This document shows, piece after piece, positions 1 through 33,235 of a stretch of DNA of 33,235 nt. The DNA comes from a virus. The stretch is taken from positions 1 to 33,235 of the IMG/VR virus record IMGVR_UViG_3300045967_000012. One strand, 5' to 3'. Positions within the stretch are counted from its first letter, which is position 1, and each line of letters starts with the position of its first letter. The translations under genes were made by a program, and so were the position numbers. The notes under the pieces were generated by a model. It searched no databases, had not been told where the DNA came from, and saw nothing but the letters and a program-made list of their open reading frames with translations.

Positions 1-250
1 TACGGCCCTTTAGGGCGAACCCCTCCCCCTCTGGCTATGTATATACCCACGGTATGATAGTCCTATATAGTGGACAGGCAGGTGTGAGGGGATTATAATA
101 TTATATAATAAAAAAAAAAAAAAAAATAAGAAAGATATACCCAACCCCACACACCCCTCCACAGGAGCCTAAAAAGGTGGGTATCGACATAGGGGGAGTA
201 GGGGGGTTCCTCCTAAGTCGTTCTAACAGAGGCACTTAGCCCGAAAAGTC

Positions 251-305
251 AGGGGAGGATTAGGGAGGAACGAGGGGAGTTTCAGGGGAGAATGAGGGGA
301 GAATC
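251..305 (+). repeat. Five tandem 11-bp G-rich repeats (iteron-like)
   Basis: Units begin at 251, 262, 273, 284 and 295 with an exact 11-base period. Copies 1, 3, 4 and 5 start AGGGGAG and copy 2 starts AGGGAGG; the last two copies differ only in their final base (AGGGGAGAATG, AGGGGAGAATC). One unit is close to one DNA helical turn, so a protein bound to each unit would line up on one face. Four GGGG tracts in the same strand could also form a G-quadruplex. Confidence 0.85.
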
Positions 306-377
306 AGCTATGCAGATGCGATAATATTATGATTTTAAAAGTCTAAAAGTTTCTGACTGTAAAAAATATTATAATCA

Positions 378-472
378 GGATTAGCTATTAAATACTTGCC
401 GTAGGCAAACTATGTTGGATTAGCTAAGGGCGTGGCTTCGCAGCTCGGATTAGCTGACAAAGTGGATTAGCT
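378..472 (+). repeat. Four direct copies of GGATTAGCT
   Basis: Exact copies lie at 378-386, 417-425, 447-455 and 464-472. The start-to-start spacing shrinks from 39 to 30 to 17 bases. Three of the four are followed by A and one by G. They lie in non-coding DNA between the AT-rich palindromes and the terminator of the leftward operon, and look like binding sites for a protein. The protein is not identified. Confidence 0.75.
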
Positions 473-489
473 ATTGGGGGGACTTCCGA

Positions 490-520
490 AAGGAAAAGAC
501 CGAGGGTTGACAACCCCCGG
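490..520 (-). terminator. Rho-independent terminator of the leftward two-gene operon
   Basis: Read leftward, a hairpin at 520-500 (CCG and GGGTT pairing with AACCC and CGG around one A/C mismatch, loop GAC) is followed by a U-rich tail, TCTTTTCCTT at 499-490. It lies 12 bases past the stop codon of the 57-residue gene, where a terminator is expected. Confidence 0.7.
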
Positions 521-531
521 CCTGGGCGAGA

Positions 532-705
532 CTAGCGAGCGACTTGGAACCCCTCGTAACGCCGCGCTTTGTTCTGGTGCGCGGTTACGATAATCTGAAG
601 TGCATCCTCACGAGGGATACCAGCTCGGACCAGAACCGCGATAGCCTTACGCAGTGCGCGGTATTCCGAGAGTGACAGCGAAACGAGATAAACGCCATAG
701 TCCAT
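532..705 (-). CDS. Small hypothetical protein, 57 aa
   Basis: This short frame runs from ATG at 705-703 to TAG at 534-532 and encodes 57 residues beginning MDYGVYLVSLSLSEYRALRK. An AGGAG ribosome site lies just upstream of the ATG on the minus strand (ACAGGAGTATCCTACA before ATG). It is the second gene of a leftward operon behind the 125-residue gene and is followed at once by a terminator, which supports it being real. The predicted product is mostly helical, with a basic C-terminal part (KARRYEGFQVAR). I recognise no family. The position beside the candidate origin would suit a small DNA-binding or regulatory protein, but that is inference from context only. Confidence 0.6.
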   Translation of the reverse strand: MDYGVYLVSLSLSEYRALRKAIAVLVRAGIPREDALQIIVTAHQNKARRYEGFQVAR

Positions 706-742
706 TGTAGGATACTCCTGTTAGTGTGTTGAGTAGTAAGAC

Positions 743-763
743 GGGGGGATATACAGTCCCCCC
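743..763. other. G6/C6 hairpin between the two leftward genes
   Basis: A perfect 7-bp stem (GGGGGGA / TCCCCCC) encloses a 7-base loop. It lies 17 bases past the stop of the 125-residue gene and upstream of the ribosome site of the 57-residue gene. No T run follows on either strand, so it is more likely an RNA stability or attenuation element than a full terminator. Confidence 0.5.
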
Positions 764-779
764 ATCTCAGTAGCGCCGA

Positions 780-1157
780 CTACGCCGAGGGTGCCGTTTC
801 CGACTGTTCCGCCATTGCCGCGAGGGTGGACTCCACCTGTGCGCGAGCAATGTTCTCAGGGATACCCAGACGGATGTAATCCCGAATCATCCGTTCCTTG
901 ATATCTTCCTGAGGCACTTCAGACGGCTTGTGCGGAAGTAGCGCCGACTGATATGCATTGGACCGGGCGTTAGCTTTCAACGCCTCATCCACCATATCTT
1001 TGAGGCTCCACTTCTTTTCCGTCATCACGGCCTGTGCTTCGATATCGTTCTCGGTTTCACGATACTCGAAAGCCTTTTCGACTTTCTTGCCGCGCTCCGA
1101 CTCCACCGGCGAGTCATCGGGAACCTTGAACGTGAACTTGCCGACCAGTGTTTTCAT
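780..1157 (-). CDS. Hypothetical charged protein, 125 aa
   Basis: The start chosen is ATG at 1157-1155 because AGAGG lies five bases upstream of it. A GTG two codons earlier falls inside that ribosome site and is less likely. The protein is rich in charged residues. An N-terminal strand-like stretch (MKTLVGKFTFKVPDD) is followed by an acidic and basic middle and a long C-terminal helix region (residues about 85-118, EDIKERMIRDYIRLGIPENI). No catalytic motif or family is recognisable. It is the first gene of a leftward transcript from the promoter at 1202-1229, next to the repeat-rich region, so an early regulatory or replication-accessory role is possible. I would not assign a function. Confidence 0.75.
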   Translation of the reverse strand: MKTLVGKFTFKVPDDSPVESERGKKVEKAFEYRETENDIEAQAVMTEKKWSLKDMVDEALKANARSNAYQSALLPHKPSEVPQEDIKERMIRDYIRLGIPENIARAQVESTLAAMAEQSETAPSA

Positions 1158-1201
1158 ACTCACCTCTGTTAGTCGCCCGCGTCATGCGAGCGTATGACCA
1201 T

Positions 1202-1229
1202 ACTATAGCAGGTGCCGTGCCAGTGTCAA
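1202..1229 (-). promoter_or_regulatory. Leftward sigma70 promoter with extended -10
   Basis: On the minus strand a consensus -35 TTGACA (1229-1224) is separated by 16 bases from TATAGT (1207-1202), and TGC directly precedes the -10 (extended -10). Transcription would begin near 1195 and read the 125- and 57-residue genes. Confidence 0.8.
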
Positions 1230-1480
1230 GCCCTGTGAACATTGGGCTTTCGCATGGTAGCTATACGAATAGTCCGCCTATCGTCAACCTTTAGTTTACT
1301 TTTCTCGTGTTTCGAGGGACTTCTCGTAAACCATTGATACGTAAGGGGATATAGTCCTCGTGGCGAGCCTCATAGCTGGCACGAAAATTGCGTGGTATCG
1401 TAATCATTTGTTTTTGTATAAGAATATAAATGGGTCCCCTATTTTGTGGAAGAACCTAATATTATATACAAAAAGAAAAG

Positions 1481-1509
1481 TTGACTTTCAGTCGAATCCA
1501 TGCTATACT
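1481..1509 (+). promoter_or_regulatory. Rightward sigma70 promoter of the late operon
   Basis: TTGACT at 1481-1486, a 17-base spacer and TATACT at 1504-1509, preceded by TGC (1501-1503, extended -10). The architecture mirrors the leftward promoter. Start of transcription would be near 1516, giving a leader of about 75 bases before the first late gene. It is the only clear + strand promoter I found. Confidence 0.8.
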
Positions 1510-1530
1510 GATTCCATACGGGGCGACTGA

Positions 1531-1569
1531 ACTTTCAGATAATATTGAAAAATATTATTGTCTGAGAGT
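1531..1569 (+). promoter_or_regulatory. Leader RNA hairpin with GAAA tetraloop
   Basis: An 8-bp AT stem (ATAATATT / AATATTAT) is closed by the GNRA loop GAAA. Below a TGT bulge, a second 8-bp stem pairs ACTTTCAG with CTGAGAGT, with one wobble pair. It lies wholly in the 5' leader between the promoter and the first late gene. There is no T run after it, so a stabilising or regulatory role is more likely than termination. Confidence 0.7.
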
Positions 1570-1589
1570 CCCTACAAGGGGAAAGGTGT

Positions 1590-1811
1590 ATGCCTACAGG
1601 AACAGCAACAATCACGGCTAAATCTGGACCGTCTATCCAGAATACTGCTCTCCCCTTAACGGGAGTAACACTAGTAACATATGACGTGGATAGAAACGTG
1701 CTGTTCGTTCAGCAGGGTTCTGCACGTCCTATCAAGGAATTTGATTTGACTGGTGTTACTACTGCAACTATCACCATTAGCGGTGGCAACTTCGCATTCG
1801 TGGTGTCGTAA
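1590..1811 (+). CDS. Small beta-rich phage protein, 73 aa
   Basis: First gene of the late operon. AAGGGG at 1576-1581 lies eight bases before the ATG. The sequence alternates short hydrophobic strands with T/S/G turns (MPTGTATITAKSGP, then EFDLTGVTTATITISGGNFAF) and has no helix-rich region, signal peptide or cysteine. Very small proteins of this style recur in the operon next to capsid genes, so a small virion surface or decoration protein is plausible. I do not recognise a named family and no enzymatic motif is visible. It is followed five bases later by the small terminase gene. Confidence 0.7.
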   Translation: MPTGTATITAKSGPSIQNTALPLTGVTLVTYDVDRNVLFVQQGSARPIKEFDLTGVTTATITISGGNFAFVVS

Positions 1812-1816
1812 CTATC

Positions 1817-2383
1817 ATGCCGATGGGAATCGTATCGGACGAGGATTTCAAAAAGGAGAGGGATAATTCTTCTCCTGATAGACGTCCTCTGGAAAAACCA
1901 TCGGCTGTAGTTGTCGATACAACTAGAGGACGAGGAGTCGGTAACGTAGAAGTCCCGGATAGTCTGCGAAAGATTATTGGAGAAACTTCCGTTACCGACG
2001 GTCCCGCTGAAGCTACACAGTTAGCTGCTAATTTCGGAATATCTCGTTCGTCTGTATCAGCGTATGCTAATGGTGCAACATCGACTGCATCTTACGATGA
2101 TACACCGAACAAGAATATTATTAAAGAAGCGAGAGAGAAGATAAGCCGTAAGGCGCGTGGGAAATTAATGCTTGCTTTGCGAAGTCTTACTCCTGAAGCT
2201 ATCGCTATGGCGAAGGCTAAGGATATCGCAGGCATTGCGAAAGATATGTCCGCTGTCATACGTTCGATGGAGGAGAAATCCTCTCACGATGATAGTGGAC
2301 CTAAAGGTCCAACCTTCATATTCTATAGTCCTCAAACTCGTAAAGAAGAAACGTTTGACGTGGTGTTCACCAGAGAGGGATAG
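1817..2383 (+). CDS. terS: Terminase small subunit (probable)
   Basis: The 188-residue product would recognise phage DNA and hand it to the large terminase for packaging. Residues about 63-86 form a helix-turn-helix-like segment (PAEATQLAANFGISRSSVSA). Residues 97-155 are a helical, charged oligomerisation-type region rich in A, K and E. The C-terminal tail (GPTFIFYSPQTRKEETFDVV) would suit contact with the large subunit or portal. Size, HTH and position upstream of the large subunit all fit. No good ribosome site precedes ATG 1817 or ATG 1823, so translation is probably coupled to the upstream gene. The assignment rests on context and the HTH, not on a sequence match. Confidence 0.7.
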   Translation: MPMGIVSDEDFKKERDNSSPDRRPLEKPSAVVVDTTRGRGVGNVEVPDSLRKIIGETSVTDGPAEATQLAANFGISRSSVSAYANGATSTASYDDTPNKNIIKEAREKISRKARGKLMLALRSLTPEAIAMAKAKDIAGIAKDMSAVIRSMEEKSSHDDSGPKGPTFIFYSPQTRKEETFDVVFTREG

Positions 2384-2617
2384 ATGCCCCTACTTGAAAC
2401 GTTATCCCCTGGTCCGAACTACTCGTTGACACAGAATCAGGTATACTGTCTACCTGCATCAACTGTGTTCATCATTGCTAATGAAGCTATCGAGTTCTCA
2501 ATGAATGTCGGTAGTGGATTCGCAGCAGTAGCGGCATCATCTACGGGATTCCAAAGCTCGTGGCCCTACTGTCGCGCAACGACTACAACGGCGAAGGTTT
2601 CAGTTAAGAGGTATTAA
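2384..2617 (+). CDS. Small beta-rich phage protein, 77 aa
   Basis: The ATG directly follows the TAG of the small terminase gene, so the two are translationally coupled. The protein is uncharged in the middle and rich in S, T, A and V (VYCLPASTVFIIANEAIEFS, then TTTTAKVSVKRY). It has two cysteines and a basic end. It resembles other short beta-strand proteins of this operon in composition and could be a minor head or decoration protein. No family is recognised. The hydrophobic patch at residues 20-33 is too polar and short for a firm membrane call. Confidence 0.65.
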   Translation: MPLLETLSPGPNYSLTQNQVYCLPASTVFIIANEAIEFSMNVGSGFAAVAASSTGFQSSWPYCRATTTTAKVSVKRY

Positions 2618-2618
2618 C

Positions 2619-2753
2619 ATGCTGACTCCCTTTAGCCTGCTTCTTCTAATCGTAGTCATCCTGGCAGTCTACGATTTGATTTACAACCCTGCGACTAAAC
2701 TAGCTGACGTTTGTATTATTCTCCTCGTAGTCTTTCTGTTGTTGATGCGATGA
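2619..2753 (+). CDS. Two-helix membrane microprotein, holin-like, 44 aa
   Basis: A short frame from ATG 2619 to TGA 2753 encodes 44 residues. AAGAGG lies seven bases before the ATG. Two strongly hydrophobic segments (residues about 5-20, FSLLLLIVVILAVYDLI, and 31-43, VCIILLVVFLLLM) are joined by a short polar loop (NPATKLAD), giving a hairpin in the inner membrane. Small two-span proteins of this design include holins, but the length is at the lower limit for known ones. Its TGA overlaps the ATG of the following lipoprotein gene (ATGA), so the two are probably translated together and may act together at the envelope. Confidence 0.65.
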   Translation: MLTPFSLLLLIVVILAVYDLIYNPATKLADVCIILLVVFLLLMR

Positions 2754-3052
2754 GAATTATTCTTCTACTATCGCTTCTCGTGTCCGGTTGTGCAACCACA
2801 TGGTCACAACTAGGATATGAGAAGGTCGGTCCAGTAGAAGCTGAGATATGGCGTAATAACAAGACCGGCTCCTGTGAGAGACGAGTCTATCTAGATTCAA
2901 TGTATTTCCATACTGTGGTGAACTGTGATGATTACAAGGCGAGAATTACTCAAGATGTTCGCGGCTACGCCTTTCCTAGTGACAAGCGCGAGGCCGAAAC
3001 TAAGTCCATCTCCAGAAGTAATACAAGAACGATTTCAGATGGCATTCGATAA
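2750..3052 (+). CDS. Predicted lipoprotein, 100 aa
   Basis: The start is ATG 2750, overlapping the stop of the membrane microprotein. An upstream in-frame TTG would bury the signal sequence and is rejected. MRIILLLSLLVSGC is a textbook lipoprotein signal with lipobox LVSGC, cleaved before Cys14. The mature part is about 87 residues, polar, with two further cysteines (SCERR, VNCDD) and a basic, serine-rich tail. Together with the preceding two-span protein it could form a lysis pair (holin plus outer-membrane spanin-like lipoprotein) or a superinfection-exclusion lipoprotein. It lacks the proline-rich composition of Rz1, so I leave the function open. Confidence 0.7.
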   Translation: MRIILLLSLLVSGCATTWSQLGYEKVGPVEAEIWRNNKTGSCERRVYLDSMYFHTVVNCDDYKARITQDVRGYAFPSDKREAETKSISRSNTRTISDGIR

Positions 3053-4742
3053 AGGGTTCTGGAAACCCAATAAGAAACAGGAACTATTCCTCTCCTTACC
3101 GAATTCCATCTTTGAGGGATTCTACGGAGGGGGTAACGCTTCTGGTAAGTCGGACGTTCTACTAGTCTACGGACTAATACATCGTTGGCATGAGAACCCA
3201 AAGTTCAAACAGGTTTTCATGCGGCGAACTTATCCTGAACTAAAGAATGAAATAGTTCCCCGAAGTCAGGAGATATATCCGAAGTTCGGGGCAGTATTCA
3301 ATAAGACTGATATGTGTTGGCGGTTTCCGCGTCCTGATGAGATTGGCGGTTCAGGCGCGAGGACTGGAGCACACATATTCTTAGGGCATTGCGAGACTGA
3401 AGATGATGCTCATAAATACGACTCAATGGAAATTAATCTCTTTACTCCCGACGAACTTACGACCTTTACTGAATTTATATATCTACATATCGGATTCACC
3501 CGAGTCCGAACTAGCGACTCAAATCTTCCTGCAATCATTAGGGCCGCAGGAATGCCCGGAGGAATCGGGCACACATTTGTTAAGAAAAGATTCATTGCTC
3601 CCTACCCTGCTGGTGGAAAGGTTATTGTCGGAAAAGGAAACGTAAAGCGATTCTACGTCCATTCGACAGTAAGTGATAACCCACACGCGGATAAGGAGTA
3701 TAGCGCAAGACTTGATGGTATTCCTAGTGAGGCCGAACGAAAAGCGAGGAAGTTCGGTGATTGGGATGCTTATCAGGGTCAAGTATTCGATGAGTTCCGG
3801 GATAGACTATATCCTGATGAACCCGATAATGCGCTACACGTAATACAGCCGTTCGATATTCCATCGTGGTGGCCCCGAATGTTTATCGGAGATTGGGGCT
3901 TCGCTGCGATGACCTATATGGGATATTACGCTATATCCCCTGCTAAGCGAATGTTCCTGTATCGTGAACGTTACTGGCTCAAGACTAAGATTGAAACTTG
4001 GGCACCCGAAGTGAAGGCTGACATTGAGCGAGAACAACCAAGAGTTATCAAGTTCTGTCAGTCCGTCGGACAGGAACGCGGGCAGGAACACACTATACAA
4101 CAACAAATCGAAACTGCAATTGGCAGACCTATCGAACTATCTGTTAATAGTCCTGGGTCAAGAATTAGCGGAAAGCTACTACTTCACGAATATCTCAGGT
4201 GGAAACCGAAGCCAATAGTTCCACCTTCTGATATGCCAGTATATTCGGAGGAATATGCCATGTGGCTACTCCGAAATAAAGGCATGATTGATTACAAGAA
4301 TTATCTCGCACTATTCGACCCTCCTGAACCGGAGAGTAATATACCGAAATTGCAGATATTCCTGTGTGATGTTCACAAGATAAGTCACGAGGAATGTTCT
4401 AACTGTTGTCCGCTAATGATTGAATCTATTAAAGCCTGTAACTATGATAAGGCTACTAAAGAAGGGAAGCCTGCTGAGGACGTTGCTCAGTTTGCTGGTG
4501 ACGACCCTTACGATGATATTCGTTACGCTTGCGACTCAGCGGAACGATATTTTGAAACAGCAGCCCAAGAATTTGCAAAAGTTCAGAAGCAGGCTGAATT
4601 AACACAAGCACTAGCGAATAGTCAGGATTGGACAGCCTTCTATCGAAATGCAAGGAAACTAGAATCTACTGAAAGACCTATGCAAGCAGTTTCACGCTTT
4701 CATAGAGCAGGTAGTAATCGTTCTAGGAGATGGGGACGATAG
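3039..4742 (+). CDS. terL: Terminase large subunit
   Basis: This is the ATP-driven packaging motor and nuclease that fills the capsid through the portal. With ATG 3039 as residue 1, the Walker A motif GGNASGKS is at 31-38 and Walker B with the catalytic Glu (NLFTPDE) ends at 139. The RNase-H-like nuclease starts with FIGDWG (Asp 285), and the C-terminal acidic motif DDPYDDIRYA lies near 488-497. Length (567 aa) is normal. The frame stays open upstream to ATG 2928. Starting there would add 37 residues beginning with a Tat-like MITRRELLKMF and overlap the lipoprotein gene by 125 bases. Neither start has a good ribosome site. I prefer 3039 because it overlaps by only 14 bases. The tail (570-605 of the long form) is basic. 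Confidence 0.93.
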   Translation: MAFDKGFWKPNKKQELFLSLPNSIFEGFYGGGNASGKSDVLLVYGLIHRWHENPKFKQVFMRRTYPELKNEIVPRSQEIYPKFGAVFNKTDMCWRFPRPDEIGGSGARTGAHIFLGHCETEDDAHKYDSMEINLFTPDELTTFTEFIYLHIGFTRVRTSDSNLPAIIRAAGMPGGIGHTFVKKRFIAPYPAGGKVIVGKGNVKRFYVHSTVSDNPHADKEYSARLDGIPSEAERKARKFGDWDAYQGQVFDEFRDRLYPDEPDNALHVIQPFDIPSWWPRMFIGDWGFAAMTYMGYYAISPAKRMFLYRERYWLKTKIETWAPEVKADIEREQPRVIKFCQSVGQERGQEHTIQQQIETAIGRPIELSVNSPGSRISGKLLLHEYLRWKPKPIVPPSDMPVYSEEYAMWLLRNKGMIDYKNYLALFDPPEPESNIPKLQIFLCDVHKISHEECSNCCPLMIESIKACNYDKATKEGKPAEDVAQFAGDDPYDDIRYACDSAERYFETAAQEFAKVQKQAELTQALANSQDWTAFYRNARKLESTERPMQAVSRFHRAGSNRSRRWGR

Positions 4743-6869
4743 ATGCCTAGATTAAACCAGCTTGGCGAAGTCGCAATGGGTATTGCTGGAATCCAGGGGT
4801 CTATTAATCTTCAGCTAATCCCAGATAGTTTTGGTCCATACTGGGTTACTAACGAAACCGCTATCTTTTTCCAGCCTTCCATAAACGCTCTTACTCTCTA
4901 CGATAAAGTTTCTGGTGGTAGAAGTCCTGTTAATCCGCCTTGGCCCGCGAATGATTATCGCGCCGGTGGAGGAAATTGGTGTGCATGGGCTAATCTACCA
5001 GGAATAGGATTGTTCGCTCCTAATCTTCATCTTCCAGAAGCAGGATTACTGGATGTTGGACCTGATGGAGCAATAGGATATAAGCCTGTCTATCAATCTG
5101 ATAGGGGCGGAGATGTCCTAGAACTAAATGGAGAGGTTTGGAACCTTACTCCATCTGATGTAGTATACGATTTACAACTACTCGGCGGTAAGCGTGCAAT
5201 CTACCGCAATGAATTTCATCAAATCAAGACAGTAAATATTCCTCCATGCATTCAAATCGGTTCAGTGTGGAGGCCAAGAGCTTCATTCATTAATGGTGAA
5301 TGGTGGGTATGCTACTTCTCATCGGAGAAAGGCGTAATTCTCCATCCATTCAATTCAACTGTTGGATATGTTATCGTTCCTCCGGGAATAGATGCATTCC
5401 AACACGATATGATTGCACTAGGAAATACTGCTAAAATCTGCTGGTCTGCGCGTGCAGGAGAATTGCCAGTAGATTATCGTGAAAGACTAATTGATGTAAC
5501 TACTGAGCCAAGACAAGAACTCAAGGCTTCTACTGGAGTAATCGTTAGACTAGATAGACCTCACTGGTTAGGTGGCTTTACTGGTAAACCTGGCGTTCTC
5601 GGTGGATGGGACACTAATGATGACCCTCCAGAATTTCGAGATGTTCATGCCCTACCGGGAAATGGATATCTCGATGTTCCAACGTCTACGTTTTACAACA
5701 AAAGAGACCAACCCGTAGGTTCTTTTATTCACAGTCAGCCCGGATGGACTGTGGAAACAATGGAAGAAGCTGCTAGAAATAGTCAGTTTCCTCCTATTTG
5801 TTATTGGGACTCACGTAGATGGCCGCGTTGGCCTAATCTTCCTGCTAACTCTTGGCTGTGCATACAAGCATATTGTGGACGTAGTGAACCTTTCGCTGCT
5901 TTTGAAGCAGATATTAGGTCACTACTTTCAGAAATAACCCAACTTAAACCAAGTCAGTTGATTGCTCTCGTTGACCAGTCTTATTGGCAGACACCTACCA
6001 ATAATCTGACCGACGATTTGAGCGCACTGATTCCAATTTTCTCACGATTGGCGAAGGACTATCCGAAAGTTATCGCCACTATTCCTTTTAACTTCAATGG
6101 ACGATTCAATGGGATGCAAAATCATCCTGAGATTCGTCCGTTATGGGAACAATTCGCAGCCGGTATTACAGGAGAACCTAACGTGGCAAATCCACAGCTT
6201 CCTGCTGATGTTTGTGCTGCAATTCATGCCGAACGCGGTAAGTATGGTCCTTCTCCTAACAGTTCAGAACTGTGCAAAATTCTAAACGATGCTGCATGGT
6301 CCTGTGGTCAGGGTGCAGATATCGGAGTTAACCGTAAGGACTTTGGGAATCACGTAGAAAGTCCCGAACGTCCTGAAGTTGGCAAAATTGCCAGTGATAT
6401 CATTCATCGCAAATCAGACAACATGATTTGGGATGTATTGGTAGCTGCTGGCGATGGTGGCCCTGCTACTCCTAACTGTGGTGAAGCATTAGGAGAAATG
6501 ACTGATTCTCGTAGGCCGTGGGTTAAACCACAACAGCCTCCTGATACACCTGACCCAGAACCAGTAGGTGTTACTATTTTCTACAATGACCCTGTTGCAA
6601 GACGTTCAGACCCGTTCGGCTGTCTCATTAAGTTTGAGATAGCTAGTGCAAGACCCATTACGAGAGCTGAATTTTATTGCGAGGGTAATGGAGAGAATCC
6701 CGTCGCTATTGAATACCCAGTGGGGCCGGGATTTGATGGTAGGTATATCCGTCAAATCGGTGTCAAATTCACTGTTAATGGCGTTTGGACCCTGAAAGTT
6801 AAGGGTTGGAACGACCAGGGACAGGTAGGAGAATCTGACGGAACTCATCGAGTAGAAGTAACATTCTAA
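4743..6869 (+). CDS. Multidomain virion protein, 708 aa, unknown function
   Basis: The ATG abuts the TAG of terL. Residues about 1-275 are strand- and aromatic-rich with WD/GEWW-type blades, as in propeller or beta-sandwich virion proteins. Residues 340-480 alternate hydrophobic strands and helices, with motifs such as ICYWDSRRWPRWP and QLIALVDQSYW, as in a TIM-barrel or hydrolase-like fold. Residues 485-580 hold a small domain ending MIWDVLVAAGDGGPATPN, a pattern I have seen in other phage virion or lysin-associated proteins. A proline linker (598-606) leads to an Ig-like C-terminal domain (607-708). A receptor-binding or cell-wall-acting virion protein is plausible. It is the only candidate here for a carbohydrate-acting enzyme, but no catalytic residue can be named. 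Confidence 0.7.
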   Translation: MPRLNQLGEVAMGIAGIQGSINLQLIPDSFGPYWVTNETAIFFQPSINALTLYDKVSGGRSPVNPPWPANDYRAGGGNWCAWANLPGIGLFAPNLHLPEAGLLDVGPDGAIGYKPVYQSDRGGDVLELNGEVWNLTPSDVVYDLQLLGGKRAIYRNEFHQIKTVNIPPCIQIGSVWRPRASFINGEWWVCYFSSEKGVILHPFNSTVGYVIVPPGIDAFQHDMIALGNTAKICWSARAGELPVDYRERLIDVTTEPRQELKASTGVIVRLDRPHWLGGFTGKPGVLGGWDTNDDPPEFRDVHALPGNGYLDVPTSTFYNKRDQPVGSFIHSQPGWTVETMEEAARNSQFPPICYWDSRRWPRWPNLPANSWLCIQAYCGRSEPFAAFEADIRSLLSEITQLKPSQLIALVDQSYWQTPTNNLTDDLSALIPIFSRLAKDYPKVIATIPFNFNGRFNGMQNHPEIRPLWEQFAAGITGEPNVANPQLPADVCAAIHAERGKYGPSPNSSELCKILNDAAWSCGQGADIGVNRKDFGNHVESPERPEVGKIASDIIHRKSDNMIWDVLVAAGDGGPATPNCGEALGEMTDSRRPWVKPQQPPDTPDPEPVGVTIFYNDPVARRSDPFGCLIKFEIASARPITRAEFYCEGNGENPVAIEYPVGPGFDGRYIRQIGVKFTVNGVWTLKVKGWNDQGQVGESDGTHRVEVTF

Positions 6870-6878
6870 GGAGAAATA

Positions 6879-7304
6879 ATGTTCGCATGGCTGAGAGAAC
6901 TACTTGAAATACGATACGATAATAAATTAAGAAACTTGAGACTTAAGGAAGAACTACAGGATAGAAGTAAGTTCTGTTCTTCCTGTGAAGTCTTGAGAAT
7001 TGAACTAGAAAATTCCCATCGCGAAAGACGGGAACTAATGGGTAGGATTCTAACTCCTCCCACTAAAGAGCCTGACCACATCGTGGCTCCTGAACCACAG
7101 AAATTGCCAATGGTAAGACGGCATATTCCGTGGACAGTTAAGCAACAAATGTTAGAAGCAGAAGATAGACAGAAAGCGGTAGCATTGAAAAATGCTGCTA
7201 AGCCTGATACTTCTGTTGAGGATTTGGAAAAAGAACTAAACATCGTTCAGCAGGAACGGGAGTCACAAAGTGGCCCGACAACAAACAGCAGCGGAAGCAG
7301 CTAA
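6879..7304 (+). CDS. Coiled-coil phage protein, 141 aa
   Basis: AAGGAG precedes the ATG at the usual distance. Residues 1-60 are a charged helix (WLRELLEIRYDNKLRNLRLK), with a CSSC pair (33-36) resembling half a metal site or a disulfide. A proline-rich hinge (59-80) leads to a second charged helix (RHIPWTVKQQMLEAEDRQKA, then VEDLEKELNIVQQERE). The tail is rich in S, T and G. Composition and position just before the portal suggest a head-assembly or internal protein. I do not recognise a named family. The last 35 bases overlap the next gene in another frame. Confidence 0.7.
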   Translation: MFAWLRELLEIRYDNKLRNLRLKEELQDRSKFCSSCEVLRIELENSHRERRELMGRILTPPTKEPDHIVAPEPQKLPMVRRHIPWTVKQQMLEAEDRQKAVALKNAAKPDTSVEDLEKELNIVQQERESQSGPTTNSSGSS

Positions 7305-7533
7305 AGAAGGTGCCTCCCGTTTGGGAAGATTTGCGGGGGCTACTTCTGACGAACAAAAGAAGAAGCAACCTGATATGGTTGGGCGTATCCAGAAATACGC
7401 TCAAGAAGAAGCAGAACGTCAGAAGAAAAAGAAAGCTGAAGATGAAGCCAAAAAGAAGGCTCCGGTTAATACGGCGCCTCAAGATGGTTTCCTCACTAGA
7501 ATGTATAAGAAATACGTAAGCGGGGAGAAGTAA
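7270..7533 (+). CDS. Lysine-rich helical protein, 87 aa
   Basis: A GTG start at 7270 with GGGAG about 11 bases upstream gives an 87-residue product overlapping the previous gene by 35 bases. It is dominated by K, A, E and Q (EEAERQKKKKAEDEAKKK) and should be a single charged helix followed by a basic tail ending KKYVSGEK. No domain is recognised. Highly basic small proteins in the head module may bind packaged DNA or the portal ring, but this is a guess. It ends two bases before the next gene. Confidence 0.65.
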   Translation: MARQQTAAEAAKEGASRLGRFAGATSDEQKKKQPDMVGRIQKYAQEEAERQKKKKAEDEAKKKAPVNTAPQDGFLTRMYKKYVSGEK

Positions 7534-7534
7534 C

Positions 7535-8020
7535 ATGGCAGGAATCAATGTAGGTCCGGGATTCATGGGCAGACTTGGCGGTCAGATGCCAGGTGCATTG
7601 AATGCCTTGGGCCAAAAATATGGTGGCTCGATGTCTGGACCTGCCAAGGCATCAGCTTCACTACTTGGTAAACAGCGAACACCATCAAGACCTAAGGTAA
7701 CTAGTGGCATGGGTAAGCAACAGCTACCCGGTCAACAGATACCAATTCAAGCACCAGGATTACAGGCAGCACCACAAGAAATTCAGGCTCAGATGCCTGC
7801 TGCCGTTAATACTGCACCTTCACCGCAATTATTTCAGAATCCCTATGCAAACATATTTGGTGGAAGTTCCGGATACGGTTCTAGTGGGAACACTGGAATC
7901 GCTGGTGGACTATTTAACAGACCACCCGGATACGAACGCCCTAATATGGGTGCTGCAGGCACTGATATTGGAGGAATGTTCGGAGCTTACAACCGCTTTA
8001 GTCGGCCACAAAGCTACTAG
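7535..8020 (+). CDS. Gly/Pro/Gln-rich structural protein, 161 aa
   Basis: GGGGAG lies eight bases before the ATG. The whole protein is low complexity: G, P, Q, S and A make up most residues, with no charged clusters and many PQ and GG pairs (QQLPGQQIPIQAPGLQAAPQ; GGSSGYGSSGNTGIAGG). It is probably disordered. Repeated aromatic residues in glycine contexts (YGS, MFGAYNRF) resemble linker or internal proteins packed in phage heads. No family is recognised. It sits directly before the portal, seven bases away. Confidence 0.65.
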   Translation: MAGINVGPGFMGRLGGQMPGALNALGQKYGGSMSGPAKASASLLGKQRTPSRPKVTSGMGKQQLPGQQIPIQAPGLQAAPQEIQAQMPAAVNTAPSPQLFQNPYANIFGGSSGYGSSGNTGIAGGLFNRPPGYERPNMGAAGTDIGGMFGAYNRFSRPQSY

Positions 8021-8026
8021 GGAATC

Positions 8027-10420
8027 ATGAAACCCGAAATTCCAGAGGATGTGCGAAAACTTCTTAAAGAAGTGGTAGACCACTTCGATAAGGAGGATGT
8101 CGCAATACGCGAGCGTCAACTTCGGACGTGGAGGCGTCTGAAACTCATGTGGGAAGGGTTTCAGCGTGCATGGTATTCTGAAGTGGCTCACGACTGGAGA
8201 ATTTGGGACTTTGATAACGAAAGTTCTGATACTGACCAATCTTATTATGATAAGCCAATTAATGTTTTCAGAGCTTATCTGGAATCGATTATTGCTGCTC
8301 TTAGTGTCACTGTTCCTCCTGTTAAATGCTACCCTGACGATGCTGATAATAATCTTGACCTCTCTACGGCCAAAGCCGGAGACAAGATTGCACAACTCAT
8401 TTATCGTCATAATAACGTCCCTCTACTGTGGGTCCATGCTCTATTTATCTATTGCACTGAGGGTATGGTAGCGTGCTACTCATATCCTAAGTCTGACGAG
8501 AAATACGGAACCTACGAGGAAAAGAAATACAAGTCTGAAGAAGAAGGTCATCAATATACTAAGTGTCCGAACTGTGGATTCATTATTGATGACCAAATGA
8601 TGGACCCTGCGATGATGGCTCAGACTAATCCTGAAGCCGCCATGCAGTTGGATATGCTAGGACAAAAGGCTACTCAGGCTGAAGATGAATACATGCCTGA
8701 TGATACTGATGTTGCTGTCCAAGATGCGGTCCAGAATGCTACTGCTGAACTCTGTCCTAACTGTCTACAATTGATTGCTCCAGAACTCTCACAAGAAACA
8801 CTGATTGTCGAGAGATTAGTGGGCATCACCAATAAACCAAAATCTAGAATGTGCCTTGAAGCATACGGTGGTCTGTATGTGAAGGTGCCGAACTATGCTC
8901 GTAGACAGGAAGATTGTCCTTACCTAATTTATGAATATGAAACTCATTACGCCAACGTCATCGAAAGATACGCTTCATTACACGGACAACTTAACCCTCA
9001 AAAAGTTAAAGCCTCAGCAGGGGCTGTCCGTGACCCATATGCGGAATGGGCCAGACTTAATCCTCAATATCAGGGAGAATACCCTCAGAATGTTGTTACT
9101 GTCCGAAATGCTTGGCTTAGGCCAGCGGCCTTCAATGTTCTAGCCGAACAAGAGGATATTGACGAACTAAAGAAAAGATTTCCAAATGGTTGCAAAGTAA
9201 TTTTCGCAAATGATTGCTTTGCGGATGCTGAAAATGAATCTCTTGACGATTGTTGGACGATTACTCATAACCCACTCTCAGACTACATCCACTCTGACCC
9301 AATCGGATTGCTACTTGTTTCTATTCAAGAAATCACCAACGACCTTATTTCCCTCATCCTTCAAACTATCGAACATGGAATTGGACAAACCTTCGCCGAC
9401 CCCGGAGTATTGAATTTCAATGCCTATCGGCAGATGGAATCTACTCCCGGTGGTATCTATGAAGCTACTCCAAAATCTGGAAAGAGTGTGGGAGACGCAT
9501 TCCACGAAGTCAAAACGGCAACTCTTTCCGCAGAAGTAATGCCGTTTGCACAAAACATTCAAAGTCTTGCACAGCTAGTTTCGGGGGCTTTGCCCTCATT
9601 GTTTGGAGGTTCTTTAGAAGGCAGTGAGACAGCTTCTCAATACTCAATGAGCCGTGCTCAAGCCTTACAGCGCCTCCAAAATACTTGGAAAATCTTTACT
9701 ACTTGGTGGAAAGAAATCTTTGGCAAAACGATTCCCATGTTCATCAAAGAAACGCGCTATGATGAGCGTGATGTTCAGCGTGACAAAGATGGGAATTTCA
9801 TCAACATATTCATTCGCAAAGCCGAGTTGGAAGGAAAACTTGGTAAGGTTGAACTTGAGGCGAATGAGAATCTTCCGATTACGTGGTCACAGCAGAAAGA
9901 CGTAATCATGCAATTGTTGCAGGCATCTAATCCACAGATTCTTGCAATTCTGGCTGCTCCTGAGAATCTTCCAATTATTCGTGACGCGATTGGTCTTACT
10001 GATTTCATTGTTCCTGGTGAAAAGGACCGGAATAAGCAATACGATGAAATCAAGTTGCTGTTGAATTCTGAACCCATTGTAATGCCACCAGACCCGATGA
10101 TGGTAATGCAGGGTGCTCCTCCAGAACCTATGGAGATGCCGTCTATTGAAGTTGAACCTGACTTTGATGACCATCAGATTCAATACGATATCTGTCGTGA
10201 ATGGATAATTGGCGAGGCCGGTAGACAAGCCAAAGTAGAGAATGAAGCTGGTTACAAGAACGTCCTGCTACATGCTAAGATGCACTTGCAATTCGTGCAG
10301 ATGGCACAAATGCAGGAACAACAAGCAGCACAAGAATCAGGTGAAGAAGGTTCTGAAGTAACTGAACAGGACCAAGAAGCACCAATAATGGGAGAAGAAA
10401 ATGTCGCTACTGTTCAGTAA
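8027..10420 (+). CDS. Portal protein with zinc-ribbon insertion
   Basis: The 797-residue product would form the dodecameric ring at the capsid vertex through which DNA is packaged and ejected. The N-terminal helical part (DVRKLLKEVVDHFDKEDVAI; WEGFQRAWY), the central wing and clip region, and the long helix-rich crown with a Q/E-rich tail (residues about 765-797) fit podovirus-type portals. The position between terminase and scaffold also fits. Two CPNC motifs at residues 180-183 and 243-246 should bind one zinc between them, bracketing about 59 acidic, Met-rich residues. This looks like a zinc ribbon split by a flexible insert and is unusual for portals. The 3' end overlaps the scaffold gene by 20 bases. 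Confidence 0.88.
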   Translation: MKPEIPEDVRKLLKEVVDHFDKEDVAIRERQLRTWRRLKLMWEGFQRAWYSEVAHDWRIWDFDNESSDTDQSYYDKPINVFRAYLESIIAALSVTVPPVKCYPDDADNNLDLSTAKAGDKIAQLIYRHNNVPLLWVHALFIYCTEGMVACYSYPKSDEKYGTYEEKKYKSEEEGHQYTKCPNCGFIIDDQMMDPAMMAQTNPEAAMQLDMLGQKATQAEDEYMPDDTDVAVQDAVQNATAELCPNCLQLIAPELSQETLIVERLVGITNKPKSRMCLEAYGGLYVKVPNYARRQEDCPYLIYEYETHYANVIERYASLHGQLNPQKVKASAGAVRDPYAEWARLNPQYQGEYPQNVVTVRNAWLRPAAFNVLAEQEDIDELKKRFPNGCKVIFANDCFADAENESLDDCWTITHNPLSDYIHSDPIGLLLVSIQEITNDLISLILQTIEHGIGQTFADPGVLNFNAYRQMESTPGGIYEATPKSGKSVGDAFHEVKTATLSAEVMPFAQNIQSLAQLVSGALPSLFGGSLEGSETASQYSMSRAQALQRLQNTWKIFTTWWKEIFGKTIPMFIKETRYDERDVQRDKDGNFINIFIRKAELEGKLGKVELEANENLPITWSQQKDVIMQLLQASNPQILAILAAPENLPIIRDAIGLTDFIVPGEKDRNKQYDEIKLLLNSEPIVMPPDPMMVMQGAPPEPMEMPSIEVEPDFDDHQIQYDICREWIIGEAGRQAKVENEAGYKNVLLHAKMHLQFVQMAQMQEQQAAQESGEEGSEVTEQDQEAPIMGEENVATVQ

Positions 10421-11708
10421 GATTCCTCAATTCTTTTCGCCTGACACACCCGCGCCTACTGGCGGGGGAAAAGCACCTGTTGAATCAAAATCAATGGGTG
10501 TAGAAGATGCTATTGAGTTTTTAGGCGCAGATGAAGAACCTCCAGAAACGCTTGAACTTGATAGAACACCGCCAAAGGGTGGAAAGAGCAAGGATGAAAC
10601 TCCTCCAGAGGGAGAAGAAGAAACTCCTGAAGGAGAAGAACAAGAAGAAGTAGACGAACTAGCAGAAATCGAAGCTGAGTTAGAAGGTCCACCTGAAGAT
10701 AAGCTGGAACTTGTAACTCCGGTTCGCCGTAAGGAAATTCTTGCCAAGTATCCAAACTTGTTCAAGGATTTTCCGATGCTAGAGAACTCCTATTACCGTG
10801 ACCAGCAATTCACGGAAATGTTTGGCACCGTAAAGGATGCTCAAGTAGTCGCTGAAAAGGCTGAAACTCTCGATAGATTCGAGAATGAAATAATGAGTGG
10901 TGATATCACCAATATTCTGAAAGCTGTTAAGGCTGAAAATCCTAACGGCTTCCTGAAAATTGCTGATAATTACATGAATATGCTTGCGCAAGCAGACGAA
11001 AGAGCATATTCACATATTCTCGGAAATATTGGTCGATTCACTATCAAAGCGATGGTGAAGGAATCACGTTCCAGCAATAATAAGGCACTCGAAAGTGCTG
11101 CACAAATCCTCAATCAGTTTCTATTCGGAAGTAGTGACTTCACTCAGCCATTCAATCTATCTCGTGAGAATCCACAGGAAGCACAACAGAATACAGAGCA
11201 GACGGAGAGGGAACAAGCCTTCATTCGTCAGCAATATGAAGTTGCTCATAATAGTGTTAATACTCGGGTTAACAATGTTATTCGTAATACTATCGAATCG
11301 CATATCGACCCTAAAGGGTCTATGCAGGAATACGTTAAGAAAAACGCAGTCAAAGATGCTATCGAGACTCTCGCGAATCTGATGGAGAAAGATACCAGAT
11401 TCAAGGGGTTGACCGATAAACTCTGGGAAACAGTTTTCAAGGAAAACTTCTCAGATTCGTCTCAGGAACGGGTAAGGCGTGCCTTTCTCAGCAGAGCAAA
11501 AACACTGTTGCCTTCAGTCATTAAAAAGGCTCGTAACGATGCTTTGCGAGGAACGGGACATCGTGTAAGGGAGATGGAGGAAGAAACGACTCCGCAAAGG
11601 GGTCCAATTCCGTCAGGTAAGCCGAGAGCCACAAGTCCCGGCAAGATTCGTAACGCGAAGGACATTCCTAAGGGAATGAGTTCACTGGAATTTCTTAACT
11701 CCGATTAG
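10401..11708 (+). CDS. Capsid scaffolding protein (probable)
   Basis: The 435-residue product sits between portal and major capsid genes, the standard place for a scaffold. GGGAG precedes the ATG, which lies inside the 3' end of the portal gene. Residues about 30-100 are strongly acidic and proline-rich (TPPEGEEETPEGEEQEEVDE), followed by a predicted helical core (residues 105-345) with coiled-coil stretches. The tail is basic (about 345-420) and of the type that contacts the capsid shell in scaffolds of P22- and T7-like phages. There is no protease motif, so shell maturation by cleavage must come from elsewhere or not occur. The call rests on order and composition. Confidence 0.82.
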   Translation: MSLLFSKIPQFFSPDTPAPTGGGKAPVESKSMGVEDAIEFLGADEEPPETLELDRTPPKGGKSKDETPPEGEEETPEGEEQEEVDELAEIEAELEGPPEDKLELVTPVRRKEILAKYPNLFKDFPMLENSYYRDQQFTEMFGTVKDAQVVAEKAETLDRFENEIMSGDITNILKAVKAENPNGFLKIADNYMNMLAQADERAYSHILGNIGRFTIKAMVKESRSSNNKALESAAQILNQFLFGSSDFTQPFNLSRENPQEAQQNTEQTEREQAFIRQQYEVAHNSVNTRVNNVIRNTIESHIDPKGSMQEYVKKNAVKDAIETLANLMEKDTRFKGLTDKLWETVFKENFSDSSQERVRRAFLSRAKTLLPSVIKKARNDALRGTGHRVREMEEETTPQRGPIPSGKPRATSPGKIRNAKDIPKGMSSLEFLNSD

Positions 11709-11725
11709 CTCCAAGGTAGAGGATT

Positions 11726-12085
11726 ATGGCTGTTACGTCAGTTAGGACGATTGCTATCACCTTCAGTGGTGATATTAACGCCACTAATTCTCTGCCCTCA
11801 GCGCCGAGTGGTGTTTCACCCGGTAGTATAACGATTCATTCGTTAGCTCCGGGTGATAATACTATTGCGCTACCAACGGGTGGGAGCACCCCTGTAGGAG
11901 CCACGATTATTCCTCCTTCTGGTAATCCTAACGCACTAACTTTGAAAGGTGTGGGCGGCGACACAGGAATCAGATTAGGTAAGACTGACCCTACTAGCTT
12001 AGCCTTCGACACAACTGCATTACCAGCAAATATCGTCATAAATGCTGCGACCACCACTACTGGTGTTCGTATCATTTGGACGTAA
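11726..12085 (+). CDS. Head decoration-type beta protein, 119 aa
   Basis: This short protein precedes the major capsid gene. Its start MAVTSVRTIAITFSGDI and its repeated strands with SLAPGDNTIALPTGG, AATIIPP-type turns and a final GVRIIWT are typical of small all-beta phage proteins. Such proteins are found beside capsid genes in many uncultured podoviruses. It contains no cysteine and almost no charge. A decoration protein or minor head fibre is the likely role. It could instead be a head-tail joining factor. The stop lies ten bases before the GTG of the capsid gene, which has its own strong ribosome site. Confidence 0.68.
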   Translation: MAVTSVRTIAITFSGDINATNSLPSAPSGVSPGSITIHSLAPGDNTIALPTGGSTPVGATIIPPSGNPNALTLKGVGGDTGIRLGKTDPTSLAFDTTALPANIVINAATTTTGVRIIWT

Positions 12086-12095
12086 GGAGTTACCT

Positions 12096-13346
12096 GTGGC
12101 TGTTGTAGAATCCCAGGTAGCGGCACTGGAACTCGAAAGAGTTATTCCAAAAATCCGCGTTCTGTTTGAGCGGGACGATAAATTCTACGCCAACATCAAG
12201 AAGCGTGACGTAGAAAAAATCTCCAACAGACAGATGAGGGTTCCATTGGAATTGCGTCCCGGTGGTTCGTTTGGATATTTCAATCCAGACGGTGGCGACC
12301 TTGGACGTGGTGGTGGCCCTACTTTTGACAAAGCTGTTTTGACTTCTGTATTCGTGTCCGAGAACATTGAATACACTAAGCTCACTCAGTGGTCCACTGA
12401 TGATGAGCGGAAGGCTATTACTAACGGTGTCCGTCGTCTTACGGCTACCGCACTTGATGAACTGCGCAGACAGTTGGATTCTCAGATGATGCAGCCCGGT
12501 AACGGTGTTATCGGAACTGTCACCACTGACACCCCTGCTGGCGGTTCTAACGTGATTACGCTGACTACTGATGGTTTCGGTGCGCGGTTGATGAGATTTG
12601 GACAGACTGTCCAGGTTTTCAACGCTGCTCTTACCGTGAACCGTGGTAGCGGTGTTATCACTCAGTGGGATGTGGAGAATAAGACTATCTCCATTACCCC
12701 ACAGATTGCTGGCGTTATCGCCACTGACGTGATTGTCACGAATGGTATTAGCTCGCCTACTAGCCTTCCGGCTCTGTATGGTGTGCCGTATCATCACAGT
12801 AACGCCAGCACTGGCACTTGGCTCGGCTTCTCGCGTGCAGCTACGCCTGAAATCAGAGCAAATCGTGTTAACGCGAATTCCAATCCCCTCTCATTGCCTT
12901 TCCCCCGACTGGCGATGAATAAGATTGGAAATCGTGTTGGAATTGACAATACGTTCAAGCCCAAGGCTTGGATGCATCCTTGTCAGGAACAGGCTTACGA
13001 GGAAATCGGACAGCTTGTTTCCATTATTCAGAAGGTTGCCAAGGACGAGAAACTCAACATGTATTTCGGCGGCGACAAGCAGATGGCTGGCGCTGACGTT
13101 ACATGCTCGTTCAACTGGAACCAGACTCGTATTGACTTTGTAGTAGATGAAGTTTGGGGTCGTGGAGAAATCCTCCCCATCGGATTCTACACTACTGATG
13201 GACGTAGAATCTTCGAGATTCGCGCTCCTTCAGGTGGTGTCATGACTGCTGACATCTTCTATATGGTCAATGGTATGCAGACGTTCGTGTCGAATCCTGC
13301 TGCCTGCGCCTATATCGATGTGTTGGCTGTCCCGGCTGGATACTAA
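12096..13346 (+). CDS. Major capsid protein, HK97 fold (probable)
   Basis: The start chosen is GTG 12096: AAGGAG lies six bases upstream, and the frame open further upstream overlaps the previous gene without a ribosome site. The 416-residue product has an N-terminal helix (SQVAALELERVIPKIRVLFE), a loop-like segment rich in G (RPGGSFGYFNPDGGDLGRGG, residues about 51-70) and a spine-like helix region (RKAITNGVRRLTATALDELR). Beta insertions follow (GVITQWDVENKTISITPQ), then a C-terminal A-domain-like part. Length and position after the scaffold fit an HK97-fold capsid protein. It would be among the most abundant products, and a terminator follows two genes later. Confidence 0.87.
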   Translation: MAVVESQVAALELERVIPKIRVLFERDDKFYANIKKRDVEKISNRQMRVPLELRPGGSFGYFNPDGGDLGRGGGPTFDKAVLTSVFVSENIEYTKLTQWSTDDERKAITNGVRRLTATALDELRRQLDSQMMQPGNGVIGTVTTDTPAGGSNVITLTTDGFGARLMRFGQTVQVFNAALTVNRGSGVITQWDVENKTISITPQIAGVIATDVIVTNGISSPTSLPALYGVPYHHSNASTGTWLGFSRAATPEIRANRVNANSNPLSLPFPRLAMNKIGNRVGIDNTFKPKAWMHPCQEQAYEEIGQLVSIIQKVAKDEKLNMYFGGDKQMAGADVTCSFNWNQTRIDFVVDEVWGRGEILPIGFYTTDGRRIFEIRAPSGGVMTADIFYMVNGMQTFVSNPAACAYIDVLAVPAGY

Positions 13347-13379
13347 TCATCTCAAGGGTGGATTGGAGGCGAGATGATT
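13345..13379 (+). promoter_or_regulatory. Hairpin enclosing ribosome site and start codon
   Basis: A perfect 9-bp inverted repeat, AATCATCTC (13345-13353) and GAGATGATT (13371-13379), encloses a 17-base loop. The loop carries the GGAGG ribosome site and the 3' arm contains the ATG (13374) of the next gene. The 5' arm overlaps the last two bases of the capsid stop codon. Ribosomes finishing the capsid gene would unfold it, so it could tie translation of the small downstream protein to that of the capsid. Confidence 0.6.
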
Positions 13380-13676
13380 CCTGGTTCGGTATCTAAGCTG
13401 TCTGAGGTATCGGTATCACTAACGAATAGTGTCATTCAACGGAGTGACATTCTTCGTATTAGTTCTACCGCTACTACGACAGTCCTAGTTACACTAACTC
13501 CCGCTTTCGGGGTTAATTTCCCTGTGTTTTGCACCATCGTGAATAGTAGTGGCGCCGCTGTCACTGCTACTACCGCAGGAAATATCGCAACTACAGTTTC
13601 TATTCCAAACGGAAATATGTGCGTGCTGGTCTTTTCAAAAGCCAGCGGCAAGTGGCATCCAGATAAGACCACGTAG
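13374..13676 (+). CDS. Small beta-rich virion protein, 100 aa
   Basis: GGAGG lies five bases before the ATG. The product is all strand-like (VSVSLTNSVIQRSDILRISS; TATTTVLVTLTPAFGVNFPV; NSSGAAVTATTAGNIATTVS) and ends with a basic KWHPDKTT. There is no helix, signal or catalytic motif. It follows the major capsid gene in the same transcript and precedes a second protein of similar type, so a capsid decoration protein is the best guess. The start codon is enclosed by the 13345-13379 hairpin. Confidence 0.68.
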   Translation: MIPGSVSKLSEVSVSLTNSVIQRSDILRISSTATTTVLVTLTPAFGVNFPVFCTIVNSSGAAVTATTAGNIATTVSIPNGNMCVLVFSKASGKWHPDKTT

Positions 13677-13691
13677 TAGCAGGAGAAAACA

Positions 13692-14009
13692 ATGGCAGAT
13701 ATCGACTTCCAGAACTTTAGCACAGTTCAGTCGAATTTGCAGCCTCAGCCTGTTACGGTGGCTGCATCTACGACCCTTGCCCCAACTACTTTTCTGACGT
13801 TCATTACCGGAACAACGGCTGTGAACCAGATTACTCCGCCAGTGTCCGGAACACACTTGTTGGCCCTCGCATTCACTGCAACCAACCCAGGTGCATTCGG
13901 AACCACTGGTAATATTGATGTCACCGCCGTGACTACGCCTGCAACCAACAGCCGTATCACGTTCCTGGTGTTCAATCCTGTTACTGCTAAGTATTTCCCA
14001 CACGTCTAG
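13692..14009 (+). CDS. Small beta-rich virion protein, 105 aa
   Basis: CAGGAG precedes the ATG. Strand-like stretches alternate with T/A/P-rich turns (PVTVAASTTLAPTTFLTFIT; HLLALAFTATNPGAFGTTGN), ending in a hydrophobic FLVFNPVTAKYFPHV. The closing segments (LVFNPVTAKYFPH here, LVFSKASGKWHPD in the previous gene) share a short pattern, V-F-x(4-5)-K-[YW]-x-P, suggesting the two are distant duplicates. It is the last gene before the 14017-14049 terminator, which groups it with the capsid as a highly expressed structural protein. Decoration or head-fibre function is inferred. Confidence 0.68.
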   Translation: MADIDFQNFSTVQSNLQPQPVTVAASTTLAPTTFLTFITGTTAVNQITPPVSGTHLLALAFTATNPGAFGTTGNIDVTAVTTPATNSRITFLVFNPVTAKYFPHV

Positions 14010-14016
14010 GGAAATC

Positions 14017-14049
14017 GGGGGCTACTCATTGTGGGTAGCCCCCTCTTTT
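14017..14049 (+). terminator. Strong rho-independent terminator after head genes
   Basis: An 11-bp stem (GGGGGCTACTC with GGGTAGCCCCC, one wobble pair) has a 5-base loop ATTGT and is followed by TCTTTT. It begins eight bases past the stop of the last head gene. With no promoter visible downstream it probably lets only part of the polymerases through to the tail genes. Confidence 0.88.
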
Positions 14050-14061
14050 GGAGGGACTGTG

Positions 14062-14595
14062 TTGATTAACTTATCTAATGCCGTAAATATCAAGGGCTAT
14101 ATGTTTGAAAACGAGCTAGAGTGGTTAGCTCGAACTGCTAAGAAATCAAAGTGCATCGTAGAAATCGGCACATACTATGGAAGGAGTGCTAGAGCACTTG
14201 CAGACAACACAGACGGAAAAGTCTATTGTATCGACCCCTATCCAGGGGTTGTATTCTACCAGAATGGGGTCAGTGCTATCTCGTCTGGGTCATACGTTTA
14301 TCGTCAGGCTCAGAAGAATCTCGCTGAACACATATCATCTGGCAAGGTTCTTATTCATAGGGGAACCATAGAGGATTTCCCGCACTTCATTGACCCAGAC
14401 TTCATCTTTATTGATGGCGACCATTGTGAGGAAGCCGTCAGAAAAGATGTGGATTGGGCTAAAAGAATGGTATCGAAAGGTATCATCTCCGGCCATGACT
14501 ATGAAAACATAGGCTGGCCCTGTGTAAAACAAGTAGTCGATGAAAATTTCCCAACTATTGGGAGGGAAGGATTTATCTGGTGGACACAAAAGTAA
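14062..14595 (+). CDS. Class I SAM-dependent methyltransferase
   Basis: GGAGGG at 14050-14055 points to a start at TTG 14062 (six bases away) or GTG 14059. ATG 14101 is a weaker option. The SAM-binding loop is VEIGTYYGRSARAL (residues about 33-46) and the acidic end of the next strand is YCIDPYP. The motif DFIFIDGDHCEEAVRKDV matches the DGDHxYExVxxD pattern of the Methyltransf_24 class of small-molecule and sugar methyltransferases. GIISGHDY follows. The gene begins right after a terminator and ends overlapping a glycosyltransferase gene by 16 bases. The pair could make a methylated sugar for the virion or host envelope. The target is not visible from sequence. Confidence 0.85.
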   Translation: MINLSNAVNIKGYMFENELEWLARTAKKSKCIVEIGTYYGRSARALADNTDGKVYCIDPYPGVVFYQNGVSAISSGSYVYRQAQKNLAEHISSGKVLIHRGTIEDFPHFIDPDFIFIDGDHCEEAVRKDVDWAKRMVSKGIISGHDYENIGWPCVKQVVDENFPTIGREGFIWWTQK

Positions 14596-15416
14596 TGATT
14601 GCGGTGCCAACCTGTGAAATGGCGAAGCACTCAGCATTCTACGACTATTTCAATCTACTTCAAAAGCCCGAGGGAACTGTTGTAACTCTTTCACATGGTC
14701 AGTCTCCAGCATCGGGACGAAATACTTGCATTGAACAGGCATTGGAGCATGATTGCACACATATCCTGTTCATCGATGATGATATGGTGTTTCCACCGGA
14801 TGCACTTTATCGTCTACTGAAGCATGATGTAGATATCGTAAGTGGATACTATCTCATGCGTCAGTATCCTCATCAGGGACTTATCTTCGACCAAGCGGAA
14901 CCATCTGGTGAATGCCGCTGGTATGAAGTAGAAGATAACGAATCTGGTCTGCGTGAAGTTGTAGCCGCTGGACTAGGATTCGTTCTATTCAGAACCTCAG
15001 TTTTTGAGGCACTAGAAAAACCCTACGTTCGATTGGGTGAATTGGAATCTTGCAGAGATGGCTGGTGTGATGATATCGGCCTCTTTAAGCGCGTGCGCGA
15101 GGCAGGATTCAAAATTCATATGGATTTGGACCTTCGTATTGGTCACATTTCCAGTATGGTGGTTACACCAATGCATAAGGACGGTTTCTGGTATGTAGAA
15201 ATCGGAACCTTTACTCCTGAAACTGTAGCATTTCCAATGGTTCGGAAGCCTAAACCTGCTGCAAAGGAAATGACTATTGAAGATATCTCCAAGCGTTTAG
15301 GGGAGATTATTCAGAATTACGGTGGTATGGAGTCGAATATTCCTGTGGACTTGTTGAATCCACATGAATACTGGACTCTCAAACGACAACTGACCGCAAT
15401 GATGGCACCTAAATAA
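14580..15416 (+). CDS. GT-A fold glycosyltransferase-like protein
   Basis: GTG 14580 is preceded by GGGAAGG and overlaps the methyltransferase by 16 bases; ATG 14595 is an alternative. An N-terminal strand VMIAVPTCE is followed by SGRNTCIEQAL (residues 45-55). The nucleotide-sugar and metal motif ILFIDDDMVFPPDAL gives Asp 66-68. A later acidic WCDDIGLFKRVREAGFKIHM (162-181), with HIS near 189, matches the acceptor and second metal region of GT2-like enzymes. The C-terminal 70 residues are an extra helical part. It would transfer a sugar from a nucleotide donor. With the methyltransferase it forms a small modification cassette inside a structural operon, so the likely target is a virion protein or surface glycan. 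Confidence 0.82.
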   Translation: MDTKVMIAVPTCEMAKHSAFYDYFNLLQKPEGTVVTLSHGQSPASGRNTCIEQALEHDCTHILFIDDDMVFPPDALYRLLKHDVDIVSGYYLMRQYPHQGLIFDQAEPSGECRWYEVEDNESGLREVVAAGLGFVLFRTSVFEALEKPYVRLGELESCRDGWCDDIGLFKRVREAGFKIHMDLDLRIGHISSMVVTPMHKDGFWYVEIGTFTPETVAFPMVRKPKPAAKEMTIEDISKRLGEIIQNYGGMESNIPVDLLNPHEYWTLKRQLTAMMAPK

Positions 15417-16000
15417 TGGATTATCCTGTTCTGCCATCGGATATTCAGGAAATCAATCGCCAACTTCGTGAGACGTATGGCATTGATACTGAAACATCTG
15501 ACCCCATGTGGCGAGTTTCGTGGGCAGCAGACCAATTTGAAATGCGGGTGGATGATGTAACACCTTCAGGGGTGAGACTATTGTTCCCCGAAATGATGAA
15601 ATGCCCGAAATATTCATGGATTAAGGACATGTGGATTCTTGAGAATCTCGTCCTTGTTCCAATTCAACACGATAATGAGCTTGCAGGACTTAAAAAGTCT
15701 TATGAGTGCATTTGGAAGTTTCATGACAGGTTTAAGAAGCCTGTTGCACCTGAATTTTGGGCTTGCCAGTTCGTAATTGACGGTGTTCAAGCCGTTAAAT
15801 CTGGAAATCCCATGAATGTTCGTAAATATTTTGACCCTGACGTCAGTTCTGACCCAGAGGAGCAAAAATTAATCAATAAACGACGTATCGACCTGCTAGT
15901 AGAGCAACTTTTCGGAGATGAATCAGATTTAATGCTCCGAACTGTTACTGGAGAGGCAGTTGTAGTGCCTCGAAACTATCCTGAACAGGAGACAACGTAA
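15416..16000 (+). CDS. Conserved-type phage protein, 194 aa, unknown
   Basis: The ATG overlaps the stop of the glycosyltransferase (TAATG), indicating coupled translation. The product is soluble and mixed alpha/beta, with many aromatic and acidic residues (DPMWRVSWAADQFEMRVDDV; ENLVLVPIQHDNELAGLKKS; KFHDRFKKPVAPEFWACQFV). No catalytic or metal motif is clear. The C-terminal tail (HINKRR-like KLINKRRIDLLVEQLFGDES) is helical, and the protein ends in a polar segment. It sits between the modification cassette and the tail adaptor, and may be a virion assembly or structural protein. I do not recognise a named family. Confidence 0.7.
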   Translation: MDYPVLPSDIQEINRQLRETYGIDTETSDPMWRVSWAADQFEMRVDDVTPSGVRLLFPEMMKCPKYSWIKDMWILENLVLVPIQHDNELAGLKKSYECIWKFHDRFKKPVAPEFWACQFVIDGVQAVKSGNPMNVRKYFDPDVSSDPEEQKLINKRRIDLLVEQLFGDESDLMLRTVTGEAVVVPRNYPEQETT

Positions 16001-16740
16001 TGCCACTACCCGGATTTGATTTCAGGGAGCTTCGTCGTAGAACGATTAAGCAACCTGTAAATCCTATGGATAAGGCTACCGTCGTTAGCATTTATCCTAA
16101 GCCAATCGAAGAACGGAAATACACTATCGAACCCGGATTGTTCAATATTCCCGCAGGGAGTTTGGAAGCTCCGGGTATTTGTGTAGTAGGCCCATCCTCG
16201 TGGTGGAGAGAAATTGACGAGGAGATGCCACTACTTGAAATTCCTACCAGTAGCATTCAGATTGCTGAGTCTATTGTTAGGGATTACCAGAATGGACTGG
16301 TAAACTTTGTTCCTGAACAAGCTGGACCGGGATTGTTCTATACTCCTGGTTGTGTTCAGGATTCAAAGGGAGAACCTGACATTGCATTGACTCAGGAATG
16401 GGTCAAAACTAATTTCAAAGGTCAGCTTGAAAAAGCTGCTGCAAGACAGAAAAAGTGGTATGAGAGTCTCGTCTTAATGGCGGATTCTCTGTGGGCACGC
16501 TCAAACGGCAATCCTCTGACAGTAAGTGAAGATATGAGGTGCGCCGCACGAGAATTGGGAGTTTCCGGCTCGAAAGACTGGATGAAGATGTTCGTTGCTG
16601 TAAGCATGGTTCGTTGCAAGGCTTGCGGCACACTCAAGAATCCAGACTTCCCAATTTGTGCTACTTGTCATTTCCCTGACCCTGACCATCCAATGACTAA
16701 ACAGTTGTTGGCTGTTAAGGCTCAGCTACCTAAGGGATAA
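16000..16740 (+). CDS. Phage protein with C-terminal zinc ribbon, 246 aa
   Basis: The start is TAATG-coupled to the upstream gene. Residues about 1-130 are mixed and proline-rich (NPMDKATVVSIYPKPIEERK). Residues 131-200 are helical (QLEKAAARQKKWYESLVLMA). A zinc ribbon follows, CKAC (206-209) and CATC (220-223), with a ten-residue knuckle. The final stretch is DPDHPMTKQLLAVKAQLPKG. A treble-clef or ribbon of this type usually stabilises a protein-protein or nucleic acid interface. The portal of this phage carries a similar CxxC pair, which may or may not be related. The function is unknown; position before the adaptor gene suggests a virion or assembly role. Confidence 0.7.
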   Translation: MPLPGFDFRELRRRTIKQPVNPMDKATVVSIYPKPIEERKYTIEPGLFNIPAGSLEAPGICVVGPSSWWREIDEEMPLLEIPTSSIQIAESIVRDYQNGLVNFVPEQAGPGLFYTPGCVQDSKGEPDIALTQEWVKTNFKGQLEKAAARQKKWYESLVLMADSLWARSNGNPLTVSEDMRCAARELGVSGSKDWMKMFVAVSMVRCKACGTLKNPDFPICATCHFPDPDHPMTKQLLAVKAQLPKG

Positions 16741-16741
16741 C

Positions 16742-17443
16742 ATGGCTACTGTAGACCTTCTGGCAGGGACTGTTATGGACAAGGCAGCGTCCTTAATGAA
16801 TGACTCTGCCAGAACGGTCTATACTTATGCTTCGCAAGTTCCTTACCTTAATATCGCACTACAGGAGTTACAAGAACAGTTTGAACTCCACGCAGTGCCT
16901 GTTACCGAGGAGGTTTCCGCGGTTATTAATATGCCTGCCGGTTCAACTGTTATTGTTTTCAACGGAGTTGGAGTCCCTGCCCTTCCATCGGATATGGTAG
17001 AACCCCAACAACTATGGGAACGAAATGAAGGAATTGACCCTTACGTTCCAATGACTAAACGTGACTATCTTCCTCATAATCTAGAAGGGCAGGAAATCAA
17101 TCAGTTCGTCTACTATGTGTGGCAATCAAACCAGATTCGTGTGCTGCCTTCAAACGCAGACAACGATATCAAAATCGATTACATTAAGCAACTTTTCCAA
17201 CCTGTAGTGAACGAATTCTCGTTCATCAATGTAATCAATGCTGCTACTTTCCTTGAGTATCGCACAGCAGGTTTGCTTGCAGAATTCATTGAGCGGAACA
17301 TTACTTCCGCAAACGCCTTGAACGCTTATGCTGCTTTAGGCATGGACCGTGCCCTTGGTATTAGCTCGAAAGGTAAGCAAAATATCATGACACGTCGTCG
17401 TCCGTTTAGAGCAGGTTATAAGCGTGGAGGTTGGGTAACTTAA
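16742..17443 (+). CDS. Head-tail adaptor protein (probable)
   Basis: The 233-residue protein begins MATVDLLAGTVMDKAASLMN and has the helix YLNIALQELQEQFELHAVPV (residues about 35-54), typical of adaptor proteins of the P22 gp4 / T7 gp11 type. These bind below the portal and start the short tail. The middle is strand-rich (VSAVINMPAGSTVIVFNG; PSDMVEPQQLWERNEG) and the C-terminus is a helix (EYRTAGLLAEFIERNITSAN) with a basic end (TRRRPFRAGYKRGG). The next gene is a nozzle-like protein, which supports the call. The family match is by pattern, not alignment. Confidence 0.78.
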   Translation: MATVDLLAGTVMDKAASLMNDSARTVYTYASQVPYLNIALQELQEQFELHAVPVTEEVSAVINMPAGSTVIVFNGVGVPALPSDMVEPQQLWERNEGIDPYVPMTKRDYLPHNLEGQEINQFVYYVWQSNQIRVLPSNADNDIKIDYIKQLFQPVVNEFSFINVINAATFLEYRTAGLLAEFIERNITSANALNAYAALGMDRALGISSKGKQNIMTRRRPFRAGYKRGGWVT

Positions 17444-17458
17444 TACGAGCTGGGAACG

Positions 17459-17474
17459 CAGACGCCCCGGTCTG
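17459..17474 (+). other. Short hairpin touching the nozzle-gene start
   Basis: CAGAC (17459-17463) and GTCTG (17470-17474) form a 5-bp stem with a GC-rich 6-base loop. The 3' arm includes the first base of the GTG at 17474. It is a weak structure, but it could slow initiation at that GTG or favour ATG 17504. Confidence 0.35.
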
Positions 17475-19003
17475 TGAAAGTAAGTAGAGAGTTACCTAAC
17501 GCTATGAGAGACCATCTACCTATTACGCTCGAACAGTTCAACGGCCTCTATTCGCGTGGCGATATAGAAGAAACGCCGATGGACCATTTCTCTGAGTGTA
17601 ATAATCTTAAGTTCGTAGGTGGTCAGGGTTTCGCTACTCGTGATGGGATAGGTAGACACCAGGAAATTGGCTCACCTCTGTCCAATATCCTGAGAATGTA
17701 TAACTATCCCACTTCTGATAAACAGACTATTCTTGTTCTTACTGCTGGCGGCACTATTTACCACGTCGTTGATAGTTTGACGATGTTTGGTCCTATTCTG
17801 ACTATTCCAAATATGACTGATTTTGGCTTCGTTCCATACGCGGGACGAGCCTATATTACTCCCTTCACTACCGAACTGGTAGCTGGAATGAACAGAGAAC
17901 GCGGACTTCAGAATGAGTTCGTGTATGTTTATAAGGGAGATGGAACTCAAGCTAGAAAGATTGCTGGTAATAAACCTACTGTCAATATCACTGCAGTCAA
18001 TGGTGGTGCTGGTTTCACTGACGCTGGTGTGCATATATTTGGCTATGTGTATGAAACTGACACTGGCTATCTTACGGCACCAGGAGGACTCGTTGCCCAC
18101 ACCACTGCTGCTTTGCAAGCTGTTGATTTTTCTACTATTGCAAATAGCCCTGACACTTTTGTTGTCAAAAAACATCTTGTTGCCTCAAAGGTAATCCAAA
18201 CCTACAACGGAGATGTTAATGGATATCAACTATTCTTCATTCCGGGAGCTACAATTCCTAATAACGTTACAACTGTTCTCAATAATATCTCTTTCTTTGA
18301 CGCAGATTTACTGCTTGACGCATCTCATCTCCTCGACAATTTTGCGGAGGTCAAAGCGGGAGTTAATCTTGCTACTTACCATAACAGGATGTGTCTCTGC
18401 ACTGAATATGATAACATTTCTCTGGTTCGTGTTTCAGCCGTAGGTGAACCAGAAGCGTTTAATCAAATAGATGGCGTATTGCTTGTTCCTCCTGACGGGA
18501 ATCCTGTCACTAATATGGCTGAGTTACGTGACGTTTTTTATGTCACGAAACGTAACAAGACCGTCTCTTTTGTGGATAATGGGGACGTTCCTACTACTTG
18601 GCCCCTTACTAATATCGATAATGCTATGGGCACTGGTGTTCATGGGATTGCAACAGTTGTGGACGCTGGTTCATCGAATGTGGACTATCTCATTATTGCC
18701 TGCTACGTGGGCATGACTATCTTTAATGGTAGATATATCCTACCAGAACTAAGTTGGAAGGTTTCTCAACTGTGGGGAGCACAATCCTTCAAAACTGATA
18801 ACCGAAGAATTCAAATTGTTAATGATTCTGTGTTACAACACATCTATATGGTCACAACTGATAGGCAAGTTCTATATGGTGACTACGCAAATGGACTGGA
18901 CCCGAAGAAAATTCGTTGGTGTCCCTGGACTTTTGACACGAATATAAATACTCTTTGTCTCATAAACATTTCCGAGTTGTTACTCGGCGCAGACCAGGTG
19001 TAG
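17474..19003 (+). CDS. Tail nozzle/tubular protein (beta-propeller-like, probable)
   Basis: The 509-residue protein follows the adaptor. The frame opens at GTG 17474 with no ribosome site; ATG 17504, ten codons later, is an alternative start. It starts with LPITLEQFNGLYSRGDIEET, a pattern seen in phage nozzle proteins, then a series of strand-rich blades (TILVLTAGGTIYHVVDSLTM; FVPYAGRAYITPFTTELVAG; YVTKRNKTVSFVDNGD; DRQVLYGDYANG). This suggests a propeller plus beta domains, like T7 gp12 or P22 gp10, forming the tip channel of a short tail. No enzyme motif is seen. The next gene begins two bases after the stop. Confidence 0.75.
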   Translation: MKVSRELPNAMRDHLPITLEQFNGLYSRGDIEETPMDHFSECNNLKFVGGQGFATRDGIGRHQEIGSPLSNILRMYNYPTSDKQTILVLTAGGTIYHVVDSLTMFGPILTIPNMTDFGFVPYAGRAYITPFTTELVAGMNRERGLQNEFVYVYKGDGTQARKIAGNKPTVNITAVNGGAGFTDAGVHIFGYVYETDTGYLTAPGGLVAHTTAALQAVDFSTIANSPDTFVVKKHLVASKVIQTYNGDVNGYQLFFIPGATIPNNVTTVLNNISFFDADLLLDASHLLDNFAEVKAGVNLATYHNRMCLCTEYDNISLVRVSAVGEPEAFNQIDGVLLVPPDGNPVTNMAELRDVFYVTKRNKTVSFVDNGDVPTTWPLTNIDNAMGTGVHGIATVVDAGSSNVDYLIIACYVGMTIFNGRYILPELSWKVSQLWGAQSFKTDNRRIQIVNDSVLQHIYMVTTDRQVLYGDYANGLDPKKIRWCPWTFDTNINTLCLINISELLLGADQV

Positions 19004-19004
19004 A

Positions 19005-19412
19005 ATGCCACTAAAAGTTCCCAATGCATTGGAAGTCGAGGTTTTAACCGACCTTTTGACTCCTGCTTTGACCATGAGACTTTACAGCAATGATAAAACA
19101 CCTGCTGATGGTGACGTTGCTGCCAACTACACTGAAGTCACAGGCGGGAACTATACGAGTAGGCCGCTTCTTTTTGCTAGTTGGACTATTACTGCTGGTT
19201 CTCCTTCTATCGCTGCTCGCGCAATGGAGCAGTGGCTCTTTAATGGACCAGTTGGTGGTCCGAATACTATTTATGGTTACTATGTGACTAGGGACTCAGA
19301 TGGTAAGTTGATGTGGGCTGAGAGATTTCCCTCGGCTAATGTCCCATTTGCACCTGTCAATGGTAGCAAAGTCGTCATTCTACCAAGATTCTCAGCGGAG
19401 AGCTTGTTCTAA
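19005..19412 (+). CDS. Small tail-associated protein, 135 aa
   Basis: It starts MPLKVPNALEVEVLTDLLTP and continues with strands and turns (TMRLYSNDKTPADGDVAANY), a GYYVTRDSDGKLMWAERFP segment and a final SKVVILPRFSAESLF. This pattern (a short protein between nozzle and fibre genes, with the GYYVTRDSDGKLMWAE motif) is one I have seen repeatedly in uncultured phage genomes. It has no assigned function that I know of. Its mainly beta prediction and position suggest a tail fibre connector or baseplate-like component. The TAATG overlap couples it to the large fibre gene. Confidence 0.72.
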   Translation: MPLKVPNALEVEVLTDLLTPALTMRLYSNDKTPADGDVAANYTEVTGGNYTSRPLLFASWTITAGSPSIAARAMEQWLFNGPVGGPNTIYGYYVTRDSDGKLMWAERFPSANVPFAPVNGSKVVILPRFSAESLF

Positions 19413-22243
19413 TGGCACAATATACCGCATACGCGAATTACATGATTTTCTTCCAAGACCCAGATGAGTATAACTTCGCCTTGGCAGCCGTAGGCGGAGA
19501 TACTACATCAGGTGGAAGATTTGAAGGTGCTCCGCGAGATGCTGCTGCATTTTTTGGAATACCATTCCCCTATCCGTCTGGGGATATGTCTCTTATTCCA
19601 AAAGGTATTACTTTCTTTTCTCCTTTTGTGCCAGGATGGAATATCGGTCATCCGAGTCCTTCTGGTATTATATTAGATGATACTATTGCTTCATTTCTTG
19701 TTCCCGGACAAGCAGGAGTTCCTGCATCTATTTGGCCTGCCGGACCAGATATGCTTCTTTTGTGGTCTGGTTCTATTGTTCGTTCTGGTGGTGCCGTTGA
19801 TTCTGATGACCCTACACCTATTGCACGTAGAAGGTGGTGTGGTGGTGTAGAACTGTATCCTTCAGGTGAAGGTGCTTCTACTTTCAACGTAGGTGCAGCT
19901 AGTCGAAATGCATCAAGGACACTTGATGGATTTGGACTACCAATCAGAGGACAGAACAATACTGGTCAGTGGAATAGGGTTGTTAATGAATACGATGCAG
20001 CCCTAATTACTGAAACTTCATGGGAAAGATTCTACTTTAGAGTTCGCACTCGTCCATCTCTTGGCCCAATAGGCATTTGGCGTTGTCATGGATTTCCATC
20101 CAATAACGCGGGTGCTGCATTAGCTGTCAATACTAACGGAACTGTCGACCTTTATGGTATTACTGCTGTCAATGGTGTTACTGTTCGTGGAACTAGTGCT
20201 GTAATAGACCTAAATGAATGGGTAAAAGTGGATATTTTCCTTAGGTATAACAATCCTAATGGAAAAATTGATGTTTATTTCAATGGTTCTCTCGTTATGG
20301 CTTTTTCAGCCAACGAAATGACCAATAATAGTCGTCATACTAATTCTGACCTGGGAATGTGGACAGGTCTAGCCGACCAAGTGGTTGAAATTGACCTAGA
20401 TGATTGGTTCAATGCTGAATGGCCCGCTAATGGGGCTGGATTTAGCCTTGAAGGACTAGATTTTCTCACTGGTAATCATAATAGAAGGGTTCGTTCACTA
20501 TCTGGAACTAACGTTGGCTGGACTCCTAATCATAATTTTGCAATAAACCAAGGTGTAGCAGGTCCAGACCAAAATCTGGGTTCACAACTCGCGAGTTCTA
20601 CATCTGGTGCTCTAATTGAAGGTGTAACTGACCTTACTGAAGAAACTAGTTATCAGGGTATTGAATTAGGTGCTGCATCTGCGGTAATTGGAACTAGACA
20701 GAGCAACTCCGGTAATACGGATGGTCAAATTGGCTATTCGATTAATGGTGTTGCTACAATGATTACGTTCGATGGCCTAGCTGCAATTGGCTATCGTTCG
20801 AAAATGTATAGACCATCAGGAATGATAGTTCCTGCTAGTATTGTGCCTTTTAATGTTCGTTATACTAAATCAGCAGACGGAAATGCTGAAGTAGTTCAAT
20901 TTTTGATGGCATCTATCGAGATGCTGGGTATTTGGGGTCCAGAAGATTCTCCAGATTTCCCGCGCCTCGGTCCAATGGATTTCCATCACAATTGCCGATA
21001 TGGTAATACTATTTGGGGCTTCTTGGGTCCAGTTCCCGATGGTCCATGCTTTGTTAAGGGTGGAACATATGTAGGTAACGGAACCCAACTGACCATAGAA
21101 TTACCTATGGCTTGTCATTTTCTCTGGATTAGAGGCTTAACAGTTGCTACGGCCCCCGTAGTGTGGTTTGGTGCAGGTGTAGCAGGTAATCTTGGAACCA
21201 CAGAACGTGCAGTTCCTAACTATCCAGTTGATGTTTACTGGGATGTTGCAAGTCAGACCTATAAGTTTGTAGTAACTGGAACTAATGGCAATATTAACCA
21301 AAATGCTATAACATACCAATATATCGCTTTCTGTGACCCAGGAATGCGATTCAATGTATGCGGTTGTTGGACATTTCCAAACGCTGGATTCACTGGTAGA
21401 CAGCAACCACTAGTAGTTACTGATTTTCAGGCTCAATTTGGATTCGCGCAAAAGCAAGTCGCGGGAGTCGCATCTAATACTCTTGGACTGTTTTGTAAAG
21501 GTCCAGGAAATGTGGGGGAAGCCGGAAATGGTATGGGTGGCAGCACTATTGCTGATTTTGGCAATTTTGCTACTCCCGGAGTATTCGATATTGGTGTAAA
21601 TATTAACGATTCTTCTGCTACAGGACAAGATTATAGTCTCTGGCGTATGCAGGATTCTAACTGCGGCGACCAGATGCTACAAATTGGAAGCTATACTGGC
21701 AATGGTGCTGGTGGTAACAGAACCATCAATATGCCATTGGTTTCAGGTAGATTTCCAATATTCATTATTGTTAGTCCTACTAATGGAAGTGCTAATTTTT
21801 TCCGAGACCCCTCGCACACTGGAGCGAATAGCGCACAAGTCAATAGTCTTGGTAACTCAACTACTGCTATTACTGGTGCGGGTATCGACACTATTCAGGT
21901 TGGAACTACTCTAAATGCCAACGGAGTAATTTATAATTTCTTTGTAATTTGTGGTGATACAGCGGCATTTAATAACGGGACTTTTGGTCCTCCTAATTGT
22001 TTACCTCCTGAATCACCGTGGCCTACACCTCCATTTGACCCACCTGATGTGGCTATTATGGGAGAAGGTGGACTAGCATTTAATGGTCAAGTTGCACTTA
22101 CCTTACTAAAGGATGTAACTGGTATCTATACACTAGTTCCAGACAAGACGAACGATACTCTCTACGATAGACAAACGGGTCAACCTAGCGTAGATAGAAA
22201 AATACCTGACCCTAACTTCAAAACAGGGTATATAGGTGGCTAA
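19412..22243 (+). CDS. Large tail fibre/spike protein with LamG-like domain
   Basis: This 943-residue, almost entirely beta protein is coupled to the upstream gene by TAATG. Residues about 145-345 fit a concanavalin/LamG-like sandwich: ERFYFRVRTRPSLGPIGIWR, then LNEWVKVDIFLRYNNPNGKI with DVYFNGSLV. Such domains bind glycans. Residues 360-600 and 600-870 are further beta regions with repeated N/G/T turns and several cysteines (CDPGMRFNVCGCWTF). The end, NDTLYDRQTGQPSVDRKIPD followed by PNFKTGYIGG, resembles the short C-terminal module shared by many phage tail proteins. It is probably the receptor-binding fibre. No hydrolase catalytic triad is apparent. Confidence 0.82.
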   Translation: MAQYTAYANYMIFFQDPDEYNFALAAVGGDTTSGGRFEGAPRDAAAFFGIPFPYPSGDMSLIPKGITFFSPFVPGWNIGHPSPSGIILDDTIASFLVPGQAGVPASIWPAGPDMLLLWSGSIVRSGGAVDSDDPTPIARRRWCGGVELYPSGEGASTFNVGAASRNASRTLDGFGLPIRGQNNTGQWNRVVNEYDAALITETSWERFYFRVRTRPSLGPIGIWRCHGFPSNNAGAALAVNTNGTVDLYGITAVNGVTVRGTSAVIDLNEWVKVDIFLRYNNPNGKIDVYFNGSLVMAFSANEMTNNSRHTNSDLGMWTGLADQVVEIDLDDWFNAEWPANGAGFSLEGLDFLTGNHNRRVRSLSGTNVGWTPNHNFAINQGVAGPDQNLGSQLASSTSGALIEGVTDLTEETSYQGIELGAASAVIGTRQSNSGNTDGQIGYSINGVATMITFDGLAAIGYRSKMYRPSGMIVPASIVPFNVRYTKSADGNAEVVQFLMASIEMLGIWGPEDSPDFPRLGPMDFHHNCRYGNTIWGFLGPVPDGPCFVKGGTYVGNGTQLTIELPMACHFLWIRGLTVATAPVVWFGAGVAGNLGTTERAVPNYPVDVYWDVASQTYKFVVTGTNGNINQNAITYQYIAFCDPGMRFNVCGCWTFPNAGFTGRQQPLVVTDFQAQFGFAQKQVAGVASNTLGLFCKGPGNVGEAGNGMGGSTIADFGNFATPGVFDIGVNINDSSATGQDYSLWRMQDSNCGDQMLQIGSYTGNGAGGNRTINMPLVSGRFPIFIIVSPTNGSANFFRDPSHTGANSAQVNSLGNSTTAITGAGIDTIQVGTTLNANGVIYNFFVICGDTAAFNNGTFGPPNCLPPESPWPTPPFDPPDVAIMGEGGLAFNGQVALTLLKDVTGIYTLVPDKTNDTLYDRQTGQPSVDRKIPDPNFKTGYIGG

Positions 22244-22523
22244 GGGCGGAGGAGAAAATGAACATCATGTCGTCGCAGTTCGTATGCGATTGACTGGTGC
22301 TGGTAATCTCCAAATAGGACTTGAAGATTTAGACAATATTCAGGTCCAACCTCTAGTTCCTATCGCAATGCAAGCTACTACTCGCATTGAACCCAATCGT
22401 CTGGCTAATTTTCAATCTCAACGCATCAGATTTACTGGTGTAACTACTGAAATTAACGAAGTTTTTCATATTCGTAGAATCGTCATTTTCGCTAAAATGG
22501 TCGCTGTTGAGTATCCTGGCTAA
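22236..22523 (+). CDS. Small conserved-type tail gene product, 95 aa
   Basis: The GTG start at 22236 lies within the last codons of the fibre gene (8-base overlap). The sequence has a short basic and His-rich lead (MAKGGGENEHHVVAVRMRLT) and then three or four strands (GNLQIGLEDLDNIQVQPLVP; FQSQRIRFTGVTTEINEVFH; IRRIVIFAKMVAVEYPG). It is probably a small all-beta protein attached to the fibre or its hinge. I recognise the style from other phages but not a named family. The following gene starts by TAATG overlap. Confidence 0.7.
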   Translation: MAKGGGENEHHVVAVRMRLTGAGNLQIGLEDLDNIQVQPLVPIAMQATTRIEPNRLANFQSQRIRFTGVTTEINEVFHIRRIVIFAKMVAVEYPG

Positions 22524-23359
22524 TGGCTGGCATTACACCAGAAGTAATTGATAGATTACACGCGAATCTGCTCACTTCAGGTGTTCAGCAGCAAAATCAA
22601 GCTCTGTTCTTCGTAATTGACCAATTAATTAATGCCGTTAGGCAATCTTTAAGCAATGTTCAGGCTCTAACAGGTGGTGGTGGCGGAGGAGGGGGTGGAA
22701 TTTTAGCCCAATCCTTCCTTACTATGGACCCTGATGGTGCTACACTACCTAATTCTGCTCAATTCGTTACCCATAATCTAAATATTAATAGAAGTGGCAA
22801 TAAATTTACTGTAAATGCTCCAGTTCCTTATCCTCATGATGGTGAGGATGGTGAAATGGGAATGATTGGGCCTCCCGGAATACAGGGTATGCCCGGATTA
22901 ATGGGTCCAATAGGACCACCTGGAATGGATGCGTTTTGCGAGGGATGTTGTGAATCCCTTCCAACAGGTAATGGTCCTGCAAACTGGATTGGAATTCCAT
23001 ACGATGCAGCCGACTTTACAGGTGATGGAACAATCACTTGGGGCGTTGATTCTGCTGATGTAACTGACTATTCTTATAAGATAATTGATGGTAATACTGT
23101 TATTCTTAATGTTAGAATTGAAAATACAGATGTTAGTGGAGCAGGACAAATACTATTTGTTGCTATTCCACCAGAAATTGAACCTAAGAAATCATTAGCT
23201 GGTCCTGCATTAGCGTTTGATAATGGAACTGGCGCACCTGCATTCTTTTCTATCGATGTTGGCACTGGACAAATTCAATTCGTGAGGGTTGACCTTGCTA
23301 ATTGGGCAGCCTCAACTGATTCAACTTCCGTATACGCAGTCATAAGTTACCAGATTTAG
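22523..23359 (+). CDS. Collagen-like fibre protein, 278 aa
   Basis: Residues 1-48 are helical (trimerisation-like, NQALFFVIDQLINAVRQSLS), followed by nine glycines in a row (51-59). Residues 107-136 are ten G-X-Y triplets (GEDGEMGMIGPPGIQGMPG, continuing GLMGPIGPPGMD), a collagen triple-helix segment. A CEGCC cluster follows (139-143) and could cross-link three chains. The C-terminal part (about 150-278) is a beta domain with a GDGTITW strand and an FVAIPPEIEPKKS turn. Collagen-like shafts occur in phage fibres and are elongated, trimeric and flexible. The protein is likely a thin tail or head fibre. The short collagen stretch and CC cluster make it a compact example. Confidence 0.83.
   Translation: MAGITPEVIDRLHANLLTSGVQQQNQALFFVIDQLINAVRQSLSNVQALTGGGGGGGGGILAQSFLTMDPDGATLPNSAQFVTHNLNINRSGNKFTVNAPVPYPHDGEDGEMGMIGPPGIQGMPGLMGPIGPPGMDAFCEGCCESLPTGNGPANWIGIPYDAADFTGDGTITWGVDSADVTDYSYKIIDGNTVILNVRIENTDVSGAGQILFVAIPPEIEPKKSLAGPALAFDNGTGAPAFFSIDVGTGQIQFVRVDLANWAASTDSTSVYAVISYQI
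22673..22699 (+). repeat. Nine-glycine codon run
   Basis: GGN codons at 22673-22699 encode Gly 51-59 of the collagen-like fibre protein. The codons are mixed (GGT, GGC, GGA, GGG), so the run is not a pure simple repeat, but it holds a five-G tract that could slip. Confidence 0.7.
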
Positions 23360-23367
23360 GAGCATAA

Positions 23368-23694
23368 ATGCCTCGCATTGCAACACGCCTTCACGGTCCT
23401 GCACAAGTTAGCAATGCTGCCGCGACTAAGTTCACGGTATCTGCTAACGAAAAGGTCATTGTTCGGCATATTCACGTTCAGAATCCTAGTGCTTCTGCCG
23501 TGACTTTTACAGCCTCAATTGGTGCAGATGCGGCTGGAACTAGAATCTTCGATGCATTCAATATCGGAGCAGGACAGGTATTTGACCACTGGTGTTACTA
23601 TGTTCTGGAAGAAACTGAAATCTTTCAGGCATTCGCTGGAACCAATAACATTCTCGTTCTGACCATCGACGGGGATAGGGCGGTTCTTGGTTAA
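23368..23694 (+). CDS. Small beta-sandwich virion protein, 108 aa
   Basis: AGGAG lies six bases before the ATG. The strand-rich sequence includes KFTVSANEKVIVRHIHVQNP, then VTFTASIGADAAGTRIFDAF and a WCYYVLEETEIFQAFAG stretch ending ILVLTIDGDRAVLG. The pattern suggests a small jelly-roll or Ig-like virion protein, such as a fibre-associated or decoration protein. No family name can be given with certainty. Its last eight bases overlap the next gene. Confidence 0.7.
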   Translation: MPRIATRLHGPAQVSNAAATKFTVSANEKVIVRHIHVQNPSASAVTFTASIGADAAGTRIFDAFNIGAGQVFDHWCYYVLEETEIFQAFAGTNNILVLTIDGDRAVLG

Positions 23695-24064
23695 TATCCG
23701 TAATCTAAAGCAGGATGACCTTCCTGCACTAAGAGCAATACACGAGAGGGATTATCCAGACCTGGAATTTCCTCTCGAACGTGACCTTTACTCTGCTTTT
23801 GTAATCGAGAATGGTCGCGGGGAAATAGTTATGGGTGGCGGCGTAGAACCCATTGCCGAGGCACTACTAGTAACTGATAAAACTAAGAGTCGAATCCAAA
23901 TCGGTAAGGCTCTAGTTGAAGCTCAAAGATTCTGCATGTATACGTGCGGAAGATTTAAAATTAGAGAACTACACGCTTTTGTGACTGACGATGAATATGC
24001 GAAACACCTTATTCAGCACGGTTTTCAGAAGCGTGAGGAAGCTGTCCTTAGGATAAAACTCTAA
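23687..24064 (+). CDS. GNAT-family acetyltransferase-like protein
   Basis: The TTG start at 23687 lies in the end of the previous gene, six bases after AGGGCGG. The 125-residue product begins with a GNAT-like strand and helix (VNIRNLKQDDLPALRAIHER), then AFVIENGRGEIVMGGGVEPI. The C-terminal part HAFVTDDEYAKHLIQHGFQK plus REEAVLRIKL fits the final beta strand and helix of the fold, where a neighbour in front swings back (xxHGFxKxxE). The acetyl-CoA loop (Q/RxxGxG/A) is only weakly represented (IQIGKALVEAQR). Together with the methyltransferase and glycosyltransferase it is a third possible modifying enzyme among the structural genes. Its substrate is unknown. Confidence 0.7.
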   Translation: MVNIRNLKQDDLPALRAIHERDYPDLEFPLERDLYSAFVIENGRGEIVMGGGVEPIAEALLVTDKTKSRIQIGKALVEAQRFCMYTCGRFKIRELHAFVTDDEYAKHLIQHGFQKREEAVLRIKL

Positions 24065-25263
24065 TGGGTAAAAAGAAAACACCCGCCGCACCTAATCAGA
24101 CTGATATCTACAATAGGGCTGTAACTGGCTACAACCAGACACAACAGCCTTCCCAACTCGAAAATGAGATGGGACCAATCAGTCAGAATTTCATGGGTCG
24201 CTTTAATCAGTCTGCTGACCAAGCTAAGGCAGATTATGGCGATATCATGGGTGGCTATAAGAACTTCATGCAGGGGTTCAAGCCATCATACGAGAAAGTC
24301 AACTACCAACGTCCAGCAGAGCTAAACGAGGGATTTGGATATCTCCGCGAGGCAATGCCGGGATACCGGAATTTCGCTCAAACGGGTGGATATTCCGACC
24401 AAGATATTCAAGAATTACGTGCTCGTTCTACAAATCCAGTCCGTGCAGCGTATGGAAATACGATGATGGAATTGGATAGGGCTAGAGCACTAGGGGGTAG
24501 TGGTGGTGCCCCTAACTATATAGCCGCTGCTAGTAGGGCACAACGCGATATGCCCGGTCAACTAGCTGATGCTATGACTGGTATTAACGCCGAACTTGCA
24601 CGAGATATCCGAGAGGGTAAAAAGTTCGGTCTACAAGGAATTACTGGAACTGGTGCCACAATGGGTGGATTGGCTGGAGAGGATGCCTCGCGCTCATTAC
24701 AGGCATCACTCGCTAATCAAGGTGCTGACTTGCAGGCTCAACAAATGGGTATGCAAGGTAGACTTGGTGCCCTTAGTGGTATGCAGTCACTATATGGAAC
24801 TACTCCCGGAATGGCTAATATGTTCGGAAATCAGGCTCTTAACGCATATGGTCAGAGAGCAGGTCTAGAACAGGCTAGAAATCAGTTTGGTCTGGGCTAT
24901 CTTGATGCTCAAATGCGTAGTCAGCAGGCCGCTAACGAACAGAAAGGCCAACCGTGGTGGAAAACTGCACTTGGTGTGGCTGGAACTGTGGCCCCATATG
25001 CAGCTATGGCGCTATCTGATAAGAATGCCAAGAAAGACATTAAATATGTCGGTCGTGGCACTACTTCTAAGATGGCAAAATACCTCAAAGAACTGCCTCT
25101 CGCTACTTGGAAATACAAGGGTGATAATACCACTCATTTTGGGCCTATGGCTCAAGATTTCAAGAAGAAGTTCGGCATTGGAGATGGTAAAACTCTCCAT
25201 CTAGCCGATGTTATGGGCGTAGTCTTGGCTACCGCTCAGGAGGAAGCCAATGGCACTACCTAA
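24064..25263 (+). CDS. Internal/ejection-type protein with C-terminal S74-like chaperone domain
   Basis: The ATG is TAATG-coupled to the acetyltransferase gene. Residues 1-305 are Q/A/G/M-rich, mostly helical and repetitive (TIGGYKNFMQ-like, AARARALGG), as in internal virion proteins. A short hydrophobic segment, WKTALGVAGTVAPYAAMAL, is at about 299-317. The end (318-399) matches the Peptidase_S74 intramolecular chaperone: SDKNAKKDIKYVG with Ser318 and Asp319, then LPLATWKYKG, HFGPMAQDF and LADVMGVVLATAQE. S74 domains normally fold spikes and then cut themselves off at that Ser. Finding one on a helical, non-spike protein is unusual. Position next to two other large proteins suggests it is the first member of an ejection trio. 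Confidence 0.75.
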   Translation: MGKKKTPAAPNQTDIYNRAVTGYNQTQQPSQLENEMGPISQNFMGRFNQSADQAKADYGDIMGGYKNFMQGFKPSYEKVNYQRPAELNEGFGYLREAMPGYRNFAQTGGYSDQDIQELRARSTNPVRAAYGNTMMELDRARALGGSGGAPNYIAAASRAQRDMPGQLADAMTGINAELARDIREGKKFGLQGITGTGATMGGLAGEDASRSLQASLANQGADLQAQQMGMQGRLGALSGMQSLYGTTPGMANMFGNQALNAYGQRAGLEQARNQFGLGYLDAQMRSQQAANEQKGQPWWKTALGVAGTVAPYAAMALSDKNAKKDIKYVGRGTTSKMAKYLKELPLATWKYKGDNTTHFGPMAQDFKKKFGIGDGKTLHLADVMGVVLATAQEEANGTT

Positions 25264-26551
25264 CTTCTTCCAAAATGGGTTGGATATGTTGAGGATGAAG
25301 AACATCTTTCAGCCTTCTCCAACATATCCTACTCCTATGGGTGGGCCTACGCCCCCTCAACCAATGGAATTACCGAATATTCCTGTCCAATCAGGACTAC
25401 CAATGCAACAGCCTGAATTCGATGTAACTTCTCGAATGAAGGAACTATATCAGCCACAAACGGCTGCTACTGATAGATACGAACAGCTATTGGGCCAGTA
25501 TCCAGAATACGAAAAACCGGGTTTTTGGCGTAGTGCGGCTGCTGCATTGTCAGCATTCGGACCTGGTGGACATGATACGGGCATGAAAGTAGCTCAATGG
25601 AATAATTCTCGTAGAATGGAAGATTGGAAGAATCAAGTAACTCCTGCTTATCAGGCTGCAAACCTCGAAAGACAGGAAAATATCAATGCTCGTCAACTAG
25701 CCCATAATACTGTTCAAAATGAAGTAACTATGCGTCGAAATGAGGCAACTGCGAGGAATCAGGAAACACAGAATAAGATTCGCCAGCAGCGTGCAGACGC
25801 ATATGATTATAGGGTGCGTAATCCTAATGTGAAATTCGACTTTAATGGTCCTCGCGTTCGTATTCTGGACCCCGGAACTGGTCGAATCACTGAAACTAGT
25901 TGGGAATCCAAGGATTTCACTCCTCAGGAGAAACTTGAACTTGAGCAGAAAAATGCTCTTGAGAGGATTGAAAAAACTGGTGAACAAGCTAGAAAAACTG
26001 AAGAAACACGCCAAGAAGGTAGAACTGATATTGCTGAAACCCGAGGGTGGAAGCCATATACAGATGCCGAAGGCAAAGTATTCATGTATAATGAAATAAC
26101 TGGTGAAACTAGGGATAGGGCACAATCTCCGCAAGGAACTCCTACTCCTAGACCAAGTGGTGCAGCTAATAGACCAGAACTGGCTACACAAGCTAAGGTT
26201 CGTCACTATAATGCTGCAATAGAGTTCAAAAATAGGAATCCAGAACTAGGCAGATGGGTTACTCCTGGTGCTGGAAATACCTTCACTATTAAGCCTCCTA
26301 AAACAGGCACTTTTGGCAGTGGTCCGTCACCACAACAGTATGAAATGATTGTTAATGAGATTTATGGTCCAGACGGACCTCCACAAGAAGAAGCTACACC
26401 ATATCAGTCATCAGGACCGGGTGGTGGTAGGGGTGGTGGTTCTGGTCGTCAAGGTGGGCCTAGATTTACACCGAATAGTCCTCCACAAGCTCCACAAGGC
26501 TGGAAATATGTCCCGAAAAAGGGTGGTGGTTGGACTGCTGTTCCGGGCTAA
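25250..26551 (+). CDS. Internal/ejection-type protein, 433 aa
   Basis: CAGGAGG precedes the ATG, and the start overlaps the S74 gene by 14 bases. The N-terminal 60 residues are proline-rich and probably disordered. Residues about 85-260 form long charged helices (ERQENINARQLAHNTVQNEV; QEKLELEQKNALERIEKTGE), and there is a strand-like interlude with TDAEGKVFMYNEITGETRDR near 272-291. The C-terminal region (about 350-433) is rich in P and G with a GRGGGSGRQGG stretch, ending WKYVPKKGGGWTAVPG. It has the build of a T7 gp15-like internal core component. The call is by position and composition; no motif is diagnostic. Confidence 0.68.
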   Translation: MALPNFFQNGLDMLRMKNIFQPSPTYPTPMGGPTPPQPMELPNIPVQSGLPMQQPEFDVTSRMKELYQPQTAATDRYEQLLGQYPEYEKPGFWRSAAAALSAFGPGGHDTGMKVAQWNNSRRMEDWKNQVTPAYQAANLERQENINARQLAHNTVQNEVTMRRNEATARNQETQNKIRQQRADAYDYRVRNPNVKFDFNGPRVRILDPGTGRITETSWESKDFTPQEKLELEQKNALERIEKTGEQARKTEETRQEGRTDIAETRGWKPYTDAEGKVFMYNEITGETRDRAQSPQGTPTPRPSGAANRPELATQAKVRHYNAAIEFKNRNPELGRWVTPGAGNTFTIKPPKTGTFGSGPSPQQYEMIVNEIYGPDGPPQEEATPYQSSGPGGGRGGGSGRQGGPRFTPNSPPQAPQGWKYVPKKGGGWTAVPG

Positions 26552-26554
26552 ATC

Positions 26555-29500
26555 ATGTATCCACCAAAACAAAAACCGCCTGATTTGGATGCTTTTGGTC
26601 AACCTATTAAGTTTGACGAGAAGCCTCCAGATTTAGATGATTACGGTAATCCTAGCACTGAAACACCAGGATTCCTTAGTCAAGCGTGGGGAGCATTAAA
26701 CGAAGGTCTGTGGCAAGCCCCTTCTAGATGGGGTAAGCAATTTGCAGACTGGATGACTACCCCTGAATTGGATGATTCTAGATTTACTGCTATGGCTAAA
26801 GGTGCCATTGGCGGTGCTGGAGAAGGTCTAGGTCAATTAGCTACTGATTTAACCTCGCCACTCAATATTGGCGCTACCGTCGCTACGGGAGGGTCTAATC
26901 TTGCTCTTAGAGCAGGTATGCGACCTGAAGTAGTGAAGGGTATATCTAGTGCTGCCAAACTAATTAGCGGTGCATCAGAAGTTCATGGTGCAGGCGAAAT
27001 TGGCGGTTCCGCGATGGATTTCTTTGACCCAAATATTCCACTATCTGAGACTGCTGCTAGATTTGGTCGTGGAACTGTAGAATTAGCTGGTGGTGAATTA
27101 GGTCGTAGACACGTTCCTAATACACAAGGTCCAGTTCTTAGTAGGGTATGGCCTGACCCTGAAGCGAAAGCTAAAGCGTCAGTCCAAGACCTACTTCCTA
27201 AACTAAAAGATTCTATGGCTAAAGATGCTGAACGAGCATCACAGAAGGCCAAGAATCCTGCATCTACACCTGATTTAACTGGTTCACCTAATGGTCCTAC
27301 TAGGGATGAAACTATAGTTCTGCCTATTCCCTATGATGCTCAGCAAATCAAACAGTTGAAGCGTCAGGGTTATGATTTCATGGGGATTGACGCCAAAACA
27401 GGCGAAATGACCCTATCTAAGAAGGTGCCCATCGACCCCAATTTGAACCAAGGTCAGGGCGACCCAATGATGGCAGGTTCTACTCCGTATGGTCCTAAAG
27501 TTCGAGGATTTGCGGAACAAGTTCTACCTGATGAACAGCCAATATTGCCTTTTAATAGACCTGAGGAATTTACACCAGTTGGCCCCATGCCCGGTCAGCA
27601 GCCGGGACTACCGGATATTGACCTTCCGACGGGTCCAATGGACAGAGGTTTCCCGATTTCCGAGGGGGACGTTTTCGGGCCTCCTGGACCCCCTAGAGGG
27701 CCGTCTGGGGGTGTCCGGTTCGCTTTCATGGACCCCTTCAACTTTCCTGAGGGGCCGGAGCCATTTTATCATTTGGAAGATGGTTCTACGGTATCAGGTA
27801 GGGAATTAGCTAATAGAGGTATTGAAGCTCCACCTATTCCTGATGAACAATTGGGAATCGGTAGGCAGTTTCCCGGAATAGAGGCACAAGAACTAGGTAA
27901 TGTGGGACAGCCCATTGACTTGAATCAGGCTCTAGCTGATATGGAGCTTGATATGGCTAAACCTGTTGGTCGTGGTTCTACACAAGATTTTGCTCAACAA
28001 GTAGACCCCGGACTAGCAGGTCGTAATCTTGAACATCAACTACAGATGATTGAGGAAGGGCCAGTTATGCCCCAAACAGGGCGATATACTGAACCTACAC
28101 CTCCTCAAATGCCACATGAATTTGCACCTGATATACCTATGACTAGGGAACCAGTTGAAGGTGGTTACTCACCTCAATTTGGTGAACAAGTTATGGGTGA
28201 TGAGGGTCCACTATTCTCTCGTATTCCTAAGCCTCAAGATGAAATGAGAACTAATCAGAATCCACGTTGGGTAGAGGCTGAAAATGATGCCAGAATACTA
28301 GGAATTGATACTCGTAATTTCGACAATATTGATGACCTTGAATGGGCTATTACTCAAGAAACTGCACAACAGACTATGCGAACAGGTATGAATCCTTTGG
28401 CAGCAGCTAAAGGTGACATACCACTACAGGCTAAGATTGGTCAGGGTAAGGCCAAAATTGACGTTAATGTTCGTAAGGCAGCAGACGAACTAACTAAGGG
28501 GTATAATCAGCCACTACCCGCCGTCATGGTCCGCGAAGGCTTACAGAATGCCTTCGATGCTACCAAGAAAATGGGTAAGGCTGGTAAGACCTCTATTAGA
28601 GTAGAAAAAGATAGCCTTACCATTAGTGATAACGGTAAGGGAATGAGTCCTGAAGAACTTTATACTGTTTATACCAATCTCCATGAAAGTGGAAAGGTAA
28701 CTGACGAAGGTGCTACCGGCGGTAAGGGTGTAGGCAAGGCTACATTCATGCTTGGTGGTGAACATTTCAATGTAGAGACTGTAAAGGAGATTAACGGACA
28801 GAAAGTCCTTTCATCCTTCTATGGAACACCTGAAGAACTGTTGCAGGGCTTCGATGTTCATACTGAAGTGGTTGACGATAGTGTGCCTACTGGAACTACG
28901 TTTACTACTAAATTCAAGCCTGACCAAGAGGCATTCTATGGTCGAAATATGGTCGATGATATTCTTAAATACAGTCGAAATCTCGATATTACTCTGGATA
29001 CCGACCCATATGGGTATGGTCCTACAGCGAATAAATTCAAGAATACTAAGGTAGACGATAAGTCTATTCTCAAAACTGATGTAGATAGTGGGAATAGTGG
29101 CATAGAGTTGCTCGTTCCAAACGATGTGAAGTTTGGTGAGAATTCTTCTGTCAAAATGGTCTATCTGAACAATGGAATGTATCAGTTCAGTAATCGTATG
29201 TATCTGGATGAGGCCACTAAGGGTATTCCAGACCAGATTATTATCGACATGAACCCGAAGGTTCCTGAGGGTCATGATAACTATCCATTCCCTGTCCAGA
29301 GGGAGTCTATTAAGGAAGGTATTCAGAAGGAAATTGAACAGATTGTTAAGGACAAACTAATCAATCCATTCGCAAGCCAAAAGAAGATAGATTTGGCTAA
29401 ACTATGGGATTCTATGCCTGTCATGAAGAAAGACCCATTGACTGGCACGGAAGTAGTGTTGTTTGACCCCGGTAATAGGCTTACTCCTGAAGAACTAATG

Positions 29501-31825
29501 GAGTTCCAGACTAACCCTGTAATCGTTGGTCTGAACGACTCTATTAACCAGATGGTTAGTGACATTCTGGCTACTACCGAACGACCAAAATGGGCAGCTA
29601 AGGTTAAGAGGGTAGGTATCACTCTTGACCCGACCATTTATGGTATTCATATTCCTGACCCAAGGTCGGCTAAAACTGACCCCTCATCTGCAATTCTAAT
29701 CAATCCATTTGCACATACTGAAGTTCCCGGTGTTGTTGCTGCTGAAGGTAGGATGGACGTTACTCCTATGGATGCAGCACTTGATACTGTCGTAACAGCG
29801 ATGCACGAGGTTGCACACGTAGGGTCAGAGGACCCCAAGAATGTGCCGCCAATTAGTGATGCAGACCTTAATGACCCAAGAGTAGGAAGATACCTCCAGA
29901 CCTACTTAAAACAGGCCATTACACAAGGTGGTCTGGATATGGGTCATGGAATGCCATTTATCCATAGACTAGGAGAGATTTATGCCAAATTCGGGACACG
30001 GAATGGACTCGCTTGGGCCGACATCTTTCAGAAACAACTTACAGACCCAAAGTCTGGGGGATACAGTCCAGAAGTTCAGAGACTACTATCTATCTATACT
30101 GAATCAAGGGGGAGAGCAGCAGTTACAGAAGATATTCTCTCAGGAACGGGAGTTAAGTCAGCAAATACCCCAACCGGAACAGGAAATGTTCCTGGCGATG
30201 ATTCAGGACTTCGAGGAGGAGCTTCTAGGGTTAAGCTCCGACAACAACATGCCTCTCCCGAACGAGTAAAAGCTCTAAAGGAGAAAGGTTTTGAATTCTC
30301 TGATGTGGATAGTGAAGGAAACTTCATATTCACTAAAACTGGTGGTGGACAACCTCCCGGTGGTGGTCCAATATTAGAATCTGAGGTTCCACAACCTCCT
30401 AAGGGTAAAAAGGGACCAAAAGACCCCGAAAAAATTAGTCCATTGCGTGAGGCATTTGAACTTCCTCGCGCTCTAATGTCGGTAGACCCGCCGTTCATTA
30501 CGTCTGCTATGTTCAGGCAGGGACTACCACTAGTAGGAACCAGAGGATGGTTTAAGGCTGCATTCAATCAGGCCAAGGCATTTGGTAGTGACAACTACTA
30601 TAATGCTAGGATGGCAGAACTAGGACAAGACCCACTCTTTAGACCACAGGGTAAGAAACCCGGATGGGCTGAGAGAATGGGTGTTGAAATGACTGATATG
30701 GGCAGTAAATTAACTAAGCGCGAGGAGGCTCTACGGTCTAAAGTGGCCGAAAAGATTCCTCTCTATGGCAGGTATATTAAGGCGAGTAATAGAGCCTTCA
30801 CCCTATTTCTAAATGAACTACGTGTCCATACTCTTAATGACCTAGTTAAGGCAGGTAAGGCTAATGCTATAGCTGATGGTAATAAGATGCTGGACCCATT
30901 CCACAATGAGGTTCTAGCTAAAGAACTAGCTGAGTTTACTAACGTTGCTACTGGTCGTGGACCACTAAAGGTTCAAGTAGCCTATCCTACCTACAGTAAG
31001 GCTGAGGGATTTGGTGTAGGTGCTAAGGACTATGATTTCAAGAGGGCAGGTAAGGTATTAGCAGATGCCTTATTCAGTCCTAAACTACTGACATCAAGAA
31101 TGAAGATGATGAATCCTGCTACTTACATTATGAGTCAGCCACAAATCCGAAAGGAATACACTAAGGCTATGCTTCGGACTATCGGAGCATGGTGGACCTT
31201 CGCGTCAATAGCTGAAATGATGTTCGGAGCTGAAGTAAATAAAGACCCGAATAATGCTGACTATGGTAAGGTAAAGATAGGTGACACTAGATTCGATGCT
31301 GGTGGTGGCTTCCAACAGTGGTTAGTTCTAGGTTCTAGAATGAGGCCAGATTGGATGAAACTACCCATTGAGACTGAATCTGGTATTACTCCCCTAGACC
31401 TAATGACTAACCTCATGGGTCATGGTGGAGGTAAATATACCAGTTCAGGGTCAGGTGAATCCTATGACTTTGGAAAGGGCTATAAGCCCGAAACTAGAAA
31501 AGACATTATGATTAACTTCCTTGCGAATAAGCTACATCCAACCGCGAAGTTCTTCTGGGATGTGGCTGCCGCTAATGAACAGGTTCCGGTCTATGTGGGG
31601 GACAGGATACTACAGATGTTCCTGCCTATGATGGCGGGAGATTTGGCAGAACTAGCAGTTGAAGAACCAGAACTGATACCGCTAGTCCTACCATTCTCCG
31701 GTCTAGGGGGTGGAACTCAGACTTATACGGGACAAGCTAGTAAACCTTCCGTAACCCCATTCATCGAACAGGTTATTCCTGGGATGGAGGGGATTGGGGA
31801 GTGGGATATCCCGTATGGTCGCTAG
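26555..31825 (+). CDS. Giant polyvalent virion protein: GHKL ATPase, zincin, LPD-type C-terminus
   Basis: The 1756-residue product is the largest here and the third of the ejection set. Residues 1-30 repeat KPPDLDxxG; 60-190 are helical with hydrophobic G/A stretches. Residues about 645-800 form a GHKL ATP-binding domain. Its N box is EGLQNAFDA (Glu661, Asn665, Asp668), the G1 box DNGKGM (692-697), the G2 box GGKGVGKATF (722-731) and the G3 box GTTF (780-783). HEVAH (1084-1088) with HGMPFIHRLGEI (1131-1142) looks like a zincin metallopeptidase with a third ligand. Residues about 1310-1620 (QGLPLVGTRGWFKAAF to RFDAGGGFQQW) fit the C-terminal module of large polyvalent proteins. A short strand-turn unit appears twice, at 260-290 and 1233-1262. 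Such proteins enter the host with DNA; ATPase plus protease would act on host targets or the ejection channel. Substrates are unknown. Confidence 0.82.
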   Translation: MYPPKQKPPDLDAFGQPIKFDEKPPDLDDYGNPSTETPGFLSQAWGALNEGLWQAPSRWGKQFADWMTTPELDDSRFTAMAKGAIGGAGEGLGQLATDLTSPLNIGATVATGGSNLALRAGMRPEVVKGISSAAKLISGASEVHGAGEIGGSAMDFFDPNIPLSETAARFGRGTVELAGGELGRRHVPNTQGPVLSRVWPDPEAKAKASVQDLLPKLKDSMAKDAERASQKAKNPASTPDLTGSPNGPTRDETIVLPIPYDAQQIKQLKRQGYDFMGIDAKTGEMTLSKKVPIDPNLNQGQGDPMMAGSTPYGPKVRGFAEQVLPDEQPILPFNRPEEFTPVGPMPGQQPGLPDIDLPTGPMDRGFPISEGDVFGPPGPPRGPSGGVRFAFMDPFNFPEGPEPFYHLEDGSTVSGRELANRGIEAPPIPDEQLGIGRQFPGIEAQELGNVGQPIDLNQALADMELDMAKPVGRGSTQDFAQQVDPGLAGRNLEHQLQMIEEGPVMPQTGRYTEPTPPQMPHEFAPDIPMTREPVEGGYSPQFGEQVMGDEGPLFSRIPKPQDEMRTNQNPRWVEAENDARILGIDTRNFDNIDDLEWAITQETAQQTMRTGMNPLAAAKGDIPLQAKIGQGKAKIDVNVRKAADELTKGYNQPLPAVMVREGLQNAFDATKKMGKAGKTSIRVEKDSLTISDNGKGMSPEELYTVYTNLHESGKVTDEGATGGKGVGKATFMLGGEHFNVETVKEINGQKVLSSFYGTPEELLQGFDVHTEVVDDSVPTGTTFTTKFKPDQEAFYGRNMVDDILKYSRNLDITLDTDPYGYGPTANKFKNTKVDDKSILKTDVDSGNSGIELLVPNDVKFGENSSVKMVYLNNGMYQFSNRMYLDEATKGIPDQIIIDMNPKVPEGHDNYPFPVQRESIKEGIQKEIEQIVKDKLINPFASQKKIDLAKLWDSMPVMKKDPLTGTEVVLFDPGNRLTPEELMEFQTNPVIVGLNDSINQMVSDILATTERPKWAAKVKRVGITLDPTIYGIHIPDPRSAKTDPSSAILINPFAHTEVPGVVAAEGRMDVTPMDAALDTVVTAMHEVAHVGSEDPKNVPPISDADLNDPRVGRYLQTYLKQAITQGGLDMGHGMPFIHRLGEIYAKFGTRNGLAWADIFQKQLTDPKSGGYSPEVQRLLSIYTESRGRAAVTEDILSGTGVKSANTPTGTGNVPGDDSGLRGGASRVKLRQQHASPERVKALKEKGFEFSDVDSEGNFIFTKTGGGQPPGGGPILESEVPQPPKGKKGPKDPEKISPLREAFELPRALMSVDPPFITSAMFRQGLPLVGTRGWFKAAFNQAKAFGSDNYYNARMAELGQDPLFRPQGKKPGWAERMGVEMTDMGSKLTKREEALRSKVAEKIPLYGRYIKASNRAFTLFLNELRVHTLNDLVKAGKANAIADGNKMLDPFHNEVLAKELAEFTNVATGRGPLKVQVAYPTYSKAEGFGVGAKDYDFKRAGKVLADALFSPKLLTSRMKMMNPATYIMSQPQIRKEYTKAMLRTIGAWWTFASIAEMMFGAEVNKDPNNADYGKVKIGDTRFDAGGGFQQWLVLGSRMRPDWMKLPIETESGITPLDLMTNLMGHGGGKYTSSGSGESYDFGKGYKPETRKDIMINFLANKLHPTAKFFWDVAAANEQVPVYVGDRILQMFLPMMAGDLAELAVEEPELIPLVLPFSGLGGGTQTYTGQASKPSVTPFIEQVIPGMEGIGEWDIPYGR

Positions 31826-31985
31826 TTAGATTCTTCTGTTCGATGTTCCTCAGAGTGATGAGCGCCTTCACTGTTGCTTTCCTGAAGGCGTTCATTATCT
31901 CTGTTCTCCCCCACCCTGTCTTTGTTTCTAGCTCTCCTTGAAACTTTTCTTCCAGAAGTTTCAGAAAGTTCTCCAAGTTTTCCAT
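31773..31985 (-). CDS. Small phage protein with GWGR motif, 70 aa
   Basis: A perfect AAGGAGG lies three bases upstream of the ATG at 31985, so expression is likely. The N-terminal 45 residues are helical, with a KTGWGRTEIMNAFRKA segment. I recall the pattern TGWGRNE followed by a helix from other phage small proteins of unknown function. The tail (about 50-70) is polar and proline-rich. The gene overlaps the C-terminal part of the deoxyribosyltransferase-like gene in another frame for 164 bases. Its end runs antisense into the last 53 bases of the giant virion protein gene. It is the last gene of the leftward operon. Confidence 0.65.
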   Translation of the reverse strand: MENLENFLKLLEEKFQGELETKTGWGRTEIMNAFRKATVKALITLRNIEQKNLTSDHTGYPTPQSPPSQE

Positions 31986-32310
31986 ATTCCTCCTTCAGTT
32001 GGTCTAGTGATTCGTAAATCTGTATTCCAGCACTAATAGCGAAAGCTCTCTCCCTTAGTGCGCCTGGACTTTCTTGCCATCTCGGGCACATTAGAATGTG
32101 AGTGCAACGCTTCAGCACTGCAAAGTCATATTCCATCCACGTTTCATAACCAATCATCGCGCCTTGTGGTTGGAAATGTGGAGCGAATGCAGGAATACCC
32201 ATTCTGATGCATTCAAAGAATATAGGTTCGATTACTTCGCGATTCTGCTCGAACGTATAGCCATTTCGCGGGGTAATCGGACCTGACAGATAGAGAAGCA
32301 TTTCTCTCAT
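31822..32310 (-). CDS. DUF4406 / nucleoside 2-deoxyribosyltransferase-like protein
   Basis: AGGAGG precedes the ATG at 32310. YLSGPITPRNGYTFEQNREV (residues 7-26) carries the SGPIT strand-turn of the DUF4406/NDT superfamily. WMEYDFAVLKRCTHILMCPR and SPGALRERAFAISAGI (81-96) supply an Asp (62) and the conserved Glu (87), aligned in spirit with the NDT nucleophile. These enzymes cleave or transfer N-glycosidic bonds in nucleosides or nucleotides. The conserved core ends near residue 110. The remaining 52 residues are charged and low-complexity (SRRARNKDRVGENRDNERLQ) and lie over the 70-residue gene, so they look like an overprinted tail. Its stop and that of the giant gene share CTAG at 31822-31825. 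Confidence 0.78.
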   Translation of the reverse strand: MREMLLYLSGPITPRNGYTFEQNREVIEPIFFECIRMGIPAFAPHFQPQGAMIGYETWMEYDFAVLKRCTHILMCPRWQESPGALRERAFAISAGIQIYESLDQLKEEYGKLGELSETSGRKVSRRARNKDRVGENRDNERLQESNSEGAHHSEEHRTEESN

Positions 32311-32317
32311 GGTCCTC

Positions 32318-32497
32318 CTAGAATGGAATGATGTTCTCTTTCAAAATAAATTCTTTACAGTGAGGACAACGATAGACCTCTTTTAAGTGTTCCGATTCAG
32401 GATGGACTAGGTAGCTGGCCCATACATTCTTTCCACATACGGGACAACTACCCTTCCATACATCAGTCGGTGGTAATCGGACGATTGGTTCGTCCAT
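32318..32497 (-). CDS. Small zinc-ribbon protein, 59 aa
   Basis: A 59-residue frame runs from ATG 32497 to TAG 32318. It contains CPVC (residues 18-21) and CPHC (44-47), a complete two-knuckle zinc ribbon, with an aromatic-rich linker (GKNVWASYLVHPE). There is no strong ribosome site and translation may be coupled to the upstream basic gene. It ends seven bases before the ATG of the deoxyribosyltransferase-like gene. Ribbon proteins of this size often bind nucleic acid or host RNA polymerase; a role in early host takeover is possible, but only by context. Confidence 0.68.
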   Translation of the reverse strand: MDEPIVRLPPTDVWKGSCPVCGKNVWASYLVHPESEHLKEVYRCPHCKEFILKENIIPF

Positions 32498-32597
32498 GAT
32501 ATTTCTGAGCCTTATCCTGGCGTTTCCACAGCCAGAAATGTTTGAGTCTACCTTTCAGACCCCTTCTAGTCCAAACCCTATTACTTCGGCGTCCCAT
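32463..32597 (-). CDS. Very basic small protein, 44 aa
   Basis: A frame from ATG 32597 to TGA 32463 has GAGG six bases upstream of the start (inside the 3' end of the Acb2-like gene). The product, beginning MGRRSNRVWTRRGLKGRLKH, has about 14 Arg/Lys residues in 44, with WLW in the middle, so it would bind nucleic acid or membranes if expressed. It overlaps the genes on both sides by 17 and 35 bases, as other genes of this operon do. A chance reading frame cannot be ruled out. Confidence 0.45.
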   Translation of the reverse strand: MGRRSNRVWTRRGLKGRLKHFWLWKRQDKAQKYHGRTNRPITTD

Positions 32598-32814
32598 CTG
32601 ACACCTCACTATCTGGGTCATTGAATACTACTGCCTTGATTGCCCACATAGCAGCAGTTTCCAATTGAGTAATCGCCACTGACTTATGGCGAGAGTTAGG
32701 GCAATGCTCGACAATAAGTCTCTCCAGATTGGAGAAACCCTCGCGCAATGCGTTAATTTTCTTCAGTCCCTCATCCGAGGGATAGTGATAGGCATAGGGC
32801 TTATCAATTGGCAT
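32581..32814 (-). CDS. Acb2-like hairpin protein (candidate anti-CBASS sponge)
   Basis: AAGGAG lies six bases before the ATG at 32814. The 77-residue product consists mainly of two helices: residues 14-37 (EGLKKINALREGFSNLERLI) and 42-63. The second carries the pattern SRHKSVAITQLETAAMWAIK, close to SREASLALTKLEEAxMWA of the Acb2 family. Phage Acb2 proteins form hexamers that soak up cyclic oligonucleotide signals and so block CBASS defence; the Acb2/Tad1 hairpin is a shared fold. The N- and C-terminal ends are variable and acidic. Identification is by motif and size. Other small helical proteins share the hairpin, so ligand binding is unproven. It sits in a leftward operon of small genes. 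Confidence 0.68.
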   Translation of the reverse strand: MPIDKPYAYHYPSDEGLKKINALREGFSNLERLIVEHCPNSRHKSVAITQLETAAMWAIKAVVFNDPDSEVSDGTPK

Positions 32815-33001
32815 TATCTACTCCTTGTAAATGGTCGGCGTATCGGTCAAGTGCAATCAGTAACATTCTCCGGTCATCACGTTTAGACCAGAATCCACAT
32901 TCAGCGGTGAACATAGCGTATGGACACCGCTCTATATCCTTGACTTTCAACCAGTCGTATTTGTCAAACGGCTTGATTCGGGAAATCTTCTCGCCTGACA
33001 T
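32804..33001 (-). CDS. Small hypothetical protein, 65 aa
   Basis: The frame stays open far upstream, through the cold-shock gene. ATG 33001 is the start I prefer because it limits overlap with that gene to 38 bases, although no good ribosome site precedes it. The product has three segments: KISRIKPFDKYDWLKVKDIE, then CPYAMFTAECGFWSKRDD with two cysteines, then the helix RRMLLIALDRYADHLQGV. No family is recognised. Its 3' end overlaps the Acb2-like gene by 11 bases and contains that gene's AAGGAG site, which couples the two. Confidence 0.55.
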   Translation of the reverse strand: MSGEKISRIKPFDKYDWLKVKDIERCPYAMFTAECGFWSKRDDRRMLLIALDRYADHLQGVDNAN

Positions 33002-33200
33002 TAGCAGCGCGCGGACCTTTGAGAGATTCCGCCTCGTCAAAGGTAACTTTAATAGTTTGAGGATTCTGTCTCTGAAAATCAGAAACCAAGTCCTCCCAGT
33101 GACCATTAAAATCGCTCCTGTGAAAGAAGAACTCCTTTCCCATCGCTTTGATGAAACCGAAGTTCTTGTCTGGCAGCACCTTAACTACGTGACCGTTCAT
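32964..33200 (-). CDS. Cold-shock domain protein
   Basis: GGAGGG lies four bases before the ATG at 33200; a TTG four codons earlier is part of the ribosome site and is not used. The 78-residue product is a single OB-fold cold-shock domain: VVKVLPDKNFGFIKA carries RNP1 (residues 12-17, KNFGFI), followed by EFFFHRSDF (RNP2-like, 23-31). After a longer polar loop come IKVTFDEAESLKGPRAANV and a short tail. It should bind single-stranded RNA or DNA and could act as an RNA chaperone for early phage transcripts. The RNP1 Gly of the usual KG[FY]GFI is Asn here. Confidence 0.85.
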   Translation of the reverse strand: MNGHVVKVLPDKNFGFIKAMGKEFFFHRSDFNGHWEDLVSDFQRQNPQTIKVTFDEAESLKGPRAANVRREDFPNQAV

Positions 33201-33235
33201 CGTTCCCTCCAAAGTAGTATTCCGCGTAAGTAGTT
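33197..33235 (-). CDS. Possible 3' end of an upstream leftward gene (partial)
   Basis: The last 12 codons of a frame that enters from the right edge (NYLRGILLWRER) end in TGA at 33199-33197, overlapping the ATG of the cold-shock gene as ATGA. The overlap style matches its neighbours, but so short a fragment cannot be identified. Confidence 0.3.
   Translation of the reverse strand, partial: NYLRGILLWRER

Follow-up and report, generated by a model that had tools for sequence, protein, structure and literature searches.

Gene content of the window

The window, by which we mean the whole 33,235-nucleotide stretch of viral DNA analysed here (IMG/VR record IMGVR_UViG_3300045967_000012), carries a gene whose product ends in a peptidase S74 domain. 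This gene, the parts of its product and the three neighbouring ORFs are listed in Table 1.

Table 1. Positions of the S74-bearing gene, its parts and its neighbours in the window
Feature	Position	Strand	Basis
125-aa ORF directly upstream of the S74 gene; GNAT/gp14-like gene position	23687..24064	+	Gene order
Gene of the S74-bearing protein	24064..25263	+	ORF list (399 aa, ATG); relative L006 84% identical over the full length
Body, residues 1-296, Q/A/G-rich, predicted helical with low confidence	24064..24951	+	15-protein alignment; AlphaFold2 (AF2) pLDDT 41
Hydrophobic segment, residues 298-317	24955..25014	+	GRAVY 0.895, rank 1
Ser318 codon, predicted scissile and catalytic serine	25015..25017	+	Invariant in 90/90 distinct S74s
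Lys323 codon, predicted dyad lysine (+5)	25030..25032	+	Invariant in 90/90 distinct S74s
Short S74 domain (residues 318-399) lacking the C-terminal coiled coil	25015..25260	+	Pfam, length comparison, fold match
433-aa ORF overlapping the S74 gene by 14 nt; putative second ejection-cassette gene	25250..26551	+	ORF list, gene order
1756-aa ORF with GHKL ATPase-like domain (residues 659-745); putative third ejection-cassette gene	26555..31825	+	ORF list, Pfam, PHROG, gene order

Pfam analysis assigned residues 318-368 of the protein to Peptidase_S74 (PF13884, profile positions 1-51 of 58) with an E-value of 2.2e-8 and a score of 34.7 bits, above chance and above the gathering cut-off of 22. An earlier note, made from the letters of the sequence, had reported an S74 pattern at the C-terminus of this ORF, and the match confirmed it, including its start, since the first residue matched by the profile was Ser318, from which 82 aa run to the C-terminus. 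A model of residues 312-399 built with AlphaFold2 from 43 aligned S74s reached a pLDDT of 83. The only VIA-align entries for this model were the solved S74 chaperones 3gud, 7dc3, 3gw6 and 4uw8, with Z-scores of 5.4-5.8, and the best Foldseek match was 7dc3 (E 0.010, probability 1.00), none being found at E <=0.001; the fold match was graded as modest because Z was below 8.

The body (residues 1-296) was common to S74-bearing and S74-less orthologs in the alignment of 15 proteins. The full-length model was poor (mean pLDDT 41), and at this confidence helices were predicted at residues 12-24, 31-71, 90-96, 98-107, 112-143, 150-196, 250-288 and 298-306, with no beta strand before residue 347. The description of the body in the earlier note as helical is weakly supported by this model, in which helices are the only elements predicted ahead of the S74 domain.

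Three other genes of the window were annotated. A Gly-X-Y stretch resembling collagen occurs in the product of the ORF at 22523-23359 (PF01391, E=1.6e-4, a match that does not reach the curated cut-off), which is perhaps, from its sequence, a fibre or tail protein. A DNA methyltransferase-like gene (14029-14595; phrog_2675, E=2.2e-17) and a family-2 glycosyltransferase gene (14580-15416; PF00535, E=3.5e-6) sit in the interval that separates the capsid-like gene from the structural genes that come later.

Gene order and relation to ejection proteins

The S74 gene of the window is followed by two larger ORFs. The product of the second of these contains a GHKL ATPase domain (PF13589, E=1.6e-8), matches the RIIA-like family phrog_2979 (E=1.3e-10) and shows an HExxH motif by eye. 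The size of this third gene differs among relatives of the window: 700-713 aa without HExxH in L002, L011, L014 and L021, 1146 aa in L018, and at least 1079-1396 aa in L006, L017 and L019, where it runs off the contig. An ORF of 124-152 aa lies directly upstream of the S74-family gene in all 12 family loci examined. The identification of this small ORF as a GNAT found no support: the window copy gave no Pfam match, and among seven copies there were only two matches, both at chance level. No hhalign match was obtained between the small ORF and the GNAT group of phiGT1, and its best matches in the PDB were not significant. Two of these weak matches, 2d4o/2d4p, are entries of what we take to be a GNAT.

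Searches with tblastn using the S74 protein of the window, its capsid-like ORF and its 708-aa ORF gave no match among 50,697 phage records, and the terminase gave distant matches only. Podovirus morphology was therefore inferred from the cassette, as no close phage relative was matched by tblastn.

Pseudomonas phage PAE2, which was reached by a search with an S74 end, has an S74 gene placed immediately ahead of two large genes and after coat and tail genes like those of P22. The gene order of P22 is gp14-gp7-gp20-gp16. Residues 3-228 of PAE2_13 matched phrog_598 ('DNA ejection', E=5.7e-30), the family to which P22 gp7 belongs (E=6.5e-95). Using the PAE2 S74 protein as a tblastn query, 22 further records were found, RefSeq duplicates included, and 12 were opened. 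Leaving aside DSL-LC05, a homolog without S74, and ct7L0027, the S74 protein was followed by at least two larger genes in 10/10 records, with a small gene in between in Mae-JY35. The larger genes were annotated as internal virion or injection proteins in 3/10 records, and the small gene ahead of the S74 gene as an acyltransferase, an acetyltransferase or a match to RimL in 4/10. In ct7L0027 (MW202675; L028, 6179-9736) the S74 domain is found not at the end but at residue 277, within a 1185-aa protein annotated as 'internal virion protein D', and self-cleavage there, as read from the sequence, would split off an E1-like part.

Two more IMG/VR scans yielded 108 loci, comprising 80 of 127 phiGT1-group relatives (selected by body peptides) and 28 relatives of PAE2, and an HMM built from 14 S74s detected the domain in 99 of them (71/80 and 28/28, respectively). 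Two downstream ORFs were within reach at 75 loci; the nearer one was at least 250 aa long in 68 and the farther one in 67, and the gap was below 10 nt in 69. The phiGT1 protein itself (phiGT1_17) matched phrog_6121 (5e-121) and phrog_4287 'DNA ejection protein' (5.8e-11), and for the S74 protein of phiM5 (phiM5_27) a GenBank note reads 'detected in phage particle proteome'. Annotations of S74 or 'chaperone of endosialidase' already exist in GenBank for products of genes in this position, and some records label such genes tailspike or tail fibre.

The window protein matched phrog_6121 weakly (E=0.0011, over a match that includes the S74 part), and no match was obtained to the gp7 or DNA ejection PHROG families. 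Homology of the bodies among the window family, phiGT1, gp7 and phiM5-like groups found no support, all six pairs giving hhalign probabilities of 2.9% or less; those of the window family against the other three were 0.4-2.9%, and the shallow profiles make these values weak evidence of absence. As the body was not linked by profiles, the name ejection protein follows from position and architecture, and on this basis the window gene probably encodes the first protein of the ejection cassette (E1, the gp7/gp14 position).

Distribution of S74 in the window family

The first IMG/VR scan for relatives of the window protein returned seven relatives and the second 14 loci, partly the same. S74 was carried by 10 of the 15 aligned family proteins and absent in five. 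Of the S74-less proteins, L016-L018 have a G/N/Y-rich tail in its place, L021 ends 25 aa from the PWW motif (the distance from PWW to Ser318 in the window is 21 aa), and L019 continues about 18 aa further, past the site. Two successive Ser-x4-Lys motifs, 19-34 aa apart, were found in six members (L002, L003, L004, L005, L007 and L011). Ser and Lys are kept in both, the first motif stands right after the hydrophobic segment, the second has Ser and not Asp after the serine, and the proteins end 78-84 aa from the second serine and 97-118 aa from the first. Judged by sequence, the tandem motifs may represent a duplication of the cleavage strand or two potential sites of cutting. L002 and L005 are different family members separated by about 46 kb on a single 62-kb contig (IMGVR_UViG_3300036851_000016), which may reflect duplication, joined genomes or misassembly.

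Conservation of the catalytic residues

Ser and Lys at +5 were invariant across the 90 distinct S74s, which include the isolates and four window-family members and in which Lys was required by the search pattern in 14 isolate and family rows. Only four columns were invariant, namely Ser318, Lys323, Gly360 and Ala363; the Gln of the AQ motif was kept in 79/90, and most positions neighbouring Ser and Lys varied. In the census, Ser was located by SD or SS at the start of the HMM and Lys was not required, and no row failed. Near-identical S74s were collapsed to 80 or 74 distinct ones, depending on the key. For the S74s picked by body peptides alone, Ser was present in 71/71 and Lys in 70/71, the exception, L151, being a register slip; L151, whose frame is broken after the dyad, was excluded from the distinct set. 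Only L111-L190 are unbiased for the dyad because the search patterns of the other sets contained Lys, including one of the six used to scan for PAE2 relatives and those that fetched the cellular rows. The S318/K323 pair was also aligned in 14/14 proteins in a free alignment. Counterparts of the dyad are described as S911/K916 in endoNF and S587/K592 in MyRF (PMC8326128) and as S1264/K1269 in T5 pb1 (PMC4690869). The invariance of the dyad favours real cleavage.

The S74s of endoNF and T5 are described as taking an oxyanion arginine from the upstream stalk. An arginine at the corresponding position -14 was found in 0/74 ejection-type S74s and in 1/73 cellular ones; it was therefore rejected as a divider of cleaving from non-cleaving S74s, and its absence from the ejection type is uninformative, because cellular S74s lack it too. 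In two cellular S74s (L049 and L063) Cys replaces the catalytic Ser.

Length of the S74 domain

From the last Ser motif to the C-terminus, ejection-type S74s measured 63-84 aa over all sets together, with 63-76 aa in the distinct viral S74s (L151 excluded), 64-78 aa in the 10 isolates and 76-84 aa in the window family. The corresponding lengths were 94-125 aa in phage fibres (seven isolate-phage proteins) and 101-165 aa in cellular S74 proteins (n=73, two of the 75 loci having no locatable Ser motif). The extra C-terminal part of the fibre and cellular S74s is a heptad-like helix by eye, and by this length comparison the C-terminal coiled coil is missing from the window protein and from the ejection-type S74s examined. 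The structural study of MyRF describes this coiled coil as what chiefly drives trimerisation (PMC8326128), so that its absence weakens the claim that S74 trimerises. The suggestion of the earlier note that the domain may drive trimerisation was accordingly not supported, given the missing coil and a tail of only 82 aa from Ser318.

Hydrophobic segment and natural ends of S74-less relatives

Residues 298-317 form the most hydrophobic 20-mer upstream of Ser318 and lie directly adjacent to it. In 65/74 distinct ejection-type proteins the most hydrophobic 20-mer ended at most 15 aa before the Ser, a count that stayed the same with the first 60 residues excluded, and in the body-selected subset this was the case in 54/59. 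In the cellular control, from which 10 of the 75 loci were left out, the maximum was near the Ser in 14/65 with the first 60 residues excluded; over whole sequences the count was 1/65, a value confounded by N-terminal signals. The maximum was near the Ser in 1/7 phage fibres and in only 6/10 isolates. In the window and in 7/8 family members it exactly adjoins the first S74 motif.

A matching body without S74 was found in nine loci of the phiGT1 group, two of which run off the contig. All seven complete S74-less orthologs stop 11-21 aa past a GGLF-like motif, and in the S74-bearing relatives of the group, where the motif was found in 61/70, the Ser lies 5-21 aa past it. This coincidence of ends is no proof of cleavage, because gain or loss of a domain at the boundary gives the same picture. 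The C-termini of P22 gp7, Sf6 gp11 and APSE-2 P32, which are mutually related, are the same kind of hydrophobic, Gly-rich tail. Among the six gp7-position homologs opened, the tail of Sortsne is short and hydrophobic, and two, Vibrio 1.036 and DSL-LC05, have polar tails.

Origin of the ejection-type S74s

In the phylogenetic tree (69 columns) the window-family S74s fell together with those of the cellular PMAQDF subtype, with support of 100/99.9; the cellular set is biased, having been fetched with patterns from the window family. The AU test (p=0.22, 69 columns) did not reject a joint group of the window family and the remaining ejection types, which leaves room for a single origin. By eye, S74 is preceded by a Cys-rich stretch, in many cases with CC..L.CC.G, and not by a beta-like one in 18 of the 75 cellular loci (L036, L039, L041, L042, L046, L048, L054, L056-L058, L062, L064, L069, L080-L082, L086 and L087), whose titles are mostly of Myxococcota or Deltaproteobacteria. 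As far as sequence can tell, this arrangement is another non-fibre use of S74.

Proposed role of the S74 domain

We judge it somewhat probable, a little beyond an even chance, that the window encodes an E1-position protein whose S74 cap removes itself before Ser318 and thereby frees a hydrophobic tail. The last 82 residues would fold as a short S74 domain beside the hydrophobic segment 298-317, and on folding or assembly the Ser318-Lys323 dyad would cut before Ser318. The cut would remove the S74 module and leave a mature C-terminus that is a hydrophobic, membrane-prone tail, such as several S74-less relatives and P22 gp7 have from the start. We infer the cut itself, the entry of its product into the virion and the action of the tail on membranes, and for the last of these the description of T7 gp14 (PMC8954989) offers an analogy for E1 proteins. 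What the earlier note called 'timed release' is better described as the presumed shedding of a C-terminal cap that follows a hydrophobic segment. The distribution of the domain speaks against such a cap, as S74 is absent from a third of the aligned family (5/15), with three proteins bearing the G/N/Y-rich tail and L019 running past the site. Known S74s are described as being cut as trimers (PMC8326128, PMC4690869), and the absence of the coil that drives trimerisation counts against the presumed cut. A more far-reaching form, that a coil-less S74 was recruited, possibly twice independently, as a self-excising cap masking a membrane-active tail until assembly, is a tentative proposal to which we give rather less than an even chance.

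The alternative that fares best, although we regard it as unlikely, is that the S74 domain is never cut off and acts at the portal as a small module for docking or oligomerisation, its Ser and Lys being conserved for the sake of the fold. The missing coiled coil and stalk arginine, which speak against the classical trigger of cleavage, agree with this, as does the dispensability of the domain in the family, but Ser and Lys are retained throughout while most neighbouring positions vary, and the Ser of the phiGT1 group comes after the point at which relatives without S74 terminate. Less likely still appears a fibre-like role, in which the domain would first trimerise the helical protein and cleave afterwards: solved members of the family are described as trimers (PMC8326128, PMC4690869), and the approximately 12 copies of gp7 given per P22 virion (PMC4992974) are compatible with trimers, but the C-terminal coil is absent, the domain falls short of the lengths of both fibre and cellular S74s, and no beta stalk is predicted upstream in the low-confidence model. 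An external minor fibre or tail protein, placed in the cassette by coincidence, is improbable. In its favour are the collagen-like ORF a short way upstream, matches of PHROG fibre families to the S74 ends of relatives, and the names tailspike or tail fibre in some records; however, such names can arise from the S74 domain alone, the body of the PAE2 protein belongs to a DNA-ejection family, and the next two ORFs of most loci are large, as in P22. A functionless, decaying remnant of a fibre S74 gained by recombination would explain why the domain is short and patchy across the family, but it is very improbable given a dyad invariant over deep divergence and good fold confidence.

If the self-removing cap exists, S74 cleavage can do without the coiled coil to which trimerisation is attributed, or was rebuilt in its absence, and if the coil-less recruitment holds as well, the domain would be an auto-arming switch and not a trimerising fibre chaperone, cutting without the classical coiled coil. 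To our knowledge there is no settled account of how podoviruses keep membrane-inserting ejection proteins inert in the capsid. A self-cleaving cap beside a hydrophobic tail would be a concrete answer, testable in the isolates PAE2, phiGT1, the pCB2047 phages and phiM5. For annotation, an S74 domain at the E1 position need not mean a tail fibre or tailspike.

Comparison with known systems

The window protein shares PF13884, the Ser-x4-Lys motif and the predicted fold with the S74s of fibres and spikes (endoNF, T5 pb1 and the GA-1 neck appendage), and differs from them in having no C-terminal coiled coil, no predicted beta stalk and a hydrophobic segment directly before the Ser. The membrane-tethered transcription factors MYRF/MrfA likewise combine a non-fibre S74 with the dyad, and 7dc3 is the top Foldseek match of the window domain. 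In MYRF, a known non-fibre use of S74 (PMC3742443), the N-terminal part is described as departing and the S74 part as remaining membrane-bound, and, unlike the window protein, MYRF is described as keeping the coiled coil and a beta-helical stalk (PMC8326128). The use unlike classical fibres that the earlier note had proposed therefore holds in so far as the protein is probably an ejected, non-fibre protein with an intact dyad; it is neither unique nor the first use away from a spike, as MYRF and the S74 names in GenBank attest.

The P22 gp7 type (phrog_598) resembles the window protein in its position before two large genes and in its Gly-rich hydrophobic end, but P22 gp7 itself carries no S74 and no homology of its body to that of the window family was detected; the N-terminus of P22 gp7 is described as trimmed by host OpdA (PMC8402733). 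The phrog_6121/phiGT1_17 group likewise has an E1-position protein with a C-terminal S74, of a subtype different from that of the window family. Among the literature titles and abstract openings covered, none proposes self-cleavage of an S74-bearing ejection protein. Already known are S74 at this gene position, from GenBank annotation, and the non-fibre use of S74, from MYRF; what appears new, against the titles and abstract openings covered, is that a short S74, an invariant dyad, an adjacent hydrophobic tail and the ends of S74-less relatives are joined in one idea.

Follow-up and report, generated by a model that had tools for sequence, protein, structure and literature searches.

The last gene of the late block of an uncultivated phage raises the question of why an ATPase module and a putative zinc peptidase should be joined in one giant polypeptide, and where such a protein might act. 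The window, that is, the whole stretch of 33,235 nt analysed here (positions 1 to 33,235 of the IMG/VR viral record IMGVR_UViG_3300045967_000012), comprises a late (structural) block with genes for TerL (2925-4742), portal-like and scaffold-like proteins, the major capsid protein (12042-13346) and tail proteins. TerL and the major capsid protein are both encoded upstream of the giant gene. No gene for a tape measure, a sheath or a tail tube was recognised in the window. The block ends with an orf of 1756 aa (26555..31825, + strand, as are all features within it). Methyltransferase-like (by eye) and glycosyltransferase-like (PHROG) genes lie within the structural block at 14029-15416 (+), and the right end of the window encodes a cold-shock domain protein (32964-33233, -; Pfam CSD 2e-7).

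The giant gene is directly preceded by two genes encoding candidate ejection proteins, of 399 aa (24064..25263, +) and 433 aa (25250..26551, +). The former, with a weak match to a PHROG of virion structural proteins, ends in a Peptidase_S74 domain (2.2e-8), a self-cleaving chaperone domain better known in tail spikes and fibres. The same order, two genes for proteins of about 400 aa followed by the giant gene, is kept in L003, L036, L049 and L009 and resembles the ejection operons of podoviruses such as T7 and N4, which both have three-gene ejection sets (PMC12633501). The corresponding protein of L009, devoid of the ATPase and peptidase, weakly matched (7e-4) the PHROG 'internal virion protein with endolysin domain' (PHROG 342, T7 gp16-type). 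Family searches including PHROGs gave no strong virion-family match for the 1756-aa protein itself; its late position, the gene order and the weak L009 match suggest a location in the virion. Since the tail and portal genes showed no clear relation to their annotated counterparts in MW202497, it is the set of genes and their order that underlie the assignment to podoviruses.

The ends of the protein constitute a backbone. Its N-terminal region (aa 4-239; 26564..27271), delimited by profile matches and alignment, is common to the proteins of L009 and L010, and its C-terminal domain (aa 1297-1756; 30443..31822) is common to these relatives and to MW202497. Two copies of a helix-strand-strand motif of about 30 residues were found further inside, at aa 259-290 (27329..27424; HMM i-E 3e-16) and aa 1232-1262 (30248..30340; i-E 3e-17). 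The first is followed by a Pro-rich variable linker (aa 291-611; 27425..28387), the least conserved long stretch of the protein, and then by the ATPase and the zincin-like domain, together referred to below as the cassette.

A preliminary description of this DNA had listed GHKL boxes and an HExxH motif in the protein, and all the motifs quoted lie where it had placed them: EGLQNAFDA, the N-box, at aa 661-669 (28535-28561), DNGKGM at aa 692-697 (28628-28645), GGKGVGKATF at aa 722-731 (28718-28747), GTTF at aa 780-783 (28892-28903), HEVAH at aa 1084-1088 (29804-29818) and HGMPFIH at aa 1131-1137. In Pfam the GHKL domain (approximately aa 645-800; 28487..28954) scored above the curated cut-offs of two models, HATPase_c (2.5e-6) and HATPase_c_3 (1.6e-8). 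An alignment of 14 sequences shows no substitution of E661, N665, D668, D692, G694 or G696, and G727 of the glycine box is replaced by Ala in L054 only. The nearest phage family in PHROGs was phage RIIA (1.3e-10), equivalent to generic phage GHKL. T4 RIIA-type proteins carry an N-terminal GHKL domain and a variable C-terminus (PMC7824862), whereas here the domain lies in the middle of a late protein that also contains a zincin; identity with RIIA was therefore rejected.

The family profile compared with solved structures gave HtpG/Hsp90 as the top match (best 1.8e-9), and the 60 listed of 189 matches all belonged to the Hsp90 family; profile-profile comparison with a bacterial Hsp90 set gave 2.1e-12 across the N-domain. 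An AlphaFold2 model of the cassette (aa 613-1206) was built from 7 sequences with a pLDDT of 71.5, and in Foldseek Hsp90 accounted for 50 of its 50 best PDB matches (best 2.5e-11). The alignments with Hsp90 N-M fragments reached 409 columns and several spanned both the N and the middle domains; the TM-scores, normalised by target length, did not exceed 0.45, a modest value that the uncertain domain orientation in the model would lead one to expect. A Bergerat fold is thus present in the prediction and is specifically Hsp90-like, and both the profile and the model comparisons argue strongly that the ATPase is a GHKL domain of the Hsp90 type.

The GHKL and middle domains together span residues ~619-938. 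The predicted fold alone points to an Hsp90-like middle domain (approximately aa 801-938; 28955..29368), a region in which the sequence profile found no match. Within it, R916 and E917 of a YPFxxxRE motif (aa 910-917; 29282-29305) are invariant. The Hsp90 profile alignment stopped short of this motif, whose position and pattern recall those of LPLNVSRE, the loop bearing the catalytic Arg in Hsp90, and R916 is a candidate catalytic Arg. The protein shares with Hsp90, HtpG and TRAP1 the fold of the GHKL N-domain and middle domain and a sequence relation in the N-terminal domain, but the module is embedded in a phage protein and a zincin-like domain sits after the middle domain. It is not a member of the Hsp90 family proper, since the HSP90 family HMM (PF00183) had no match in the 1756 aa and a C-terminal dimerisation domain of the Hsp90 kind was not recognised in it.

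The following domain (aa 940-1214; 29372..30196) is likely to be a zinc peptidase, as judged from its motifs and predicted topology. H1084, E1085 and H1088 of the HExxH motif and H1131 (29945-29947), the candidate third ligand, are the same in all 13 sequences extending into this domain; by composition an HExxH is expected about 0.0006 times per 40-residue window. The HGMPFIH that had been noticed downstream of HEVAH holds up with respect to its first His, H1131, whereas H1137 is R, K, T or Q in several relatives, and the motif was rejected as a two-His ligand. In both AlphaFold2 models the HExxH region consists of a helix, three strands, the HExxH helix and further helices; the zincin core of polyvalent proteins is described as a helix, three strands, the HExxH helix and a C-terminal helix, with Glu as the third ligand (Iyer et al. 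2017, PMC5512222). The second model (aa 934-1756) had no PDB match at E<=0.001 and four viral structure matches, none usefully named, and thus yielded no assignment for the C-terminal domain. Pfam, PHROGs and the fold search with this 823-aa model, which could miss a small domain, gave no known family or solved fold for the zincin. Likeness to SprT/minigluzincin-type zincins is seen in an ILxNPF-like strand before HExxH and in a distant GH third ligand, but the pairwise match with E. coli SprT was weak (hhalign E 0.01, probability 4%), aligning the last strand and the HExxH helix and beating one control protein. The zincin assignment thus keeps its support from HExxH, the invariant third His and the topology; as family models and solved folds were unmatched, we only infer peptidase activity.

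A different giant protein encoded by MW202497 (L005) shares the C-terminal domain and has its own HELGH at residues 436-440, and zincin-like motifs appear to recur on the backbone that carries this domain.

Apart from near-identical copies, a scan with the single sequence returned just one lineage, 80% identical. Scanning IMG/VR with the motif E[GA]LQNA.DA and with a profile gave L042-L053, with 30-79% pairwise identity in the ATPase part, and L077 and L082/L083 came from a scan with a profile of the zincin; first-pass motif matches in L014, L015, L016, L021-L023 and others proved to be unrelated proteins. The ATPase and zincin were found paired in about 15 distinct proteins, all from uncultivated phages, and 13 sequences align across both regions. 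In the 11 relatives with a located N-box the HExxH occurs once and follows the GHKL Glu by 408-433 residues (423 in the window), which directly supports a conserved pairing and spacing. Pairwise distances of the two domains correlate at 0.84, so they mostly co-descend. Named phages searched with four family members did not match the cassette at the sensitivity of these searches; the C-terminal domain matched MW202497 alone, and relaxing E to 10 brought in nothing but generic GHKL matches of the RIIA/topoisomerase kind. Plasmids likewise gave only generic GHKL and no cassette. A genome-collection scan found only an HtpG of Bacteroidales. A search of 148 genomes of that phylum gave no match, but it lacked a positive control and carries no weight.

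The coupling is not obligatory, since the window-type zincin of L080 (residues 951-1208, HEVAH and GH intact) has no GHKL ATPase in the 950 residues upstream, a natural uncoupling of the two activities' domains, and L054 has the ATPase without a window-type zincin. In L054 the Hsp90-like ATPase occupies approximately aa 2771-3116 of a 5245-aa phage orf (L054:1709-17443, +), the contig being 104 kb long; the orf also has HExxH at two other sites, 1807 and 3366, and, by eye, an ART-like sequence upstream of the ATPase.

The cassette and the backbone are also separable. L009 (700 aa) and L010 have the N- and C-terminal backbone without the cassette, whereas L043 and L049 have the cassette without the backbone C-terminus, which is not found elsewhere on their contigs, possibly incomplete. 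L009 and L010 have a single copy of the helix-strand-strand motif, whereas in the window protein and a close relative two copies bracket the linker and cassette and so likely mark the insertion boundaries. This comparison directly supports modular insertion: on sequence grounds, the ATPase and zincin form an insertable, interchangeable cassette on a phage backbone (aa 1-290 and 1232-1756). The preliminary description had proposed either a chaperone-protease injected into the host or an ATP-gated machine in the ejection channel. In the second case the ATPase would power or gate the passage of DNA or protein through a trans-envelope channel and the zincin would open the envelope, in agreement with a backbone placed like the third member of the T7 or N4 ejection set. 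Both kinds of separation just described speak against such a machine, as does the unavailability of ATP outside the cytoplasm, and we consider it very improbable.

A decayed ATPase and peptidase retained merely as a structural spacer could be imagined from L082, in which the GHKL domain (residues 489-836) is divergent, with DKG for DNG in the G1 box and an altered glycine box next to an intact zincin; nucleotide binding by this clamp is possibly impaired. In the other members, however, the catalytic residues are invariant, and all domains of the 1756-aa protein are under purifying selection, with dN/dS of 0.11-0.15 for the cassette against a 76%-identical relative. Degeneration is hardly credible as a general explanation.

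The regions around the cassette bear on a further alternative. The linker motif [DE]x0-2Px[FL][SA][RK], DEPLFSRVP-like and picked after inspection, was seen 18 times family-wide against 3.3 expected from shuffling. Copies often directly precede the ATPase and occur at aa 549 in the window protein (DEGPLFSRIP) and at aa 317, 432 and 496 in L051. At the other side, near the zincin end, lies a conserved but poorly structured tail, TEDILSGTGVKSAN (TEDxLSxTGVKxAN; aa 1191-1204, 30125..30166), seen in the alignment and the models. The linker motif is a candidate processing or hinge site, and the tail possibly a cleavage or hinge segment. The zincin might cut only the giant protein itself at such motifs, whether ahead of packaging, inside the head or once in the host, with the clamp timing the cuts as a sensor of ATP or an aid to folding and no host substrate involved. 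Autoprocessing by zincins has been proposed for polyvalent proteins, but N4 vRNAP has a zincin and is nevertheless packaged without being cut (PMC5512222), and the linker motif, besides its post hoc choice, is missing in several members. Self-processing of this kind is possible, though we would not call it probable.

The late position of the gene is compatible with yet another role, confined to the producing cell, which is rich in ATP. The clamp could maintain the giant protein and the ejection proteins that accompany it in a state fit for folding or for loading through the portal, the zincin trimming them in maturation, and neither would work as an enzyme in the new host. A precedent is DdrB of phage P1, probably processed by a zincin before packaging (PMC5512222), but the cassette-free relatives keep the backbone and the gene order, and we find an assembly role rather unlikely.

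The link to polyvalent proteins made in the preliminary description fits, in that this giant phage protein is composed of many domains, of which the effector domains are exchangeable. It agrees with those of Iyer et al. 2017 (PMC5512222) also in the zincin-like peptidase, the modular swapping and the origin from a portal-terminase phage, and differs in the third zincin ligand (His in place of Glu) and in that no LPD domain of Pfam was found in it. The text of that paper names no GHKL, HATPase or Hsp90 domain, hence the GHKL-zincin pairing is not found there. Another counterpart is N4 vRNAP (gp50), a giant ejection protein of a short-tailed phage, encoded in a three-gene set, of beads-on-a-string build and with an HExxH domain (PMC12633501); the window protein also has an HExxH domain and probably shares the other features. 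N4 gp50 is an RNA polymerase, whereas here an Hsp90-like ATPase is present, no RNA polymerase domain was matched by Pfam or PHROGs in the 1756 aa, and the two have no detectable sequence relation.

The reading that we prefer, with slightly better than an even chance of being right, is that of a polyvalent ejection-type virion protein whose backbone carries an effector cassette, an Hsp90-like ATP clamp with a zincin metallopeptidase, acting in the host cytoplasm. The giant protein would be made late and packaged alongside the two neighbouring proteins of about 400 aa, and would then be ejected into a new host as a string of domains in the manner of N4 vRNAP. In the ATP-containing cytoplasm the clamp may bind ATP, close and engage a polypeptide, as the intact GHKL boxes and the invariant R916 suggest, and the zincin may cut this polypeptide, either a host protein or the linkers of the phage protein itself, the effector then being released from the backbone. 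Of the earlier proposals the ATP-dependent chaperone-protease injected into the host is accordingly the one retained as the best reading, with both injection and activity presumed. Its strictest form, in which an Hsp90-type clamp replaces the AAA+ unfoldase within one polypeptide delivered by the phage to destroy a folded host protein, for example a defence protein, is doubtful. Counted against the preferred reading are the zincin without a family or fold match, the uncoupled domains in L080 and L054, the third ligand being His and not Glu, the missing Hsp90 C-terminal dimerisation domain and the lack of a strong virion-family match.

The open-access literature searched yielded no description of a phage protein that joins a GHKL or Hsp90 domain to a zincin. 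Cargo like N4 vRNAP and polyvalent proteins are already known, and by comparison with them the new element here appears to be the pairing of an Hsp90-like ATPase with a zincin. The known ATP-dependent proteases employ AAA+ ring unfoldases, and to our knowledge none is built as an Hsp90-like clamp with a zinc protease. The existence of relatives with and without the cassette makes its role directly testable. An Hsp90-type clamp wired to a protease, if true, would represent a different design and would raise the question of what Hsp90 clamps do beyond folding, and it would bring a module that uses ATP into the possible cargo of phage injection.
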